Positions 1 to 64,000 of a stretch of 64,000 nt of DNA are shown here, piece by piece (the stretch's first letter is position 1; each line of letters opens with the position of its first letter). The stretch spans positions 1-64,000 of the forward strand of contig NZ_NRRD01000011.1 of NCBI RefSeq assembly GCF_020023995.1, given 5' to 3'. This DNA is from Rhodobacter sp. TJ_12. GTDB lineage: Bacteria; Pseudomonadota; Alphaproteobacteria; Rhodobacterales; Rhodobacteraceae. The notes under the pieces are model-generated. The model saw only the letters and a program-made list of their open reading frames with translations, did no database searches and was not told the origin of the DNA. A program made the translations under genes and the position numbers.

Positions 1-1949
1 GGCAGGGTGGGCGGGGCAAAGGCAAAGCCTTGCAACCCAGTCGAGGCATCAATGCCCGCCTGCACATCGGCTTGGACTTCTTTTTGGCTGCGGTCGCGGT
101 CGGCCCAGTCTTCCAGCGCCCAGATCGCAATCCCCATGCTGTCGGAGCCGCCAAAGCCGGCGATGGAAAAGGCGGTTTTCACCTCGGGGATCTGGCTGGT
201 CTGTTCGCTGAGCGCATCGATGTAATGCGCGGTGTAATCCGAGGTCGCATACCGCGGCGCTTGCACCATGGCGATCACCGCGCCCTGATCCTCTTCGGGG
301 GCAAGCTCGGTCTGGGTACGCGGGAACATGAACCCCATGGTTCCCACCAGAACGACCACGATCATCAGCGTAACGGGCCGGTAATCCAGCGAACCAGACA
401 CGCGCCGCTCATACCAGCCCGCAAAACGTTCAAAGGTTCGGTCGACAAAGGCGGCAAAGCCGGTAGCATGCCCCTCTTTCAGCACCCGGCCCGACATGGT
501 GGGGGTGATTGTCAGCGCGATGATCCCCGACAAGATCACCGATCCCGCCAGCGTGAAGGCAAATTCGGTGAAAAGCGAACCGGTCAGCCCCCCGGTGAAG
601 GCCAAGGGGGCAAGCACCGCGGCCAAAGTGATCGTCATGGCAACGACCGCGCCGGAGATTTCCTTCATGCTTTGCACGGCGGCGGGGATCGCCTTCATCC
701 CCTCTTCTTCCATATGGCGGTGAATGTTTTCGACCACCACGATCGCGTCATCCACCACCAGCCCAATCGCCAGAACCATTGCCAAAAGCGTCAGCAGGTT
801 GATCGAATAGCCAAGCGCCAAAAGCACCGCCATCACCCCAATCAGCGATAGTGGGATGGTGATGATCGGCATCAAAACCGAGCGGATCGAGCCAAGGAAC
901 AGCAAGATCACCACGACCACGATGGCCACCGCCTCGGCGATCGTTTTGAACACTTCGACAATCGAGGCCGAGATTTGCTCGGTCGTGTCATAGACCAGTT
1001 CGATCGTCATGCCCTCGGGCAGGGTCTCGGCAATCTTGGGCAGTTCCGCGCGCACGGCGGCGGCGGTGTCGAGCGGGTTCGCCGACGGGGTGGGCGAAAT
1101 GCCGATGAAGGTGCCGCGGGCGCCATCAAAGGTCACAATCTCGCCGCTGTCATCCGAAGCCAGTTCCACCGTGGCCAGATCGCGCAGCCGCACCACTTCG
1201 TTGCCATCGGCGCGGATTGGCAGTGCGCCAAAAGCCTCGGGGGTTTGCAGTGTAGATTTCAGCGTGATCGATTGGGTGACATATTCGTTTTCCGTTTTGC
1301 CCGGAGCGGCAAGGAAGTTCGAGGCGCGAATGGCGGCCAGAACTTCGGCTGCGGTCACATTGCGCGCGGCCAGCTTCAGCGGGTCAAGCCAGACCCGCAT
1401 CGCGTAATTCGAGGCCCCAATCACCTCGATTTCCGCCACGCCCTCAATGGTGGACATGCGCGGCCGGATCACCCGTTCCAGATATTCGGTCAGTTGTTCG
1501 GGCGTCATATTGGGGTTCAAAACCGCCAGATACATTAGCGCGAAGGTGCGCCCGTCGCCCTTTACGATCACCGGGTCTTCCGCATCCGAGGGCAACTCGC
1601 CCCGCACCTGCTGCACTTTCGCCAGCACTTCGGTCAGCGCGGTATCGGGGTCCGAGCCCAGCTTCATGTTCACCGACACCTGCGAGATCGAGGGCATCGA
1701 GGACGAGGTGACATAATCGATCCCCTCGGTCGTCGCCACCGCAGCCGAGATCGGCGCGGTGATGAAACCTTGGATCAGTTCGGGCGCGGCCCCGGGATAG
1801 GTGGTGGTGATCGTGACAACCGTTTCATCCACCTTTGGGTACTGCCGCACCGGCAGGTTGAAAAACGCCTGAATGCCGAGCAGCAGCATGAAGGCGGCCA
1901 GCACCGTCGACAAGACGGGGCGGCGGATGAAGATTTCGGAAAAATGCAT
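1..1949 (-). CDS. RND multidrug efflux permease, HAE1/AcrB type (3' end outside window)
   Basis: Inner-membrane proton/drug antiporter of a tripartite RND pump. The first ~649 codons are present and the reading frame runs off the left edge. The protein starts with a short cytosolic stretch (MHFSEIFIRRPVLS) and TM1, then a large periplasmic porter domain, then a TM cluster at about residues 335-460. It contains LAIGLVVDDAIVVVENI, whose paired Asp at about 400-401 match the AcrB TM4 proton-relay aspartates. The start lies 10 bases after the stop of the adaptor gene, with GGGGGCGGGG just upstream serving as ribosome site. Substrate cannot be inferred, and no outer-membrane partner is visible in the window. 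Confidence 0.93.
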   Translation of the reverse strand, partial: MHFSEIFIRRPVLSTVLAAFMLLLGIQAFFNLPVRQYPKVDETVVTITTTYPGAAPELIQGFITAPISAAVATTEGIDYVTSSSMPSISQVSVNMKLGSDPDTALTEVLAKVQQVRGELPSDAEDPVIVKGDGRTFALMYLAVLNPNMTPEQLTEYLERVIRPRMSTIEGVAEIEVIGASNYAMRVWLDPLKLAARNVTAAEVLAAIRASNFLAAPGKTENEYVTQSITLKSTLQTPEAFGALPIRADGNEVVRLRDLATVELASDDSGEIVTFDGARGTFIGISPTPSANPLDTAAAVRAELPKIAETLPEGMTIELVYDTTEQISASIVEVFKTIAEAVAIVVVVILLFLGSIRSVLMPIITIPLSLIGVMAVLLALGYSINLLTLLAMVLAIGLVVDDAIVVVENIHRHMEEEGMKAIPAAVQSMKEISGAVVAMTITLAAVLAPLAFTGGLTGSLFTEFAFTLAGSVILSGIIALTITPTMSGRVLKEGHATGFAAFVDRTFERFAGWYERRVSGSLDYRPVTLMIVVVLVGTMGFMFPRTQTELAPEEDQGAVIAMVQAPRYATSDYTAHYIDALSEQTSQIPEVKTAFSIAGFGGSDSMGIAIWALEDWADRDRSQKEVQADVQAGIDASTGLQGFAFAPPTL

Positions 1950-1959
1950 CCCCGCCCCC

Positions 1960-3090
1960 TTAATTGGCCGCTGCGGGCGCGTCGGCCACAGCGTCAAGGC
2001 TTTGCGATTGATCGATGATCACCGTCGCGCCCGAGGTCAGCCGGTTTTGCCCGGCATTCACCACCCTGTCGCCGACCTCAAGGCCAGACAGGATTTCGAC
2101 CCGGTCCCCGGCGTGGCGGCCCACTTTCACAAAGACTTGCTTGGCTTGCAGCTTGGCCTCGTCGTCCTTGGTGGCGGGCACGTCGCGCACCACAAAGACA
2201 CTGTCGCCATAAAGGCTGGATGTGACGATGGTCTGCGGCAGCGCGATGATATCTTCTTCGACCGGCAGCGCGACGCGCACGTGCAAAAATTGCCCCGGGG
2301 TCAGGGCCTTGGCCTCTGCTTCGGACACTTCTGCGCGCATCGTCACAAGCCGTGAATTCGGGTCGATCTTCGGCTCAATCCCCGAGATCGTGCCGCGCAC
2401 GGTGACGCCTTCGGATTCCGATGTCAGGCTGACGGCCATTCCCGGTTGCACTTGCGCGGCCTGTTGTTCGGTCAGCGCGAAATCCACCCGCATGCGCGAG
2501 CGGTCTTGCAGCGTGGCATAGGTGGTGCCCGCGGCAACAAAGGCGCCGGTTTCAATTTGCGGAATCCCGATCGTGCCATCAAACGGTGCGGTCAGTTGCT
2601 TGGTGGAGAGCGCCGCTTCGATCTTTGCCACGGTGGCGCGGGCTTCAATCGCCGTCGCCTCGGCAGCATCAAGTGTCGAAACCGCCGATACCCCCTTGTC
2701 GCGCAATTCGCGGGCGCGGCGCAGCGCGGTTTCTGCCAGATCCAGTGCTGCCTTGGCCGAGTCGAGATCGGCCCGCTCTTGCCGGTCGTCGATCTGCACC
2801 AGAATCTGCCCTTTTTTCACCACGTCATTCGCGGCAAAGCGGATTTCGCGCACGATCCCCGCGGCTTCGACCGCAAGATCGGTGCCGCGCACAGCCGAGG
2901 CGGTGCCGATCGCCTCGATCCCCGGTTCCCAGCTTCCGGTCTTGACCGTGCTGACCGAGACCGGCACCGGCGGCGATTTCATATTGGCGAAGATCGAGGC
3001 AATCATCTGCCCGACGAACAGATTGTAGCCGATGATCCCACCCGCAACGATGACAAGGGCGACAAAGGCGATAAGCAGGCGTTTTATCAT
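1960..3090 (-). CDS. RND efflux periplasmic adaptor (membrane fusion protein, HlyD/AcrA family)
   Basis: 376-residue adaptor linking the RND permease to an outer-membrane channel. It begins MIKRLLIAFVALVIVAGGIIGYN, a signal anchor, followed by the lipoyl-like half motif (GIVREIRFAANDVVKKGQ), an alpha-helical hairpin rich in Ala/Glu (residues ~95-160), the second lipoyl half with APFDGTIGIPQIETG, and beta-barrel segments. A longer in-frame extension to 3159 exists, but 3090 has a GGAG site upstream and starts directly at the membrane segment. It is first in a leftward operon with the permease. The divergent upstream region holds a CtrA-like site. Confidence 0.92.
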   Translation of the reverse strand: MIKRLLIAFVALVIVAGGIIGYNLFVGQMIASIFANMKSPPVPVSVSTVKTGSWEPGIEAIGTASAVRGTDLAVEAAGIVREIRFAANDVVKKGQILVQIDDRQERADLDSAKAALDLAETALRRARELRDKGVSAVSTLDAAEATAIEARATVAKIEAALSTKQLTAPFDGTIGIPQIETGAFVAAGTTYATLQDRSRMRVDFALTEQQAAQVQPGMAVSLTSESEGVTVRGTISGIEPKIDPNSRLVTMRAEVSEAEAKALTPGQFLHVRVALPVEEDIIALPQTIVTSSLYGDSVFVVRDVPATKDDEAKLQAKQVFVKVGRHAGDRVEILSGLEVGDRVVNAGQNRLTSGATVIIDQSQSLDAVADAPAAAN

Positions 3091-3223
3091 GGATGGCTCC
3101 GATAGGATGTCGGTCGGGCAGGGCGCGCCGAAAAAGGCCCGTCGCAAGACGGCAGGCAATCATGGTGCGCAACATGTGGGCGCGCGGCGCGAAAGGCAAG
3201 GCATCGGCCCCAGATGGCGCTGC

Positions 3224-3238
3224 TTAACCCGTCATTAA
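3224..3238. promoter_or_regulatory. CtrA-type binding site, TTAA-N7-TTAA
   Basis: The divergent region between the efflux operon (start 3090) and the lipoprotein gene (start 3297) contains TTAACCCGTCATTAACC. This is an exact TTAA-N7-TTAA, the consensus of the alphaproteobacterial response regulator CtrA. It lies about 59 bases before the lipoprotein start. Binding is inferred from the consensus only. Confidence 0.5.
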
Positions 3239-3296
3239 CCATCCGCGCGCAAGATAACGGTGTTGCTTGTGTTGTGTTTATGAGTGGAGAGCCGCG

Positions 3297-3626
3297 ATGC
3301 CTTTGGCTGTGGCCATGTTGCTTTTGGTGACGATCGCGATGCTGGCGGGCTGCGATGCGTCCCCTGCGCCGGTGTTCTTTGGCGCTGCCCGCCATGATAT
3401 CTCGTTTTCAGGCCAGCGGTTTACGGTGTTCGTCAAGGACGGCCATGCCGAGGTGGTGCGGTTGGGCTATCTGCCCCGCGCCGCGCGTGACCCAATTCCG
3501 GCGCAGATGGTGCAGGCGGCGGAAATCGCCTCGGGCTGCCGGGTCGCGGGCCCGGCGCGCGGGCTGTGGCGCTCCCCTTCTTTGCCCGGCGATACCGGCG
3601 AGGCGCGGTTCCGGCTTGATTGCTAA
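3297..3626 (+). CDS. Small putative lipoprotein, function unknown
   Basis: 109 residues. The N-terminus is a hydrophobic signal (MPLAVAMLLLVTIAMLAGC) ending in the lipobox LAGC, so the mature protein should be lipidated at Cys19. The rest (about 90 residues) resembles no family I recognise. It has two further Cys (near residue 82 and at the C-terminus), which could form a disulphide in the periplasm. The start was chosen at 3297 because GGAGA lies 6 bases upstream and the signal begins there; an in-frame start at 3267 would bury the signal. Transcribed away from the efflux operon, next to the CtrA-like site. Confidence 0.75.
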   Translation: MPLAVAMLLLVTIAMLAGCDASPAPVFFGAARHDISFSGQRFTVFVKDGHAEVVRLGYLPRAARDPIPAQMVQAAEIASGCRVAGPARGLWRSPSLPGDTGEARFRLDC

Positions 3627-3763
3627 GCCATGGCGGTGCGCGATGCGACATCGCGCCACATACGGGGCAAGGCGCGCAAGTATCGCAATATGACGCAGAT
3701 CAATTCTTGCGCCAAGAAAAGGTGATTGAGATTTACATGAAACGCGCTGCTTCGGAGGATCTC

Positions 3764-3949
3764 ATGACACGCCTTTTTGGCATTATTTATGCCCTTGCCG
3801 GGCCCACGCTGGCCGGCATCCTCATCACTGCTGCGCTGACCATGAATATGATCAACACCAAGGCCATGATCTATGCCGCCGCGATCGGGTTCATCGTCGC
3901 GCTGCCGATTGCATGGGTCGTTGCAAAGCAGATCAAGGAAAACGCCTAA
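3764..3949 (+). CDS. Small two-TM membrane protein, function unknown
   Basis: 61 residues with two predicted membrane helices: about residues 5-25 (FGIIYALAGPTLAGILITAAL) and 33-55 (AMIYAAAIGFIVALPIAWVVA), then a short basic tail AKQIKENA. GGAGG sits 5 bases before the ATG, which rules out the longer frame from 3620. Proteins of this size and shape are widespread in Rhodobacteraceae and are sometimes labelled CTP synthetase in databases. Nothing in this sequence supports that enzyme, which is over 500 residues. Confidence 0.7.
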   Translation: MTRLFGIIYALAGPTLAGILITAALTMNMINTKAMIYAAAIGFIVALPIAWVVAKQIKENA

Positions 3950-4069
3950 TCCGCGTGATATCCTGCTGATTTTGGGCCCTTGCGTTGGGCAAGATCATAA
4001 CCTGATCGGAAAGATCATGCGCGTTTCGGGGATGGGAAGGGAACCGGGGCTGCGCTGATCTATCCGCTT

Positions 4070-4116
4070 GCGGGGCAGGAAGGGCTATGCAAGCCTTTCC
4101 TGCCCCGCGTTTCTTT
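4070..4116 (+). terminator. Strong hairpin just upstream of the cytochrome b561 gene
   Basis: A 17-base stem (one mismatch) pairs 4070-4086 with 4092-4108 around a 5-base loop, followed by GTTTCTTT. It is probably the terminator of the upstream small gene. It ends only 22 bases before the next start codon, so an attenuator role is also possible. Confidence 0.65.
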
Positions 4117-4138
4117 CATGCACTCTGAGGAGGATTCC

Positions 4139-4630
4139 ATGTCCGCTCCGCAAGGATACAGCCGCGCCCAGATCGCCCTGCACTGGATCGTCGCCGTGCT
4201 GATCATTCCGCAATTTCTTTTCAATGATGCCATCGGTGCCGCGTTCCATGCCGCGCAAAACGCAGAGCCGATCGCCTTTAATGCCGCCGCGCCGCTGCAC
4301 ATCATCACCGGTGTCGCGATCCTCGTGATTGTGATCTGGCGCATGGTGTTGCGTTTCTCGCGTGGGGCGCCGGCCCCGGTGCCGACCGCGAACCCGATGA
4401 TGACGAAAATCGCCGCCAGCGTGCAGCATACGATGTATCTGGTGCTGATTTTGATGGTCGTCAGCGGCGGTATGGCCCGGTTCGGCGGCGTCGGATTTGC
4501 CGCCGGTGTGCATGGCGCGCTGGCCCTTGTGCTGGCGCTTTTGATCCTGATCCACGTCGCCGGTGCGGTGAAACAGCAATTCGTCGAAAAGACCGGCGTG
4601 ATTGCGCGGATGATGAAGGCCGCTGACTAA
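4139..4630 (+). CDS. Cytochrome b561
   Basis: 163-residue di-haem membrane cytochrome of the bacterial b561 (YodB/CybB) family, which moves electrons between quinones and periplasmic acceptors. Four hydrophobic segments are visible, with candidate haem His in ALHWIVAV (residue ~15), PLHIITG (~52), VQHTMYL (~92) and VHGALAL/IHVAGAV (C-terminal part). The protein begins MSAPQGYSRAQIALHWIVA, with GAGGAGG upstream of the ATG. The stop overlaps by 4 bases the stop of the convergent hydrolase gene. No obvious functional partner is adjacent. Confidence 0.88.
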   Translation: MSAPQGYSRAQIALHWIVAVLIIPQFLFNDAIGAAFHAAQNAEPIAFNAAAPLHIITGVAILVIVIWRMVLRFSRGAPAPVPTANPMMTKIAASVQHTMYLVLILMVVSGGMARFGGVGFAAGVHGALALVLALLILIHVAGAVKQQFVEKTGVIARMMKAAD

Positions 4631-5421
4631 AGCTGTCGCGCAAGGAAGGCCGCAATCGCGGCCTCCACCTGCCGCGGGCGTTCGGCATGCAGCCAATGGC
4701 CCGCGCCCTCGATCACCTGAAAATCCGCGTGCGGGAACAGCGCGCGGATTTTTTCATGCGCTTCGGCCTGCAAATAGTTCGACAGCGCGCCCGACAAAAA
4801 CAGGCTTGGCCCGGCAAAGGGCTGCGCCTCAGCGGGCAGATCGGGCCAGCCAAGGATGGCGGGCAGATTGGCCTTGAGCGCGGCAAGGTTCAGCTTCCAG
4901 CGCACGGGCCCGTCGCGCAGCTCCAGCGATTGCAGCAAAAAGGCGCGGGTGCCCTTGTCGCGCACGGTTTCAGCAAGCCGCCGGTCGGCCTCGGTCCGGC
5001 TGGTCAGATCATCGATCTTCAGCCCCTGCATGGCGTCAATCAGGCCTTCATGGGTTGCGCCATGGCTATAGGCGATGGGCGCTATATCCGCCACCACCAG
5101 ACGGTCCACAAGGCCGGGATGGGTCAGCGCCAGCATCATCGCGGCCTTGCCCCCCATCGAATGGCCCAGCATATCGCAGGCGCGCCCCTCGGCCTCGATC
5201 ACCTGCGCGATATCGGCGGCCATATCGGGATAGGTGTGGCTTTCATCCCAAAAACTGTCGCCGTGGTTGCGCAAATCAAGCGCCAGCACACGCCGTTCTT
5301 TGCTGAGGTTCTTTGCAATCACCCCCCAGTTGCGACCCGAGCCAAACAGGCCGGGGGCAATCACAAGCGGCGGCAGGGCGGTGTCGGGGCCATGGGCGGT
5401 GACGGTCAGCATTAGCGACAT
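4627..5421 (-). CDS. Alpha/beta hydrolase, YbfF-like esterase
   Basis: 264 residues, the full length of this esterase family. It has the oxyanion-hole region LVIAPGLFGSGRNWG (residues ~19-33), the nucleophile elbow GHSMGG with Ser at about 93, and the C-terminal catalytic His in GAGHWLHAERP. The acid is probably the Asp in LALDLRNHGDS or a later Asp. The closest known type is E. coli YbfF (acyl-CoA/short-ester hydrolase). The physiological substrate cannot be told. Monocistronic, leftward, tail-to-tail with cytochrome b561. Confidence 0.85.
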   Translation of the reverse strand: MSLMLTVTAHGPDTALPPLVIAPGLFGSGRNWGVIAKNLSKERRVLALDLRNHGDSFWDESHTYPDMAADIAQVIEAEGRACDMLGHSMGGKAAMMLALTHPGLVDRLVVADIAPIAYSHGATHEGLIDAMQGLKIDDLTSRTEADRRLAETVRDKGTRAFLLQSLELRDGPVRWKLNLAALKANLPAILGWPDLPAEAQPFAGPSLFLSGALSNYLQAEAHEKIRALFPHADFQVIEGAGHWLHAERPRQVEAAIAAFLARQL

Positions 5422-5504
5422 TTAGCGCAACGCGCGGGGTGCGACCAGAGCGCCGTTGCGCGAAAGAAGGGGCGGGCGTAGTCTCGCGCGCTTAGGGGAG
5501 TTCG

Positions 5505-5861
5505 ATGGATCCAAGTGAAGTTCAGCGTATGTGCGGGCGCGTCTCGCAGCTCTTGGCGGAACGCCTGGGGGCGCGGGGGCATACGCTTTCGGATCGGATC
5601 GCGAGCCGCCACCGCACATTGCCGCGCAAAGTGCGCCAGGCGGCGCGCAGCCTTGCCGACGCCGAGGCGAAACTGGGGGCCCCCAAGCTGGTCCGTCAGC
5701 TTGACCACGATGGGCTGACCCGGTCTTACCAGACCTGCGTGCAGTATCTGGAGCCTTTGGGCGCGCCGATGCGGCTGGGCCGGCGTTTCGTCGAGGTGGT
5801 GACCACCGTGGTCTTGGGGCTGGTCGTCATGGGCGGGATCGGGTTCGCCTTCGTGCTGTAA
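5505..5861 (+). CDS. Conserved-type hypothetical protein with one C-terminal TM helix
   Basis: 118 residues. The first ~90 are charged and Arg-rich with likely helices (RVSQLLAERLGARGHTLS, RKVRQAARSLADAEAKLG). The last ~25 form a membrane helix (VTTVVLGLVVMGGIGFAFVL) that reaches the C-terminus. This is the topology of a tail-anchored inner-membrane protein with its body in the cytoplasm. I recognise no family. It stands alone between the hydrolase gene (divergent) and glyA (convergent), with a shared terminator behind it. Confidence 0.65.
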   Translation: MDPSEVQRMCGRVSQLLAERLGARGHTLSDRIASRHRTLPRKVRQAARSLADAEAKLGAPKLVRQLDHDGLTRSYQTCVQYLEPLGAPMRLGRRFVEVVTTVVLGLVVMGGIGFAFVL

Positions 5862-5872
5862 CCCCAAAGCAA

Positions 5873-5895
5873 AAGGCCCCCGCTTGGGGGGCCTT
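5873..5895. terminator. Rho-independent terminator between convergent genes
   Basis: AAGGCCCCC and GGGGGCCTT pair around a short loop, with a T-rich run on the minus strand (TTTTGCTTT) and a pyrimidine tail on the plus strand. It lies 12 bases after the 5861 stop and 20 bases after glyA, and probably serves both. Confidence 0.75.
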
Positions 5896-5914
5896 CGCAT
5901 CGGTTTTCACCAGA

Positions 5915-7207
5915 TCACAGGTTCGGATAAAGCGGGAACTTGGCGCAAAGCTCGGCCACTTCGGCACGCACTTCGGCCTCGACCGCCTCATTGCCTTCTT
6001 CGCCATTGGCGGCAAGGCCATCGACCACCTTGATGATCATTCGCGCGATCTGGCGGAACTCTTCCTCGCCAAAGCCGCGGGTGGTGCCCGCAGGCGTCCC
6101 CAAGCGAATGCCCGAGGTCACGGTGGGCTTTTCCGGGTCGAACGGGATACCGTTCTTGTTGCAGGTGATATGGGCGCGGCCCAGTGCTTTGTCGGTTGCA
6201 TTGCCCTTCACGCCTTTGGGGCGCAGATCGACCAGCATCACATGGGTGTCGGTGCCGCCGGTCACAATGGCCAGACCGCCTTTGACCAGTTCATCGGCCA
6301 GCGCTTGCGCATTGGCGATCACCTGCTTGGCGTAGACCTTGAATTCGGGACGCAGCGCCTCGCCGAAGGCCACGGCTTTCGCCGCGATCACATGCATCAG
6401 CGGACCGCCCTGAATGCCCGGGAAGATCGCCGAATTCACTTTCTTGGCAATCTCGGGGTTATTGGTCAGGATCATGCCGCCGCGCGGACCGCGCAGGGTT
6501 TTGTGGGTCGTGGTGGTCGCCACATCGGCATGCGGGAAGGGCGAAGGATGGGCGCCGCCCGCCACAAGCCCGGCAAAGTGCGCCATATCGACCATCAGAT
6601 AGGCCCCGACGCTGTCGGCGATTTCGCGGAATTTGGCGAAGTCGATCTGGCGCGGAATGGCCGAGCCACCGGCGATGATCAGTTTCGGCTGATGCTCTTT
6701 GGCCAGCGCCGCGACTTGATCATAGTCGATCAGGTTGTCGTCTTCGCGCACGCCATATTGCACCGCGTTGAACCATTTGCCCGATTGGTTGGGCGCCGCG
6801 CCATGGGTCAGGTGACCGCCCGAGGCAAGGTTCATCCCCAAGATCGTATCGCCGGGCTTGATCAGCGCGGTGAATACGCCTTGGTTCGCTTGGCTGCCCG
6901 AGTTGGGCTGCACATTGGCGAATTCGCAATCGAAAAGGGCGCAGGCACGCTCGATCGCCAGTTGTTCGGCAACGTCTACATACTGGCAGCCGCCATAGTA
7001 GCGCTTCGCCGGATAGCCCTCGGCGTATTTGTTCGTCATCACCGAGCCTTGCGCTTCCATCACGGCGGCCGAGACGATGTTTTCCGAGGCGATCAATTCG
7101 ATCTCGTCGCGCTGGCGGCCAAGCTCGTTGCGGATCGCGCCGAACAGGTCGGGGTCACGGGAGGAAAGGCTCTCGGTAAAGAAGCCGGCGTCGCGTTGGG
7201 CGGTCAT
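5915..7207 (-). CDS. glyA: Serine hydroxymethyltransferase
   Basis: PLP enzyme that interconverts serine and glycine with tetrahydrofolate, the main source of one-carbon units; cytoplasmic. 430 residues, normal length. The PLP lysine is K236 in [14 protein letters not shown], preceded by [20 protein letters not shown] and [13 protein letters not shown] at the N-terminus are family hallmarks. The ATG at 7207 is preferred over the one at 7213, because GGAG lies 6 bases before the first and directly abuts the second. Divergent from nadK across a 182-base gap. A glycine-cleavage-like flavoenzyme is encoded at 58293 in the same window. Confidence 0.97.
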
Positions 7208-7389
7208 GGGCATCTCCTGCTGGGAATGTTGTGCGTGGTTTATCGCAGAAATTCTGCCCCTGAAAGCGCTCAAAGCGACTTAAGGGCAATTTGGCGCGTC
7301 GCAAAACCGGCTTGCGCCCGATCGGCCTTGTGTTTCCCGCCCCGGCTTGCCACATCTGGGGCAAAGCGCGATGCCAGACGGAGGCGGGT

Positions 7390-8151
7390 ATGAACCGGCC
7401 CAATCATATCCATTTCGCGGCCTCCTCGGCGGATAGCGCGCAAGAGGCCTGTGCGGAACTGATCGGCCTTTACGGGCAAGCGTCGGCGGAACAGGCGGAT
7501 GTGATCGTGGCGCTGGGCGGCGATGGGTTCATGCTGCAATGCCTGCACGCGGATCGCGGGTTGCCGGTCTATGGCATGAACCGCGGCTCGGTCGGTTTTT
7601 TGATGAACGATTATGCGGCTGAAAACCTGCCCGAACGGCTCGCGGCCGCCGAAGTGGCCGAGATTAACCCACTGGCGATGCGCACCGAAACCGCCGATGG
7701 CACATTGCACACGGCCCTTGCGATCAACGAGGTCTCGCTTCTGCGCGCAGGTCCGCAAGCCGCAAAACTGCGCATTTCGGTGAATGGGCGGGTGCGGATG
7801 CCAGAGCTGATTTCCGATGGCGCGATCATCTCCACCCCAGCGGGATCGACCGCCTATAACTATTCGGCGCAAGGGCCGATCCTGCCGATTGGCTCGGATG
7901 TGCTGGCGCTGACCGGCATCGCGCCGTTTCGCCCGCGCCGCTGGCAAGGGGCGATCCTGCCTTCGTCTGCGCTGGTGCGGTTTGACGTGCTGGAGCCGGA
8001 AAAACGCCCGGTGATGGCCGATGCTGACAGTCGTTCGGTCAAGCCGGTGCTGTGGGTCGAGGTGCGATCCGAACCCAAGGTGACGCATCGCATTTTGTTC
8101 AATCCCGGCCACGGGCTGGAAGAGCGGCTGATGCGCGAACAATTCGCCTGA
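7390..8151 (+). CDS. nadK: NAD kinase
   Basis: Phosphorylates NAD to NADP; cytoplasmic. 253 residues, typical of the short alphaproteobacterial form. The diagnostic GGDG is in VIVALGGDGFML (residues ~40-51), followed by YGMNRGSVGFLMN and the substrate-binding SDGAIISTPAGSTAYNYSAQG. The start at 7390 has GGAGG upstream; longer in-frame starts to 7291 add a sequence unlike NAD kinases. It stands alone between glyA (divergent) and the NtrC-like regulator gene (convergent). Confidence 0.96.
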   Translation: MNRPNHIHFAASSADSAQEACAELIGLYGQASAEQADVIVALGGDGFMLQCLHADRGLPVYGMNRGSVGFLMNDYAAENLPERLAAAEVAEINPLAMRTETADGTLHTALAINEVSLLRAGPQAAKLRISVNGRVRMPELISDGAIISTPAGSTAYNYSAQGPILPIGSDVLALTGIAPFRPRRWQGAILPSSALVRFDVLEPEKRPVMADADSRSVKPVLWVEVRSEPKVTHRILFNPGHGLEERLMREQFA

Positions 8152-8173
8152 GGGGCGGGTTTGACGGGCAGGG

Positions 8174-9583
8174 TTAATCCTGCCGCCAACTATCTAGCTT
8201 GCGATAGAGCGTCGAAGGTGCAACGCCCAGATCGGCGGCGGCCCGTTGCACCACGCCATCATGGCGCCCGAGCGCGGTTTCGATCGCCGCGCGTTCCACT
8301 TCGGCAAGTGTCATCCCGTCGAAAGAGGGGCCGGTCCGCGGACCTGTTGCACTTTGCGCCGTGCCGCGCAATGTCTCGGGCAGCATATCGGAGGTTAGCT
8401 GCGGGCCGTCATGCAAAACGGTGACCGCGCGGATCAGGTTGGACAATTCGCGCACATTGCCGGGCCAGTCATAGGTCTGTAACAGCGCCATCGTCTCGGG
8501 GGCGATATCGCGAAAGGCGCGCCCCTCCAACGCAGAGAACCGGCGCAGGAAGGTATCGGCCAGCAGCGCAATATCCTCGGGCCGGTCGCGCAGCGGCGGC
8601 ATGTGCAAAGGGACCACCATCAGCCGGTAGTAAAGATCGGCGCGCAGCCGCCCGGCGCGCATCGCCTCATCGGGGGGCTCGCTTGTCGCGGCCAGAATGC
8701 GCAGGTTCACCCGGCGCGCCGCCTCGGCGCCGATGGGATGCACCAAGCCGGTGTGCAGCAGGCGTAGCAGCTTAGGTTGCAAGGCGATGGGCAAATCGCA
8801 GATCTCGTCTAAAAAGAGCGTGCCACCATCGGCCAGTTCCGCCGCCCCCAGCCGGTCATTGACCGCCCCGGCAAAGGCGCCCCGGCGGTGCCCGAAGACA
8901 TCGGATTCAAACCGTTCGGCGGCAAGGGCCCCGCAGTCGAGCGTGATGAAAGGCCCTTGGGCGCGATCTGAGAGACGGTGGATCGCCTGCGCGGCCATTT
9001 CCTTGCCGGTGCCATTTTCGCCCCAGATGCAAACCGGCGCCATCGAACGCGCGCAGGCGCGTATGCGGTCATAGGCGTCGCGCATCGGGGCTGAGCGGCC
9101 CAGAAAATCGCCCACCGGCAGGCGTGCTTGGGCCGAATGGGGCGGATAGGCCAAGCTGGTGGCACGCCGTGCGGCCTCGACCGCTTCCATCAGCCGGGTC
9201 TCGCTGACCGGTTTGACCAGATAATCCAACGCGCCGCGCCGGATCGCCGTCACTGTGCGGTCGGTGGAGCGTTCCGCCGCGACCACCACGACCGACGTTT
9301 CGGGCCGCAATTCCAGCATATCGACCAGCAGATCGAGCCCGTCGCGGTCGGGCAGCATCAGATCCAGCAACACCACGCCCACCGCGTGGGAGCGAAACAG
9401 TTCAAGCCCTTCGCCCGCCGTGCCGGTAGAGAGCGTGCGATAGCCAGCGCGGCGCATATGCGATTCGTAGATCGTGCGCATCGAGGCGGTATCCTCGACG
9501 ATCAAGATATCGACCTGCGGCGTTTGCGGCTCCGCCTCGGGCGCGGTTTGCGCATCGGTCAAGGAGGGCGTCTCAAGCGTCAT
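8174..9583 (-). CDS. NtrC-family sigma-54-type response regulator with GAFAGA variant
   Basis: 469 residues in three domains. A receiver domain (about 24-140) has acidic residues ED at 30-31 and phospho-acceptor Asp74 in VLLDLMLP. An AAA+ domain (about 160-390) has Walker A GENGTGKE and Walker B LFLDE (256-260). A Fis-type DNA-binding helix-turn-helix lies at the end (RAAADLGVAPSTLYRKL). The sigma-54 contact loop, normally GAFTGA, reads GAFAGA at 235-240, so sigma-54 activation is uncertain. The start overlaps the end of the upstream hybrid kinase by 11 bases, which indicates translational coupling and a cognate pair. The nearby prpE suggests a role in short-chain acid metabolism, but this is only inferred from position. 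Confidence 0.9.
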   Translation of the reverse strand: MTLETPSLTDAQTAPEAEPQTPQVDILIVEDTASMRTIYESHMRRAGYRTLSTGTAGEGLELFRSHAVGVVLLDLMLPDRDGLDLLVDMLELRPETSVVVVAAERSTDRTVTAIRRGALDYLVKPVSETRLMEAVEAARRATSLAYPPHSAQARLPVGDFLGRSAPMRDAYDRIRACARSMAPVCIWGENGTGKEMAAQAIHRLSDRAQGPFITLDCGALAAERFESDVFGHRRGAFAGAVNDRLGAAELADGGTLFLDEICDLPIALQPKLLRLLHTGLVHPIGAEAARRVNLRILAATSEPPDEAMRAGRLRADLYYRLMVVPLHMPPLRDRPEDIALLADTFLRRFSALEGRAFRDIAPETMALLQTYDWPGNVRELSNLIRAVTVLHDGPQLTSDMLPETLRGTAQSATGPRTGPSFDGMTLAEVERAAIETALGRHDGVVQRAAADLGVAPSTLYRKLDSWRQD

Positions 9584-11084
9584 CTTGGAGATCTTCCACG
9601 CTGTGCATCAGGCGTTGGGTTGCATGGGCAATCAATCGGTCGGTCTGGGCCAGGACCGTCTTGCCGATCAGTTCAATCGCGGCGTCATCGGCGTCGCGTG
9701 CCGCATCGATCAAGTCTTCGGCCAAGGCGCGCAAGGGCGCGGCCCCGACCGACCCCGCCACCGAGATCAGCACATGCGCATCGGCGCGGATCGTTTTCAG
9801 GTTGCGCTCCGACAGGCCCGCGACCAGCCCGCGTTCGACCCGGTGCAGATCGTCGATCACCCGTTCCAACAGCATGCGCCGGCCCTCGGGGCCGGTGATC
9901 TGTAGCAAGGCCTCGAACGTGTCTTCATCAAGCAACGGCAACGTCTTGCTGGTGCGGTCGAGCGCCTGCGCGATGGCCTCTGCCAAAGGGTCAATCGTCG
10001 CCAAAGGCTTCGAGACAATCGCATCCGCGCCCGCCGCGAAAATCGCATCGCGATTGGCGCGCAGCACATAGGCGGTGCAGGCCACCACCGGAATCTGGGC
10101 ATGGCGCCCGCCGCTGGTGCGTAGGGTCCGGACCAGTTCGATCCCCGTCAGGCGTGGCATTTCCACGTCGATCACCGCCAGATCGTAGCTGCCGTTTTCC
10201 AGCAATTGGAGCGCGGCGATCCCATCGGTGGCGGTGTCGCAATGCGCCCCCATACTCGAGAGCATATGGCTTATAACCGCTTGGCTCAGCGCGGAATCTT
10301 CGGCCACAAGCACGCGCATGCGGCCAAGGTCTGGCAGGGCTTGGCCAGGGGCGACCTCGGGGGGGAGCAGCCCCTGCACCGGTAGCGACAGCGCCACGCA
10401 GGCACCGCCTTCGGCACGATTGGTGATCTCGATCCGGCCATCCAGGCGTTGCGCCATATCGCGCGAGATGAAAAGACCAAGCCCATTGCCCGCCTTGCTG
10501 GTCTCGCCGCGCCAGCCCGGGGCAAAGAGCCGTTTGCTGAGCGCTTCGGGAAAGCCCGGCCCATCATCGAGCACGGCGATCCGCAGCCGATCCGCCTCGA
10601 TGTCCAGCATCAGCCGCACGGTGCCGCGGTCGGTATATTTCACGGCATTGGACAGCAGGTTCGACAAGACCCGTTCCAGCGCGATCCGGTCCAGCCGCAC
10701 CACCATGGGCACGTCGGGGGCGATCGCGACATGAAACCGCAGCCCCTTTTCCTGCGCGCGCCCGCTCCAGCGCATCTCGATATCATAGACAAGCCGGGTC
10801 AGTTGCACGGTCTGGCGCAAAGGGCCCACCGTCTGGTCGGTGACGATCTCCAGACCTTCTTCGATCAGCCGCGCCATATCCTCGCCCGCCGCGCGCATCC
10901 GTTCCAGTTGCAAGCGGGTGGCGGGGGGCAGCTCGGCATCGCTTAAAAGCCGCAATCCACCCAAAATATCAGAGACAGCGGCACGCAGATCGTGACCCAA
11001 AAGCATGACTCGACCCAGTCGCGCTTTTTCCGGCGGCTCGACACTGCCGCCTTTGAGTCCGGAATCAGGTAAGATTTTATTCAT
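9573..11084 (-). CDS. Hybrid sensor histidine kinase (HisKA-HATPase-REC-HPt), no obvious sensor domain
   Basis: 503 residues, no membrane segment, so cytoplasmic. The order is: a ~25-residue leader, dimerisation/phosphoacceptor helix with H31 (LLGHDLRAAVSDILGG), ATPase with N boxes SNLLSNAVKY and DDGPGF and GNGLGLFIS, receiver with ED (262-263) and D306 (LAVIDVEMPR), and an HPt-like C-terminus with H437 in ADAHVLISVAGSVGA. The Lys-Gly that usually follow the HPt His by 2-3 residues are Ile-Ser here. There is almost no room for an input domain, so the signal may come from a partner protein. The ATG at 11084 is used; a TTG directly before it is less likely. Downstream of prpE by 138 bases, coupled to the regulator gene. 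Confidence 0.88.
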   Translation of the reverse strand: MNKILPDSGLKGGSVEPPEKARLGRVMLLGHDLRAAVSDILGGLRLLSDAELPPATRLQLERMRAAGEDMARLIEEGLEIVTDQTVGPLRQTVQLTRLVYDIEMRWSGRAQEKGLRFHVAIAPDVPMVVRLDRIALERVLSNLLSNAVKYTDRGTVRLMLDIEADRLRIAVLDDGPGFPEALSKRLFAPGWRGETSKAGNGLGLFISRDMAQRLDGRIEITNRAEGGACVALSLPVQGLLPPEVAPGQALPDLGRMRVLVAEDSALSQAVISHMLSSMGAHCDTATDGIAALQLLENGSYDLAVIDVEMPRLTGIELVRTLRTSGGRHAQIPVVACTAYVLRANRDAIFAAGADAIVSKPLATIDPLAEAIAQALDRTSKTLPLLDEDTFEALLQITGPEGRRMLLERVIDDLHRVERGLVAGLSERNLKTIRADAHVLISVAGSVGAAPLRALAEDLIDAARDADDAAIELIGKTVLAQTDRLIAHATQRLMHSVEDLQDDA

Positions 11085-11175
11085 CAAGTTGCCCCGGTCG
11101 GATCATTGGGACAACTGTGACGAAGATCAAGTGCTCCTTTGGTCAGGGTGACGAAAGGGCGCGGCACGGGACAAC

Positions 11176-11201
11176 GGGCGAAGCCCTATCGGACTTCGCC
11201 C
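11176..11201 (-). other. Inverted repeat between prpE and the kinase gene
   Basis: GGGCGAAG (11176-11183) and CTTCGCCC (11194-11201) form a perfect 8-base stem with a 10-base loop, 21 bases after the prpE stop. There is no T run, so it may be a weak or Rho-assisted terminator, or an RNA-processing/3'-end stabilising stem that lowers kinase expression relative to prpE. Confidence 0.45.
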
Positions 11202-11222
11202 GCATGACGCGATTGGGTGGCC

Positions 11223-13115
11223 TTAAGCGGCGGCCGGGAAGCCTGCCGATTTCAGCACCATGGCGATCTCGTCGAGAATCGCCGGATCATCGATGGTGGC
11301 AGGCATTTTGAAGTCTTCGCCGTCGGCGATTTTGACCATCGTGCCGCGCAGGATTTTGCCCGAGCGGGTCTTGGGCAGGCGATCCACCACGACGGCCAGT
11401 TTGAAGGCCGCAACCGGGCCGATCTGGTCGCGCACAAGGGTGACGCATTCCTTGATCACTTCGGCTTGCGATTTGGTGCAGCCTTTCGACAGGCACAGGA
11501 AGCCCATCGGCAATTGCCCCTTGAGCGGGTCCGAAACACCGATCACCGCGCATTCCGCCACATCCGGGTGCGAGGCGATCACCTCTTCCATCGCGCCGGT
11601 GGACAAGCGGTGGCCCGCAACGTTGATCACGTCATCGGTGCGCGACATGATGTAGACATAGCCATCTTCATCCAGATAGCCCGCGTCGCCGGTTTCGTAA
11701 TAGCCCGGGAAATGCTCCAGATAGCTTTTCTTGAAGCGTTCTTCGGCGTTCCAAAGGGTGGGCAAGGTGCCCGGCGGCAGCGGCAGTTTGATTGCGATCG
11801 CGCCCAAGGTATTGGGCGGCACCGGATGGCCCCCTTCGTCCAGAATTTGCACGTCATAGCCCGGCATCGGTTTGGTCGGCGAGCCCATCTTGACTGGCAT
11901 CAATTCGATGCCCAGCGGGTTGCCTGCAATCGCCCAGCCGGTTTCGGTTTGCCACCAGTGATCGATCACCGGCACGCCAAGGTGGTCTTGGGCCCATTTG
12001 ACGGTATCGGGGTCGGCCCGCTCGCCCGCGAGGAACAACGCCTGCATTTCATGCAGCTTGTAGCGCTTGATGAATTCCCCATCGGGGTCTTCGCGGCGGA
12101 TCGCGCGCAGCGCGGTCGGTGCGGTGAAGAAGCTCTTGATGCGGTGGTTTTGGATGATCCGCCAGAACACGCCCGCATGCGGGGTGCCCACCGGTTTGCC
12201 CTCAAACACCACAGTGGTGGCGCCCGCCAGCAGCGGCCCATAGCAAATATAGCTGTGCCCCACGACCCAGCCCACGTCCGAAGCGGCCCAGAACCGATCC
12301 CCCGGATCGATATTGTAGATCGCCTTCATCGACCAGTGCAGCGCCACCAGATGCCCGGCGGTCGCGCGGATCACGCCCTTGGGCTGGCCGGTCGTGCCCG
12401 AGGTGTAAAGGATATAGGCGGGGTGGTTGCCGTCCACCGGCACACATTCGGCCGGTTTCACGCCATATTGGAAGCCGTGCCAGCTGAAGTCGCGGCCGTC
12501 GACCAGCTTCGCCACCTCTTGCTCGCGCTGGAAAATAACGCAGAATTCCGGCTTGTGCTTGGCTTGGTCGATCGCATCATCCAGAAGCGGTTTGTAATGC
12601 ACGACGCGGTTCGGTTCGAGCCCGCAAGAGGCCGCGATGATCGCCTTGGGCGTGCAATCGTCGATCCGCACCGCAAGCTCATGCGCCGCAAAGCCGCCGA
12701 ACACGACCGAGTGGATCGCGCCGATCCGGGCACAGGCCAGCATCGCTTCCAGTGCCTCGGGGATCATCGGCATATAGATAATGACGCGGTCGCCCTTTTC
12801 GACGCCGCGCATGCGTAGCGCGCCCGCAAGGCTGGCGACGCGCTCTTGCAGTTCTTTATAGGTGATGCCCTTGGTCGAATGGGTGATCGGGCTTTCATGC
12901 ATAATCGCGATTTGGTCGCCGCGGCCCGCTTCAACATGACGGTCAACGGCGTTCCAGCAGGTGTTCACCTTTGCATCGGCGAACCATTCCCCGGCCGGAC
13001 CTTGCTGGAAAAAGGCTTTCGAGGGCGCTTCGTCCCAATCGATTCCCTTCGCGGCCTCCATCCAGAATGCTTCCGGATCGGCTTTCCAAGCACCGTAAAC
13101 CTCATTGTATCCCAT
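11223..13115 (-). CDS. prpE: Propionyl-CoA synthetase
   Basis: AMP-forming acyl-CoA synthetase (ANL superfamily) that activates propionate, 630 residues. The N-terminus MGYNEVYGAWKADPEAFWMEAA and the motif HWWQTETGW fit PrpE better than acetyl-CoA synthetase, which is longer and normally has WQTETGG. The P-loop is YTSGTTGQPKGV, the A8/hinge region is RTDDVINVAGHRLSTGAMEEV, and the catalytic acetylatable lysine lies in KTRSGKILRG near the C-terminus. GGAGGAGGG precedes the ATG. The promoter region carries many TTTGCAAA-type sites expected for propionyl-CoA control. Acetyl-CoA synthetase is the only serious alternative. Confidence 0.9.
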   Translation of the reverse strand: MGYNEVYGAWKADPEAFWMEAAKGIDWDEAPSKAFFQQGPAGEWFADAKVNTCWNAVDRHVEAGRGDQIAIMHESPITHSTKGITYKELQERVASLAGALRMRGVEKGDRVIIYMPMIPEALEAMLACARIGAIHSVVFGGFAAHELAVRIDDCTPKAIIAASCGLEPNRVVHYKPLLDDAIDQAKHKPEFCVIFQREQEVAKLVDGRDFSWHGFQYGVKPAECVPVDGNHPAYILYTSGTTGQPKGVIRATAGHLVALHWSMKAIYNIDPGDRFWAASDVGWVVGHSYICYGPLLAGATTVVFEGKPVGTPHAGVFWRIIQNHRIKSFFTAPTALRAIRREDPDGEFIKRYKLHEMQALFLAGERADPDTVKWAQDHLGVPVIDHWWQTETGWAIAGNPLGIELMPVKMGSPTKPMPGYDVQILDEGGHPVPPNTLGAIAIKLPLPPGTLPTLWNAEERFKKSYLEHFPGYYETGDAGYLDEDGYVYIMSRTDDVINVAGHRLSTGAMEEVIASHPDVAECAVIGVSDPLKGQLPMGFLCLSKGCTKSQAEVIKECVTLVRDQIGPVAAFKLAVVVDRLPKTRSGKILRGTMVKIADGEDFKMPATIDDPAILDEIAMVLKSAGFPAAA

Positions 13116-13132
13116 GGTATCCCTCCTCCACG

Positions 13133-13322
13133 TTTGTAAGCTTGTTATGCAAACGGAAAGATTTCTGCAAGATTGTTACCGCCGCAGGTGCAGGGAGCAC
13201 ACGAAAATTTGCAGAACTGGCCCGATTTTCGCCCGCAAACTTTTGCAAACCGGGTTAAAATATTTACAGATGTGCATGATTTTTTAGACTTTGCAAAGTT
13301 TGCCGACTTTGCAGCTCTTTGC
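13133..13322. promoter_or_regulatory. Array of TTTGCAAA-type sites (putative PccR/ScfR operators) upstream of prpE
   Basis: The 380-base gap between prpE and cdd holds perfect TTTGCAAA at 13242-13249 and 13290-13297. Near copies are at 13133 (TTTGTAAG), 13146 (TATGCAAA), 13208 (TTTGCAGA) and 13232 (CCCGCAAA). TTTGC half sites occur at 13290, 13299, 13308 and 13318, spaced 9, 9 and 10 bases. The AT-rich stretch 13250-13289 between the two perfect sites is the likely prpE promoter, read leftward. TTTGCAAA repeats are the reported target of the propionyl-CoA regulator PccR of Rhodobacter sphaeroides. The rest of the gap (13323-13495) shows only a C9-G6 run and the cdd ribosome site. Confidence 0.6.
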
Positions 13323-13495
13323 CACGCTTGAGGGACAGGTTCGCGCAGGAGGCGAGTCGCCCCCCCCCGGGGGGCTTGCTCTAGCCAATCTGGTACGCGC
13401 GGCTACGGGGGCCGATCTGGTCGTGTCTGGCCCCCTTGCGCCGCCCCGCGCCCCGGCGCAGGATCGGCAGACATTTTAAGGCCGGAGGTTGCCCG

Positions 13496-13888
13496 ATGTC
13501 CCTGCTCGATGCCGCGCGCGCGGTGCGCGAAAATGCCTATGCCCCCTATTCCAAATTCAAAGTGGGCGCAGCGGTGCGCGGGGCCTCTGGCACGGTTTAT
13601 CGCGGGGTCAATGTCGAGAATGTGGCCTACCCCGAGGGCACCTGCGCCGAAGCGGGAGCCATTGCCGCGATGGTCGCGGCAGGGGAAACCGAACTGACCG
13701 AGGTTGCCGTGATCGCCGACAGCCCCAGCCCGGTGCCGCCTTGTGGCGGGTGTCGGCAAAAGCTTGCTGAATTTGGCCGCGGCGATGTGCCGGTGGTGCT
13801 GGCCACGACCGCGGGCGAGCGACTGGAGACAACCGTCGGCGCCTTGTTGCCGGGCCGGTTCGAGGCCAGCCATATGGACAAAAGCTGA
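13496..13888 (+). CDS. cdd: Cytidine deaminase
   Basis: Deaminates cytidine/deoxycytidine to uridine/deoxyuridine in pyrimidine salvage. 130 residues, the homotetrameric short type. Zinc ligands and catalytic Glu are in GTCAEAGAI (Cys, Glu) and PCGGCRQ (two Cys); the substrate site is VNVENVAYPEG. The start at 13496 has GGAGG upstream; in-frame extension to 13436 is not like the family. First gene of a four-gene operon; its stop overlaps the deoA start by one base (TGATG). Confidence 0.95.
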   Translation: MSLLDAARAVRENAYAPYSKFKVGAAVRGASGTVYRGVNVENVAYPEGTCAEAGAIAAMVAAGETELTEVAVIADSPSPVPPCGGCRQKLAEFGRGDVPVVLATTAGERLETTVGALLPGRFEASHMDKS

Positions 13889-15210
13889 TGGAGGCTCGCT
13901 CCATCATCATGGCGGTGCGTGACGGGCAGGAGCTGACGCCCGAGGCCGCGGTCTGGTTTGCGCGCGGCTTGGCCGATGGCACCGTTTCGGATGCGCAGGC
14001 GGGGGCTTTTGCCATGGCGGTGTTGTGCCGTGGCTTGAGCGATGAAGGACGTGTCGCACTGACCGAAGCGATGCGCCGATCCGGCCAGCAATTGCGCTGG
14101 GATCTGCCCGGGCCCGTGGTCGATAAACATTCCACCGGCGGCATTGGCGATTCCGTCTCGTTGTTGCTAGCCCCGGCGCTGGCCGCTTGCGGGGTTTATG
14201 TGCCGATGATCTCGGGGCGCGGGCTGGGCCATACCGGCGGCACGCTCGACAAAATGGAATCGATCCCCGGTTACAAGGCGCTGCCGGGCACGGCGGTGCT
14301 GCAAAAGGTGGTGGCCGATGTGGGCTGCGCCATCGTTGGCGCCACGGAAGAAATCGCCCCGGCGGATCGGCGTCTTTATAGTATTCGCGATATTTCGGGC
14401 ACCGTGGAAAGCCTTGATCTGATCACCGCCTCGATCCTGTCGAAAAAGCTGGCCGCCGGGCTGGAGGCGCTAGTGCTGGATGTAAAAGTGGGCTCTGGGG
14501 CCTTCATGGCCACGCTTGAAGAGGCGCAGGCGCTGGCCCAAAGCCTTGTGCGCACCGCCAATGAGGCGGGGTGCAAAACTGCGGCCTTGATGACCGATAT
14601 GGATCAAAGCCTTGGCCATTCGGCGGGCAATGCGCTTGAGGTGCTGGAGGTGATGGAAACGCTCACCGGTTCCTCGGTGAACGAGGCGTTGTGGGATGTG
14701 ACCTCGGCCTTGGGGGGCGAGGTGCTGACGTTGGCGGGCAAGGCGGCCAATCTAGATGACGGGGCCGAACAGATCGATGCGGCGATTGAATCGGGTCGCG
14801 CGGCGGAATGCTTTGGCCGCATGGTGGCGGCGCTGGGCGGGCCGTTCGATTTTGTCGAACGCTTTCCGGACAGGTTGCCTGCGGCTTCGGTGATCTTGCC
14901 GGTACCCGCGCCGCGCCGGGGCTATGTTGCCAAGGTCAATGGCCGCGCGCTGGGCGAAACCGTGGTGCGGCTGGGTGGCGGGCGTTTGGTGGCAGGCGAC
15001 CGGATCAACCCCTCTGTCGGGCTCAGCGGACTGGCGATGATTGGCGAGGAATTGGGCCCGGGCGAGGTCTTGTGCCTTGTCCATGCCCCGAATGCCGACC
15101 GGGCGGAACGTGCAATTGCCGCCGTGCAAGCCGCCTATGAGATTTCGGAGGATGCTCCCGAAGAGCCGCCCTTGCTTCATGCGCGCCTTGGGCCGGAGGA
15201 TTTGGCATGA
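13888..15210 (+). CDS. deoA: Thymidine phosphorylase
   Basis: Splits thymidine/deoxyuridine with phosphate to the free base and deoxyribose-1-phosphate. 440 residues, full length. The phosphate-binding signature VDKHSTGGIGD lies at about residues 77-87, followed by GRGLGHTGGTLDKMESIPG. The N-terminal helical domain and the glycosyltransferase alpha/beta domain are both intact. Translationally coupled to cdd in front, and its stop overlaps deoB by 4 bases (ATGA), so the product passes directly to the mutase encoded next. Confidence 0.95.
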   Translation: MEARSIIMAVRDGQELTPEAAVWFARGLADGTVSDAQAGAFAMAVLCRGLSDEGRVALTEAMRRSGQQLRWDLPGPVVDKHSTGGIGDSVSLLLAPALAACGVYVPMISGRGLGHTGGTLDKMESIPGYKALPGTAVLQKVVADVGCAIVGATEEIAPADRRLYSIRDISGTVESLDLITASILSKKLAAGLEALVLDVKVGSGAFMATLEEAQALAQSLVRTANEAGCKTAALMTDMDQSLGHSAGNALEVLEVMETLTGSSVNEALWDVTSALGGEVLTLAGKAANLDDGAEQIDAAIESGRAAECFGRMVAALGGPFDFVERFPDRLPAASVILPVPAPRRGYVAKVNGRALGETVVRLGGGRLVAGDRINPSVGLSGLAMIGEELGPGEVLCLVHAPNADRAERAIAAVQAAYEISEDAPEEPPLLHARLGPEDLA

Positions 15211-16421
15211 GCCCGCGCGCCTTTTTGATTGTGATGGATTCGGTGGGAATTGGCGGCGCGCCGGATGCAGACGCCTTTTTCAATGACGGGGTGCCCGATA
15301 CCGGGGCCAATACGCTGGCCCATATCGCGCAGGCTTGCGCCGAAGGGCGCGCTGACGCGGGGCGCGCGGGCCCATTAAAGTTGCCGCATCTGGACGCCTT
15401 AGGTCTTTCGGCGGCGGTGGAGCTGGCATCGGGGGCCACGCTGTCCGGCCTTGGTGCGGTGCCGCAAGGGCTGTGGGGCGCGGCAAGCGAAGTCTCGCGC
15501 GGTAAGGATACGCCCTCGGGCCATTGGGAACTGGCCGGTGTGCCGGTGCCATGGGACTGGCACTATTTCAAAGAGGTGGAAAACAGCTTCCCCCCCGATC
15601 TGGTCGATTTCGTGGCGCAAGCGGCGGGCACCACGGGGATTTTGGGCAATTGTCACGCCCCCGGCACCGCGATCATCGAGCGGTTGGGGGCCGAGCATCT
15701 GCGCACGGGCTGGCCGATTTGCTATACGTCTGCCGACAGCGTTTTCCAGATCGCCGCGCATGAAGAGGCATTCGGCCTCGACCGTTTGCTGGAACTGTGC
15801 CGCGCGATTGCGCCCCGTTTGCACCAGATGAAGGTTGGCCGGGTCATTGCGCGGCCGTTCATCGGCGCCCCCGGCGCCTTTACCCGCACACCGAACCGGC
15901 GCGATTTCGCCATTGAGCCGCCTGCGCCGACGCTGTTGGATTGGGTGCAAGATGCGGGGCGCGTGACCCATGCCATCGGCAAGATTGGTGATATCTTTTC
16001 CCATCGCGGTGTCACGCATCTGCACAAGGGCAAGAACGATGCCGATCTGATGGCGCATCTGATCGCCCTTGGCGATACGGCGGAACCGGGCAGCCTGACC
16101 TTTGCCAATTTCGTCGAATTCGACAGCCTTTATGGCCACCGGCGCGATGTGGCGGGCTATGCGCGTGCACTTGAAGAGTTCGATGCGGCGCTGGCACGCT
16201 TTCTGCCGAAGTTGCGCCCGGGCGATCTGGCGCTTTTCACCGCCGATCATGGCAATGACCCGACATGGCGCGGCACAGACCACACGCGGGAGCGTGTGCC
16301 GGTTTTAGGCTGCGGGATCGGCTTGCGGGCCGTGGGGCAGGTGGGGTACGCCGATATCGGCGCTTCGGTTGCCGCGCATCTGGGCGTGCCCGCGCAAGGC
16401 CCGGGCAAAAGCTTTCTCTAA
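15207..16421 (+). CDS. deoB: Phosphopentomutase
   Basis: Converts (deoxy)ribose-1-phosphate to the 5-phosphate, linking nucleoside breakdown to sugar metabolism. 404 residues. It belongs to the alkaline-phosphatase superfamily: metal ligands in VMDSVGIGGAPDADAF, the phosphorylated Thr in GKDTPSGHWE, and C-terminal metal motifs TADHGNDP and TDHTRE. ATGA overlap with deoA and 12 bases to upp. Confidence 0.95.
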   Translation: MSPRAFLIVMDSVGIGGAPDADAFFNDGVPDTGANTLAHIAQACAEGRADAGRAGPLKLPHLDALGLSAAVELASGATLSGLGAVPQGLWGAASEVSRGKDTPSGHWELAGVPVPWDWHYFKEVENSFPPDLVDFVAQAAGTTGILGNCHAPGTAIIERLGAEHLRTGWPICYTSADSVFQIAAHEEAFGLDRLLELCRAIAPRLHQMKVGRVIARPFIGAPGAFTRTPNRRDFAIEPPAPTLLDWVQDAGRVTHAIGKIGDIFSHRGVTHLHKGKNDADLMAHLIALGDTAEPGSLTFANFVEFDSLYGHRRDVAGYARALEEFDAALARFLPKLRPGDLALFTADHGNDPTWRGTDHTRERVPVLGCGIGLRAVGQVGYADIGASVAAHLGVPAQGPGKSFL

Positions 16422-16433
16422 GAGGACAGACAT

Positions 16434-17066
16434 ATGGATGAACAGGTCACCGTCGTCGATCACCCTTTGGTGCAGCACAAGCTGACCCTGATGCGCGCGA
16501 AGGATACCTCGACCGCCTCGTTCCGGCAGTTGCTACGCGAGATCAGCTTGCTTTTGGCCTATGAGGTCACGCGCGGGCTGGATCTGACCACCAAACGCAT
16601 CGACACGCCGCTGTGCGAGATGGAGGCCCCGATCCTTGAGGGGAAGAAGCTTGCACTTATTTCGATCCTGCGCGCGGGCAACGGGTTGCTGGATGGCATC
16701 TTGGAACTGATCCCGGCGGCGCGGGTGGGTTTTGTGGGGCTTTACCGAGACCCGGAGACGCTGCAACCGGTGCAATATTACTGCAAAGTGCCGTCTGAGT
16801 TGGAAGACCGCACCGTGATCGTGGTCGATCCGATGCTGGCCACGGGCAATTCCTCGGCCGCGGCGGTGCAGTTGATGAAGGATCAAGGCGCCAAGAATAT
16901 CCGCTTTTTGTGCCTTTTGGCGGCGCCCGAAGGGGTGGCGCGGATGCGCGAGGCGCACCCCGATGTGCCGATCGTGACGGCCTCGATCGACGATCATCTC
17001 AACGATCACGGCTATATCGTGCCGGGACTAGGGGATGCGGGTGATCGGATGTTCGGCACCAAATAA
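16434..17066 (+). CDS. upp: Uracil phosphoribosyltransferase
   Basis: Salvages uracil to UMP using PRPP. 210 residues. The PRPP loop is [16 protein letters not shown] (about 125-140), and uracil-binding residues are in the C-terminal [28 protein letters not shown] provides the ribosome site. Last gene of the cdd-deoA-deoB-upp cluster: uracil released from deoxyuridine by DeoA can be reused here. No clear hairpin follows within the 77-base gap to the next gene. Confidence 0.95.
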
Positions 17067-17143
17067 GCCGATTCGCGTCCGCTTTTTCCTTTACTCAGGT
17101 ACAATCCTGCTGCATTTTTCCGAAAAGATCATCGGGGATGACA

Positions 17144-18832
17144 ATGCGGCGGTATGGTATGGTTCTGGCGGCGACAGCTCTTGCCGCCGTTTCGGGCGCA
17201 ACAGCGGCTTTTGCCGAATTGCGCATCAACGGCCCGATGGAAGTGCCGCCCAGTTCGTATAAGGGGCGGCAATATGTCGATAGCGCGGGCTGCGTGTTCG
17301 TGCGCGCGGGCTATGGCGGCACGGTGAACTGGGTGCCGCGCGTCGGGCGCAACAAAAAGCAGCTTTGCGGCTATAAGCCCACCTTCCAAAATGGCGAACC
17401 GGTCTTGGATGTGGCCCGGGTCGCGCCGGAACCGGCGCCCGACGCCAAGCCTGCACCAGCCTCGGACCCCGCCGCGGCCGCGAAACCGGCACCGGCTGCG
17501 AAACCCGCGCCAGCCGCCGTGGCCGCCCCCGCTGGGAAGCCCGCCGCGCCGAGACCGGCGGCGCAGCCCGCTGCCGCAGCGCCAGCGCCCGCCGTCGCGG
17601 CGCGCCGCGCGCCCTCGCCCTTTGAACGCACGCCCTTTGCCGGGCGCCCGATGGCGACGATTGCCGAAACGCAGACCCCGCCGCGTATCGGGCGCGTTGC
17701 TCAAACCGCGCCCGCGCCTGCCGCGAAACCTGCCCCACCCGCGCCAAAGGCCACGCGCGCGGGCTATGTTTCGCCCTATGTGTCCGGGGCCAATGGTGCG
17801 ACGACGGTCAAATATCACAACACGGTGCCCCTGCCGGGGGGGGCGGCGCGAACGGCCCCGGCGGTGATCGTGGCAAGCGAAACCGTTGCCGCCACCGGCA
17901 CCGCCTGTCCGCCGGGAACCGGCGCGGCGCAACGCTATACGCTTTCGGATGGGCGCAGCGTTGTGCGGTGCGGCACGCAGGTGGAAAACCCCGCCGCCTT
18001 TATCAATCAGGCGTCGGTGCCCGGGCTCGTGGTCGGCACTGCCCCCCGTTCGGGCTATGTGTCGCCCTATGTGTCGGGGGCCGTGACCCGCGGCGCTGCA
18101 ACGGCGCCCGCCCCGCTTGTGGGCGGCACGGGCTATGCCGCAACCGCCGTTGCCGGTGCGACCGTTTCTGCCCCGTTGGTTGGGGGCACAGGCTACGGCG
18201 TGCGTGATGTGACTGGGGCGGTGCCCGCCACCGCGCCGCTGGTGGGGGGCACGGGCTATGCCGCGTCGGCCCCGCAGACCCCGGAGGCCGTGACGGTGCG
18301 CAGCGCCTCGGGCCACACCACCTTGGCACCGGTGATTGTCGCATCGAAAAGCAGGGCAACCGGCTATAAGCCCGCGTTTCACGATGGGCGGCTGAACCCG
18401 TTCAGGGGGCCGCGCACAGTGCGGGGCGATGCCCAGCAAGGCATGATCTGGACCAATCAGGTGCCCGCGCGGTTGGTGACGGATAAGACCCCGGCGCGTT
18501 TGTTGATCGTGCCGCCCGAGCCCGAAACGCAAGCGCGGCTGTCCACGAAATCGGCCCCCCCGGCGAAAACGCGTATTGCGGCCGCCAGTCCTGCGCCACG
18601 ACCGGCCAAGGCTTCCCCCTCTGCGGCGCCGCGCTTTGTGCAAGTTGGCACCTTTGCTGTGGCCGGAAATGCGACGGCGGTGAAAGCGCGGCTGGAGCAG
18701 GCCGGGTTGCCGGTGGCCAGCTCCACCACCTCGCGCGGCTGGACGATTGTGTTTGCCGGGCCATTTGCCGATGCGCGTGCCCTGTTGGGGCAGGTGCGCG
18801 CGGCGGGCTTTTCCGATGTTATCTTGCGCTGA
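17144..18832 (+). CDS. Secreted SPOR-domain protein with Pro/Ala-rich linker and internal repeats
   Basis: About 562 residues. A signal peptide (MRRYGMVLAATALAAVSGATAAFA) is followed by a ~75-residue N-terminal domain with two Cys (DSAGCVFVRAGYGG; KKQLCGYKP). Then comes a long Pro/Ala linker, a middle part with GYVSPYVSGA twice and APLVGGTGY three times, and a C-terminal SPOR domain (FVQVGTFAVAGNATAVKARL to the end). SPOR domains bind septal, denuded peptidoglycan, so the protein probably acts in the envelope near the division site. A second in-frame ATG at 17138 is possible; GGGG sits just before it. Monocistronic with its own terminator. Confidence 0.82.
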   Translation: MRRYGMVLAATALAAVSGATAAFAELRINGPMEVPPSSYKGRQYVDSAGCVFVRAGYGGTVNWVPRVGRNKKQLCGYKPTFQNGEPVLDVARVAPEPAPDAKPAPASDPAAAAKPAPAAKPAPAAVAAPAGKPAAPRPAAQPAAAAPAPAVAARRAPSPFERTPFAGRPMATIAETQTPPRIGRVAQTAPAPAAKPAPPAPKATRAGYVSPYVSGANGATTVKYHNTVPLPGGAARTAPAVIVASETVAATGTACPPGTGAAQRYTLSDGRSVVRCGTQVENPAAFINQASVPGLVVGTAPRSGYVSPYVSGAVTRGAATAPAPLVGGTGYAATAVAGATVSAPLVGGTGYGVRDVTGAVPATAPLVGGTGYAASAPQTPEAVTVRSASGHTTLAPVIVASKSRATGYKPAFHDGRLNPFRGPRTVRGDAQQGMIWTNQVPARLVTDKTPARLLIVPPEPETQARLSTKSAPPAKTRIAAASPAPRPAKASPSAAPRFVQVGTFAVAGNATAVKARLEQAGLPVASSTTSRGWTIVFAGPFADARALLGQVRAAGFSDVILR

Positions 18833-18866
18833 GCCGCGTCTCGGTCAGAACCCGACACGTGACATG

Positions 18867-18889
18867 GGCGGCCCGACGGGCCGCCTTTT
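18867..18889 (+). terminator. Rho-independent terminator
   Basis: GGCGGCCC (18867-18874) pairs with GGGCCGCC (18878-18885) around GAC, followed by TTTT. It ends the SPOR-protein gene and lies 4 bases from the stop of the convergent gene at 18893. Confidence 0.8.
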
Positions 18890-18892
18890 GCG

Positions 18893-19918
18893 TTACAAGC
18901 AGATGTCTTTCAGCGCCAGCCATTCGGCATCGGCCAGCACAGGCTGCGGCGCTGGGGCACCGCGAAACGGGTCCGCTTCGATCAGGCCCAGAACCGTTTC
19001 GCCAGTCGGATCAAGCGCGTAGGCATAGGGGCTAGAAGCCACACCTGCCGCTTTGAACGCGGCCAGAAGCTGGTCCATCTTTGCCTGTTTTGTGGGCGGG
19101 GCGACGGGCGTGGCCAGAAGCGCGGCGCCATAGCCCGCGATCTGGCGTGCGGGCAGATCACCGGTGGTCAGTAGGCTAAAGGCCGCCCCCGCGCCCGCCC
19201 AGTCCAACAGCGCATGCACCGGCATTTCGCCCGCCTGCGCGAACTGGGCGGTCAATATCGCCCCGGCGGCAACCTCGGGCGTATCGGGGCCGATCAGCGT
19301 ATCTTGCCCCAAGGCCACGACCCCGCCCGCCAAAATCCGAGCCCCGGTCAAGGCGCGCGGCAGCACCGCGATTTCGGCGACGCCATCTAGCCGCTCGGCC
19401 AGTATTTCAAGCGCCTTGTCCCCTTCGGTCGAGTGGCAGGCAACGCCGGTGCTGCGCTCCAGATCAGCCAGCATCATTCGCCCGATATCGGCGCGCTTGG
19501 CCATGGGGACCACCCGCGCCGCCTGATCAATCAACGCGCCGGGCAGCCAAATAACCGTGCCAACGGCCAAGGCCGCGACCGCGCTGATCCAGCCGATCCG
19601 GCGCAGCCGCCCCGGATGCGGACGCCGCGCCTCAAGCGCGGCTTGCACCTTTTCGATCGCCTCGACCATCGTCTCGTCGTCGATTTCAAGATCTTCGCCC
19701 GGCTCTTCGGAGGGGGCGAAAACGGCAGGCCGCCCGCCGGGGTTGCGCCGCACCAAGGCCGCAAGCGACCAATGCGTTAGCGCCGTCGCGGACCGGTCAT
19801 CGGCAATCACCAAAGAGGTGTCACCGAACGACACGATCACCTCGCGCCGCTGCGCTTGCGGCGTTTCGCGCCACAGGCCGGGGGCTTCAAGCCGTTCGTA
19901 TTGGGGCAGGGCGGTCAT
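18893..19918 (-). CDS. Hypothetical single-TM protein
   Basis: 341 residues; no family recognised. The first ~105 residues are soluble (REVIVSFGDTSLVIADDRSATALTHWSLAALVRRNPGGRPAVFAPS), then an acidic/helical stretch, then one membrane helix at about 111-132 (IGWISAVAALAVGTVIWLPGAL). A ~200-residue C-terminal domain includes short motifs such as VVALGQDTLIGPDTPEVAAGAILTAQ cut by Gly/Ala runs. The start was placed at 19918 (MTALPQYERLEAPG); an upstream in-frame start at 19981 is unlikely. Monocistronic, divergent from the DMT exporter gene. Confidence 0.65.
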   Translation of the reverse strand: MTALPQYERLEAPGLWRETPQAQRREVIVSFGDTSLVIADDRSATALTHWSLAALVRRNPGGRPAVFAPSEEPGEDLEIDDETMVEAIEKVQAALEARRPHPGRLRRIGWISAVAALAVGTVIWLPGALIDQAARVVPMAKRADIGRMMLADLERSTGVACHSTEGDKALEILAERLDGVAEIAVLPRALTGARILAGGVVALGQDTLIGPDTPEVAAGAILTAQFAQAGEMPVHALLDWAGAGAAFSLLTTGDLPARQIAGYGAALLATPVAPPTKQAKMDQLLAAFKAAGVASSPYAYALDPTGETVLGLIEADPFRGAPAPQPVLADAEWLALKDICL

Positions 19919-20099
19919 GCAATAAGTTGGGTCTGGCTGCGCGTTAAACACAAAGCATAGCTTATGCCGCCCCGGGGTCAATCGTGCGATAGGCCAGCGC
20001 GCGCGGCCAGCCGTGTGGGGGGCGTGTCGCTTTCGGTGTCGCTATCGGGCGCGCGCGGCGCTGCGGCACCGGGCTAGGGCAAAGCCGATAGGAGCCGCC

Positions 20100-20999
20100 A
20101 TGACAGCCCAAAACCACACCCTTGCCGCCGCAGCGGCCGTCAGCGCCTTTGCGGTGATCATCGGATTTACCGACAATTACATGCGCGTGATCTATGCGCA
20201 GATCGGCCTATGGCAGTTCCATGCGTTGCGCACGGCGATGGTGGTGGGGCTGCTTGCCCTAGCGGTGCCGCTGTTGCGGCTGCGCTGGCGGCCCCTAAAT
20301 CCGCGTGCGGTGGTGGCGCGCTCGGTGGTGCATGGCGCGGCGATGTTGTGCTATTTTGCCGGACTTGGGTTTTTGCCGGTGCCACAGGTGGCGGCGGGTC
20401 TGTTCACCGCGCCGATCTTCGTTTTGCTGTTTACCCGTTTTTTGTATCGCGAGCGGGTCGGCCCGGTCCGCATTCTGGCGGTGGCCACAGGCTTTGCCGG
20501 GATTTTGCTAGTGCTGGGGCCCGAGGCGGCGCGGCTCGGACCCGCAGCGGCTGTGCCTGCGCTTGGCGGTGCGCTTTACGCGTTGGCCAATATCGCCACG
20601 CAGCGCTGGTGCCCGGGCGAAAGCGCCGTGACGCTGGCGGCGGGCTTCTTTGTTGCCTTGGGGCTTTTCGGCGCGCTGGGCTTGCTTGCGGTTAGTCTTT
20701 TCGCTTTTGACGCCACCGGATCGGCGGGATTTTTGCTGCGCGGCCCGGTCCTGCCCGATCCGGAGACCCTGTTTTGGGTCTTTGTGCAGGCGCTCGGCTC
20801 GCTTGTGGGCGTGGCGCTTTTGGTCAGGGGCTATCAACTGGCCGAGCCATCGCGGGTGGCCGTTTTTGAATACATCCTTCTGCCCGCCGCCGCGCTTTGG
20901 GGGTTTGCCCTTTGGGGCGAGGTGCCCGGCCCGCGCGCTTGGGCGGGCATGGGGCTGATCTGGTTGGCGGGCCTCGCCATCGTGGCGCGGGGGCGCTAA
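20100..20999 (+). CDS. EamA/DMT-family membrane transporter
   Basis: 299 residues with about ten hydrophobic helices in two EamA repeats (N-half ~8-145, C-half ~160-295), the usual layout of drug/metabolite transporters. Features include AVVARSVVHGAAMLCYFAGLGFLPVPQ in the first repeat, cut here by a short loop, and AEPSRVAVFEYILLP in the second, a typical EamA signature. GGAG lies 7 bases before the ATG; the extension to 20013 lacks a ribosome site. Substrate unknown. The sulfotransferase gene follows after 9 bases, so they are likely co-transcribed. Confidence 0.85.
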   Translation: MTAQNHTLAAAAAVSAFAVIIGFTDNYMRVIYAQIGLWQFHALRTAMVVGLLALAVPLLRLRWRPLNPRAVVARSVVHGAAMLCYFAGLGFLPVPQVAAGLFTAPIFVLLFTRFLYRERVGPVRILAVATGFAGILLVLGPEAARLGPAAAVPALGGALYALANIATQRWCPGESAVTLAAGFFVALGLFGALGLLAVSLFAFDATGSAGFLLRGPVLPDPETLFWVFVQALGSLVGVALLVRGYQLAEPSRVAVFEYILLPAAALWGFALWGEVPGPRAWAGMGLIWLAGLAIVARGR

Positions 21000-21008
21000 T
21001 CTGGCGCG

Positions 21009-21659
21009 ATGATCGTTTCTCCGGGTCGGCGCTATATCTTTGTTCACATCCCCAAGACCGGCGGCACCGCACTGGCCGAGGTGTTGGAAGCGCGTGCCAT
21101 GGCCGATGATCTTTTGATTGGCGATACACCTAAGGCGCGGCGCCGCAAGCGCCGGTTGAAGGGGGTGCAAACCGCCGGGCGGCTTTGGAAGCATAGCAGC
21201 TTGGCCGAGGGGGTGGGGCTTTATACCGAAGATCAGGCGCGGGATTGGTTCACCTTCACCCTTGTGCGCAACCCATGGGACAGGATGGTGAGCTATTACC
21301 ACTGGCTGCGCGGGCAAAGCTTTGCCCATCCGGCGGTCACCTTGGCGCAAAACCTCGATTTCACCGCCTTCGTCACCCATCCGCAGACCTGCGCCGCGAT
21401 CGGAGGGGCCCCTTATGGCAGCTATTTGCGGCTGCCCGATGGGCAAGAAACCGCCTCGGCCTTTTTGCGGCTGGAGCATTTTGCCGAAGATGCCGCCCCG
21501 CTTGAGGCGCATCTGGGCTTTGCGCTGGGGCCACTGCCGCGCATCAATGCCTCGATCCGGGCGCGCGACTGGCGCGGCTATTACAGCGATACCGCGGCCG
21601 AGGCGGTGGCTCGATTCGCCGCCGCCGATATCGCGCGGTTTCACTATTCTTTCGGGTAA
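21009..21659 (+). CDS. Sulfotransferase family protein
   Basis: 216 residues. The 5'-phosphosulfate loop HIPKTGGTAL (residues ~13-22) and the 3'-phosphate motif RNPWDRMVSYYHW (~87-99) mark a PAPS-dependent sulfotransferase of the sulfotransfer_2 / heparan-type family. It may sulfate an exopolysaccharide or other surface glycan, but no acceptor is evident from neighbours. The basic stretch PKARRRKRRLKG after the first motif could contact a polyanion. It follows the DMT gene by 9 bases. Confidence 0.82.
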   Translation: MIVSPGRRYIFVHIPKTGGTALAEVLEARAMADDLLIGDTPKARRRKRRLKGVQTAGRLWKHSSLAEGVGLYTEDQARDWFTFTLVRNPWDRMVSYYHWLRGQSFAHPAVTLAQNLDFTAFVTHPQTCAAIGGAPYGSYLRLPDGQETASAFLRLEHFAEDAAPLEAHLGFALGPLPRINASIRARDWRGYYSDTAAEAVARFAAADIARFHYSFG

Positions 21660-21852
21660 GTTACCGCGATGCCCTCCCCGGATTGTCGCGCCGCTGGGCG
21701 ACGATTCCTGTGCGCCGGTACGATTATTCTGCCTTGCGGCAACAGTGCCATCTTTGCGCCGCAAAGGTGCCCCGGAAACTTCCTTCGAACCTCCCGGAAT
21801 GGTCCCATCGAAACGTCCGGAGCCGCCCGGTCAGCAACAGGGGGAAGACGCG

Positions 21853-22509
21853 ATGTTCGGGTTCATGACCGGCAAACGTGCCGATTACGGGGACGAGGCC
21901 GAGGGTCTTGCCTGCTTCTTCGCCCCCCAAGGGGTCGAGACGCGCTCGCATTTTGGCCAATCCGAAGGGATCGTGGCCGGCACCCGCATTGCCACCACGA
22001 TGGGCTGGCGCCCGGTCGAGGCGATTGCCGCATGCGATCTGGTGATGACCTTCGATCATGGTCTGCGCCCGGTGCGTGCTGTGCATCGCACCCAGCTTTT
22101 TGCGGGCCGCGCCCAATGCCCGCGCCGAATGATGCCGCTGGCGGTGCCGGAAGCCGCGCTGGGCAATGCCGCGCCGATGTTGCTTTTGCCCGAACAAAAT
22201 GTGCTGGTCGAAAGCGATCTGGCCGAGGCGGTTTTGGGCGATCCTTTTGCGTTGATCCCGGCAGCTGCGCTGGAAGGCTATCGCGGCATTGACCGGATCA
22301 CCCCGCATCAGCGCATCGAGATCGTTACCTTGCAATTCGACGAAGACGAAGTGATCTACGCCAATGGCACCGGTATGATCCATTGCGCATCGGTCTATGG
22401 CACTTCGATCGGTGCGATGATGGATGAGCCCACGGGCTATGCCGTGCTGCCGATGGATATGGCACAAGAGATCGTGGCCCAGATGATCGCGCTCGACGCG
22501 CAAGACTAA
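21853..22509 (+). CDS. Hint-domain protein with degenerate active site
   Basis: 218 residues. The central part is a Hedgehog/intein (Hint_2) fold: GIVAGTRIATTMGWRPVEAI then ACDLVMTFDHGLRPVRAVHRTQ, and later NVLVESDL and a C-terminal beta region. In self-splicing relatives the domain starts with Cys (CFxxGT) and has a His in a SPQHR-like motif. Here the first position is Ile/Val and the second reads LPEQN, so autoprocessing is unlikely. No signal peptide. The ATG at 21853 has a GGGGGA site upstream. The 193-base gap before it carries no gene. Confidence 0.72.
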   Translation: MFGFMTGKRADYGDEAEGLACFFAPQGVETRSHFGQSEGIVAGTRIATTMGWRPVEAIAACDLVMTFDHGLRPVRAVHRTQLFAGRAQCPRRMMPLAVPEAALGNAAPMLLLPEQNVLVESDLAEAVLGDPFALIPAAALEGYRGIDRITPHQRIEIVTLQFDEDEVIYANGTGMIHCASVYGTSIGAMMDEPTGYAVLPMDMAQEIVAQMIALDAQD

Positions 22510-22555
22510 GTCGGCCAGGCCAGAACGGCCGGGCGCGCGCCGCCTTGATCTGGTG

Positions 22556-22590
22556 AAACGCCGCGGTGCCCCCGCGGCGTTTTGTTATTG
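22556..22590. terminator. Rho-independent terminator between convergent genes
   Basis: Perfect 11-base stem AAACGCCGCGG (22556-22566) with CCGCGGCGTTT (22572-22582) around TGCCC, followed by TGTTATT on the plus strand. It closes the Hint gene and overlaps the end of moeB (stop at 22585). Confidence 0.85.
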
Positions 22591-23625
22591 CGCGGGCGGG
22601 CCACAGACCGGGCAATCGGCGCCCCTTTGCACATTGATGCGGCGGCTTTCGGCCCAAAGCGCGTCATGGATCAACAGCGTTCCGCGCAGGCTTTGGCCGG
22701 CCTGCACGATTTCCTTGATCGCCTCTGACGCCATCATCGCGCCAATAATGCCGGGCAGCGCGCCCATCACCCCGGCTTCGGCACAATCGGGGGCGAGCCC
22801 GGGGGCCGGGGCGGTGGGGAAAAGACAGGCCAGACACGGTGCGCCAGAGGCCGGATGAAAAAGGCTGATCTGCCCCTCCCATTGCGCAATCGCGCCCGAA
22901 ATCAGCGGTTTTCCCGCCGCCACACAGGCGCGGTTCACCGCTTGGCGGGTGTCGAAATCATCGCAACCATCCAGCACGAGATCATAATCGGCCAGAAGAT
23001 CGGCGGCGATCTCGGTGCGGAAGGCGCGGTGATAGGGGCGGATCGTGATAAACGGGTTTTGCGCTTTCAGCGCGGCCTCGGCGGCGAACACTTTGGGCTT
23101 GCCAAGATCGGCGTCGCGGAAAAGCACTTGGCGCTGCAAGTTCGACGCGGAGACCGTATCCGGATCGATCACGCCAATCGTGCCCACGCCCGCTGCGGCA
23201 AGGTAAAGCAGCGCGGGCGAGCCTAGCCCGCCAGCCCCCACCACCAAGACGCGCGCGGCTTTCAGCCGTTTCTGCCCCGGTCCGCCCACCTCCCGCAGCA
23301 GGATATGACGCGCGTAGCGGTTCAATTCGGCGTCGGAAAACGGGGCTTGCGGCTTTTGGGGGGCCGGTTGCGCGGCGCGGGCGCGCAGTTTCGACAGCCC
23401 CCAGCGATAAGCCAGCACGATCGCAGCAACGACGCCAAGTCCGACCCAGCCCGCCAAAGAGCCGCCGATCATGCTGCGCAGCGGATGCGTTGGATCCGCA
23501 AACAGGGCATGGGCCGCCACGAAAGCGGCCCAGACCACAGCCAATATGCCCCAGATCAACCGGCGCGGCACTTTGAGCGCAAGCCCCAGTGCCGAGAGCA
23601 GGAAAAGCAGGAACAGCCCGGTCAT
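22585..23625 (-). CDS. moeB: MoeB/ThiF/HesA-family adenylyltransferase with N-terminal membrane domain
   Basis: 346 residues. The E1-like domain (about 97-346) adenylates the C-terminus of a ubiquitin-like sulfur carrier (MoaD/ThiS). Visible motifs are nucleotide loop VLVVGAGGLGSPALLYLAAAG (cut here: VGAGGLGSP at 129-137), SNLQRQVLF, DGCDDFDTR, and two zinc CxxC pairs (CLACLF and CPVC). The first ~80 residues are extra: three hydrophobic helices that align without gaps with the neighbouring small protein (23638-23883). This would anchor the enzyme to the membrane, unlike E. coli MoeB (249 residues). Last gene of the rpoH-to-moeB operon; 12 bases after the small gene. Confidence 0.88.
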   Translation of the reverse strand: MTGLFLLFLLSALGLALKVPRRLIWGILAVVWAAFVAAHALFADPTHPLRSMIGGSLAGWVGLGVVAAIVLAYRWGLSKLRARAAQPAPQKPQAPFSDAELNRYARHILLREVGGPGQKRLKAARVLVVGAGGLGSPALLYLAAAGVGTIGVIDPDTVSASNLQRQVLFRDADLGKPKVFAAEAALKAQNPFITIRPYHRAFRTEIAADLLADYDLVLDGCDDFDTRQAVNRACVAAGKPLISGAIAQWEGQISLFHPASGAPCLACLFPTAPAPGLAPDCAEAGVMGALPGIIGAMMASEAIKEIVQAGQSLRGTLLIHDALWAESRRINVQRGADCPVCGPPAQ

Positions 23626-23637
23626 CGCGGGCCCCGG

Positions 23638-23883
23638 TTAGCCGCGCTTGCGCAGCATCGTCCAGGCGCCAAAGCCCAGAACGCCGACCGCGCCGACCGC
23701 AAGCCAAAGCGTCAGCGACCCGCCCGAGATCGCGCGCAGCGGCGCCTCGGGGTCGTCAAGAAACGCATGGCCCGCCGTGAAGCCCGCCCAGATGAGCGCC
23801 ATAATGATCCCGATCACCTTTGGCGGCGCTTTCATCGCCTTGCCCAAGATCCCCACGATCACCAGCACAAAGATACCCTGCAT
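23638..23883 (-). CDS. Small membrane protein homologous to the MoeB N-terminal domain
   Basis: 81 residues, three hydrophobic segments (GIFVLVIVGILG; VIGIIMALIWAGFTAGHAF; LWLAVGAVGVLGFGAW) and a basic C-terminus (LRKRG). Aligned by eye with the first ~70 residues of the next gene product, it has about 30 identities and no gap, including the shared cores PLR and GGSL. It is therefore a tandem paralogue of the membrane part of the fused MoeB. It lies 3 bases after dut and 12 before moeB. Function unknown; a membrane partner for the MoeB complex is one possibility. Confidence 0.72.
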   Translation of the reverse strand: MQGIFVLVIVGILGKAMKAPPKVIGIIMALIWAGFTAGHAFLDDPEAPLRAISGGSLTLWLAVGAVGVLGFGAWTMLRKRG

Positions 23884-23886
23884 GGC

Positions 23887-24354
23887 TTATGTCCTTCCCG
23901 TCGAGCCAAAGCCGCCCGCGCCCCGACTGGTAGCGCTAAGCGTATCGGCGAGCGCATAGCCTGCCTGCACGACGGGGGCAATGACTGCCTGCGCGATCCG
24001 GTCGCCATGGTGAATCGTATAGGCGACATTTCCCAGATTGATCATCAAAACGCCCAAGGGGCCGCGATAGTCGCTGTCAATCGTGCCCGGTGTATTGGGC
24101 AGGCTGAGCCCGTGTTTGAGCGCGAGCCCAGAACGCGGGCGAATCTGCATTTCGAACCCTTGCGGAATTTCGACCACAAGCCCGGTCGGCACAATGGCCC
24201 GCGCCATCGGGGCCAAGGTGACCCCCGCATCGCGGATATCGGGCGGCAGATTGGCACGAATGTCGGCCCCGGCGGAGCCGGGGGTTTCATAGCGGGGCAG
24301 CGCCACTTCCGGGTCGGCCCAGTCCTCGCGCAGGACCTTGATGATCGGGGTCAT
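23887..24354 (-). CDS. dut: dUTP diphosphatase
   Basis: Hydrolyses dUTP to dUMP, keeping uracil out of DNA and feeding dTMP synthesis. 155 residues, trimeric type. The five conserved motifs are present: motif 1 GSAGADIRA, motif 2 IRPRSGLALKHG, motif 3 NTPGTIDSDYRGPLGV, motif 4 GDRIAQAVI and motif 5 RGAGGFGSTGRT. The start at 24354 lies 2 bases after the coaBC stop; the frame extends upstream into coaBC but not as a dUTPase. Confidence 0.96.
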   Translation of the reverse strand: MTPIIKVLREDWADPEVALPRYETPGSAGADIRANLPPDIRDAGVTLAPMARAIVPTGLVVEIPQGFEMQIRPRSGLALKHGLSLPNTPGTIDSDYRGPLGVLMINLGNVAYTIHHGDRIAQAVIAPVVQAGYALADTLSATSRGAGGFGSTGRT

Positions 24355-24356
24355 GG

Positions 24357-25562
24357 TCAGGCCTTTCCTGTCAGGGTGGCCGCGATGCGCGCGGCAAGCC
24401 GCGCGGCCACCAAAGGTTTGGGCATTTGCGTCCATTCCTCGGCGCCGCTGTCATCGATGATTGTCACGGTGTTGTCGGCCCCGCCCATGACCCCGCTTTC
24501 GGGGCTGACATCATTCGCCACGATCCAGTCACAGCCCTTGCGGGCACGTTTGGCGGTGGCATGGGCTTGGACATTCTCGGTTTCGGCAGCAAAGCCCACC
24601 ACAAGCTGCGGGCGCCCCGCTTCCATCTGCGCGACGGTGGCCAGAATGTCGGGGTTCTCGGCAAAGTCCAGCCTGGGGGCGGTGCCAGTGGCATCCTTTT
24701 TCATCTTTTGATCGGCCGCATTCGCCACATGCCAATCCGCCACTGCAGCCGCAAAAACCGCGGCATCGGCGGGCAGCGCGGTTTGCACGGCCCCCAGCAT
24801 TTCGCGCGCCGTGTCCACCCGCACAACCGTGACCCCTTCGGGCGGGGGCACGCTGGCGGGGCCGGTCACAAAGGTGACCTGCGCGCCCAGATCGCGCAGC
24901 GCGGCGGCCAGCGCGGTGCCCTGCGCGCCAGAAGAGCGGTTGGCGATATAGCGCACGGGGTCGATAGGTTCATGCGTCGGGCCAGAAGTGACCAGCACAT
25001 GTTTGCCCGCAAGCGGGCCGCGGGCCATTGCGGCGCGGATTGCGGTCACAATCTCGGCGGGCTCGGCCATCCGGCCCAGCCCATATTCGCCGCAAGCCAT
25101 GTCGCCTTCGTTGGGGCCAACGGTCAAAACGCCATCGGCGCGCAATTGCGCCAAGTTGCGTTGGGTGGCCGGGTGGTGCCACATCCGCACATTCATCGAG
25201 GGGGCTATCAGCACCTTTTTGTCGGTTGCCAGCAACAAGGTGCTGGCCAGATCGCCCGCCAAACCCTGTGCCATTTTCGCCATCAAATCGGCCGTGGCCG
25301 GCGCCACCACCACCAGATCGGCGGCGCGGCTGAGTTGAATATGGCCGATTTCCGCTTCCTGCGTCAGATCGAAAAGGGTGCTATGCGCCGCTTCGCCCGC
25401 CAAGGCCGAAATCGCTATCGGGGTCACGAATTCCGTCCCGGCCTTGGTCAGCACCGGCGTCACTGCCGCCCCTTCGGCGCGCAACAGGCGCACCAATTCG
25501 GGGCATTTCACCGCCGCGATGCCGCCGCCAATGATGAGCAGGATCCGTTTGCCATGCAACAT
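24357..25562 (-). CDS. coaBC: Bifunctional phosphopantothenoylcysteine decarboxylase/synthetase
   Basis: Two consecutive steps of coenzyme A synthesis. 401 residues. The CoaC flavoprotein domain (about 1-185) shows GGGIAAVK, the active His in EIGHIQLSRAADL, PSMNVRMWHHPATQ, and the substrate-binding Cys in GDMACGEYGLGRMAEP. The CoaB synthetase domain (about 190-400) shows VTSGPTHEPIDPVRYIANRSSG and the Lys/Asn-rich C-terminal part (IVANDVSPES). GGAGG precedes the ATG. The 52-base gap to the upstream gene contains a short GGC microsatellite. Confidence 0.95.
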   Translation of the reverse strand: MLHGKRILLIIGGGIAAVKCPELVRLLRAEGAAVTPVLTKAGTEFVTPIAISALAGEAAHSTLFDLTQEAEIGHIQLSRAADLVVVAPATADLMAKMAQGLAGDLASTLLLATDKKVLIAPSMNVRMWHHPATQRNLAQLRADGVLTVGPNEGDMACGEYGLGRMAEPAEIVTAIRAAMARGPLAGKHVLVTSGPTHEPIDPVRYIANRSSGAQGTALAAALRDLGAQVTFVTGPASVPPPEGVTVVRVDTAREMLGAVQTALPADAAVFAAAVADWHVANAADQKMKKDATGTAPRLDFAENPDILATVAQMEAGRPQLVVGFAAETENVQAHATAKRARKGCDWIVANDVSPESGVMGGADNTVTIIDDSGAEEWTQMPKPLVAARLAARIAATLTGKA

Positions 25563-25614
25563 GCGCGCCTCCGTTCTTGCTCAAGCTGTAGGGCGGCGGC
25601 GGCGGCGGCGCAAG

Positions 25615-26433
25615 TTATTGGAAGGCCAGGCAGGGGTCTTCGCGCTCTGCCCGGTCGGTGACGATCCACCAATCGAAGGGCTGGTCGGGGCCCAGCGTTC
25701 CGGTTTCGGGCCGCTCCAATTGGCCCAGCGAGATAACACGGACCGAGCGATCTGCATGGGCAATCAACGCGGGCACGGCGCGGTCCGTGCGGGCATGACC
25801 CGATCCGGTGATCAGCGCGACGGGACCGCCGGTTTCGGCAAGCGCCTTGAGGGTGGTGGCGGCAAAAGCCCCATCGCGCAACCGTTGTGCCGCGACCATG
25901 CCGGGCAGCATCTCGGGGGGCAGGGCGTTGCAATGATCTTTTTGCGCGCTGGCCTCAAGCGAGGCTTGCAGATCGGTGGGATAGGGTTGATCGATGCCGA
26001 AGCGCACCGCCTCGGGCCACAGATCGGCAAGCGGCGCCCCCATCGCCTGCCGCACCGTCGCGCGCGGCAGCGCCGCGCCGTAAATGCGCGCTTGCGGGGC
26101 GGCGGCGAAGATCGGCGCATAAAGTGCGAAATCGGGCCAGCCCGCGGCTTCCCATCCCAGCGTCTCGCCCAAGGTTTCGGGTTGGGCAATCAACTCTGGC
26201 GTGACCCGCGCGGCCTGCTCGGGGCTTAGCATTTCAAACACCAAGGCTTTTGGGGAAAGTGTCTCGACCGCCAGCGCCTGATTGCGATGATGTTCGGCAT
26301 TGTCGTGCAACTCGCCCAAAACAAGCACCGCAGGCGCTGCTTTGGCGACTTTTGCCGGTAAATCAGCGGCGGTGATTTCCGCAGCGCACAGCGGCGCTGC
26401 GGTCAGCATCAAGGCAAGGAATGCGAATTTCAT
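25615..26433 (-). CDS. ChaN-family haem-binding-type periplasmic protein
   Basis: 272 residues. The N-terminal signal MKFAFLALMLTAAPLCAAE lacks a good lipobox, so secretion by signal peptidase I is likelier than lipidation, unlike classical ChaN lipoproteins. The body matches the ChaN / EreA-like fold: VLVLGELHDNAEHHRNQ near the start (metal/haem-site residues), and GGPVALITGSGHARTDRAVP, a typical late motif with His. Role in iron or haem handling is taken from the family. The start overlaps the rpoH stop (ATGA), so it is translated from the rpoH transcript. Confidence 0.82.
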   Translation of the reverse strand: MKFAFLALMLTAAPLCAAEITAADLPAKVAKAAPAVLVLGELHDNAEHHRNQALAVETLSPKALVFEMLSPEQAARVTPELIAQPETLGETLGWEAAGWPDFALYAPIFAAAPQARIYGAALPRATVRQAMGAPLADLWPEAVRFGIDQPYPTDLQASLEASAQKDHCNALPPEMLPGMVAAQRLRDGAFAATTLKALAETGGPVALITGSGHARTDRAVPALIAHADRSVRVISLGQLERPETGTLGPDQPFDWWIVTDRAEREDPCLAFQ

Positions 26434-27308
26434 GCGAAGAAATGGGCAACCTCCGGGCCGCGGCTTTCAAGGCTTTTGCGCATCTTGCCAAAGGCTTGGG
26501 CTTCAAGCTGGCGGATGCGCTCTTTCGAAAGGCCCAGTTCTTCGCCCAGACTTTCAAGCGTGCGCGGCGCATCGATCAGGCGGCGCTGTATCACGATGTA
26601 ACGCTCCCGCCCCGAAAGGTTATCCATCGCCTCGCCCAGCCAGTTGCGCATCAGCGCGCCGTCATGCGCTTCGGTCACGCGGGTTTCGGGGCCCGCGCCA
26701 TCATCTTCCAGCGCATCGACCCATTCGCGCCCTTCTTCATCCGAAGATTGCGGTGCGTTGAGCGAAAAGTCAGAGCCCGCAAGCCGGCCCTCCATCATTT
26801 CGACATCGGCCAACGGCACGCCAATGCTGGTGGCGACGCGTTGGCGCAGTTGCGCCCCGTCCAAATCTTCGCCTTCGGCTTGGGCCTCACGAATGATCTG
26901 TGCCTGCACCCGGCGCATATTGAAAAACAGTGCCTTTTGCGACGAGGTCGAGCCGGTGCGCACCATCGACCAGTTGCGCATCACGAATTCTTGGATCGAA
27001 GCTTTGATCCACCACACCGCATAGGTCGAAAAGCGCACGCCGCGATCGGGGTCGAACTTGTCGGCCGCTTTCATCAGTCCCAAAGAGGCTTCTTGAATGA
27101 GATCGTTCATCGGCGCGCCGTAGCGGCGGAATTTGGAGGCCATCGAAACCGCCAGCCGCATGTAAGCGCTGACCAACCGATGCAAGGCGACCTCATCACG
27201 ATGGTCGCGCCATGCGCGGGCCAATTCGGCCTCTGTCTCTGCATCCAGATATTCGGCGCGCATCGCTTGGCGCGCCAAGGTGTCGTCAGTAAATCCGTCG
27301 AGTGCCAT
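26430..27308 (-). CDS. rpoH: RNA polymerase sigma factor, RpoH family (probably RpoH2)
   Basis: 292-residue alternative sigma factor. Region 2 includes the RpoH signature near residues 65-140: NDLIQEASLGLMKAADKFD and FSTYAVWWIKASIQEFVMRNWSMVR, then the RpoH box region QKALFFNMRR. Region 4 has LGEELGLSKERIRQLEAQAFGKMRKSL. Many Rhodobacteraceae carry two RpoH proteins; the N-terminus MALDGFTDDTLARQAMRAEY fits the RpoH2 type used in photo-oxidative stress. The assignment to type 2 is from memory and moderately sure. It heads a leftward set with chaN, coaBC, dut, a small membrane gene and moeB. Confidence 0.9.
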   Translation of the reverse strand: MALDGFTDDTLARQAMRAEYLDAETEAELARAWRDHRDEVALHRLVSAYMRLAVSMASKFRRYGAPMNDLIQEASLGLMKAADKFDPDRGVRFSTYAVWWIKASIQEFVMRNWSMVRTGSTSSQKALFFNMRRVQAQIIREAQAEGEDLDGAQLRQRVATSIGVPLADVEMMEGRLAGSDFSLNAPQSSDEEGREWVDALEDDGAGPETRVTEAHDGALMRNWLGEAMDNLSGRERYIVIQRRLIDAPRTLESLGEELGLSKERIRQLEAQAFGKMRKSLESRGPEVAHFFA

Positions 27309-27654
27309 GTCACAGTCTCCCCGAGTTTTCGCGACCCGCTGTTGGCTTTCTCCCTGCGGTCACTGTGACAGAAACGCACAGCCTTGTCTTTTGGTTGCAC
27401 TGTGCGTCACAAAAAATTCAATGTGCGCCAATGCGCTATCACAACCTGTTGGAATCGATCCAAAAAATTCCCCCTATGGTTGTTTTAAGCGGGTCCAGCT
27501 TAGATTTTTCCTCGCGCAGGCAAGTCTTGCCGGTCGAAAAAACCGCCCTAAACGCGGTGAGGCGAGTCGCGTGCGGGGCGGAAATCCCTTGATCGCCGGG
27601 GCGCTTGCCCGCCATGCTGAAGCCGTTCTTTGGTGGGTATGTGGGTAACGCAAG
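27309..27654. promoter_or_regulatory. Divergent rpoH / yifB upstream region with leader hairpin
   Basis: 346 bases without a gene. On the rpoH side, CGCACAG (27375-27381) pairs with CTGTGCG (27400-27406), and flanking GTGAC / GTCAC can extend the pairing. This hairpin sits 67-98 bases before the rpoH ATG and is followed on that side by GGGGAG as ribosome site. AT-rich stretches at 27411-27421 and 27464-27470 are candidate promoter parts. No confident sigma-factor motif was identified. On the yifB side (27500-27654) nothing distinct is seen. Confidence 0.4.
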
Positions 27655-29169
27655 ATGGTGGCCAGAACCTATACGGTGGCATTCGAAGGGGTGGAGGCCC
27701 GCCCGGTCGAAGTGCAATGCGCTTTGGCGACTGGCATGCCTGCGTTCTCGATCGTCGGATTGCCCGACAAAGCAGTGAGCGAGGCGAAAGAGCGGGTGCG
27801 CGCGGCACTGGCGGCCTTGTCGATCGCCCTGCCGATGCGGCGCATCACGGTGAACCTTTCGCCCGCCGATCTGCCCAAGGAGGGCTCTCATTTCGACCTG
27901 CCCATTGCGCTGGCGTTGTTGGCGGCCATCGACATCGTGCCGCGCGAAGAGGTAGAGAGCATGGTGGCGATTGGCGAATTGGCGCTAGATGGCCGGGTGG
28001 TGCCGGTGGTGGGGGCGCTGCCCGCCGCAATGGCGGCCGCGGCCGAGGATAAGGCGCTGATCTGTCCGCAAGCCTGTGGGGCCGAGGCCGCTTGGGTCGG
28101 CGCGACGGATGTCTTTGCCCCCGCGACCCTCACAGAGGCCTTGCGCCACCTAAGCGGGCAACAACCTTTAGCCCCGGCGCAACCGGGCGAGGTGGTGGCC
28201 GCGCAAAACCCGCGCGACCTTCGCGATGTGAAGGGGCAGGAGCGCGCGAAGCGCGCGCTCGAAATCGCGGCGGCGGGGCGGCATCATTTGTTCATGGTTG
28301 GCCCGCCCGGCGCGGGCAAATCTATGCTGGCGGCGCGGTTGCCCGGCATCTTGCCGCCGCTGTCTGCGCGCGAGGCGCTGGAAACCTCGATGGTGCATTC
28401 GCTGTCGGGGCTGCTGAGCGAGGGGGGCATTTCGCGCATCCGCCCATTTCGCGAACCGCATCACACGGCGTCTATGGCGGCGATGATCGGCGGCGGGCGC
28501 GGGGCCCGCCCCGGCGAAGTCAGCCTTGCCCATAACGGCGTTTTGTTCATGGATGAGTTTCCCGAATTTCCGCGCGCCGTGCTGGAAACCTTGCGCCAGC
28601 CGATTGAAACCGGCGAGGTGGTGGTGGCGCGGGCCAATGCCCATGTGCGCTACCCGTGCCGGTTCTTGCTGGTCGCGGCGGCGAACCCGTGCCGGTGCGG
28701 CTATCTGGGCGATCCGGCGCGGGCCTGTGCCCGGGTGCCGCAATGCGGGGCGGATTATCTGGGCCGAGTTTCGGGGCCGCTGATGGATCGCTTCGATCTG
28801 CGCATCGAAGTGCCGGGGGTGGATTGGCGCGAGTTGGATTTGCCTGCGGCAGGAGACAGTTCCGCGACCGTGGCGCAGCGGGTGGCACAGGCACGCGATG
28901 TGCAGGCCGCGCGGTTCGCAGGGCACCCCTATCTGCGCGTCAATGCCGAGGCCGAGGGCGCGGTCTTAGAAGACATCGCGCCGCTTGATGCCGAGGGGCG
29001 CGATCTGCTGGGCAAGGTCTCGGAGCGCTTCGGGCTGACTGCGCGCGGCTATCACCGCGTCTTGCGCAGCGCGCGCACAATTGCCGATCTGGAGGGGGCG
29101 GCGGATGTGCGCGCCCCCCATCTGGCCGAGGCTGTCAGTTACCGGATCAGTTACGCGCAGGCAGGCTAA
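27655..29169 (+). CDS. YifB/ComM-family Mg-chelatase-like AAA+ ATPase
   Basis: 504 residues. The N-terminal Lon-substrate-like domain (about 1-165: VEVQCALATGMPAFSIVGLPDKAVSEAKERV, cut at DKAVSEA) is followed by an AAA+ domain with Walker A GPPGAGKSMLAARLPGILPP (cut: GPPGAGKS) and Walker B NGVLFMDEFPEFP. A C-terminal domain has Cys-containing NPCRCGYLGDP and late YRISYAQAG. In Gram-negative bacteria ComM is a branch-migration helicase for integrating donor DNA in natural transformation; whether this host is competent cannot be told. The stop overlaps the convergent esterase gene by 23 bases. Confidence 0.92.
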   Translation: MVARTYTVAFEGVEARPVEVQCALATGMPAFSIVGLPDKAVSEAKERVRAALAALSIALPMRRITVNLSPADLPKEGSHFDLPIALALLAAIDIVPREEVESMVAIGELALDGRVVPVVGALPAAMAAAAEDKALICPQACGAEAAWVGATDVFAPATLTEALRHLSGQQPLAPAQPGEVVAAQNPRDLRDVKGQERAKRALEIAAAGRHHLFMVGPPGAGKSMLAARLPGILPPLSAREALETSMVHSLSGLLSEGGISRIRPFREPHHTASMAAMIGGGRGARPGEVSLAHNGVLFMDEFPEFPRAVLETLRQPIETGEVVVARANAHVRYPCRFLLVAAANPCRCGYLGDPARACARVPQCGADYLGRVSGPLMDRFDLRIEVPGVDWRELDLPAAGDSSATVAQRVAQARDVQAARFAGHPYLRVNAEAEGAVLEDIAPLDAEGRDLLGKVSERFGLTARGYHRVLRSARTIADLEGAADVRAPHLAEAVSYRISYAQAG

Positions 29170-30058
29170 GGCATCTGCGCGCGAAATCGCCCGCATCGCG
29201 CAGCGCCGCGCGTGCCTCTGGGATCAGACCGTCGAACATTTGCCATGCATGCGGCGCATCGGGGAAAAGTTGCAACGTGACATCGACCTTTGCATCGCGC
29301 AGCTTGTGTTCCAGCCGCATCGCATCGTCGCGCAGAATATCGCGTTCCGAGGTTTGCAGAAGCACCGGCGGGCAATCGGGGTAGCTGGCGTAAAGCGGCG
29401 ACACGGCAGGGTCATCGGCGCGGTGCCCGTTCAGGTAATAGCCTGTCACTTCTTCCATCCGCTCCGCCGCCAGCATCGGGTCGCGCTCTTCGATCAGCAC
29501 GATCGAGGGCGAGGCTCCGGTCAGGTCAGTCCAAGGCGACATGGCAATCAGCCCAGCGGGCGGCGTGCCCGCCTTGCACAGCCGCGCAAGCAGCGACAGC
29601 GCAAGCCCGGCCCCGGCACTGTCACCCGACAGCACGATCCGGCCCGGCGCATAGCCCTTGGCCACCAAATCGGCAAAGGCGGCCTCGGCATCGTTCAGCC
29701 CTGCCGGGAACGGATGTTCGGGCGCCAGCCGGTAATCGGGGGCAAACACCTCGACCGCGGCCAACCGCGACAGCCGCGACAGCATGCCTTTGTGGGTCGT
29801 GGGGCTGCCCGCGACAAAGGCCCCGCCATGCAGGTGCAAGATCGCCACATCCGGTGTGATTTTGCCCGAGCGCACCGACAGCGCGGGCCGGTCGCCCAAG
29901 GTCAGCGGCAGCGCCACGGTCGAGGGCGCATCGCGCAAAAACAGCCGCGACCAGCGTTCCATGTCCTTGCGCAATTGTTCCGGCGCGGCCACGCGGCGCA
30001 TATAAGGCTTGGCGCTGGCCCGCAAAACAGCATTGAGACAGATCAGTTGCAGGCTCAT
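29147..30058 (-). CDS. Alpha/beta hydrolase, hormone-sensitive-lipase (HSL) family
   Basis: 303 residues. Oxyanion-hole motif [12 protein letters not shown] (residues ~72-83), nucleophile GDSAGAGL with Ser at ~146, acid in [10 protein letters not shown], and His in DAPHAWQMF. This is the bacterial HSL (family IV) esterase pattern, acting on short-chain esters. The start overlaps the gshB stop by 3 bases (ATGA), so the two are co-translated. The substrate is unknown. Its last 23 bases overlap the end of yifB. Confidence 0.88.
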
Positions 30059-31002
30059 TGCGCCCCCCGTTTCGTTTCGATGACTTCCCAGATCCGCTTG
30101 GCAACATTGGTGCCGTCAAAGCGTTCCAATTCCTGAATGCCGGTGGGCGAGGTGACGTTGATTTCGGTCAGCCAATCGCCGATCACGTCGATGCCGACGA
30201 AAATCTGCCCTTTTTCGCGCAAAAGCGGCCCGATGGCGGCACAGATTTCCAATTCACGATCCGTAAGCTTGGTGGGTTCGGCGCGCCCGCCCACATGCAT
30301 GTTGGAGCGGGTTTCGCCCGCAGCGGGCACGCGGTTGATCGCGCCCACCGGCTCGCCATCGACCAGCAAGATACGTTTGTCGCCTTGGGTCACGGCGGGC
30401 AGGTATTTCTGCACGATCAAGGGTTCACGGTTGATGCCGGTGAACAGCTCATGCAGCGAGGCCAGATTGCGGTCATTGGCATCCAGCCGGAACACCCCCG
30501 CGCCACCATTGCCGTAAAGCGGCTTGAGGATCACATCGCCATGCACCGCCTTGAAATCACGGATCACCTGCAAGTCGCGCGCCACCAGCGTGGGGGGCGT
30601 CAGCGTCGGGAAATTCAGCACCAACAGCTTTTCGGGGTAATTGCGCACCCAAAACGGATCATTGACGACCAAAGTGCCGGGGTGGATGCGGTCCAAAAGG
30701 TGGGTGGTGGTGATATAGCCCATGTCAAAGGGCGGGTCTTGGCGCAGCCAAACCACGTCAAAGCTGCCCAGATCAACCTCGGTTTCGTCGCCCAAGGTGA
30801 AATGGTTGCCCTTTTCGCGGCGCAAGTCCACCGGCCAGCCGCGCGCCAAAACCTTGCCCTCGCGGTAGAACATCCGGTCGGGCGTATAGTAAAACAGGCT
30901 ATGCCCCCGCGCCTGCGCCTCCAGCGCGATCCGGAACGTGCTGTCACCGGCGATGTCGATCCCGGCGATCGGGTCCATTTGCAACGCTACTCTCAAGGCC
31001 AT
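30055..31002 (-). CDS. gshB: Glutathione synthetase
   Basis: Joins gamma-glutamylcysteine and glycine using ATP. 315 residues, ATP-grasp fold. Motifs: [15 protein letters not shown] near the N-terminus, the ATP-binding [15 protein letters not shown], and a metal-binding C-terminal [22 protein letters not shown] (cut: EINVTSPTG). The start is set at 31002 because [12 protein letters not shown] is the normal N-terminus and GGGGG lies 6 bases before; the frame continues to 31053. Followed by the coupled esterase gene. Confidence 0.95.
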
Positions 31003-31083
31003 GACGCCCCCTTTCGTTGATCTCTTGATGCCCCGCGCGGGGAGGCGATGCAATCCGCCACGAGGTGAACAGCCCGTGAGGCT

Positions 31084-31461
31084 TCAGCCGAATATATGTG
31101 CGTTTTCGACAATTTCGATGACGCCGCCGCGATCAACAAGCGCAAGATCGAAACGCATCTCGGTAACGGCCAGATCGGGGCGCTGGGCGGCGAATTCCTC
31201 GGCCGACAGGGCGATGCGCTGAAGCTGGCGGGGCAACAGATGCTCGGCGGCGCGGCCATGGGTTGCGGAGTGTTTGACCTCGACGAAAACCAGCACCTTG
31301 CCGTGGTGCGCGATCAGGTCAATCTCGCCGCCATATTGGCCGCGCCAGCGCCGGGCCAGCACCGCGAACCCCGCGCGTTCATAGCGCAAGGCGACCTGAT
31401 CTTCTGCCGCGGCCCCGGCATGATGCGCCATTTTCCCGCGCAGGCGGCGATCAGTCGTCAT
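31084..31461 (-). CDS. YraN family protein (UPF0102)
   Basis: 125 residues. It has a restriction-endonuclease-like fold: GGEIDLIAHHGKVLVFVEVK (Asp, Glu-x-Lys catalytic triad) in the middle. The start at 31461 lies 11 bases inside the rsmI gene, so expression is coupled; a longer frame to 31539 is the rsmI overlap read in another frame. YraN is usually adjacent to rsmI in proteobacteria, as here. Biochemical role not established in the family. Confidence 0.88.
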   Translation of the reverse strand: MTTDRRLRGKMAHHAGAAAEDQVALRYERAGFAVLARRWRGQYGGEIDLIAHHGKVLVFVEVKHSATHGRAAEHLLPRQLQRIALSAEEFAAQRPDLAVTEMRFDLALVDRGGVIEIVENAHIFG

Positions 31462-32365
31462 CGTGATCAAGCGCAAGCGCGCGCTGATAGACATCGCGCC
31501 GGGGCAGGCCGAAGGCTTGCGCCACCTCGGTGGCCGCATCTTTGACGCGCATCCGGCTGAGCCGGTCGCGCAAGGCGGTATCGATATCCTCGGGGCCCAC
31601 GCGCGGCCCGTGCGGGCGATCCAAAAGCACCACGATCTCGCCCTTGATGGGGGCGGTTTGCAGCCCTTCGATCAATTCGGCAACGCTGCCGCGCCGGACT
31701 TCTTCGAACCGTTTGGTCAGTTCGCGGCACAAGACGGCGGGGCGGTCGGGGCCGAAGGTCTCGGCCAGATCGGCCAGCATCGCCGCGACCCGCTTGGGGG
31801 ATTCGTAAAAGATCACCGTGGCTTGCAGATCGGCCATTTCAGAAAGCCATTTGCGCCGCGCAGTTTGGGTGTTGGGCGGAAAGCCCGCGAACAAGAACCG
31901 GTCCGACGGCAGGCCCGAAACCGTCAGCGCCGCGAGAACGGCCGAGGGACCGGGCGCGGCAAAGACCGGATGCCCCGCCGCAATCGCAGCGCGTCCCAAT
32001 TGAAACCCCGGGTCCGCGACCAAGGGCGTGCCCGCTTCCGAGGCGTAGCCAACCACCTTGCCCTCGGCCAGTGCGGCCAGCAGCCTGGGGCGGGCCTGCT
32101 CGCCATTGTGATCGTGATAGGCGATCAGCGGGCGCCCGTTCAGCGCGATGCCATGAATTTCCATTAAATGGCGTAGCGTGCGCGTGTCTTCGGCGGCCAG
32201 CACATCGGCCATTTGCAAGATGTCGAGCGCGCGCAACGTGATGTCGCGCGCCGCGCCGATGGGCGTGGCCAGAAAATGCAGCCCCGGGGCCGGTTTGCGC
32301 GCCCCGCCGCCGAAAGCCTGTGCCGTCATCGGCGCGCTTTCGCCCATGCTGTCGTCCGCTGCCAT
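31451..32365 (-). CDS. rsmI: 16S rRNA (cytidine1402-2'-O)-methyltransferase
   Basis: Methylates C1402 of 16S rRNA in the P-site region. About 304 residues. It has the tetrapyrrole-methylase fold: LHFLATPIGAARDITLRAL at the N-terminus, AEDTRTLRHLM, YHDHNGEQARP, SEAGTPLVADPG and PAVLCRELTKRFEEV. Possible starts are ATG 32365, 32347 or 32329, none with a strong ribosome site; only the N-terminal ~12 residues differ. Linked with yraN and divergent from the LpoA-like gene. Confidence 0.93.
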   Translation of the reverse strand: MAADDSMGESAPMTAQAFGGGARKPAPGLHFLATPIGAARDITLRALDILQMADVLAAEDTRTLRHLMEIHGIALNGRPLIAYHDHNGEQARPRLLAALAEGKVVGYASEAGTPLVADPGFQLGRAAIAAGHPVFAAPGPSAVLAALTVSGLPSDRFLFAGFPPNTQTARRKWLSEMADLQATVIFYESPKRVAAMLADLAETFGPDRPAVLCRELTKRFEEVRRGSVAELIEGLQTAPIKGEIVVLLDRPHGPRVGPEDIDTALRDRLSRMRVKDAATEVAQAFGLPRRDVYQRALALDHDDD

Positions 32366-32462
32366 GGATCTGCGCCCCGCTGCCAAGCCAAGTTTACTTA
32401 TGAAGGCGAAACGCTTAGGCTCCCGCCCCAGTTACACCCCCGCCGATCCGGAGGCCAATTTC

Positions 32463-33638
32463 ATGTTCGCCACTTTGCGCAGCGCCCGCAACCCCCTGTT
32501 GCGGCTCTTCATTCTGTTCTCGGCCTTGTGGCTGGCGGCTTGTCAGCCGATTCCCGGTGGCGGCGGTGGCCCGCGCCTTGGTGCGGGCGAGGCGGTGCCG
32601 GTCGCGCTTTTGGTGCCCTCGGGCACCGGCGAGACCAATGACGAGCTTTTGGCCTCTTCGTTGCGCCAAGCCGCGCAATTGGCGATTTCCGATCTGAACG
32701 GGGTGCAGATCGATCTGCGCATCTACAACACCGCAGGCCAGCCCGCCCAAGCCGCCGCAATGGCGACCAAGGCGGTGGATGAAGGCGCGAAGATCATTCT
32801 TGGCCCGGTTTATTCGGGCTCGGCCAATGCGGCGGCGGTGGCGGTGGCCGACCGGGGCGTGAATGTGCTCGCATTCTCGAACAACACCGATATCGCCGGG
32901 GGCAACCTGTTCGTTTTGGGGCCGACCTTCCCGAATACGGCGAACCGGATGGCCTCTTACGCGGTGTCGCAGGGCAAACGCCGGATCATGGTGGTCAGCG
33001 AACAGACGCTGGCCGGTCAGGTCGGCGCGGCGGCAATCAAAACGGCGGTGGCGCGGTTTGGCGGCGCCGTCGCGGGCGAGGTCAGCTTTCCCTATTCGCA
33101 GACCGATGTGGTCAATGCCGTGCCGCAAATCGCGGACCGCGTGAAAGCGGGCGGCGTCGATGCTTTGTTCATCACCTCCGATGCCGGGGGGGCGCTGCCG
33201 CTTTTGGCGCAGATGCTGCCCGAGCAGGGGGTGAACCCTGCGGTGACCAAATTCATCGGCCTGACGCGCTGGGATACGCCGCCTGCCGCAATGGCGCTGC
33301 CGGGGCTGCAAGGCGGCTGGTTCGCGCTGCCTGATCCGAACCTGAACGACCGATTCCGCGACCGGTATCAAACCGCTTACGGCGGGGCGCCGCATCCGAT
33401 TGCGGGGTTGGCCTATGATGGTATTGCCGCCATCGGCGCGCTGGTGAAATCGCGCCGCGACGATGCGCTCAGCCGCACCGCGCTGACGCAAGATTCGGGC
33501 TTTGTGGGGGTGAACGGTATCTTCCGGCTGCGCCCCGATGGCACCAATGAACGCGGCCTTGCCGTGGCCGAAATCCGCAACGGGCAGGTCGTCGTGATCG
33601 ATGCCGCCCCGCGCTCCTTTGGCGGGTTTGGCTTCTAA
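32463..33638 (+). CDS. LpoA/LppC-like penicillin-binding-protein activator lipoprotein
   Basis: 391 residues. The signal MFATLRSARNPLLRLF... ends in the lipobox LAAC, so it is an anchored lipoprotein. The mature part is a type I periplasmic-binding fold (YraM/LpoA C-domain family): PVALLVPSGTGETNDEL, IILGPVYSGSANAAA, NVLAFSNNTDIAGGNLFVLG. In enterics LpoA activates PBP1A; LppC genes are often beside rsmI, as here. Without the N-terminal TPR domain of E. coli LpoA, the exact role is unsure. GGAGG precedes the ATG. Confidence 0.85.
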   Translation: MFATLRSARNPLLRLFILFSALWLAACQPIPGGGGGPRLGAGEAVPVALLVPSGTGETNDELLASSLRQAAQLAISDLNGVQIDLRIYNTAGQPAQAAAMATKAVDEGAKIILGPVYSGSANAAAVAVADRGVNVLAFSNNTDIAGGNLFVLGPTFPNTANRMASYAVSQGKRRIMVVSEQTLAGQVGAAAIKTAVARFGGAVAGEVSFPYSQTDVVNAVPQIADRVKAGGVDALFITSDAGGALPLLAQMLPEQGVNPAVTKFIGLTRWDTPPAAMALPGLQGGWFALPDPNLNDRFRDRYQTAYGGAPHPIAGLAYDGIAAIGALVKSRRDDALSRTALTQDSGFVGVNGIFRLRPDGTNERGLAVAEIRNGQVVVIDAAPRSFGGFGF

Positions 33639-33688
33639 GCCGACCGCCCAAACCCGTGCCGCGAGGCCAATAGGGACATGAGGCTCAC

Positions 33689-36454
33689 GTGAGTGACACA
33701 ACCACCATCGCCCCGGCTCCTGCCGGGGCGCCCTTGCTTTTCGAGACCGACGCGCTGCTGGCGGCGCTGGACGCGCATTTAAGCGCCGCCGATGCGCGCG
33801 GGTTGCGCGCCGAGACGGTGAAATTCCTATGCGAAGCGCGCGAAGCGGCCTTGCCCCATATCGTCGCGCAATTCGAACGCCATCCGCGCAGCGCGGAAGA
33901 TACGGTGCAAGATTACGCCACGATGACCGATGGGCTGGTGCGGGCGGTCTTTCATATTGCCACCACCCGGCTGCACCCGGTGCAATCCCGCACTTCGGCG
34001 GAAAACATCTCGGTGCTGGCGGTGGGCGGCTATGGCCGGGCGGAAATGGCGCCCTTTTCCGATGTCGATCTGCTGTTCCTGACGCCCTACAAGATCACCC
34101 CATGGGCGGAAAGCGTGATCGAAAGCATGCTCTACATGCTGTGGGATCTGAAGCTGAAGGTCGGCCATTCATCCCGCACGGTGGATGATTGCCTGCGGCT
34201 GGGGCGCGAGGACATCACGATCCGCACCGCGCTTTTGGAAAACCGTCATATCTGCGGCGATGCCCCCTTGGCCGAGAAACTTGACCAGACGCTGCGCAAC
34301 GATCTGTTCAAATCCACCGGGCCCGAATTCATCGAGGCGAAGCTGGCCGAACGGGCTGAACGGCACCGCCGTCAAGGCGGGCAGCGCTATGTGCTTGAGC
34401 CCAACGTGAAAGAGGGCAAGGGCGGGCTGCGCGATCTGCAAACGCTTTACTGGATCGCCAAATATATCCACGGCGTGAATGATACCGCCGATCTGGTGGG
34501 ACTTGGGGTCTTCACCGCCGAGGAATTCCGCGCCTTTCAGGAGGCGGAAGACTTCCTTTGGGCGGTGCGCTGCCATTTGCACCTGATTGCGAACCGCGCC
34601 TCGGATCAGTTGTCTTTCGATGCGCAGGTCGAGGTGGCGCGGCGCATGGGCTTCAAGGATATGGCGGGCCGACGCGGGGTCGAGGTGTTCATGCAGCACT
34701 ATTTCCGCCACGCCACGCAGGTGGGTGAGGTGACGCGGGTCTTCTTGACGGTGCTGGAACAACAGCATGCCAAGCCCGCGCCGGTGCTCAAGCGGCTGTT
34801 CCGCCGCCGTCGCCCGTTGATGGCGCCGTTCATCGACGACATTGGCCGGATCAATATTTCCGACCGCGATGCTTTCTTGTCGGACCCGCTCAATTTCCTG
34901 CGCATCTTCGAAGAGGCTTTGCGCACGGGTATGTTGATCCACCCCGATGCGATGCGGCTGATTTCGGCCAACCTGCGCCGCATTGACGACAAGATGCGCG
35001 AAGACAAGGAAGCGGCGCGGATCTTCCTTGATTTGCTGATTAAACATGGCAACCCCGAACGTGCGCTGCGGCGCATGAACGAAATGGGCGTTCTGGCCGC
35101 CTTCATCCCGGAATTCGAGCCGATCGTGGCGATGATGCAGTTCAATATGTATCACAGCTACACGGTGGACGAGCATACGATTCAGGTGATCTCGACGCTG
35201 GCGCAGATCGAGCGCGGCGAGCTGACCGAGGATTTGCCGCTTTCGTCGAACATCCTTGACGAGGGGGTGAACCGGCGCGTCCTTTATGTGGCGCTGTTGC
35301 TTCATGACATCGGCAAGGGCCGGCCCGAAGATCACTCGATCTTGGGGGCGCAAATCGCGCGTAAGGTGGCGCCGCGGCTGGGGTTGAATGCGGATGATTG
35401 CGAAACCGTCGAATGGCTTATTCGCAACCACCTGCTGATGTCGGATGTGGCGCAAAAACGTGACCTGTCCGACCCGCGCACGATCCGCGATTTCGCCAAA
35501 CGGGTGAAGACCCGCAAGCGGCTGGATCTGCTGACGGTGCTGACGGTGTGCGATATTCGCGGTGTTGGCCCGAATGTGTGGAACAACTGGAAAGCCTCGC
35601 TTCTGCGTCGGCTCCATTCGGAAACCGCGCGGGCGCTTGAACACGGGCTGGAGGCGGTGAACCGCGCGCAACGTTCCGATGCGGCGAAAAAAGCGCTGCG
35701 CGAAGCGCTGGCCGATTGGGAGCCGAAAGCGCTGCGCGCCGAACTGGCCCGCCATTACGACCCCTATTGGCAGGGGCTGACCACCGGCACCCATGCCGAT
35801 CTGGCCAAACTGCTGCGCGGGCTGGATGACAATGAAATCCGCATCGATCTGCATCCGGACCCCGATCACGATGCGACGCGCGCTTCTTTCGCGCTGGGCG
35901 ATCACCCCGGGATCTTTTCGCGGCTGGCTGGGGCCTTGGCGCTGGTGGGGGCGAATGTCGTCGATGCGCGCACCTATACCTCCAAAGACGGCTATGCCAC
36001 GGCGGTCTTCTGGATCCAGGATGCCGAGGGGCACCCCTATGAGGCGTCGCGCCTGCCGCGCCTGCGCAAGATGATCGAACGCACGCTGAAAGGCGAGGTG
36101 GTGGCGCGCGACGCGCTTAAGGACCGCGACAAGCTGAAGAAACGCGAACGCGAGTTCAAGTTCCCTACCCATGTCATGATCGACAACGAGGGCTCGGATA
36201 TCTACACGATCGTCGAGGTGGATACCCGCGACCGGCCCGGCCTGCTGTATGATTTGACGCGGGCCTTGGCGGCGTCGAATATCTACATCGCCTCCGCCGT
36301 GATCGCGACCTATGGCGCGCAGGTGGTCGACAGTTTCTACGTCAAGGACATGTTCGGGCTGAAACTTCATTCGAAAGCGCGCCGTGAGGCGTTGGAAAAA
36401 CGGCTGCGCGAGGCGATCACGCGCGGGGCCGAACGGGCGGCGGAAAACTCATGA
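33689..36454 (+). CDS. glnD: [Protein-PII] uridylyltransferase/uridylyl-removing enzyme
   Basis: Master nitrogen sensor: uridylylates PII when glutamine is low and removes UMP when it is high. 921 residues. The nucleotidyltransferase domain has GGYGRAEMAPFSDVDLLFL (Gly-Gly, Asp-Val-Asp; residues ~113-131). The middle helical linker is followed by an HD hydrolase domain with ALLLHDIGKGRPEDHS (~540). The C-terminus has two ACT domains for glutamine (ALGDHPGIFSRLAG and VEVDTRDRPGLLYDL). It starts at GTG 33689: an ATG 11 bases earlier is out of frame and ends at once. The stop overlaps murJ (ATGA). Confidence 0.95.
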   Translation: MSDTTTIAPAPAGAPLLFETDALLAALDAHLSAADARGLRAETVKFLCEAREAALPHIVAQFERHPRSAEDTVQDYATMTDGLVRAVFHIATTRLHPVQSRTSAENISVLAVGGYGRAEMAPFSDVDLLFLTPYKITPWAESVIESMLYMLWDLKLKVGHSSRTVDDCLRLGREDITIRTALLENRHICGDAPLAEKLDQTLRNDLFKSTGPEFIEAKLAERAERHRRQGGQRYVLEPNVKEGKGGLRDLQTLYWIAKYIHGVNDTADLVGLGVFTAEEFRAFQEAEDFLWAVRCHLHLIANRASDQLSFDAQVEVARRMGFKDMAGRRGVEVFMQHYFRHATQVGEVTRVFLTVLEQQHAKPAPVLKRLFRRRRPLMAPFIDDIGRINISDRDAFLSDPLNFLRIFEEALRTGMLIHPDAMRLISANLRRIDDKMREDKEAARIFLDLLIKHGNPERALRRMNEMGVLAAFIPEFEPIVAMMQFNMYHSYTVDEHTIQVISTLAQIERGELTEDLPLSSNILDEGVNRRVLYVALLLHDIGKGRPEDHSILGAQIARKVAPRLGLNADDCETVEWLIRNHLLMSDVAQKRDLSDPRTIRDFAKRVKTRKRLDLLTVLTVCDIRGVGPNVWNNWKASLLRRLHSETARALEHGLEAVNRAQRSDAAKKALREALADWEPKALRAELARHYDPYWQGLTTGTHADLAKLLRGLDDNEIRIDLHPDPDHDATRASFALGDHPGIFSRLAGALALVGANVVDARTYTSKDGYATAVFWIQDAEGHPYEASRLPRLRKMIERTLKGEVVARDALKDRDKLKKREREFKFPTHVMIDNEGSDIYTIVEVDTRDRPGLLYDLTRALAASNIYIASAVIATYGAQVVDSFYVKDMFGLKLHSKARREALEKRLREAITRGAERAAENS

Positions 36455-37992
36455 CGCCGATCCGCCTGGTGCGCGGTTTCTTCACCGTGGGCGGCTGGAC
36501 GATGGCCAGCCGCATCCTTGGCTTTGTCCGCGATGCTTGGATTGCCGCCGTTCTGGGCACGGGCCCTGCGGCGCAGGCTTTTATCGTGGCCTTTTCGTTG
36601 CCCAATATGTTCCGCCGCTTCTTTGCCGAGGGTGCGTTCAATACCGCCTTTGTGCCGATGTTTTCCAAAAAGCTGGAAGGCGGCGCCGGGGCCGAAGATT
36701 TTGCGCGCGAGGCACTGGCGGGTCTTGCCTCGGTCGTGCTGGCGCTGACGCTGATTGCGCAACTGTTCATGCCGGGGCTCGTCTATGCGATGGCCTCGGG
36801 CTTCAGCGGCGAAAAGTTCGACCTGACGGTGACGTTTGCGCGCATCGCCTTCCCCTATATCCTGTTCATCTCGTTGGCGGCTTTGGCCTCGGGCGTGCTG
36901 AACGCCACGGGGCGCTTTGCCGCCGCTGCCGCTGCCCCGGTGCTGCTCAATGTGGTCTTTCTGGCCACGCTTTGGGCCGCGCCACGGCTGGGGCTTGATC
37001 CGGGGCTGGCGCTGACCTGGGCGGTGCCGGTTGCCGGGATCGCCCAATTCGCCTTGGTGTGGGAGGCCGCGCGGCGGGCCGGGGTGCGGTTGGTGCCGCG
37101 CCCGCCCCGATTGTCGCCCGATATGAAGCGGCTGGCCATGGTTGCCGCGCCGGCGATGCTGGCGGGCGGCGTGGTGCAGATCAACCTGCTCGTTGGGCGG
37201 CAAGTGTCGAGCTATTTCGATGAGGCGGTGGCGTGGCTTTATAACGCCGACCGGCTGTATCAATTGCCGCTTGGGGTGGTGGCGATTGCGATTGGTGTGG
37301 TGCTGCTGCCCGATCTGTCGCGGCGGTTGCAAAACGGCGATGCGGCAGGCGCGCGGCATAGTTTCAACCGCGCGACCGAGTTTTGCCTTGCGCTGACGCT
37401 TCCGGCCGCCGTGGCGCTGATGGTGATTGCCGAGCCGCTGACCTCTGTGCTGTTCGAACGCGGCCGCTTTGGCCCCGAAGACACCGCCGCGACGGCGGTG
37501 GCGGTGGCGGTTTATGGTGTGGGCCTGCCCGCGTTCGTTTTGCAAAAGGTGCTGCAACCCCTGTTCTTCGCGCGCGAAGACACCCGCAGCCCGTTCCGCT
37601 ATGCGCTGGTGGCGATGGTGGTGAATGCAGTGCTGGCGGTGGGGTTGGCGTTTTGGGTGGGCTATATCGCCGCCGCCTTGGCCACGACGCTTGCCGCTTG
37701 GGTGATGGTCGTGCAGCTTTGGCTGGGCAGCCGCGCGATGGGCGACAGTGTCATGCTGGATGAAGGGCTGCGCAAGCGTGCGCCGCGCATCGCCATTGCC
37801 TCTGCGGTGATGGGGCTGTGTCTGTGGCTTGGTAATCTCTACCTTGGCCCGGCGCTGCATCTGGCCAGTTGGCGCTACCTTGCGTTGGCCGGGCTGATTG
37901 GCATTGGGATTGTCAGCTATTTCGGGTCCGGTGCGGTGATCGGGGCGTTCCGGCTGAGCGATTTCAAATCGGCGGTGCGGCGGGGCCGGTAA
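36451..37992 (+). CDS. murJ: Lipid II flippase
   Basis: Moves the peptidoglycan precursor lipid II across the inner membrane. 513 residues with about 14 membrane helices of the MOP/MVF fold. Characteristic Arg-rich start: RGFFTVGGWTMASRILGFVRDAWIAA, then PNMFRRFFAEGAFNTAFVPMF (cut: PNMFRRFFAEGAF), as in MviN. Start overlaps glnD by 4 bases. The two are adjacent in many alphaproteobacteria. Confidence 0.95.
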   Translation: MTPIRLVRGFFTVGGWTMASRILGFVRDAWIAAVLGTGPAAQAFIVAFSLPNMFRRFFAEGAFNTAFVPMFSKKLEGGAGAEDFAREALAGLASVVLALTLIAQLFMPGLVYAMASGFSGEKFDLTVTFARIAFPYILFISLAALASGVLNATGRFAAAAAAPVLLNVVFLATLWAAPRLGLDPGLALTWAVPVAGIAQFALVWEAARRAGVRLVPRPPRLSPDMKRLAMVAAPAMLAGGVVQINLLVGRQVSSYFDEAVAWLYNADRLYQLPLGVVAIAIGVVLLPDLSRRLQNGDAAGARHSFNRATEFCLALTLPAAVALMVIAEPLTSVLFERGRFGPEDTAATAVAVAVYGVGLPAFVLQKVLQPLFFAREDTRSPFRYALVAMVVNAVLAVGLAFWVGYIAAALATTLAAWVMVVQLWLGSRAMGDSVMLDEGLRKRAPRIAIASAVMGLCLWLGNLYLGPALHLASWRYLALAGLIGIGIVSYFGSGAVIGAFRLSDFKSAVRRGR

Positions 37993-38007
37993 CGGCCCCC
38001 GCCATTT

Positions 38008-38691
38008 TTAGCGTTTACGCAGCTTGCGCAGCAGGTGTTGCCAGCCGCCCGGCGCGACCAGGAAGCTCAGCAAAAAGCCCACGCCAAAGCCTGCGAATTG
38101 CGCGATCCAATCGGGCCGCGCGCCGAAAAGTGCGCCGAACACCAGTTGTAGCCCGGCCAGCATGCCGATCAGCGAAAACGCCCGCATTCTGTTTGGATCG
38201 CCCGGGCCAAGTTTCATCCACAAAAGCCAGGTGAAGGCCCCAATCAGCCCATAGGCCCCGGGATAGCCGCCGACCAGATAGCCTTGGGTGAAAGGCATCA
38301 GCGCATAGACAAGCCCGCCAAGGATCGAAGCCCCCAAAAACACGGCGGCCACCGCCCATCCGGCAAACACCTCGCCCACGAATTTCCCCATGGCGAGGGT
38401 GAACACCACGACAAAGGCGGCATGGGTCAAGCTGAGATGCACGAATGCATAGCCAATCAGCGTTGCGATGGGGCGGATCGACCAGTCTTGCAGCGCGATC
38501 ATGCGCCGGAACCCGTCGGGGTCAAAGCCCAACTGGCCCAAAATCTCATAGCGCCAGCCAATCGCCGCCGCGCCCAAAACGCCCGTATTCGCCAGCGCGA
38601 AGATGATCTCGGTCACGATCATCGGCGCGACCAGAATCCAGACAACCGTGGGCAGCGGGTTGACTGGTTTTTCGTTATAGCCGTGATGCAT
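38008..38691 (-). CDS. Rhomboid-fold membrane protein lacking catalytic residues
   Basis: 227 residues with six to seven helices. TM2-like HLSLTHAAFVVVFTLAMGKFVGE matches the rhomboid HxxxxxxxN region. Where active rhomboids have GxSG, this protein has GYPG (residues 142-145, in GGYPGAYGLIGAFTW), and the second catalytic residue (His in a later helix) is absent from AQFAGFGVGFLLSFL. It is probably a non-proteolytic rhomboid homologue. GGGAGAG precedes the ATG at 38691. Convergent with murJ (15 bases between stops). Confidence 0.8.
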   Translation of the reverse strand: MHHGYNEKPVNPLPTVVWILVAPMIVTEIIFALANTGVLGAAAIGWRYEILGQLGFDPDGFRRMIALQDWSIRPIATLIGYAFVHLSLTHAAFVVVFTLAMGKFVGEVFAGWAVAAVFLGASILGGLVYALMPFTQGYLVGGYPGAYGLIGAFTWLLWMKLGPGDPNRMRAFSLIGMLAGLQLVFGALFGARPDWIAQFAGFGVGFLLSFLVAPGGWQHLLRKLRKR

Positions 38692-38777
38692 TGTCTCTCC
38701 CTTCGGGCGCAACATTGCGCCGCGCGCCCTTTAGCGATAAGCGCTGATGGTCCGTATTTCCAGCCCGGAGCCCGATC

Positions 38778-39830
38778 ATGACTGCCAAACCCCAAGAAAC
38801 GCCTGAAGATATCAACGCCAAGTTCACGCCGCGCATTTTTTCCGGCATCCAGCCCTCGGGCAACTTGACGCTGGGCAATTACCTTGGGGCGCTGAGACGG
38901 TTTGCACAAAAGCAAGATGAGGGCGTCGAGACGATCTATTGCCTGGTCGATCTGCATGCGATCACCGTCTGGCAAGACCCGGAAGCGCTGAAAAAACAAA
39001 CGCGCGAGGCAGCGGCGGCCTTTCTCGCCTCGGGAATCGATCCGGCGCGGTCGATCTTGTTCAACCAAAGCCAAGTGTCGGCCCATGCAGAGCTGGGCTG
39101 GGCTCTTAACTGTGTCGCGCGGATGGGCTGGATGAACCGCATGACGCAGTGGAAAGACAAGGCGGGCAAAAATGCCGAAAAGCAGTCGCTTGGCCTCTTT
39201 GCTTACCCTTCTCTGATGGCGGCGGATATTTTGGTCTATCACGCGACCATGGTGCCGGTGGGCGAAGACCAAAAACAGCATGTGGAGCTGACGCGCGACA
39301 TCGCTGCGAAGTTCAACCATGACTATGGGGTCGATTTCTTCCCCGCGCCGCTGCCGCTGATCGAAGGGGCCGCCACACGGGTGATGAGCCTGCGCGATGG
39401 GTCGAAGAAAATGTCGAAATCGGACCCGTCGGATGCAAGTCGCATCAATCTGACCGATGATGCCGATACGATCGCCAAGAAGTTCAAGAAGGCGGTGACC
39501 GACCCCGAGCCGCTGCCGGAAACGGTTGAAGGGCTTGAGGGCCGGGCCGAGGCGCGCAACCTTGTGAACATCTATGCGGCGCTCGCCGATATGACGCCCG
39601 CGCAGGTGCTGGGCGAATATGGCGGGCAGGGCTTTGGTGCGTTCAAACCGGCTTTGGCCGATTTGGCGGTGTCCAAACTGGAGCCGATCAGCACCGAAAT
39701 GAGCCGGTTGATGAACGACCCTGCCGAGATTGACCGGATCTTGGGCGAAGGCGCAGCGAAGGCTGATGCGATTGCCCAGCCGATCTTGGCGAAAACGCTG
39801 GAGATCATGGGGATGATCCGCTCGCGCTAA
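38778..39830 (+). CDS. trpS: Tryptophanyl-tRNA synthetase
   Basis: Class I aminoacyl-tRNA synthetase, 350 residues. The first signature is [19 protein letters not shown] (HIGH equivalent TLGN, ~28-31); the second is [10 protein letters not shown] (KMSKS loop). The dimer interface and tryptophan pocket ([28 protein letters not shown]) are present. GGAG lies 10 bases before the ATG. Monocistronic; a GC hairpin element follows. Confidence 0.96.
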
Positions 39831-39838
39831 GCCAAAGG

Positions 39839-39885
39839 CCGGGGGCGCTGCCCCCGGACCCCCGGGATATTTCGACAAAGTCGAA
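39839..39885. repeat. GC-hairpin intergenic element
   Basis: CCGGGGGC (39839-39846) pairs with GCCCCCGG (39850-39857), followed by CCCCCGGGATATTT and a second small stem TTCGAC/GTCGAA (39871-39885). This composite, GC hairpin plus GGGATATTT, resembles a short interspersed element seen after genes in Rhodobacteraceae. Here it separates trpS from the convergent MATE gene and may act as terminator. Confidence 0.55.
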
Positions 39886-39903
39886 GGTATGATTTCGCGG
39901 CCC

Positions 39904-41214
39904 CTAGAGCGATCTGGGGGCCGCTTTCAATTCGGCACGCGGGTAAAGCCGCCCCATCGCCACGCCGCGCGCGGCATTGAGAACCATCAGCGCCGCCCAA
40001 AGCCCATGGTTGCCAAAAGTGGGCACCAGCACAAAAAGCGCCGCAATGTAAATGCTGACCGAAAAGATCATCGCATTGCGCATTTCGCGCGTGAGCGTCG
40101 CACCGATAAAGATGCCGTCAAACATCCAAGAGGCGATGCCAATCAGCGGCGCGGCGATGAGCCAAGGCAGGAAATCGCGCGCGACTTCGCGCACCATCGG
40201 CGCGGTGGTCATCAGATCAATGATCGGCCCCCCAAAGAGCGTGAACACCACCCCAAGCGCCAGCGCGCCCCCCACGCCCCATTGCGCCGAAACGATCGCC
40301 GCGCGCCGCAGCCGTGCGGGGGCCCGTGCGCCCACGGCTTGGCCGACAAGGCTTTCGGCAGCAAAGGCAAAGCCATCCAGCGCGAAGGCGGTGATTTGCA
40401 AAAACTGCAAAAGCACCTGATTGGCGGCCAGTTTCACATCGCCTTGCCCCGCGCCAAGGAACAGGAAGGTGGTGAAGCTGCCTTGCAAGATCACCGAACG
40501 GATCATGATATCGGTGTTGACCCGCGCCATTTGCTTGAGCGGTGCAGCCGAGAAAAGCGCAGCCCGGCTAAGTCCGGCGGCAAACGCCGAACGGGTGAGC
40601 CACAAAGCCAAGGCGAGCCCGGTGAGTTCTGAGATTAAGGTGGCCCCGGCGACGCCTTGCACGCCCCAGCCAAAGCCAAGCACAAAAAGCAGATCGAGCC
40701 CGACATTCAGACCGTTCATCGCCACCTGCAACAGCAGCACCGCGCGGGTGCGTTCCAGCGCGATCAACCAGCCCGTAAAGGCGTAAAGCGCAATGGTGGC
40801 CGGCGCGCCCCAAATGCGGATCGCCAGATAGTCGCGCGCCAGCGCCTCCACCTCTTCTGACGCGGGGGCGATCTGAAAGGCGGCCCAGAACAGCGGCGCT
40901 TGCAGCAAGATCAGCCCCAGCCCGGCGGCCCCGGCGATCAAAAGCGCGCGCAACAGCCCGGCAGCGATCTCCAGCGCATCCCCCTCGCCCTTGGCTTGCG
41001 CCACGAGCCCCGTGGTGCCCATGCGCAAGAAACCAAAGATCCAATAGACCGAGGCGAGGATCACCGCGCCAATGCCCACCGCGCCGATTGGCGCGGCGGC
41101 CCCCATCTGCCCCACAACGCCGGTATCCACCGCGCCCAAAAGCGGCACGGTGGCATTCGAGATCACAATCGGGCCCGCGATTTTTAAAACGCGGCGATGG
41201 GTGATGTCAGTCAT
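39904..41214 (-). CDS. MATE-family efflux transporter (DinF-like)
   Basis: 436 residues, twelve hydrophobic helices in two halves. Start: MTDITHRRVLKIAGPIVISNATVPLLGAVDTGVVG, a typical NorM/DinF beginning. Cation-coupled export of cationic or other compounds is the family role. Its start lies 8 bases inside the end of the thioesterase gene, so the three genes 42153-39904 form one transcript. Confidence 0.88.
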   Translation of the reverse strand: MTDITHRRVLKIAGPIVISNATVPLLGAVDTGVVGQMGAAAPIGAVGIGAVILASVYWIFGFLRMGTTGLVAQAKGEGDALEIAAGLLRALLIAGAAGLGLILLQAPLFWAAFQIAPASEEVEALARDYLAIRIWGAPATIALYAFTGWLIALERTRAVLLLQVAMNGLNVGLDLLFVLGFGWGVQGVAGATLISELTGLALALWLTRSAFAAGLSRAALFSAAPLKQMARVNTDIMIRSVILQGSFTTFLFLGAGQGDVKLAANQVLLQFLQITAFALDGFAFAAESLVGQAVGARAPARLRRAAIVSAQWGVGGALALGVVFTLFGGPIIDLMTTAPMVREVARDFLPWLIAAPLIGIASWMFDGIFIGATLTREMRNAMIFSVSIYIAALFVLVPTFGNHGLWAALMVLNAARGVAMGRLYPRAELKAAPRSL

Positions 41215-41719
41215 CCCCCGTCCGTTCCGGCATCAGAAAATGCCCGGTGGCCTGGGCAAAAAGCTTGGCGCGGTTGTCTTGCCACGCTTCCACATGCACG
41301 GAGGCATAGCGGCGGCCCGAGCGGTTCACCCGCGCGCGGGCATAGGCATCGCGCGGCAGGCCCGAGCGCAGATAATCCACCGTGAAATCGATCGTCTTGG
41401 GCAGGCGCGGCAGCACCGGATCGGGCGCCGTCAGATCAATCCGCCCGGCTTCGATATCTTCCCAAAGCGTGGACCAGCTCAGCTCCATGATCGCGGCCAC
41501 TTCCATGAAAGCCGCCGTCACGCCGCCATGCAGCGCGGGCAGCAGCGGATTGCCGATCAGCTTGTCGTCATAGTTCAAAACCGCAGTCAGCTCATCGCCG
41601 CGGCGTTCGAATTCAATCCCCAAAAAGCGGATATAGGGCACGCCAGAGACCAGCGCGCGAAGCGCCGCGTCGCGGCGTTGTTTGACCACCTGCACGGGTT
41701 CGGGTTTCGCGCGGCTCAT
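41207..41719 (-). CDS. PaaI-type hotdog thioesterase (second of a pair)
   Basis: 170 residues. Hotdog fold with LLPALHGGVTAAFMEVAAI (HGG plus the later Glu) and the long beta strands ending in GHFLMPERTGDD. Likely an acyl-CoA thioesterase of the PaaI/YbgC type. It starts at MSRAKPEPVQ (41719), overlapping the stop of the paralogous gene by 3 bases. Sequence similarity to that neighbour is moderate, mainly around HGG. Substrate unknown. Confidence 0.82.
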   Translation of the reverse strand: MSRAKPEPVQVVKQRRDAALRALVSGVPYIRFLGIEFERRGDELTAVLNYDDKLIGNPLLPALHGGVTAAFMEVAAIMELSWSTLWEDIEAGRIDLTAPDPVLPRLPKTIDFTVDYLRSGLPRDAYARARVNRSGRRYASVHVEAWQDNRAKLFAQATGHFLMPERTGDD

Positions 41720-42153
41720 TGCGCACCCCCTTTGGGGCGTTCGACGGTAAAGGCGCCGGTGGCGGTGGCGACGGGCAGCCCGTCTTCCTCGTCGTGCGCG
41801 GTGGCGCGCAAAAAGGCCACGGTGCGGGTGATATGATAGACCTCGGCGCGCGCGGTGATGCGCTGGCGCGGCGTGGCGGTGCGCATGTAATCGATCCGCA
41901 GATCGATGGTGGCGGTGCCCGCCGGGGCCTCTGGGTGGCTGATCACCGCCGCACCGCAGCAGGTGTCCATCAGCGCGGAAACCGCCCCGCCATGGATCAC
42001 CCCGGTGCGCGGATCGCCCACCAAGTCTTCGCGCCATGGCATCGACAGTTCCGCCCGGCCATCCCCTAAGGATTCAAACTGCATCTGAAGCGCCTGCGCA
42101 TGCGGGATCGCTTCGATGAACTGTCGTGCCAGCGTAAGTTTATCCGCGTTCAT
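41716..42153 (-). CDS. PaaI-type hotdog thioesterase (first of a pair)
   Basis: 145 residues. Hotdog fold: GDPRTGVIHGGAVSALMDTCCGAA with HGG and catalytic Asp, typical of PaaI-family acyl-CoA thioesterases. The region after (IDLRIDYMRTATPRQRITARAEV) fits the 4-HB-CoA/PaaI subclass. GGAGGG precedes the ATG; the frame to 42201 is without a ribosome site. First gene of a thioesterase-thioesterase-MATE operon, divergent from the MerR gene. Confidence 0.85.
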   Translation of the reverse strand: MNADKLTLARQFIEAIPHAQALQMQFESLGDGRAELSMPWREDLVGDPRTGVIHGGAVSALMDTCCGAAVISHPEAPAGTATIDLRIDYMRTATPRQRITARAEVYHITRTVAFLRATAHDEEDGLPVATATGAFTVERPKGGAQ

Positions 42154-42305
42154 GCCGCCCTCCGTTTGGCAAACGATGCCGTGTGTCCGCGCCAAGCGCA
42201 AGCGACACAGAGGCAGCGCGCGCGCGAGGGGAGTTGAAGCAGGCTGCCGTGCGCGTTAGCTTCTGGCCCAAGACTGTAGGGATCGCCCGGGGGAGGGGGG
42301 AGACC

Positions 42306-42674
42306 ATGGCCGATGTGCTAAGCTTCAAAGAGATGTGCGCGCGTTTCGATGTGACGCCGCGCACCTTGCGCTATTACGAATATATCGAACTGCTTTCGCC
42401 ACAAAAGGAGGGGCGGGCGCGGTTCTATGGCCCGCGCGAAGTGGCGCGGATGACCTTGATCTTGCGGGGGCGCCGCTTTGGCTTCAGCCTTGAGGAATTG
42501 CGCCAATGGCTGTTGATCTATGATCATCAGGGGACCGAGGCGCAAAATCGCGCGTGGATCGAATTGGCGGATCGGCAATTGGGGGTTTTGACCACCCAGC
42601 TTGAGGATTTGCAGGCCGCGATTGCCGATTTGCGGCAATTGCGCGACGACGTGGCTGAAACGCTCGAAACCTGA
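42306..42674 (+). CDS. MerR-family transcriptional regulator (copy 1)
   Basis: 122 residues. The N-terminal winged HTH has the MerR hallmark DVTPRTLRYYEYIELLSPQ, followed by RGRRFGFSLEELRQWLLIYD, then a dimerisation coiled coil (about 75-122). There is no metal-binding Cys, so this is not a metal-type MerR. Compared with copy 2 downstream, the DNA-binding region is nearly the same. GGGGAGG lies before the ATG. The family is used in acyl-CoA/branched-chain acid control (LiuR-like), which the neighbourhood supports. Confidence 0.85.
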   Translation: MADVLSFKEMCARFDVTPRTLRYYEYIELLSPQKEGRARFYGPREVARMTLILRGRRFGFSLEELRQWLLIYDHQGTEAQNRAWIELADRQLGVLTTQLEDLQAAIADLRQLRDDVAETLET

Positions 42675-42731
42675 TCTGCGCAGGCGTGGCGTGCTGTTGG
42701 GCCGGGCCGGTTTTCGGCCCCGGGCGACGTG

Positions 42732-42838
42732 GTGACGCGGTTGCGTTTCGTAACGGAATTTCCATTTTCCTGCCGTTCTCTACCTGACATTACGTCAACG
42801 TCATCGTGACGCGACGTTACGGTGACGCGAACGTCAAC
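42732..42838. promoter_or_regulatory. Operator array upstream of the second MerR gene
   Basis: Three copies of GTGACGCG lie at 42732, 42806 and 42822, the last two 16 bases apart, with ACGTCAACGTCA and ACGTTAC pieces in between. The part TGACGCGAACGT (42823-42834) is the reverse complement of a 12-base string in the thiolase promoter (47298-47309). It sits 75-180 bases before the MerR copy 2 start and is probably bound by one or both MerR proteins. Confidence 0.5.
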
Positions 42839-42911
42839 TTCACTTGTAATATGGGGTCGGAAATTCGATCAGCCGCCCTAGATTACGCTAAGGAAAGCAA
42901 GGGGCGGCACG

Positions 42912-43295
42912 ATGAGTGACGATCTGATGACGATCCGCGAGATGTGCGACGCCTTCGAGGTGACGCCGCGCACCTTGCGGTTCTACGAGGCGAAAGAACT
43001 GCTCTTTCCGCTGCGTGACGGACAGAAACGGCTGTTCACCCGGCGGGATCGGGCGCGGTTGAAGCTGATTTTGCGCGGCAAGCGCTTTGGGTTCAGCCTC
43101 GAAGATATTCGTCAGTTGCTGGACCTTTACGACATGGGGGACCAGCAGCGCACACAATTGGCCGAGACGCTGAAAATGGCGCGTCAGCGGCTGGAGGAGA
43201 TGGAACGTCAGCGCGACGAACTCGGTCAGGCGATCGACGAGCTGGCGGCACAAATTGCCTGGGGCGAGGAGAAGTTGGCCAGCACGGCCGAGTGA
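42912..43295 (+). CDS. MerR-family transcriptional regulator (copy 2)
   Basis: 127 residues. [22 protein letters not shown]; then [25 protein letters not shown]; coiled coil with [22 protein letters not shown]. It differs from copy 1 mainly in the linker and coiled coil, so the two may recognise similar DNA with different effectors or as heterodimers. It is followed after 32 bases by the acyl-CoA dehydrogenase and probably shares its transcript. The most likely effector is an acyl-CoA or similar, by context only. Confidence 0.85.
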
Positions 43296-43327
43296 TCCTT
43301 CCCCGGGTCGGGAGAAGGGAGAGGATC

Positions 43328-45103
43328 ATGACCAGTTACACCGCCAATGTGCGTGACATGCAATTCGTGCTGCATGACGTGCTGAATGTGGCCGGGCAAG
43401 AGGTGCCGGGCTATGCCGATCTGGAGCGCGAATTCACCGAGGCCGTTTTGGATGCGGCGGGCAAAGTGTCCTCTGAGGTGCTGGCCCCGCTTAATGCGGT
43501 GGGCGATCACGAGGGCTGCACGCTGGAAAACAGCGTGGTGCGCACGCCCAAGGGGTTTGATGCTGCCTTTGCCGCGATGAAAGAGGGCGGCTGGACCGCG
43601 CTCGACTGCAACCCCGATTATGGCGGGCAGGGCATGCCCTATGTGCTTAACTGCGCGGTGGGCGAGATGTTTGTGTCGTCGAACATGGCCTTCAACATGT
43701 ATCAAGGGCTGACGCATGGCGCGGTTTCCGCGATCGAGGCGCATGGCTCCGAGGCGCAGAAGGCGACCTATCTGCCGAAGATGATCGCCTGCGACTGGAC
43801 CGGCACGATGAACCTGACCGAGCCGCACTGCGGCACCGATCTGGGGCTGTTGCGCACCAAGGCGGAACCGCAAGAGGATGGCAGCTACAAGATCACCGGG
43901 ACCAAGATTTTCATCTCGGCGGGCGAGCACGATCTGGCCGAAAACATCATCCACCTTGTGCTGGCCAAGGCCCCGGGCGGTGGCGAGGGCACAAAGGGCA
44001 TTTCGCTTTTCATCGTGCCGAAATTCCTTGTGCAGGAAGATGGCAGCTTGGGCGCACGCAATGCGGTGAGCGCGGGCAAGATCGAGCACAAGATGGGCAT
44101 TCACGGCTCGGCCACTTGTGTGATGAACTATGATGGCGCGACGGGTTACCTTTTGGGCGATCTGCACAAGGGCATGCGCGCGATGTTCACGATGATGAAC
44201 GAGGCGCGTCTGGGTGTGGGGCTGCAAGGCTATGCGGTGGCCGAAGGCGCCTATCAAAACGCCGTGGCCTATGCCAAGGATCGGTTGCAAGGCCGTGCCG
44301 TGACCGGGGCGGAAAACCCGCAAGGGGCCGCCGATCCGCTGATTGTGCATCCTGATATTCGGCGCGCGCTGCTGGATCAAAAGAGCTTTCTGGAGGGGGC
44401 GCGGGCCTTTACCTATTGGGGGGCGACGCTGATTGATCGCGCCCATCTGGCGCAAGACCACGAGGCCGAAGCGCTGATTTCACTGCTGACGCCGGTGATT
44501 AAGGGGTTCCTGACCGACAAGGGGTTTGAGGCCTGCGTGCAGGCGCAACAGGTCTATGGCGGGCATGGCTATATCGAAGAACAAGGCATGAGCCAGTTCA
44601 CCCGCGATGCCCGGATCACAATGATCTATGAAGGCGCGAATGGGGTGCAGGCGCTTGACCTTGTGGGGCGCAAGCTTGCAGCCGATGGCGGCAAACCCTT
44701 GATGGCGTTCTTTGAGATGGTGAAGGCCGAATGCAAGGCGCATGAGGGGGATGCGCGGATGCAACCGTTCACCGAGGCGCTGAAAACCGCGTCAAAACAG
44801 CTTCAGGCGGCGGGGATGTTCTTCATGCAAAACGGCATGAAAAACCCCAATGCGGCGCTGGCGGGCAGCTATGACTTCATGCATCTGATGGGGCATGTCT
44901 GCCTTGGGCTGATGTGGACGCGAATGGCCAAGGCGGCCTATGCGGCGCTGGATGGCGGGGCGACGGATGTGGCGTTTTATGAAGGCAAGATTGCCACCGG
45001 GCGCTATTATATGGCGCGCCAAATGCCCGCCTGCGCGATGCATCTGGCCCGGATCGAAAGCGGTGCCGATCCGGTGATGACGCTGACGGCGGATCAATTC
45101 TAA
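43328..45103 (+). CDS. Acyl-CoA dehydrogenase with C-terminal extension (FadE/DmdC-like)
   Basis: 591 residues. FAD enzyme of first-step beta oxidation. Core motifs: [17 protein letters not shown] (FAD/substrate-binding), [28 protein letters not shown], and [23 protein letters not shown] with catalytic region. The length and C-terminal domain (after residue ~430) are of the PF12806-type group that includes DmdC (methylmercaptopropionyl-CoA dehydrogenase). Sequence alone cannot tell DMSP-related from general fatty-acid use. GAGAAGGGAGAGG precedes the ATG. Confidence 0.88.
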
Positions 45104-45141
45104 CCCAAAAGGCGCGGCCTTTCGGGCGGATCAGACGGTTT

Positions 45142-45161
45142 CGCCCCGCGAAGGCGGGGCG
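45142..45161. terminator. Hairpin after the acyl-CoA dehydrogenase gene
   Basis: CGCCCCGC and GCGGGGCG pair around GAAG. No T run follows on either strand, so it is a weak intrinsic or Rho-type terminator candidate between converging genes. Confidence 0.4.
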
Positions 45162-45176
45162 TGACCAGCCCCGGGC

Positions 45177-46820
45177 TTAACTTGCAAAGCGGCTTTGCGG
45201 CATCCGGTCGGCCAAAAAGGTTTCCGCGCTGGCGCGGTTCCAGCGGTCGATCCAAGAATGCAGCTCTGGATGGTCGGCGCCTTCGATCAAGAAGCCTTCG
45301 GGCAAATCCTCAAACGCTTCATTCCCGTCCAGAAATTCGTTGTTCTTGCTGCGGAACATGAAGTGATAGGGCAGAAAGGCCGACGGGTGCGAAAGCCCCG
45401 CCGCGCCGACCAATTCGCCCAAAGCATGCAGCGTATTCTTGTGAAACCGCGCGACGCGGGCGCTTTTGTCGCCCACATCCAGCGCGGCCATGCGCCGGGG
45501 ATCTTGAGTGGCAATGCCCGCCGGGCAGCGGTTGGTGTGGCACGATTGCGCCTGAATACAACCAATCGCGAACATATAGCCGCGCGCCGAATTGCACCAA
45601 TCCGCGCCCAAGGCCATCGCGCGGGCAATATCATAGGCCGAAACGATCTTGCCCGCCGCCCCGATCTTGATGCGGCGGCGCAGGCCCGCCCCGCGCAGCG
45701 TGTTGTGTACGAAATTCAGCCCTTCGAGCATTGGCATGCCGACGCGGTTGACAAATTCCAAAGGCCCGGCCCCGGTGCCACCTTCCTTGCCATCGACAAC
45801 GATAAAATCGGGGGCGATGCCGGTTTCCACCATCGCTTTGACAAGGCACATGAATTCGCGCCGATGCCCGATGCACAGCTTGAACCCGACCGGCTTGCCG
45901 CCCGACAGGCTGCGCAATTGCGCGATGAATTGGACGAATTCGCGCGGCGTGGAAAAGGCCGAATGCGCCGCCGGGGAGACGCAGTCTTGCCCCATCGGAA
46001 TGCCGCGCGCCTCAGCGATTTCGGGGCTGATTTTCGAGGCGGGCAGCATCCCGCCATGGCCCGGTTTTGCACCTTGGCTTAGCTTCACCTCGATCATTTT
46101 TACCTGCGGGTCGCTGGCCTGCGTGGCGAATTTTTCGGGTGAAAAGCTGCCATCATCATTGCGGCAGCCAAAATAGCCCGAGGCGATTTGATAGATCAGA
46201 TCGCCCCCGCCTTGCCGGTGATAGCGGCTGATGCCGCCTTCGCCTGTGTCATGGGCAAAGCCGCCCGCCTTGGCCCCGCGATTGAGCGCCGAGATCGCAT
46301 TGGCTGACAGGGCGCCAAAGCTCATCGCCGAGATATTGTAAACCGAGGCATCATAGGGCTGCGTGCAGTCCGGCCCGCCGATGCGCACGCGGAAATCGCA
46401 ATCCTTGATGACCTTGGGCATGATCGAATGGGTCAACCAGTTGAAGCCCGAGGCATAGACCGATTCCACCGTGCCGAAGGGGCGTTTGTCTTCCACCCCC
46501 TTGGCGCGCTGATAGACCAGCCCCCGAATTTCGCGGCTGAACGGCACCTCGTCACGGTCGGATTCAAAGAAATACTGCCGGAACTCTGGGCCGACGCTTT
46601 CGATCATGTAGCGCAGATGACCGATGATCGGATAATTGCGTAAGATCGTATGCCGGGGCTGACGCAGATCATGAATGCCAATCGCGGCCAGTGCGGCAAA
46701 GACGAGGAAAACCGGCAGCATCCATGCCGACCAACTCAGCCACAAGATCGCGGAGATCAGGCTGAGCAGGAGCGCCCCGGCAAGCGGGACAAAACGGATA
46801 TTCCGGCGCATCTGGATCAT
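45177..46820 (-). CDS. FMN-binding glutamate synthase-like protein (membrane-anchored)
   Basis: About 547 residues. The N-terminal ~55 hold two hydrophobic helices; the rest is the alpha/beta-barrel glutamate synthase domain with FMN site: AMSFGALSANAISALNRGAK, GQDCVSPAAHSAFSTP, DFIVVDGKEGGTGAGPLEF, GAAGKIVSAYDIARAMALGAD and a Cys cluster CIQAQSCHTNRCPAGIATQD like the 3Fe-4S region of GltB. There is no glutaminase domain, so it is not a complete GOGAT; the family is of unknown reaction. Starts at 46880, 46820 or 46811 are possible; none has a good ribosome site. Confidence 0.85.
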   Translation of the reverse strand: MIQMRRNIRFVPLAGALLLSLISAILWLSWSAWMLPVFLVFAALAAIGIHDLRQPRHTILRNYPIIGHLRYMIESVGPEFRQYFFESDRDEVPFSREIRGLVYQRAKGVEDKRPFGTVESVYASGFNWLTHSIMPKVIKDCDFRVRIGGPDCTQPYDASVYNISAMSFGALSANAISALNRGAKAGGFAHDTGEGGISRYHRQGGGDLIYQIASGYFGCRNDDGSFSPEKFATQASDPQVKMIEVKLSQGAKPGHGGMLPASKISPEIAEARGIPMGQDCVSPAAHSAFSTPREFVQFIAQLRSLSGGKPVGFKLCIGHRREFMCLVKAMVETGIAPDFIVVDGKEGGTGAGPLEFVNRVGMPMLEGLNFVHNTLRGAGLRRRIKIGAAGKIVSAYDIARAMALGADWCNSARGYMFAIGCIQAQSCHTNRCPAGIATQDPRRMAALDVGDKSARVARFHKNTLHALGELVGAAGLSHPSAFLPYHFMFRSKNNEFLDGNEAFEDLPEGFLIEGADHPELHSWIDRWNRASAETFLADRMPQSRFAS

Positions 46821-46979
46821 GGTCTGGCTCGCATTTTGCTTCTGCACTGCCCCATTTGAAAGCACGGCCTTGGTCTTCATACAAGAAAACAGCGGCCTTA
46901 TGGCGAAGATGGGCGGCGCATTCGCTCTGGTCTTCGCGCTTTGGGGCCCTTAGCCTTGGCGCAAAGCAAGGACCGCCCG

Positions 46980-47192
46980 ATGCCCAAACGCCTGCGCATG
47001 ACCCGCCGCTTTCCGGTTGCGATGACCAATGACGCCTATCGCCGCTTGCACCGCTTTGCGGCAGAGGCCGAGATCACGCCCGATGAGGCGCTGTGCTTTT
47101 TGTTCGAGCATTTCAATTCGGTGACCAATGCCGAAAACCTGACGGCGCGGCTGCGGCTTTTCAAAGCGGAATTGGAGGCGCGCAAGGCCTAA
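46980..47192 (+). CDS. Small hypothetical protein, possible ribbon-helix-helix regulator
   Basis: 70 residues: basic start MPKRLRMTRRFPVAMTNDAYRRLHRFAAEAE followed by helical ITPDEALCFLFEHFNSV and a C-terminal helix. The pattern, a beta strand (RRFPVAM) followed by two helices, is like a CopG/Arc ribbon-helix-helix, but no family is certain. AAGGA lies 8 bases before the ATG. No toxin gene is next to it; it precedes the thiolase by 229 bases. Confidence 0.5.
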   Translation: MPKRLRMTRRFPVAMTNDAYRRLHRFAAEAEITPDEALCFLFEHFNSVTNAENLTARLRLFKAELEARKA

Positions 47193-47295
47193 GCCCGCCG
47201 CGGCGCCTGCGCCCAAGCCCCTTGGCAAACGGCCCTTTTGCCCCATCATTGGCGCATCCCGGTCGTGACGTTGCGCAACATTCCGGCGCGCCCCC

Positions 47296-47311
47296 TTACG
47301 TTCGCGTCAAT
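47296..47311. promoter_or_regulatory. MerR-type operator in the thiolase promoter
   Basis: ACGTTCGCGTCA at 47298-47309 exactly matches, on the other strand, 42823-42834 upstream of the second MerR gene. It lies 113 bases before the thiolase start. A related GTGACGTTGCGCAAC is 28 bases upstream (47270-47284). The 229-base gap 47193-47421 has no gene. Confidence 0.5.
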
Positions 47312-47421
47312 TCGTTGCAATATGGGACCGGAGCGGGGTGGCCCGGCTGCCCCCGATCGCACGCCCGGACAGAGGAGGCCCGGCGGCAGGCATAGGTGCC
47401 GCGCGGGTCTAAGGAGGACCA

Positions 47422-48633
47422 ATGACCGAAGCCTATATTTACGATGCCTGCCGCACGCCGCGCGGCAAGGGCCGCCGCGATGGCAGCCTGCACGAGGTAA
47501 CCTCGCTGGCGCTGTCGGCGCGGCTTCTGAACGCGGTGAAGGAGCGCAATGGCTTGTCGGGCCATGCGGTGGAGGATGTGATCTGGGGCAATGTCACCCA
47601 AGTGGGCGAACAAGGCGGCTGCCTTGCGCGCTCGGCGGTGCTGATGTCCGATCTGGATGAAGCGATCCCGGGGCTTTCGATCAACCGCTTTTGCGCCTCG
47701 GGCATGGAGGCGGTGAATTTGGCCGCCAACCAAGTAAAGGGCGGCGCCGGCCAAGCCTATATCGCGGGCGGGGTCGAGATGATGGGCCGCGTCGCCATGG
47801 GCTCGGACGGGGCGGCGATTGCTGTGGACCCGGCGCTGGCGCTGAAAAGCTATTTCGTGCCGCAAGGCATTTCCGCCGATCTGATCGCCACAGAATATGG
47901 TTTTACGCGCGCGCAGGCGGATGCTTTGGCCGTGGAAAGCCAGCGGCGCGCGGCCGAGGCTTGGGCCGAAAACCGTTTTGCAAAATCGATCGTTCCGGTG
48001 ACCGATCAAAGCGGGCTGACGATTTTGGACCGCGATGAATATATGCGTCCGGGCACCACGATGGAAGACCTCGGCAAGCTCAAGGCCAGCTTCAAGGATA
48101 TGGGCGAGGTGATGCCGGGCTTTGATAAGGTCGCGCTGCTCAAATACCCGCATCTGGAAAAGATCGAGCATATCCACCATGCGGGCAACTCGTCGGGCAT
48201 TGTGGATGGTGCGGCGGCGGTGCTGGTGGGCTCCAAGGAATTCGGTATTGCGCATGGGCTCAAGCCCCGCGCGCGCATTCGCGCCACCGCGAAAATTGGC
48301 ACCGACCCCACCATCATGCTGACCGGCCCGGTGCCGGTGACGGAAAAGATCCTGCGCGACAGCGGTATGAACATTTCGGATATTGATCTGTTTGAAGTGA
48401 ACGAGGCTTTCGCGGCCGTGGTGCTGCGCTTCATGCAGGCGTTCGACGTCAGCCCCGACAAGGTGAATGTGAACGGCGGCGCGATGGCGATGGGCCACCC
48501 GCTTGGCGCGACCGGCGCCATTATCATCGGCACGCTTTTGGATGAAATGGAGCGGCGCGATCTGTCGACCGGCCTTGCCACGCTGTGCATCGCCTCGGGC
48601 ATGGGCGCGGCCACCATCATCGAACGCGTCTGA
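47422..48633 (+). CDS. Acetyl-CoA acyltransferase (thiolase)
   Basis: 403 residues, last step of beta-oxidation: cleaves 3-ketoacyl-CoA. Active Cys in SINRFCASGMEAVN (~93), His in GGAMAMGHPLGATGA, and second Cys in LCIASGMGAATI. N-terminus MTEAYIYDACRTPRGKGRRDGSLHE is typical FadA/FadI-like. AAGGAGG ribosome site. Followed after 11 bases by the multifunctional FadJ-type gene, so the pair forms the trifunctional beta-oxidation complex. Biosynthetic acetoacetyl-CoA thiolase is less likely because of the partner. Confidence 0.93.
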   Translation: MTEAYIYDACRTPRGKGRRDGSLHEVTSLALSARLLNAVKERNGLSGHAVEDVIWGNVTQVGEQGGCLARSAVLMSDLDEAIPGLSINRFCASGMEAVNLAANQVKGGAGQAYIAGGVEMMGRVAMGSDGAAIAVDPALALKSYFVPQGISADLIATEYGFTRAQADALAVESQRRAAEAWAENRFAKSIVPVTDQSGLTILDRDEYMRPGTTMEDLGKLKASFKDMGEVMPGFDKVALLKYPHLEKIEHIHHAGNSSGIVDGAAAVLVGSKEFGIAHGLKPRARIRATAKIGTDPTIMLTGPVPVTEKILRDSGMNISDIDLFEVNEAFAAVVLRFMQAFDVSPDKVNVNGGAMAMGHPLGATGAIIIGTLLDEMERRDLSTGLATLCIASGMGAATIIERV

Positions 48634-48644
48634 GGGAGGAAACC

Positions 48645-50831
48645 ATGACCGATTTCACCTATGAGCTTGGCGCCGATGGCGTGGCCGTGATCACCTGGGA
48701 TGTGGCCGCCAAATCGATGAACGTGATGAGCACGGAAGGGTTGATCTTGCTTGATCAACTTATTGATCAAGCCTTGGCGGATGAGGCCTGCAAGGGCGTG
48801 ATCATCACCTCGGCCAAGAAAGATTTCGCGGGCGGAATGGATCTCAACGTCATCGCGCAGATGCGCGCGGGCGGGGCACAGACGGTTTTCGAGGGCGTGA
48901 TGCAGTTGCATGGCGTGCTGCGCAAAATCGAACGTGCGGGGATGGACCCGAAAACGCTCAAAGGCGGCAAGCCGATTGTGACGGTGCTGCCGGGCACCGC
49001 GCTCGGCATTGGGTTGGAACTGCCGCTGGCGACGCATCGCATCTTTGCGGCAGACAATCCGAAGGCCAAGATTGGCCTGCCCGAGATTATGGTGGGCATC
49101 TTCCCCGGTGGTGGCGGCACCACGCGGCTGGTGCGCAAAATGGGGGCAATGGCGGCCGCGCCCTTCTTGCTGGAAGGAAAGCTCTCGAACCCGAAAGCCG
49201 CCAAATCGGCGGGGCTGATCGACGAGGTTTGCGAAGACCCGATGGCCGCCGCGCGCGACTGGGTTTTGAGTGTGAAAGACGCCGATCTGGTCAAGCCGTG
49301 GGATGCCAAGGGGTATAAAATGCCCGGCGGCGCGCCCTATCATCCGGCGGGGTTCATGACCTTCTTGGGCGCCTCGGCAATGGTGCATGGCAAGACGATG
49401 GGGGTTTACCCCGCTGCCAAGGCGCTGTTGTCCGCCGTTTATGAAGGCGCGCTGGTGCCCTTTGATACCGCGCTGAAGATCGAGGCGCGTTGGTTCACCA
49501 ATCTTTTGCTGAACCCGTCCTCTTTCGCGATGATCCGTTCGCTCTTCATCAATAAAGAGGCTCTGGAAAAAGGCGCGAACCGCCCGCAGGTCGAAGATCA
49601 ATCGGTCAAGAAAGTCGGCATTTTGGGCGCGGGCATGATGGGCGCGGGCATCGCCTATGTCTCGGCCAATGCGGGCATTGAGGTGGTGCTGATCGACGCC
49701 AGCCAAGAGGCCGCGGATCGTGGCAAAAGCTATTCGACCGGCATTCTGGATAAAGGCATCCAGCGCAAGAAGGTGACGGAAGAGAAAAAGGCCGAGGTGC
49801 TGGCCCGGATCACCGCCACCACCGATTATACCGCGCTTGAAGGCTGCGATCTGATCGTGGAAGCGGTATTCGAAGACCCGGGCGTGAAGGCCGAAGTCAC
49901 CGCCAAAGCGGAAGCCGTGATCCCGGAAACCGCGATTTTTGCGACCAATACCTCTACCTTGCCAATCTCCAGCCTTGCCAAAGCCTCCAAACGGCCCGAG
50001 CAGTTCATCGGCATCCATTTCTTCTCGCCCGTCGATAAGATGCTCTTGGTCGAGATCATCAAGGGGGAACAGACGGGCGATGTCGCCGTGGCGAAGGCGC
50101 TCGATTTCGTCCGCGCCATTCGTAAGACGCCGATCGTTGTGAATGATGCGCGCTTTTTCTACGCCAACCGCTGCATCATTCCCTACATCAACGAGGGTAT
50201 CCGCATGGTGGCTGAGGGGGTGAACCCGGTGTTGGTGGAAAACGCCGCGAAGCTGGTGGGGATGCCGCTCGGCCCGTTGCAATTGGTCGATGAAACCTCG
50301 ATCGATCTGGGGGTGAAAATCGCCAAGGCGACCCGCGCGGCGATGGGCGATGCTTACCCCGATGGTGCGGTGGATGAGGTGATTTTCTGGATGGCCGATC
50401 AGGGCCGTTTGGGCAAAAAGGCCGATGCGGGCTTTTATACCTATGCGGGGGGCAAGCGTGCGGGGCTGTGGGACGGCCTGGCCGATCACTACCCGCAGGC
50501 CGAGGCGCAGCCGGAATTGCATGAAGTGCAGCATCGTTTGTTGATGGCGCAGGTGCTGGAAGCCGTGCGGGCCTTTGAACAAGGTGTGCTGACCGATATC
50601 CGCGAAGGCGATGTCGGCGCGATCTTGGGCTGGGGGTTTGCGCCGTGGTCGGGCGGGCCATTCGCCTGGCTTGATATCATCGGCGCGCCCCGTGCGGTGG
50701 AGATTTGCGAAGCGTTGGAGGCCACACACGGGCCGCGCTTCAATGCACCGGCGCTTCTGCGCGATATTGCCGATAAGGGCGATAGTTTCTACGCCCGCTT
50801 TGGCGGCGGGCAGGCGGCGGCAGCGGCCTGA
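48645..50831 (+). CDS. Multifunctional enoyl-CoA hydratase / 3-hydroxyacyl-CoA dehydrogenase (FadB/FadJ type)
   Basis: 728 residues in order: enoyl-CoA hydratase domain (about 1-190, with PGTALGIGLELPLATHRIFA cut at LGIGLELPL and the acidic-site region IGLPEIMVGIFPGGGGTTRL cut at GLPEIMVG), linker, NAD-binding HAD domain with GAGMMGAGIAYVSANAG (about 327-343), and C-terminal HAD domains (FFSPVDKMLLVEI; RFFYANRCIIPYINEG). It catalyses hydration and oxidation of enoyl-CoA. 11 bases after thiolase, GGGAGGA ribosome site; strong terminator after. Confidence 0.95.
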   Translation: MTDFTYELGADGVAVITWDVAAKSMNVMSTEGLILLDQLIDQALADEACKGVIITSAKKDFAGGMDLNVIAQMRAGGAQTVFEGVMQLHGVLRKIERAGMDPKTLKGGKPIVTVLPGTALGIGLELPLATHRIFAADNPKAKIGLPEIMVGIFPGGGGTTRLVRKMGAMAAAPFLLEGKLSNPKAAKSAGLIDEVCEDPMAAARDWVLSVKDADLVKPWDAKGYKMPGGAPYHPAGFMTFLGASAMVHGKTMGVYPAAKALLSAVYEGALVPFDTALKIEARWFTNLLLNPSSFAMIRSLFINKEALEKGANRPQVEDQSVKKVGILGAGMMGAGIAYVSANAGIEVVLIDASQEAADRGKSYSTGILDKGIQRKKVTEEKKAEVLARITATTDYTALEGCDLIVEAVFEDPGVKAEVTAKAEAVIPETAIFATNTSTLPISSLAKASKRPEQFIGIHFFSPVDKMLLVEIIKGEQTGDVAVAKALDFVRAIRKTPIVVNDARFFYANRCIIPYINEGIRMVAEGVNPVLVENAAKLVGMPLGPLQLVDETSIDLGVKIAKATRAAMGDAYPDGAVDEVIFWMADQGRLGKKADAGFYTYAGGKRAGLWDGLADHYPQAEAQPELHEVQHRLLMAQVLEAVRAFEQGVLTDIREGDVGAILGWGFAPWSGGPFAWLDIIGAPRAVEICEALEATHGPRFNAPALLRDIADKGDSFYARFGGGQAAAAA

Positions 50832-50847
50832 GCTTAAGAACCCGGCG

Positions 50848-50884
50848 AAAGGGGCGGTGCTACGGGCGCCGCCCCTTTTCCTTT
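50848..50884 (+). terminator. Rho-independent terminator after the FadJ-type gene
   Basis: AAAGGGGCGG (50848-50857) and CCGCCCCTTT (50869-50878) form a 10-base stem, followed by TCCTTTG. Ends the thiolase/fadJ transcript. Confidence 0.8.
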
Positions 50885-50924
50885 GCGCCCCTGCAGCCTA
50901 GCTTGTGGCCAAAGGAGATATCGC

Positions 50925-52943
50925 ATGACCAATCCGCTTTTGGCACCGGGCAAGGGCCCCTTTGCCTTGCCCGATTTTGCCGCCATCACCGATGAGGATT
51001 TCGCCCCCGCCTTCGACACCGCATTGAGCGAGGCACGCGCGAATATTGCCGCGATTGCCGAAAACCCCGACGCGCCCAGCTTTGCCAATACCATCGAGGC
51101 GCTGGAGCTGGCTGAGGGCACGCTCGACCGGGTGGCGGGCGTTTTTTACAATCTGTCGGGGGCCGACAGCACCCCCGCGCGCGAGGCGCTGATGCGCGAT
51201 CTGGCCCCGAAAATGGCCGCTTTCGCCTCTGAGGTCACGATGAACCGGCCGCTTTTTGCGCGGATCGAGGCGCTGTGGCAGGCGCGCGATACACTAGATT
51301 TGACGGGCGAACAGGCGCGGGTTTTGGAGCTTTACTACAAGATGTTCGTGCGCTCGGGTGCGGCGCTGACGGGCGCAGAAGCCGCGCGGATGACCGAGAT
51401 CAAGGCGCGGCTTGCGGTGCTGTCGACGCAGTTTTCGCAAAACCTTTTGGCCGATGAACGCGACTGGTTCCGCCCCTTGGCGGAAGACGAGTTGGAAGGC
51501 CTGCCTGAGTTTGTGATTGAGGCGGCAAAAGCGGCGGGGGCAGAACGTGGCCAAGACGGCCCGGTGTTGACATTGTCGCGTTCGCTCATCGTGCCGTTTT
51601 TGCAATTTTCGCCGCGCCGGGATCTGCGCGAGTTGGCCTATGAAGCGTGGACGGCGCGTGGGGCGAATGGCGGCGAAACCGACAACCGCGCGATTGCGGC
51701 GGAAATTCTGGCCTTGCGCGAAGAACGCGCGAAGCTTTTGGGCTATGACAGCTTCGCGGCCTACAAGCTGGAACCGGAAATGGCCAAGGAGCCTGCGCAG
51801 GTGCGCGACTTGTTGATGCGCGTCTGGGGCCCCGCAAAAGCGGCGGCAGAGGCGGATGCGGCCAAGCTCACCGAAATGATGCACGCAGATGGTATCAATG
51901 GTGATCTGGAGGCGTGGGACTGGCGCTATTATTCCGAAAAACGCCGCGTGGCCGAGCATGATTTCGATGAAGCCGCATTGAAGCCCTATCTTTCGCTCGA
52001 TGCAATTCTGGGGGCGGTGTTCGACACGGCCAACCGGCTGTTTAGGTTGGAGTTCAAACCGCTCGACGGGCCGTTTTACCACCCGGATGTGCGCGGTTGG
52101 GAGGTGACGCGGGGCGGCAAACATATCGCGGTGTTTTTGGGGGATTACTTCGCGCGTTCGTCCAAACGCTCGGGCGCGTGGTGCTCGGCGATGCGCTCAC
52201 AATCGAAGCTTGGCGGCGAGGTGCGTCCGATCGTTGTCAATGTGTGCAACTTCGCCAAGGGTGACCCTTGCCTGCTGAGCTATGACGATGCGCGGACGTT
52301 GTTCCATGAATTTGGCCACGCGCTGCATCAGATGTTGTCCGATGTGACCTATCAATTCGTCTCGGGCACCTCGGTCGCGCGCGATTTTGTGGAACTGCCC
52401 AGCCAGCTTTTGGAACATTGGCTCGAAGTGCCCGAGGTGCTGGAAAAACACGCCCGGCATTGGCAGACGGGCGCGGCGATGCCCGCGGATTTGCGCGAAA
52501 AACTGCTGGCTGCGGGCACCTATGATCAGGGCTTCGCCACGGTGGAATTCATCGCCTCAGCTTTGGTGGACCTTGCCTTCCACGAAGGTGCGGCACCGAA
52601 AGACCCGATGGCGAAACAGGCCGACGTGCTGGCCGAAATCGGTTTGCCCAAGGCGATCCGCATGCGCCATGCGACCCCGCATTTCGGCCATGTCTTCTCG
52701 GGCGACGGCTATTCCTCGGGCTATTACAGCTACATGTGGTCCGAGGTGATGGATGCCGATGCGTTTGCTGCGTTTGAAGAGGCGGGCGGGCCGTTCGACC
52801 CAGCCACCGCGCAGCGGCTGGAAGCGTGTATCCTGTCGGTGGGCGGCTCTGTGCCGGCGGATGCGGCTTGGATGGCATTTCGCGGTCAAAAGCCCGGGGT
52901 CGAGGCATTGCTCAAGGGGCGTGGCCTGACCGAGGCAGCCTAA
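50925..52943 (+). CDS. M3-family peptidase (peptidyl-dipeptidase/oligopeptidase type)
   Basis: 672 residues, zinc metallopeptidase. The zinc/catalytic motif is LFHEFGHALHQML (HExxH near residue 462), with the further Glu in LPSQLLEHWLEV. N-terminal helical domain (MTNPLLAPGKGPFALPDFAAI) as in Dcp/OpdA. Cytosolic, no signal peptide. Dcp versus oligopeptidase A cannot be separated by motif. GGAG before the ATG; in-frame extension to 50883 has none. Confidence 0.93.
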   Translation: MTNPLLAPGKGPFALPDFAAITDEDFAPAFDTALSEARANIAAIAENPDAPSFANTIEALELAEGTLDRVAGVFYNLSGADSTPAREALMRDLAPKMAAFASEVTMNRPLFARIEALWQARDTLDLTGEQARVLELYYKMFVRSGAALTGAEAARMTEIKARLAVLSTQFSQNLLADERDWFRPLAEDELEGLPEFVIEAAKAAGAERGQDGPVLTLSRSLIVPFLQFSPRRDLRELAYEAWTARGANGGETDNRAIAAEILALREERAKLLGYDSFAAYKLEPEMAKEPAQVRDLLMRVWGPAKAAAEADAAKLTEMMHADGINGDLEAWDWRYYSEKRRVAEHDFDEAALKPYLSLDAILGAVFDTANRLFRLEFKPLDGPFYHPDVRGWEVTRGGKHIAVFLGDYFARSSKRSGAWCSAMRSQSKLGGEVRPIVVNVCNFAKGDPCLLSYDDARTLFHEFGHALHQMLSDVTYQFVSGTSVARDFVELPSQLLEHWLEVPEVLEKHARHWQTGAAMPADLREKLLAAGTYDQGFATVEFIASALVDLAFHEGAAPKDPMAKQADVLAEIGLPKAIRMRHATPHFGHVFSGDGYSSGYYSYMWSEVMDADAFAAFEEAGGPFDPATAQRLEACILSVGGSVPADAAWMAFRGQKPGVEALLKGRGLTEAA

Positions 52944-52980
52944 AGAAAAAAGCGCCCGCACCGGAGAGCGGGGCGGGCGC
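52944..52980. terminator. Bidirectional terminator between M3 peptidase and the holin-like gene
   Basis: GCGCCCGC (52952-52959) pairs with GCGGGCGC (52973-52980). On the minus strand it is followed by a T run (52944-52951 complement), so it fits best as terminator of the leftward membrane-protein genes; it also abuts the M3 stop. Confidence 0.75.
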
Positions 52981-53050
52981 AACCGGGCCTTGGGCCCGTA
53001 GGTCGAAGCGATAAGCGCTTCGGGGGAGCCTTAAATTCGATTGCAATGGA

Positions 53051-53467
53051 TCAGCCGTCACCACGCGGGGTGAGGGCAAAGACAAGACCGGCGGCCACAG
53101 CCATCGCGGCCATCGGATGATCCGACACGAGCTTGGGTAGGGTTTGCAGGGCGGTATCGCTTAGCGCGGCTTGCAAGGCGGCGCTGCGCTGCGCCTCGGC
53201 GCGCGCCTTGGCTCGCGCGTCGAGGATCACCGTCACCGCCCAGACAACAAGGGCTGCCACAATCGCAATGCCTGCCAGAACCAGTGCGGCATAGGCCGGG
53301 CCGATTACGGGCACGAGCGAGAGCCATAGCGCGGCGGCCAGCGCAATGTAAGCGGTGACCGCAAAGACCACGATCAGCGCGGTGCTGACCGCTGTGCGGC
53401 GCGCCTTGGCGACGGGCGGGCCGATCCCGCCCAAAAGCCCCAGAGCGATCTGCGCCAGATCGTTCAT
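53051..53467 (-). CDS. Small membrane protein (holin-like / DUF-type), function unknown
   Basis: 138 residues with two strong helices (about 26-50 TALIVVFAVTAYIALAAALWL, and 53-82 VIGPAYAALVLAGIAIVAALV) and a weaker one near the C-terminus (MAAMAVAAGLVFALTP). The middle is Ala/Arg/Glu coiled coil. Resembles phage-holin-3-like small proteins that pair with DUF883 proteins; here the DUF883 gene is 4 bases upstream. No lysis genes nearby, so a phage origin is not supported. Confidence 0.65.
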   Translation of the reverse strand: MNDLAQIALGLLGGIGPPVAKARRTAVSTALIVVFAVTAYIALAAALWLSLVPVIGPAYAALVLAGIAIVAALVVWAVTVILDARAKARAEAQRSAALQAALSDTALQTLPKLVSDHPMAAMAVAAGLVFALTPRGDG

Positions 53468-53471
53468 GGCG

Positions 53472-53807
53472 TTACCGCTTCATCAGCAGCGCGGCCAGAA
53501 AGCCGACCCCGGCGGCAACGCCAAGCGCGGCCATCGGGTTGGAGCGCACGCGATCTTCGACCGCGCCTTCGGCCTCCACCAGACGTTCGCGGGCCACTTC
53601 GGCAGCTTCGGCCGAGCGCGCGGCGATTTCATCGCGCATGTCACGGGCCTGATCGGCCAGTTGCTCTGCACGGGTCGCGCCGTAATCCTTGGCCTCGCGG
53701 CTCAGCTTGGCCAATTCAGCGCTCAGCTGTTCGATCTGTTTTTCCAGTTGCGCGACCTCGGCGGGGACCTTGCCGTTCGACTTCGAAAGCGGTTGGGCGC
53801 TGGCCAT
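53472..53807 (-). CDS. DUF883 (YqjD/ElaB-type) membrane-anchored protein
   Basis: 111 residues: long amphipathic helix rich in Glu/Lys/Ala (VAQLEKQIEQLSAELAKLSRE; ERLVEAEGAVEDRVRSNPM) ending in one membrane helix with GxGxG (AALGVAAGVGFLAALLMKR). E. coli YqjD/ElaB attach stationary-phase ribosomes to the membrane; same role is possible. Start at 53807 with AGGAGG; upstream extension to 53837 unlikely. Operon with the holin-like gene. Confidence 0.82.
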   Translation of the reverse strand: MASAQPLSKSNGKVPAEVAQLEKQIEQLSAELAKLSREAKDYGATRAEQLADQARDMRDEIAARSAEAAEVARERLVEAEGAVEDRVRSNPMAALGVAAGVGFLAALLMKR

Positions 53808-53870
53808 GAAAACCTCCTGTGCGTGGTTGCGTTTCACAGACCAAACGCAGATCTCGCCAAAAGGTTCCGT

Positions 53871-54755
53871 TCAGCCCTGCCAGACATCCATATGAATGAT
53901 CACATCGGCCTGCGGATGGGCGTCCAAGATCGCGCGTTTGAGACTGCGCGCAATTGCATGGGCGGCCTCAAGCGATTGGTCGCCATCCAGTTCGATATGC
54001 AATTGCACGAAAAGTTTCGCGCCTGCGGTGCGAGTCTTGAGGTCGTGATAGCCGCGCACCCCGGGCCAGATCTCGGCAATCTCGGCGATGCTTTGCACCA
54101 CGTCCTCTGGGGCGGCGCGGTCCATCAGCGCGTGCCAACTGGCCACAAAGATGCGCGCCGCGCCACGCAGCATGATCGCGGCGGCGATGATGGCAATCAC
54201 GCTATCGGCGCGGGTCCACCCAAACCGGGCCGAGAGCCACAGTGCCAGCATCGCGCCCAGCGTGGGCAAAAGATCGCCCAGATAATGCAGCATATCGGCG
54301 GCCACGACCTTGTTGCCGGTGCGTGCGGCCACCCGACGTTGCCACAGCACCAGCGCGCCGGTCAGCACGGCAGAAAGCGCCATCACCGCGATGCCCGCGC
54401 CCTCATCTGCCAAAACTGGCGGGCGCGCGGCGATCAGCCGGTCCACCCCGGCCCAAAGAATCGCCGCGCCCGAGGCGGCGACGAAAACGGCTTGCCCCAG
54501 CGAGACCAGATCCTCGACCGAGGTATGCCCAAAGGAATGATCGTCATCGGCGGGGCGGGCGGCATAGATGATTGCAATCAACCCAGCCGCCGAGATCAGA
54601 AGATCCATCGCCGAATCGGCCAAAGAGGCGGCAATCGACAGCGCCCCGGTGGCCCAAAGCGCCCAAAGCTTAAGACAAACCAACAGCGTGGCGACACAAA
54701 CCGAGGCAAGCCCGGCGGACAGGTTCAGCTTTTGCGTGGCGTGACTATGGGGCAT
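53871..54755 (-). CDS. Cation diffusion facilitator metal exporter
   Basis: 294 residues, six helices. Metal-site residues are in SLADSAMDLLIS (TM2, two Asp) and HYLGDLLPT (TM5, His...Asp). The C-terminal cytosolic domain follows (VQLHIELDGDQSLEAAH; DVIIHMDVWQG). N-terminus short His pair MPHSHATQK. Proton-driven Zn/Fe/Co export as in FieF/ZitB. No metal regulator adjacent. Confidence 0.92.
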   Translation of the reverse strand: MPHSHATQKLNLSAGLASVCVATLLVCLKLWALWATGALSIAASLADSAMDLLISAAGLIAIIYAARPADDDHSFGHTSVEDLVSLGQAVFVAASGAAILWAGVDRLIAARPPVLADEGAGIAVMALSAVLTGALVLWQRRVAARTGNKVVAADMLHYLGDLLPTLGAMLALWLSARFGWTRADSVIAIIAAAIMLRGAARIFVASWHALMDRAAPEDVVQSIAEIAEIWPGVRGYHDLKTRTAGAKLFVQLHIELDGDQSLEAAHAIARSLKRAILDAHPQADVIIHMDVWQG

Positions 54756-54806
54756 CGAGGTCTCTTGGCGGGGCAACGGGCGCTCTGCCTAGCCGATCCG
54801 CGCGGC

Positions 54807-55400
54807 TCAGTCACGGATTTCATCGGGGGTCACCCCCCAGATTTTTTCTTTGGGCACCCAGCCATCGGCATCCTCTGCGGAAATTTCGCACCAAGTGCGG
54901 GTGCAATCCCCCAGCCGCGCTAGCGCGCCCATCTCGGCCAGCGCCACCACCGGCGATTGCACCTCGGGACGGGCGTGCAATTCGGTCATATCGTCTTCGA
55001 CAATCACCATGCGCACCCCCGATAAAAGCGAATAATGGACCCAGCCGCCCGCCCCGTCACGGTCTTCGACGCGCCGCCAATGGCCGTGCTCTGCCGTGAT
55101 GCGCAGCGGCATGCCAGCATGTTTGAACACCCAATCGATGCGGTGCGACAGCGACGGCCCGCGCCGGGCGTTGCCCTCGTCTCCCTTAAGCGAAACAAAT
55201 CGCGGCAGCGGCAGGTTGGTGACGGGGCCACGGCGCGGAGAATTGGCCGTGGTGTCGGCTTGGGCCGGGGTAATGGGGTTAGAAACAGCAAGGGCAAAAG
55301 CGATGGCAAAGCCTGCGGCGGGGGCAAAACCTGCCCAGTGACTGCGCAGCGCAGCAATGGTTGCGCAAGAAAATTGCGTCGAAAGTCCAAAAAACGTCAT
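54807..55400 (-). CDS. Secreted protein with SH3-type (SH3b) domains
   Basis: 197 residues. Start MTFFGLSTQ with a hydrophobic part (AGFAPAAGFAIAFALAVS) then NPITPAQADTTA as likely cleavage area. The remainder has two SH3b-like repeats: PRFVSLKGDEGNARRGPSLSHRIDWVF and MTELHARPEVQSPVVALAEMGALARL (cut), ending WCEISAEDADGWVPKEKIWGV. Such domains bind peptidoglycan or peptide ligands in the periplasm. GGAGAG precedes the ATG. Divergent from the dehydrogenase gene. Confidence 0.8.
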   Translation of the reverse strand: MTFFGLSTQFSCATIAALRSHWAGFAPAAGFAIAFALAVSNPITPAQADTTANSPRRGPVTNLPLPRFVSLKGDEGNARRGPSLSHRIDWVFKHAGMPLRITAEHGHWRRVEDRDGAGGWVHYSLLSGVRMVIVEDDMTELHARPEVQSPVVALAEMGALARLGDCTRTWCEISAEDADGWVPKEKIWGVTPDEIRD

Positions 55401-55487
55401 TTCTGCTCTCTCCGGGCCTTGTAACTTGCCCCTTTGACGGTCAATTTGCACCCAAGCCGGACCTATTGGAAGAGAGGAGAGCCAACC

Positions 55488-56474
55488 ATGCCCGCACCGC
55501 GGCTAAGTGTTGTCGTGACGCGACGGTTGCCCGAAGTCGTCGAGACCCGGATGAAAGAGCTGTTCGATGTCGAACTGCGTGAAACCGATGCGCGGATGAG
55601 CCGGGAGGAGCTGGTGGCCGCGATGCATGATGCCGATGTGCTTGTGCCGACGCTGACCGATCATATCGACGCCAATATGCTGGCGCAGGCGGGCGACCGG
55701 CTGCGGTTGATTGCCAATTTCGGGGCCGGGGTGGATCATATCGATGTGGCCTCTGCGCGCTCGCGCAATGTGCTGGTGTCCAACACGCCGGGGGTGGTGA
55801 CCGAAGATACCGCCGATATGGTGATGTCGCTGATCCTTGGCGTGACCCGGCGCGTGCCCGAGGGGCTGGCGCTGATTAATCGTGGCGAATGGCAGGGCTT
55901 TTCGCCCACGGCCCTTTTGGGGGGCCGCATCGGCGGGCGCCGGCTGGGCATCATCGGCATGGGGCGGATTGGTCAGGCGGTGGCGCGGCGCGCGGCGGCT
56001 TTTGGCATGCAGATCCACTATCACAACCGCCGCCGGTTGCGCCCCGAAACCGAGGCGGACTTGCAAGCGACCTATTGGGAAAGCCTTGATCAGATGGTCG
56101 CGCGGATGGATGTGGTCTCGGTCAACTGCCCGCATACGCCCTCGACGTTCCATTTGCTGAATGCGCGGCGGCTCAAGCTGATGAAGCCCTCGGCGGTGAT
56201 CGTGAACACCTCGCGCGGCGAAGTGATCGATGAAAACGCGCTGACGCGGGCACTGAAGGCCGGGGAGTTGGCGGGTGCCGGGCTTGATGTGTTTGAGCAC
56301 GGGACCGAGTTTAACCCGGTGCTACGCGAAATGCCCAATGTCGTGCTTTTGCCCCATATGGGCTCGGCCACGCTCGAAGGGCGCATCGAGATGGGCGAGA
56401 AAGTGATCTTGAACATCAAGACTTTCGCCGATGGCCACCGACCGCCAGATCTGGTGGTGCCGGGCGTTCTTTGA
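55488..56474 (+). CDS. D-2-hydroxyacid dehydrogenase (glyoxylate/hydroxypyruvate reductase type)
   Basis: 328 residues. NAD(P)-binding GMGRIGQAVARRAAAFGM (about 162-179), catalytic Arg in NTSRGEVIDENAL, Glu in HGTEFNPVLREMPN (cut), His in LLPHMGSAT. Reduces glyoxylate or hydroxypyruvate (GyaR/GhrB-like). The C2/C1 genes glyA and the dimethylglycine-dehydrogenase-like gene are in the window, but not adjacent. Start with GAGGAGAG upstream. Confidence 0.92.
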   Translation: MPAPRLSVVVTRRLPEVVETRMKELFDVELRETDARMSREELVAAMHDADVLVPTLTDHIDANMLAQAGDRLRLIANFGAGVDHIDVASARSRNVLVSNTPGVVTEDTADMVMSLILGVTRRVPEGLALINRGEWQGFSPTALLGGRIGGRRLGIIGMGRIGQAVARRAAAFGMQIHYHNRRRLRPETEADLQATYWESLDQMVARMDVVSVNCPHTPSTFHLLNARRLKLMKPSAVIVNTSRGEVIDENALTRALKAGELAGAGLDVFEHGTEFNPVLREMPNVVLLPHMGSATLEGRIEMGEKVILNIKTFADGHRPPDLVVPGVL

Positions 56475-56492
56475 CGCTGTGCCCTAACCGAA

Positions 56493-56530
56493 AAAACCGG
56501 CGGCCCTAGGGGTGCGCCGGTTTTCTTTTG
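56493..56530 (+). terminator. Strong Rho-independent terminator
   Basis: AAAACCGGCG (56493-56502) pairs with CGCCGGTTTT (56515-56524) then CTTTTG. It ends the dehydrogenase gene and lies 16 bases from the stop of the convergent orphan gene. Confidence 0.88.
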
Positions 56531-56545
56531 TGCTGTGTCTCGGGG

Positions 56546-57193
56546 TCACATCCGAACTTGGACGCTGCCGCCTTTGCCTTGCGCGCTCGCCGCCGCCGCA
56601 GCGTTGTTGGAATAGCTGTTTTCCGCATTGGCCTCGGCCATGAGCTGTTCCATCTTTTGCGCAAGATTGACGCGAGAATTGGCCTTCGCCTCTGCGTTCG
56701 ACGCTTCGATACTTTGCTCGGTTATGCTGCGCTGCTGGGCAAGCTGCTCGGTGACATCGGGGCGGCTTTGCGACAGGTCCACCTTGCCCGGCTCGGTCGA
56801 TTGCGCGATTGACTCGGCAAGTTCCGTGACCGTCGTGCCCGGTTCGCCGCCGGCCTGCTGCTTGCGGATTTGTTCAACCGGGGTCGGATCGCGCTGCTTC
56901 ATCTCGGCAAGGTTTTCGGCGCTGATCTCTTTGGTCATCGCCAAGGCGCCGGTCTTTTGCGTTTTTGCTTCGGCTGCGGCCCGCACAAGCGTTTCGGCGG
57001 CGGCATTCGTCGGCATGGAACGCCCCATCCGCGCGACGTCGGTGGGCGAGGCGCGTTTGCTGGCACTATTTTCAGGGGGTGCCGCGTTTTGCGGGGCGGC
57101 CATCGCGGCTGTAGGCGCGGCCCGGCTCGCCATGGCTGCACTGACCGAACTGGCGGCAGCAGCAGAGTTAGAAATTTGTCCATCGAGGCGCAT
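56546..57193 (-). CDS. Orphan Ala/Ser/Gln-rich protein (first of a pair)
   Basis: 215 residues, no family recognised. No signal peptide or membrane helix. It is low in aromatics, rich in Ala, Ser, Gln, Glu, and mostly helical/disordered: LVRAAAEAKTQKTGALAMTK (N-half), then VEQIRKQQAGGE and RSITEQSIEASNAEAKANSR with coiled-coil-like spacing. The C-terminus is NSYSNNAAAAASAQGKGGSVQVRM, cut here. The shared 29-base element begins 66 bases before the ATG. Ribosome site weak. Confidence 0.6.
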   Translation of the reverse strand: MRLDGQISNSAAAASSVSAAMASRAAPTAAMAAPQNAAPPENSASKRASPTDVARMGRSMPTNAAAETLVRAAAEAKTQKTGALAMTKEISAENLAEMKQRDPTPVEQIRKQQAGGEPGTTVTELAESIAQSTEPGKVDLSQSRPDVTEQLAQQRSITEQSIEASNAEAKANSRVNLAQKMEQLMAEANAENSYSNNAAAAASAQGKGGSVQVRM

Positions 57194-57258
57194 GACAAAT
57201 CCGATACACAGGTTTTGGCGAAGGTTTCAGGCTATAGATACTGCAAACGGCCCCGCGT

Positions 57259-57287
57259 TTCACGCCAGAGCTTGCGAATTGGTAAAC
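57259..57287. promoter_or_regulatory. Palindromic element, copy 1
   Basis: 29 bases, 27 identical to 58130-58158. Core 18 bases 57270-57287 fit an imperfect palindrome GNTTACNAATTNGTAANC (one extra mismatch here). It is upstream of the orphan gene 57193-56546, which starts 66 bases away. Confidence 0.55.
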
Positions 57288-57312
57288 TGCGGGCCCGAAG
57301 CGCGCGGCTGCG

Positions 57313-58110
57313 TCAGAGCGTCAGGCGGATGCTGTGCCCCTTTTGCGCCTCGTGTCCAACCAAAGCCAAAGAGAAAGTGGAGTAAGCCCCCTGCGTGACG
57401 CTCATCCCAGTCATTTGTGACATAAGCGATTCCATCGCATCGCGGCCCCTGTCCGCCTCGACAACACCTGCGGCCGCAGAATCGACCGGATTGGCGGCCG
57501 AGGCGATGCTTTCCAAAATCGCTTCGCGGCGGTTTGCATCGACGCGCATTTCAGCAAGGCGGCGGGCATCAGATTCGGTCCCCCCCTGACTGTCTGCATC
57601 AAAGAGGCTGCTCAGGTCGATAACCGTATCACCTTGGCTGGCCGTCCCGGCTTCGACAAGCCGCCCGATCAGCGCTTCCAGCACCGATTGTGCATTCGCA
57701 TTGGTGACACGCGATTGCCCGGTCTCAAGCCCCGCTTGTGCCGCGCCCGCGCCTTGCCCTGCGGTCGTCGTGCTGGCGTTCTGCGCCGATGCGCCGGCCC
57801 CGGTGTTCGAAGTGGCGGCGGCCTGTTGCCCCCCGGCCTGCGTGGCGGTTTCGCTGGCGCCGCTTTGCCCCGACAGCATCGATTCGACCGTCAAACCCAC
57901 TTGGCCCAGACCTTCGGTTTGCGGGGCAGGGGGGGGCGGTTCGGTTGTGGCGGAGGGGGTGCTCTGCGCCGGACTTTGTGTCGAGGCTGAAGACTGCGCG
58001 TTCTGGCCTTGGCCAAAGCCCTGCCCGGATAAAATCACCTGCAAAAGTGCGGAAACATAGCCGAGAATGGACATTGCGGGACTCGCTGGGAATTGTGTCA
58101 AATTGTTCAT
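57313..58110 (-). CDS. Orphan Gln/Ser/Thr/Ala-rich protein (second of a pair)
   Basis: 265 residues, no family recognised. A short hydrophobic N-terminus (MSILGYVSALLQVILSGQGF from residue 13) is followed by low-complexity QNAQSSASTQSPAQSTP and many Gln/Ala/Ser, then a more ordered C-terminal ~120 residues (VLEALIGRLVEAGTAS; DTVIDLSSLFDADSQ; ESLMSQMTGMSVTQGAYST). The composition recalls flagellar hook-length or secreted adhesive proteins, but no signature confirms either. It starts 20 bases after element copy 2. Gap to the first orphan gene is 119 bases. Confidence 0.6.
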   Translation of the reverse strand: MNNLTQFPASPAMSILGYVSALLQVILSGQGFGQGQNAQSSASTQSPAQSTPSATTEPPPPAPQTEGLGQVGLTVESMLSGQSGASETATQAGGQQAAATSNTGAGASAQNASTTTAGQGAGAAQAGLETGQSRVTNANAQSVLEALIGRLVEAGTASQGDTVIDLSSLFDADSQGGTESDARRLAEMRVDANRREAILESIASAANPVDSAAAGVVEADRGRDAMESLMSQMTGMSVTQGAYSTFSLALVGHEAQKGHSIRLTL

Positions 58111-58129
58111 ACCGCGCCGGGCTCGCCGG

Positions 58130-58158
58130 TTCACGCCAAAGCTTACGAATTGGTAAAC
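58130..58158. promoter_or_regulatory. Palindromic element, copy 2
   Basis: Same 29-base element; core GCTTACGAATTGGTAAAC (58141-58158) is symmetric about AATT at 14 of 18 positions. It lies 20 bases before the orphan gene at 58110 (leftward) and 134 bases before the flavoenzyme gene at 58293 (rightward), so either may be the target. Confidence 0.55.
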
Positions 58159-58292
58159 CCATCGCAAACAAGGGGCCGAGCGGTTTCACCGGCGCGAGAG
58201 GATGTCGCTTTTCGCCGCCAAATGTCGGGCACGCTTGTCCGAACTGCGGCCAACCTGCCAAAACGGAGCAAAACACCCTTCAGGAGAGTCCG

Positions 58293-60794
58293 ATGAAAAC
58301 CCATGTCAAAGCTTTGGTCGTCGGCGGCGGTGCCGTCGGCTGCTCGGTTGCCTATCACCTTGCCAAGGCTGGCTGGGAGACGATGCTGGTCGAGCGTGAC
58401 GAGCTGACCTCGGGCTCCACGTGGCACGCCGCCGGTCTGCTGCCGCTGTTCAACATGAGCTATGCGACCACCCACATCCACAAATACTCGGTCGATTTCT
58501 ACAAAACGCTGGAAGCGGAAACCGGTCTGAATGCGGGCTTTTCGATCTGCGGCAACCTGCGTATGGCGCAAACGCAAGAGCGTATGGACGAATATATGCT
58601 CTATTCGTCGGTCGCCGAAACGGCGGGTGTCTACCACGAATTCCTGACGCCCGCGCAAATGAAAGAGCGTTGGCCACTTCTGAACACCGAAGATCTGCGC
58701 GGCGCGCTGTTCCATCCGCAAGATGGCTACATCAACCCCGCCGATGTGACCCAGGCGATGGCCAAGGGGGCGCGTCAACGTGGCGTGGACATTGTCCGCA
58801 AGTTGCAGGTGAACGCCTACAAATGGACCGGCTCGGAATGGATCGTCACGCTCGAAAAGATGACCGAGAAGGGCGGCAACCTTGTGGGCTCGGGCGAGAT
58901 GATCGACGTGCATGCCGAACATGTCGTGACCGCGACGGGCAACCACGCGCAGCGCACCGCGCGGCTTTTGGGCATCAAAATCCCGGCGATCCCGGTAGAG
59001 CACCAATTCATCGTCACCGAGCCCGATCCGGCGCTGGTCAAGTGGCGCGCCGAGGGCAACCCCGAACACCCGGTGCTGCGCGATTCGGATTCGAAATGGT
59101 ATGTGCGCGAAGAGCGCGGCGGCTGGATCTTGGGCCCCTATGAGCGCAACGCGCCCGCGCGGTTCCTGTATGACGTGCCGGAAACCTTCCGCGCTGACCT
59201 CTTCCCGCTCGATCTGGAGCGGATCGAAGAAGAATATATGTCGATGATCCACCGTCTGCCGACCTCGGAAACCGTGGGTCTGAAAGACGATTTCAACGGC
59301 CCGATCTGCTACACGCCCGATGGCAACCCGCTGGTCGGCCCGGCGCCGGGCCTGCGCAACATGTGGCTGGCCGAAGGCTTCAGCTTCGGCATCACCGCGG
59401 CGGGCGGCACCGGCTACTATCTTGCCCAGATGATGGTCGAGGGCGAAGCCGAGATCGACATGGCCAGCCTTGATCCCAAGCGCTACGGCAATTGGATGAC
59501 CACCGAATATGCGGCGCGCAAAAACGAAGAATGCTACGAGCACGTCTTCATTTTGCACCACCCGGACGAAGAGCGCGAAGCCTGCCGTCCGCTGCGCACC
59601 GCGCCCGCCTATGACCGCCAACTCGCGCTGGGCGCGCAAATGGGTCAGGTGAACGGGTGGGAACGCCCCAACTACTACGGTCCGGTCGATGCGCCGGCGG
59701 ATTTTGACCACAAGTCGCGCAGCTTCCGCCGTGGCGCATGGTGGCAATATGCCAAAGCCGAAGCCGAAGCCCTGCGTGAAACCTGCGGGATCATTGATGC
59801 CTCGGCCTTCACCAAGCACCTTGTGCGCGGCCCCGGCGCGACGGCGTTCTTGGATCACTTCACCTGCAACAAGCTGCCGAAAGTGGGGCGCATCAACCTG
59901 ACCTATGCGCTGACCGATGCGGGCACGGTGCGCACCGAATATACGATCGTGCGGATCGCCGAGGATGAATACTACCTGATCTCGGCAGGGGCTTGGACGG
60001 CTTATGATGCCGATTTCCTCAAACAATCGGCCGAGGATTTCATCGCCAATGGTGGCGGCTACATCGACATCCACGATGTGACGACGCAATGGGGCGTTTA
60101 TGCACTGGCAGGCCCGAATGCGCGCGCGCTGCTCAATGAAATCGTCAAAGACGCGGCGCCCGAAACGGTGCTGAGCAACAAGCGCTTCCCGTGGCTGAGC
60201 TACCGCGATATCGAACTGGGCATGTGCCCGGTGCGTGCGGTGCGCGTGGCCTATACCGGCGAATTGGGCTGGGAGCTGCATTTCCCGGTCGAATTTGGCC
60301 GCTACCTGTGGGATCTGATCTGGTCGGTCGGTGAAAAGCACGGGCTCAAACCGGTGGGCGCGCGGGCGCAAAACTGGCTGCGTCAGGAAAAATCCTACCG
60401 CGCCTTTGGCAACGAATTGGGCCGCGATGCGACGCCGATGGAAGCCGGTCTCGACCGTTTCATCGACTTGGGCAAAGAGTTCCGCGGCAAGCAAGCGATG
60501 TTGGACACCGGCATCCGTGCGAAATGCGTCACGCTGCTCATCGATGGGCCGGAAGATTGCGACCCGTGGGGCAAAGAAGCGCTTCTGGTCGATGGCGAAA
60601 AGGTCGGGCGTCTGACCTCGGGCGGCTGGTCGGTTGCCTTCGGCAAGCAGATCGGCATGGGCTATGTCCGCCCCGATCTGGCTGAGGTGGGCACCAAGCT
60701 AAAAGTGAAGATGCTGCTGCAAGAATGGGATGCGGTTGTGGCCGAGGACAGCCCGCATGACCCGACCAACGCGCGCATCCGCATTGACGGCTAA
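58293..60794 (+). CDS. GcvT-fusion flavoenzyme, dimethylglycine/sarcosine dehydrogenase-like
   Basis: 833 residues. N-terminal DAO/FAD domain (about 1-380): FAD loop VVGGGAVGCSVAYHLAKAGW and SGSTWHAAGLLPL, whose His is the covalent-FAD residue in dimethylglycine dehydrogenase. C-terminal folate-binding GcvT domains (about 430-830): KHLVRGPGATAFLDHFTCNK, VAYTGELGWELHFPV and the final AEDSPHDPTNARIRIDG. Oxidises an N-methyl glycine and passes formaldehyde units to tetrahydrofolate. Dimethylglycine versus sarcosine cannot be decided. GGAG before the ATG; terminator follows. Confidence 0.9.
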   Translation: MKTHVKALVVGGGAVGCSVAYHLAKAGWETMLVERDELTSGSTWHAAGLLPLFNMSYATTHIHKYSVDFYKTLEAETGLNAGFSICGNLRMAQTQERMDEYMLYSSVAETAGVYHEFLTPAQMKERWPLLNTEDLRGALFHPQDGYINPADVTQAMAKGARQRGVDIVRKLQVNAYKWTGSEWIVTLEKMTEKGGNLVGSGEMIDVHAEHVVTATGNHAQRTARLLGIKIPAIPVEHQFIVTEPDPALVKWRAEGNPEHPVLRDSDSKWYVREERGGWILGPYERNAPARFLYDVPETFRADLFPLDLERIEEEYMSMIHRLPTSETVGLKDDFNGPICYTPDGNPLVGPAPGLRNMWLAEGFSFGITAAGGTGYYLAQMMVEGEAEIDMASLDPKRYGNWMTTEYAARKNEECYEHVFILHHPDEEREACRPLRTAPAYDRQLALGAQMGQVNGWERPNYYGPVDAPADFDHKSRSFRRGAWWQYAKAEAEALRETCGIIDASAFTKHLVRGPGATAFLDHFTCNKLPKVGRINLTYALTDAGTVRTEYTIVRIAEDEYYLISAGAWTAYDADFLKQSAEDFIANGGGYIDIHDVTTQWGVYALAGPNARALLNEIVKDAAPETVLSNKRFPWLSYRDIELGMCPVRAVRVAYTGELGWELHFPVEFGRYLWDLIWSVGEKHGLKPVGARAQNWLRQEKSYRAFGNELGRDATPMEAGLDRFIDLGKEFRGKQAMLDTGIRAKCVTLLIDGPEDCDPWGKEALLVDGEKVGRLTSGGWSVAFGKQIGMGYVRPDLAEVGTKLKVKMLLQEWDAVVAEDSPHDPTNARIRIDG

Positions 60795-60815
60795 GCGCAA
60801 AAGCCTTCAAGACCA

Positions 60816-60849
60816 AAGGGGCGGGGGAAACCTCCGCCCCTTATTCTTG
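60816..60849 (+). terminator. Rho-independent terminator
   Basis: AAGGGGCGGGGG (60816-60827) and CCTCCGCCCCTT (60831-60842) pair around AAA with one G-T wobble, followed by ATTCTT. Ends the flavoenzyme gene; 9 bases from the lysozyme stop. Confidence 0.8.
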
Positions 60850-60857
60850 GGCGGGTC

Positions 60858-61682
60858 TCATTGCGCGCGGCCAGACAGCCAATTCTCCCAGCCCGTGCGC
60901 GAACCGCCAAAGGCGTTCAGATCCACCGTGCCGCCAATGCCGGGAACCACGCCGGTGCCGGAGTATTGCCAAAAGCTCCAGCGTTCATTGGGGTATTTCT
61001 CGGACGGATGGGCCGAGACCGAGCGCAGCCAAAACTCTACCCCCGCCATCCGGCCAAGGTCATTGTCTTCATAGAATTTGGGGTCGGTGTAGACCACCGG
61101 CTGGGTGCCGTAATGCGCTTCTAGCGCATTGAGGAAGATGCGCATTTCCGCGCGGACCTTGGCGGCGGGCGGGCGCAACTGGCAACTGGGCGAGGTATGG
61201 TTCCATTCGATGTCCAGCACCGGCGGCAAATCGCCCTTGCGCGCGGGCACAGTGCGGATGAACCAATCGGCCTGCTCGATCGCCGGGCGGCAGAAGTAAT
61301 AGAAATGATAGGCCCCCACCGCGACGCCCGCAGCACGTGCACGCGCGGCATTAGCGCCATAGCCCGGGTCGATGTGATCGCCGCCCTCGGTCGCCTTGAG
61401 CCACGCAAATTCCACCCCGGCGGCGCGCGCCTTGGGCCAGTCGATCTTGCCTTGGTAGCGCGCGGCATCGATCCCATGCACCGGATAGCTTGCGGGGGGG
61501 CGGCCTTCCCACGGATGGGGCTTGGTATCGCCAAACTGCGCAGGCAAGCCCGGCGCGCGGTAATCGGCGGCGGCCAGCGGTTCGGGGGCCATCAATTCGG
61601 TGCGCACCGGGCCGGAGCCGGGGCCACAGCCCCACAAGGCCAAACACACCACGCCCGTTACGGATACCCAACCAAACCGCAT
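60858..61682 (-). CDS. Glycoside hydrolase family 25 (lysozyme-like) lipoprotein
   Basis: 274 residues. Signal ends in LALWGC, an acceptable lipobox, so probably lipidated. The GH25 domain: HGIDAARYQGKIDWPKARAAG (catalytic Asp, cut), FAWLKATEGGDHIDPGYG, GAYHFYYFCRPA, LPPVLDIEWNH with the Asp-x-Glu catalytic pair, and the later WSFWQYSGTGVVPGIGGTVD (cut). Cleaves peptidoglycan muramyl bonds; as a lipoprotein it would act at the inner face of the outer membrane. GGGAGGGG ribosome site. Confidence 0.9.
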   Translation of the reverse strand: MRFGWVSVTGVVCLALWGCGPGSGPVRTELMAPEPLAAADYRAPGLPAQFGDTKPHPWEGRPPASYPVHGIDAARYQGKIDWPKARAAGVEFAWLKATEGGDHIDPGYGANAARARAAGVAVGAYHFYYFCRPAIEQADWFIRTVPARKGDLPPVLDIEWNHTSPSCQLRPPAAKVRAEMRIFLNALEAHYGTQPVVYTDPKFYEDNDLGRMAGVEFWLRSVSAHPSEKYPNERWSFWQYSGTGVVPGIGGTVDLNAFGGSRTGWENWLSGRAQ

Positions 61683-61794
61683 TGCCGCCCCTCCCTTGCT
61701 GCATTTCTTCAAGGGTGACGCAAAAGCGCCCGGCTGTCACGCGGCTGCCGGGCGCATAGGCGGTTCTCAAGGCGACGTGATCTGCGTTGCGCGA

Positions 61795-62562
61795 TCAGCG
61801 ACGGGGGCCGAAATCCTCGGGTGTCAGCACCCCATCGCGGTTGGTGTCGCGCATTGCAAACCAGCTATCGGTGCCCTCGACGAATTCGAGCCGCGTCACC
61901 TTGGCATCGCGATTGCGATCAAAACGCATCATTTCGTCTTGGGCCGAGGCGAAAAAGCCCGATCCCTGCATGCCCGCCCCCGGGCCCATACCCATCCCTT
62001 GTCCGTTCATGCCCTGACCGCGCATGCCCTGACCTTGCATCCCTTGGCCTTGCATCGCTTGCGCTCGCATCCCTTGGCCCTGCATGCCTTGTCCGCGCAT
62101 GCCTTGCCCTTGTTGCGCCATCATGCCCTGCCCCTTGCCGGGGCCCATGCCACGGCCCTGCGGTTGCATGCCGGGCTGCCCTTGCCCCATCCCGCGGCGC
62201 GGCTGCATCTGCTGGCCTTGTGCCATGCCTTGCTGGGCGCGCCTGCCCTGGCCGGGTTGCATCCCGTCAGGGCGTTGGTGGCCCGGGCCCATTCCGGCAT
62301 CAAGCTGGGCCAGTTTGAAATCATCAATCGCCCTGAGTTCATCGGGCGAGAAGCTACCGTTCTCGTCACTATCGAACATGTAAAAGAGATCGTCGCGATG
62401 TTCGCGCGCTTCGGCGCGGGTGACCTTGCCATCGCTATCAAGATCCCACATCTGCATGAATTGCTGACCCGGCACGACAGTCGTGGGCGCCGTTTGCGCC
62501 ACGGCGGGCAACGAACCGGCCACAAGTGCAAGGGTGGCGGTGAAGGTGAACAGGCGTTTCAT
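61795..62562 (-). CDS. Secreted EF-hand protein with GMQGQG-type repeat tract
   Basis: 255 residues. Signal peptide MKRLFTFTATLALVAGSLPAVAQ. Four EF-hand loops: DLDSDGKVTRAE and DSDENGSFSPDE before the repeat, DRNRDAKVTRLE and DTNRDGVLTPED after. In between, about residues 100-200 consist of Gly/Met/Gln hexapeptide-like units (GMQGQG, GMRGQG, GMRAQA, GMQPQG). One EF-hand (RDAKVT) lacks the usual Gly. Calcium binding in the periplasm is expected; function otherwise unknown. AAAGGAT before the ATG. Confidence 0.82.
   Translation of the reverse strand: MKRLFTFTATLALVAGSLPAVAQTAPTTVVPGQQFMQMWDLDSDGKVTRAEAREHRDDLFYMFDSDENGSFSPDELRAIDDFKLAQLDAGMGPGHQRPDGMQPGQGRRAQQGMAQGQQMQPRRGMGQGQPGMQPQGRGMGPGKGQGMMAQQGQGMRGQGMQGQGMRAQAMQGQGMQGQGMRGQGMNGQGMGMGPGAGMQGSGFFASAQDEMMRFDRNRDAKVTRLEFVEGTDSWFAMRDTNRDGVLTPEDFGPRR
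61965..62270 (-). repeat. GMQGQG-coding degenerate tandem repeat
   Basis: About 300 bases inside the EF-hand gene encode repeated Gly-Met-x-Gly/Pro-Gln-Gly units of about 15-18 bases. Variation between units (Gln/Arg/Ala/Pro) shows it is old. Length change by slippage is likely between strains. Confidence 0.7.
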
Positions 62563-62658
62563 CGGACGATCCTTTCGTTCCCAGATTGCCTGAAAAACGC
62601 GCAAGCCCGCAACTTCCGTCGCGGGCTTGGCTGGATCATAGTGAAGTGAGGCCGGGGC

Positions 62659-63000
62659 TCAGCCCTCGGCGGCCAGTTCATCCCAGCATGCCAGCGCATG
62701 GGCCGCATACATCATCGCCGGGCCCCCGCCCATTTGGATCGCCACTGCGCAAATATCAGACAGTTCTTCGCGCGTGCCGCCCGCCCGCATCAGCGCCGAA
62801 ACGTGGAAATTCACGCAAGGCTCACAGCGGATCACAATGCCCATCGCCACGGCCAGCCATTCTTTTTGCTTCTTATCCAGCGTGCCGTTTTCGGTGATCG
62901 CCTTTTCCATCGCGCCAAAGCCGCGCATCGCCTCGGGGATCGCCTTGCTCATCACACGCAATTCGGCGCGCTGGTCTTCCATCTTCTGTTTGTAGCTCAT
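62659..63000 (-). CDS. Carboxymuconolactone decarboxylase/AhpD-family protein
   Basis: 113 residues. All-helical AhpD-like fold with the redox motif Glu-x-x-Cys-x-x-Cys-...-His in IRCEPCVNFHVSALMRAGG, and KEWLAVAMGIVIRCEPC. These proteins take part in disulphide/peroxide chemistry with AhpC, or are decarboxylases; no AhpC is near. GGAG before the ATG. Between the EF-hand and the DAO-type genes. Confidence 0.88.
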   Translation of the reverse strand: MSYKQKMEDQRAELRVMSKAIPEAMRGFGAMEKAITENGTLDKKQKEWLAVAMGIVIRCEPCVNFHVSALMRAGGTREELSDICAVAIQMGGGPAMMYAAHALACWDELAAEG

Positions 63001-63046
63001 GGGAAATCTCCTTTTCGCGCCACAAATATATTCAGAGGTCGGAATG

Positions 63047-64000
63047 TCAATTGAAACGCGCCGGATCCAGCGCGGACAGAATGGCGCGCTCGGGCACCGG
63101 GTCCCGCCCGGCGATCAGATCGGCCACCAATTCGGCAGCCGCAGGCGCACTTTGGAAGCCGTAGCCACCTTGCCCCGCCAGCCAGAAAAAGGCCGGGTCG
63201 CGGCTGTCAAAGCCAATCACCGGAGCGCGGTCGGGCGCAAAGGTGCGCAACCCCGCCCAATTCGCCAACAGCCGGGTGACGGGTTCGGTCACCGCCTCTT
63301 CATAGCGCGCCAAACCCTCGGCCAGCACCATGTCATCGGCCCATGCATCATGCGGGTCCACCGGGTCTTCTTCGGCCGGGGAGACGATCATCGCGCCCGC
63401 ATCGGGTTTGCAATACCAATCTTCGGCGCCACCAATCACCATCGGCCAGCGGCTGACATCGTGGTTGCCGGGGGCGGGAATGCGCGCCATCGACCGGCGC
63501 AAGGCCTTGAACCCCAAGGGGGGGATGCCCGCCATTTGCGCGACCTCATCGACCCAAGCCCCCGCGGCATTGATCAGCAATTTTGCGGTGTAGGTCTCGC
63601 CCGCGGATTCGACCTCCCAGCCGCCCTCAATCCGGGTGATGCGGGTGGCTTTTGCCTTGGTGCGAATCTCGGCCCCCGCCGCGCGCGCTTCGCGGGCATA
63701 GCGCTGCACAAGCGCATCGGTATCGATATCCCATGCATGTTCGGCATAGGAGGCAAAAGCAATGGTTTCGGGATTAAGGATCGGGAACAGATCCCGCGCC
63801 TCGGTCATCGACAGTTCCACCAGATCGAAATTCTTCAGCGCTTGGCGGAACCGGGTTTCGTGCTCGGGCCCGTCCACGACCATAAAGCCGCGCGGGCTAA
63901 GCAGGTCCGACCCGTGGTAAAAATCCCCCGAGGCAAGCGACAGGGCGACCACAGCCGGGTTGCCATAGCGCGGCTCATAAAGTGCGGCGGATCGTGACGA
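63047..64000 (-). CDS. FAD-dependent oxidoreductase, DAO family (5' end outside window)
   Basis: 317+ residues, the C-terminal part of a D-amino-acid oxidase/sarcosine oxidase-like flavoprotein. The frame continues to the right edge reading SSRSAALYEPRYGNPAV, a pattern typical after the FAD loop of the glycine/D-amino acid oxidase family. Later: LLINAAGAWVDEVAQMAG, FFWLAGQGGYGFQSAPAAAELVADLI (cut: GQGGYGFQSAP). Substrate unknown. A second amine-type flavoenzyme lies at 58293 but is not an adjacent gene. Confidence 0.9.
   Translation of the reverse strand, partial: SSRSAALYEPRYGNPAVVALSLASGDFYHGSDLLSPRGFMVVDGPEHETRFRQALKNFDLVELSMTEARDLFPILNPETIAFASYAEHAWDIDTDALVQRYAREARAAGAEIRTKAKATRITRIEGGWEVESAGETYTAKLLINAAGAWVDEVAQMAGIPPLGFKALRRSMARIPAPGNHDVSRWPMVIGGAEDWYCKPDAGAMIVSPAEEDPVDPHDAWADDMVLAEGLARYEEAVTEPVTRLLANWAGLRTFAPDRAPVIGFDSRDPAFFWLAGQGGYGFQSAPAAAELVADLIAGRDPVPERAILSALDPARFN

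Follow-up and report, generated by a model that had tools for sequence, protein, structure and literature searches.

A MoeB with a probable N-terminal membrane domain in Rhodobacter and its relatives, and a free copy of that domain encoded beside it in three species

The nearest solved structure to the MoeB considered here is that of Escherichia coli MoeB (1jw9), a soluble enzyme of 249 residues that acts as a dimer on MoaD and carries no N-terminal domain. Membrane attachment of an E1-like enzyme is known from yeast, where Tcd1 and Tcd2, tRNA dehydratases of E1-like type that reside in the outer mitochondrial membrane, have an N-terminal transmembrane anchor ahead of a ThiF/MoeB-like domain, as the present MoeB probably does, and are reported to work without the anchor (PMC13139853). 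The likeness is one of architecture: the yeast enzymes carry out a different reaction (cyclic t6A in tRNA), they reside in another compartment, and their anchor is described as poorly conserved (PMC13139853). A literature search, with most subscription papers outside its reach, did not turn up a description of a MoeB anchored in the membrane for the family of Rhodobacter and its relatives. Judged from the sequences, a membrane-anchored MoeB with a lineage-specific duplicate of its anchor would be a new form of a known enzyme.

The locus lies in a stretch of 64,000 nucleotides from Rhodobacter sp. TJ_12, which was analysed at its full length and is called the window here, and it forms a minus-strand run of coaBC, dut, a small gene and moeB (Table 1). 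The coordinates of moeB and of the small open reading frame, as well as the spacing between them, are correct as given in the original prediction. The small gene starts 3 bases past the dut stop codon and is preceded by a Shine-Dalgarno-like AAGGA, while inspection of the spacer showed no clear Shine-Dalgarno sequence before moeB; translation of moeB is therefore probably coupled to that of the small gene. Past the end of moeB, the opposite strand holds a Hint-domain gene (PF13403, window 21322-22506, +) and a small sulfotransferase-family gene (PF03567, window 21009-21656, +).

Table 1. Features of the coaBC-dut-small gene-moeB run, in positions of the window
Feature	Position	Strand	Description and evidence
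moeB	22585-23625	-	346 aa; E1-like adenylyltransferase with N-terminal three-helix domain
Parts of MoeB			three-helix domain at about residues 1-85, linker about 85-98, catalytic domain about 98-342
N-terminal domain of MoeB, probably membrane-spanning	23371-23625	-	codons 1-85; hydropathy, model helices, profile
Spacer between small-gene stop and moeB start	23626-23637	-	12 bases
Small gene, free copy of the MoeB N-terminal domain	23638-23883	-	81 aa
dut (dUTPase)	23887-24435	-	PF00692, E 3e-27; usual upstream neighbour of moeB; coordinates are those of a mechanical open reading frame, and the true start is probably inside it since it overlaps coaBC
coaBC (phosphopantothenoylcysteine decarboxylase/synthase)	24357-25562	-	PF04127, E 6.5e-68; PF02441, E 6.7e-32; name inferred from these two domains

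The catalytic part of the protein has the features of MoeB. Residues 104-339 match the ThiF/E1-like fold (PF00899, E 2.4e-75, 253.2 bits at a cut-off of 28.1), and the protein passes the NCBIfam subfamily model PRK05690 (MoeB) with 293.2 bits (cut-off 266), while in the narrow equivalog model TIGR02355 it scores 223.7 bits, below the cut-off of 376.55. Residues 2-248 of 1jw9 align to residues 94-342 with a TM-score of 0.95 by target length, and the AlphaFold2 model has a mean pLDDT of 91.0 and a pTM of 0.72. R106, K178, D222 and the pairs C264/C267 and C338/C341 align to 1jw9 and are invariant in 31 family sequences, made up of 29 of the 34 loci L088-L121 (near-duplicates dropped), Rhodobacter maris and the window; the cysteine pairs we take to be the counterparts of the CxxC zinc cysteines of the E. 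coli enzyme. The residues R14, K86, D130 and C187, named for E. coli MoeB in PMC13139853, correspond to R106, K178, D222 and C281 here. In the window genome, this MoeB is the one PF00899 protein found, and MoaD, which ends in TGG (a C-terminal Gly-Gly) and adjoins MoaE, is the only sulfur carrier above its family cut-off. Because there is a single PF00899 protein and a single such carrier in the genome, we infer that MoeB serves MoaD, which it would adenylate. A ThiS-like match on another contig (C4, E 0.057) was set aside, being below the cut-off and among genes that we presume to be rnf-like.

In front of this enzyme, Kyte-Doolittle peaks above 1.6 are found at residues 1-19, 23-41 and 53-71. 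A fourth such peak at 126-144 lies inside the catalytic Rossmann domain; a segment from a soluble part thus exceeds the value too, and the threshold alone is no proof of a membrane helix. The AlphaFold2 model, run with 31 sequences and made without a membrane, has helices at 2-16, 21-41 and 57-84 and a short helix at 48-53 (block pLDDT 92-96), followed by a weakly modelled linker at 81-100 (block pLDDT 63 and 69); the small protein is modelled with the same helices (mean pLDDT 90.3). Taken together, hydropathy peaks and model helices indicate that MoeB very probably carries a membrane domain, in line with what had been predicted for it. The loop behind helix 1 and the stretch behind helix 3 contain basic residues; under the positive-inside rule, this would place the catalytic domain in the cytoplasm. 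G54, W60 and Y73 are invariant across the 31 family sequences, among which the domain has no invariant cysteine or acidic residue; the free copies retain G54 and W60 and have not kept Y73. On the Pfam search, the extension is described by no Pfam family: all matches of the MoeB extension fall below cut-off (the best among 28 aligned members at E 0.0064), and the small protein has no match at E <= 1. A fold search of the PDB with the domain gave no similar fold (best E 2.7). Two other matches were rejected, namely a single weak PDB sequence match to a ClC protein (E 0.062) and a match of the extension to PspM of NCBIfam (E 0.0032, 17.4 bits at a cut-off of 80), which is weak and hydrophobic.

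The small protein and the N-terminus of MoeB are homologous, as originally proposed. Aligned without gaps, they share 30 identities over the first 70 positions, which is exactly the number earlier counted by hand, and BLASTP gave 23 identities in 52 ungapped positions (E 6e-5). When the small protein was shuffled 20,000 times with its hydrophobic and polar position classes preserved, the mean was 9.2 identities and the maximum 23, and no shuffle reached the observed BLOSUM score. A search of the whole genome with the small protein at E <= 0.001 found only itself and the N-terminus of MoeB (2.8e-14).

The extension is not peculiar to the window. A domain profile built from 28 sequences (A1) was run against 394 genomes, nearly all of different genera, from the GTDB family of the window genome; at E <= 0.1 it matched 345 of them, 11 of these with E > 1e-4, and at E < 1e-4 it matched 334, one of which (G032) probably has the match on a protein other than MoeB. 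In these searches, as in the class-wide one, at most 14 candidates per genome were scored, and match positions in the family are given for a part of the matches. A direct count was obtained from 120 family genomes drawn. At 1e-70, MoeB was matched in 116 of them, from residue 29 or before in 98 and from residue 51 or beyond in 18, where the extension is absent or diverged, L229 and L234 retaining a diverged hydrophobic stretch. Because of this count, we regard the fused form as the ordinary MoeB of the family. It had been considered beforehand that the segment might be unrelated in other genomes, which the family-wide occurrence of the domain contradicts. In the class-wide search of 385 genomes, six matched at E <= 0.01, namely the window genome, four other family genomes and G597. 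The last is the only match outside the family, partial and at E 4.9e-4, and was taken for chance, as it falls in a presumably FtsW-like frame between frames that we take to be MurG- and MraY-like.

Translation of the extension was considered from the junction with dut and from codon substitution. dut was recognised by its motif at 51 of 61 moeB loci, with the free gene intervening in three of the 51. At the other 48, dut and moeB overlap in a TGATG-type (22) or ATGA-type (9) arrangement, or are separated by 3 bases (9) or by some other gap of 1-21 bases (8). The 61 loci comprise L004-L030 (27 of 30 from one search) and L088-L121 (34 of 74 from another) and are a non-random set, picked since the match reaches the extension, in which two species occur twice and L087 is omitted; the start was taken as the first ATG past the dut stop, or else another start codon, so that the count shows that a start exists there. 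For the extension, dN/dS (NG86) comes to 0.085 for window-G002, 0.23 for window-G005 and 0.34 for G002-G005, compared with 0.11, 0.14 and 0.16 for the catalytic domain in the same comparisons. By these ratios, selection maintains the extension as coding sequence, and does so more loosely than for the enzyme in the wider comparisons, where dS is near saturation. The dut-adjacent start in relatives, the purifying selection and the lack of any ATG between codons 52 and 125 of the window moeB argue that the extension is very probably translated as part of MoeB.

Some members of the family have lost the anchor while dut and moeB stayed together. In L031 (G016, same genus as the window), moeB lacks the extension and starts with GTG 1 base past the dut stop, and in L228 (G097, whose match carries one TAG) and L232 (G034) the anchor is lost and the ATG lies 2 bases past the dut stop or overlaps it. 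In G003 the stretch between dut and the MoeB core is longer, and the match extends back to residue 51 across a TGA; this stretch is perhaps a decayed remnant of the extension. A rearrangement is found in G032: behind a cysK-like gene comes one (L032:785-1498) whose product has a membrane segment ahead of a GNAT acetyltransferase domain, and next a soluble MoeB, these neighbours overlapping by 4 bases; the membrane segment matches the MoeB anchor with an hhalign probability of 94.8%, a value that hydrophobic sequence can inflate. As far as gene layouts can tell, the losses suggest that MoeB works without the anchor, which is therefore probably an accessory tether and not part of catalysis.

In several genus members MoeB is matched a second time, at 51-56% identity, by a protein without the anchor. 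That of Rhodobacter capsulatus (L130:2971-3726) matches PF00899 at E 3.3e-68, like the anchored MoeB, and that of R. maris (L132:3037-3810) matches residues 74-342 of the window MoeB at 50% identity. Both differ from the anchored form in that they start near the catalytic domain and adjoin moaA, together with a DUF2478 gene in R. capsulatus or moeA in R. maris, whereas the anchored MoeB adjoins dut. In these two species the anchored one may therefore be the housekeeping form. A moeB of R. capsulatus (B-1) is placed among the gene families co-evolving with gene transfer agents (PMC10883770).

The free copy has a much narrower distribution than the fused domain. It was detected in three of 18 genus genomes, that is in the window genome (G000), in G002 (93% identical) and in G005 (73%), and it is present in the R. 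maris record NZ_OBMT01000003.1 (L087); two of the genus genomes in which it was not detected are only 81-84% complete. Within the family draw, which included two genus genomes, no match other than the window's own copy lay in an open frame of about the free gene's size, and four weaker matches fell in frames of 131-233 codons (G312, G362, G221, G100). Twenty family genomes gave two or more profile matches; there the second ones are partial, have E > 1e-3 and none lies beside moeB. Diverged or lone free copies could be missed by such searches. The suggestion to see how often the two N-terminal domains occur together across genomes thus gave the fused one in 98 of 116 MoeBs of the family and the free one in three of 18 genomes of the genus.

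Each of the three species has the start of the free gene 3 bases past the dut stop, a position at which moeB itself starts in eight other genus genomes (with GTG in G009) and in G033 of a neighbouring genus. Its dN/dS (NG86) among the three species is 0.12, 0.23 and 0.21; this purifying selection on the free copies implies that the small protein itself is probably used. In the tree of the domain, the three free copies are monophyletic (100/100) and sit on a long stem within a group of genus extensions (86/84), adjoining the extensions of their own hosts (70/85), and in the catalytic-domain tree the three hosts group together (87/90) beside four copy-less genomes including G009. Constraining the genus extensions to group without the copies costs 0.25 log units (AU p 0.50, 90-column domain). 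It is the distribution and the gene position, not the short-domain tree, that lead us to consider the fused form ancestral and the free copy derived. From these sequences, the free copy most likely goes back to a single, recent event before the three species diverged, in which only the 5' end of moeB was duplicated.

Two other accounts of how the locus came about can be weighed against these data. The original prediction was that a tandem duplication links the two genes and that one copy then fused to MoeB. The duplication is upheld by our analysis and the direction is not: a free membrane-protein gene, duplicated in tandem and then fused in one copy to a soluble MoeB, would account for two adjacent homologous genes, and the short-domain tree permits basal free copies; it is however very improbable in view of a domain that occurs in most of the family and is fused in most MoeBs counted, against a free form found in three genomes of one genus that occupies the 3-base slot behind dut used elsewhere by moeB. 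More improbable still is a true start near residue 95, which would leave the membrane part out of the translated MoeB, a caveat raised with the original prediction. MoeB matches outside the family do begin near that residue, and in L095, L102, L103 and L120 an ATG is found 7 codons before the RYARH motif, but the only start-like codon near residue 95 in the window gene is a TTG at codon 101, and the low dN/dS of the extension, its invariant residues and the starts of the relatives, which touch the dut stop or lie near it, are at odds with such a start.

The remaining alternatives concern what the two membrane parts do, and among them a dedicated subunit deserves tentative consideration. The free protein could pack on the anchors of MoeB and control its assembly, its turnover or the access that MoaD has to it, which agrees with the adjacency of the genes 12 bases apart, with the same three-helix model for both proteins, with the purifying selection on the small gene and with the dimeric action of E. 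coli MoeB, by which the anchors would be paired. Such a partnership is speculative, and both the absence from the free copies of Y73, invariant in the fused form, and the failure to detect a copy in 15 of 18 genus genomes weaken it. Less likely is an active role of the anchor itself in binding a membrane sulfurtransferase, quinone or metabolite; the invariance of G54, W60 and Y73 would fit, as would the similar membrane segment on an acetyltransferase directly upstream of the soluble MoeB in G032, but the domain has neither an invariant cysteine or acidic residue nor a similar fold in the PDB, and several lineages have lost it. We likewise find it unlikely, and perhaps a little more so, that the free gene acts mainly as a translated leader coupling the translation of moeB. 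The good Shine-Dalgarno-like sequence before the small gene, the lack of a clear one before moeB and the short spacing are what such a leader would present, whereas purifying selection at the amino-acid level (dN/dS 0.12-0.23) exceeds what a leader needs.

We consider it probable, on all of the above, that an ordinary MoeB is tethered by an anchor that is independent of catalysis, and that the free gene is a selected duplicate of the moeB 5' end. In this proposal, the three-helix domain would tether MoeB to the inner membrane with its N-terminus outside and the catalytic domain in the cytoplasm, the two being joined by a flexible linker; of the loops, residues 17-20 would face inwards and residues 42-56 outwards. 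The chemistry would be that of an ordinary MoeB, adenylation of the C-terminal Gly-Gly of MoaD, and the anchor would position the enzyme, while catalysis could do without it. The duplication of the moeB 5' end would date to the ancestor of the three Rhodobacter species, with the upstream copy turning into the free 81-residue protein, which took the usual slot of moeB behind dut and would have been retained by selection. This protein would fold as three membrane helices and would associate with the anchored MoeB or tune its amount; any role of the free copy is speculative. As to why MoeB should be tethered at all, closeness to membrane-bound molybdoenzymes or sulfurtransferases is our conjecture. 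That the first sulfur-activation step of the molybdenum cofactor (Moco) takes place at an integral membrane enzyme throughout the family, and that the freed domain has become a regulatory subunit in one Rhodobacter clade, goes further than the tethering proposal and we hold it to be rather doubtful.

If an anchored MoeB is indeed the rule in the family, the membrane can be a place where sulfuration of the cofactor is organised. Members of the family also provide natural controls, as some species carry the anchor and others lack it, some possess a second soluble MoeB and some an additional free copy of the anchor. Moreover, the free copy, if correctly traced, shows how the 5' end of a larger gene can give rise to a gene for a small membrane protein.
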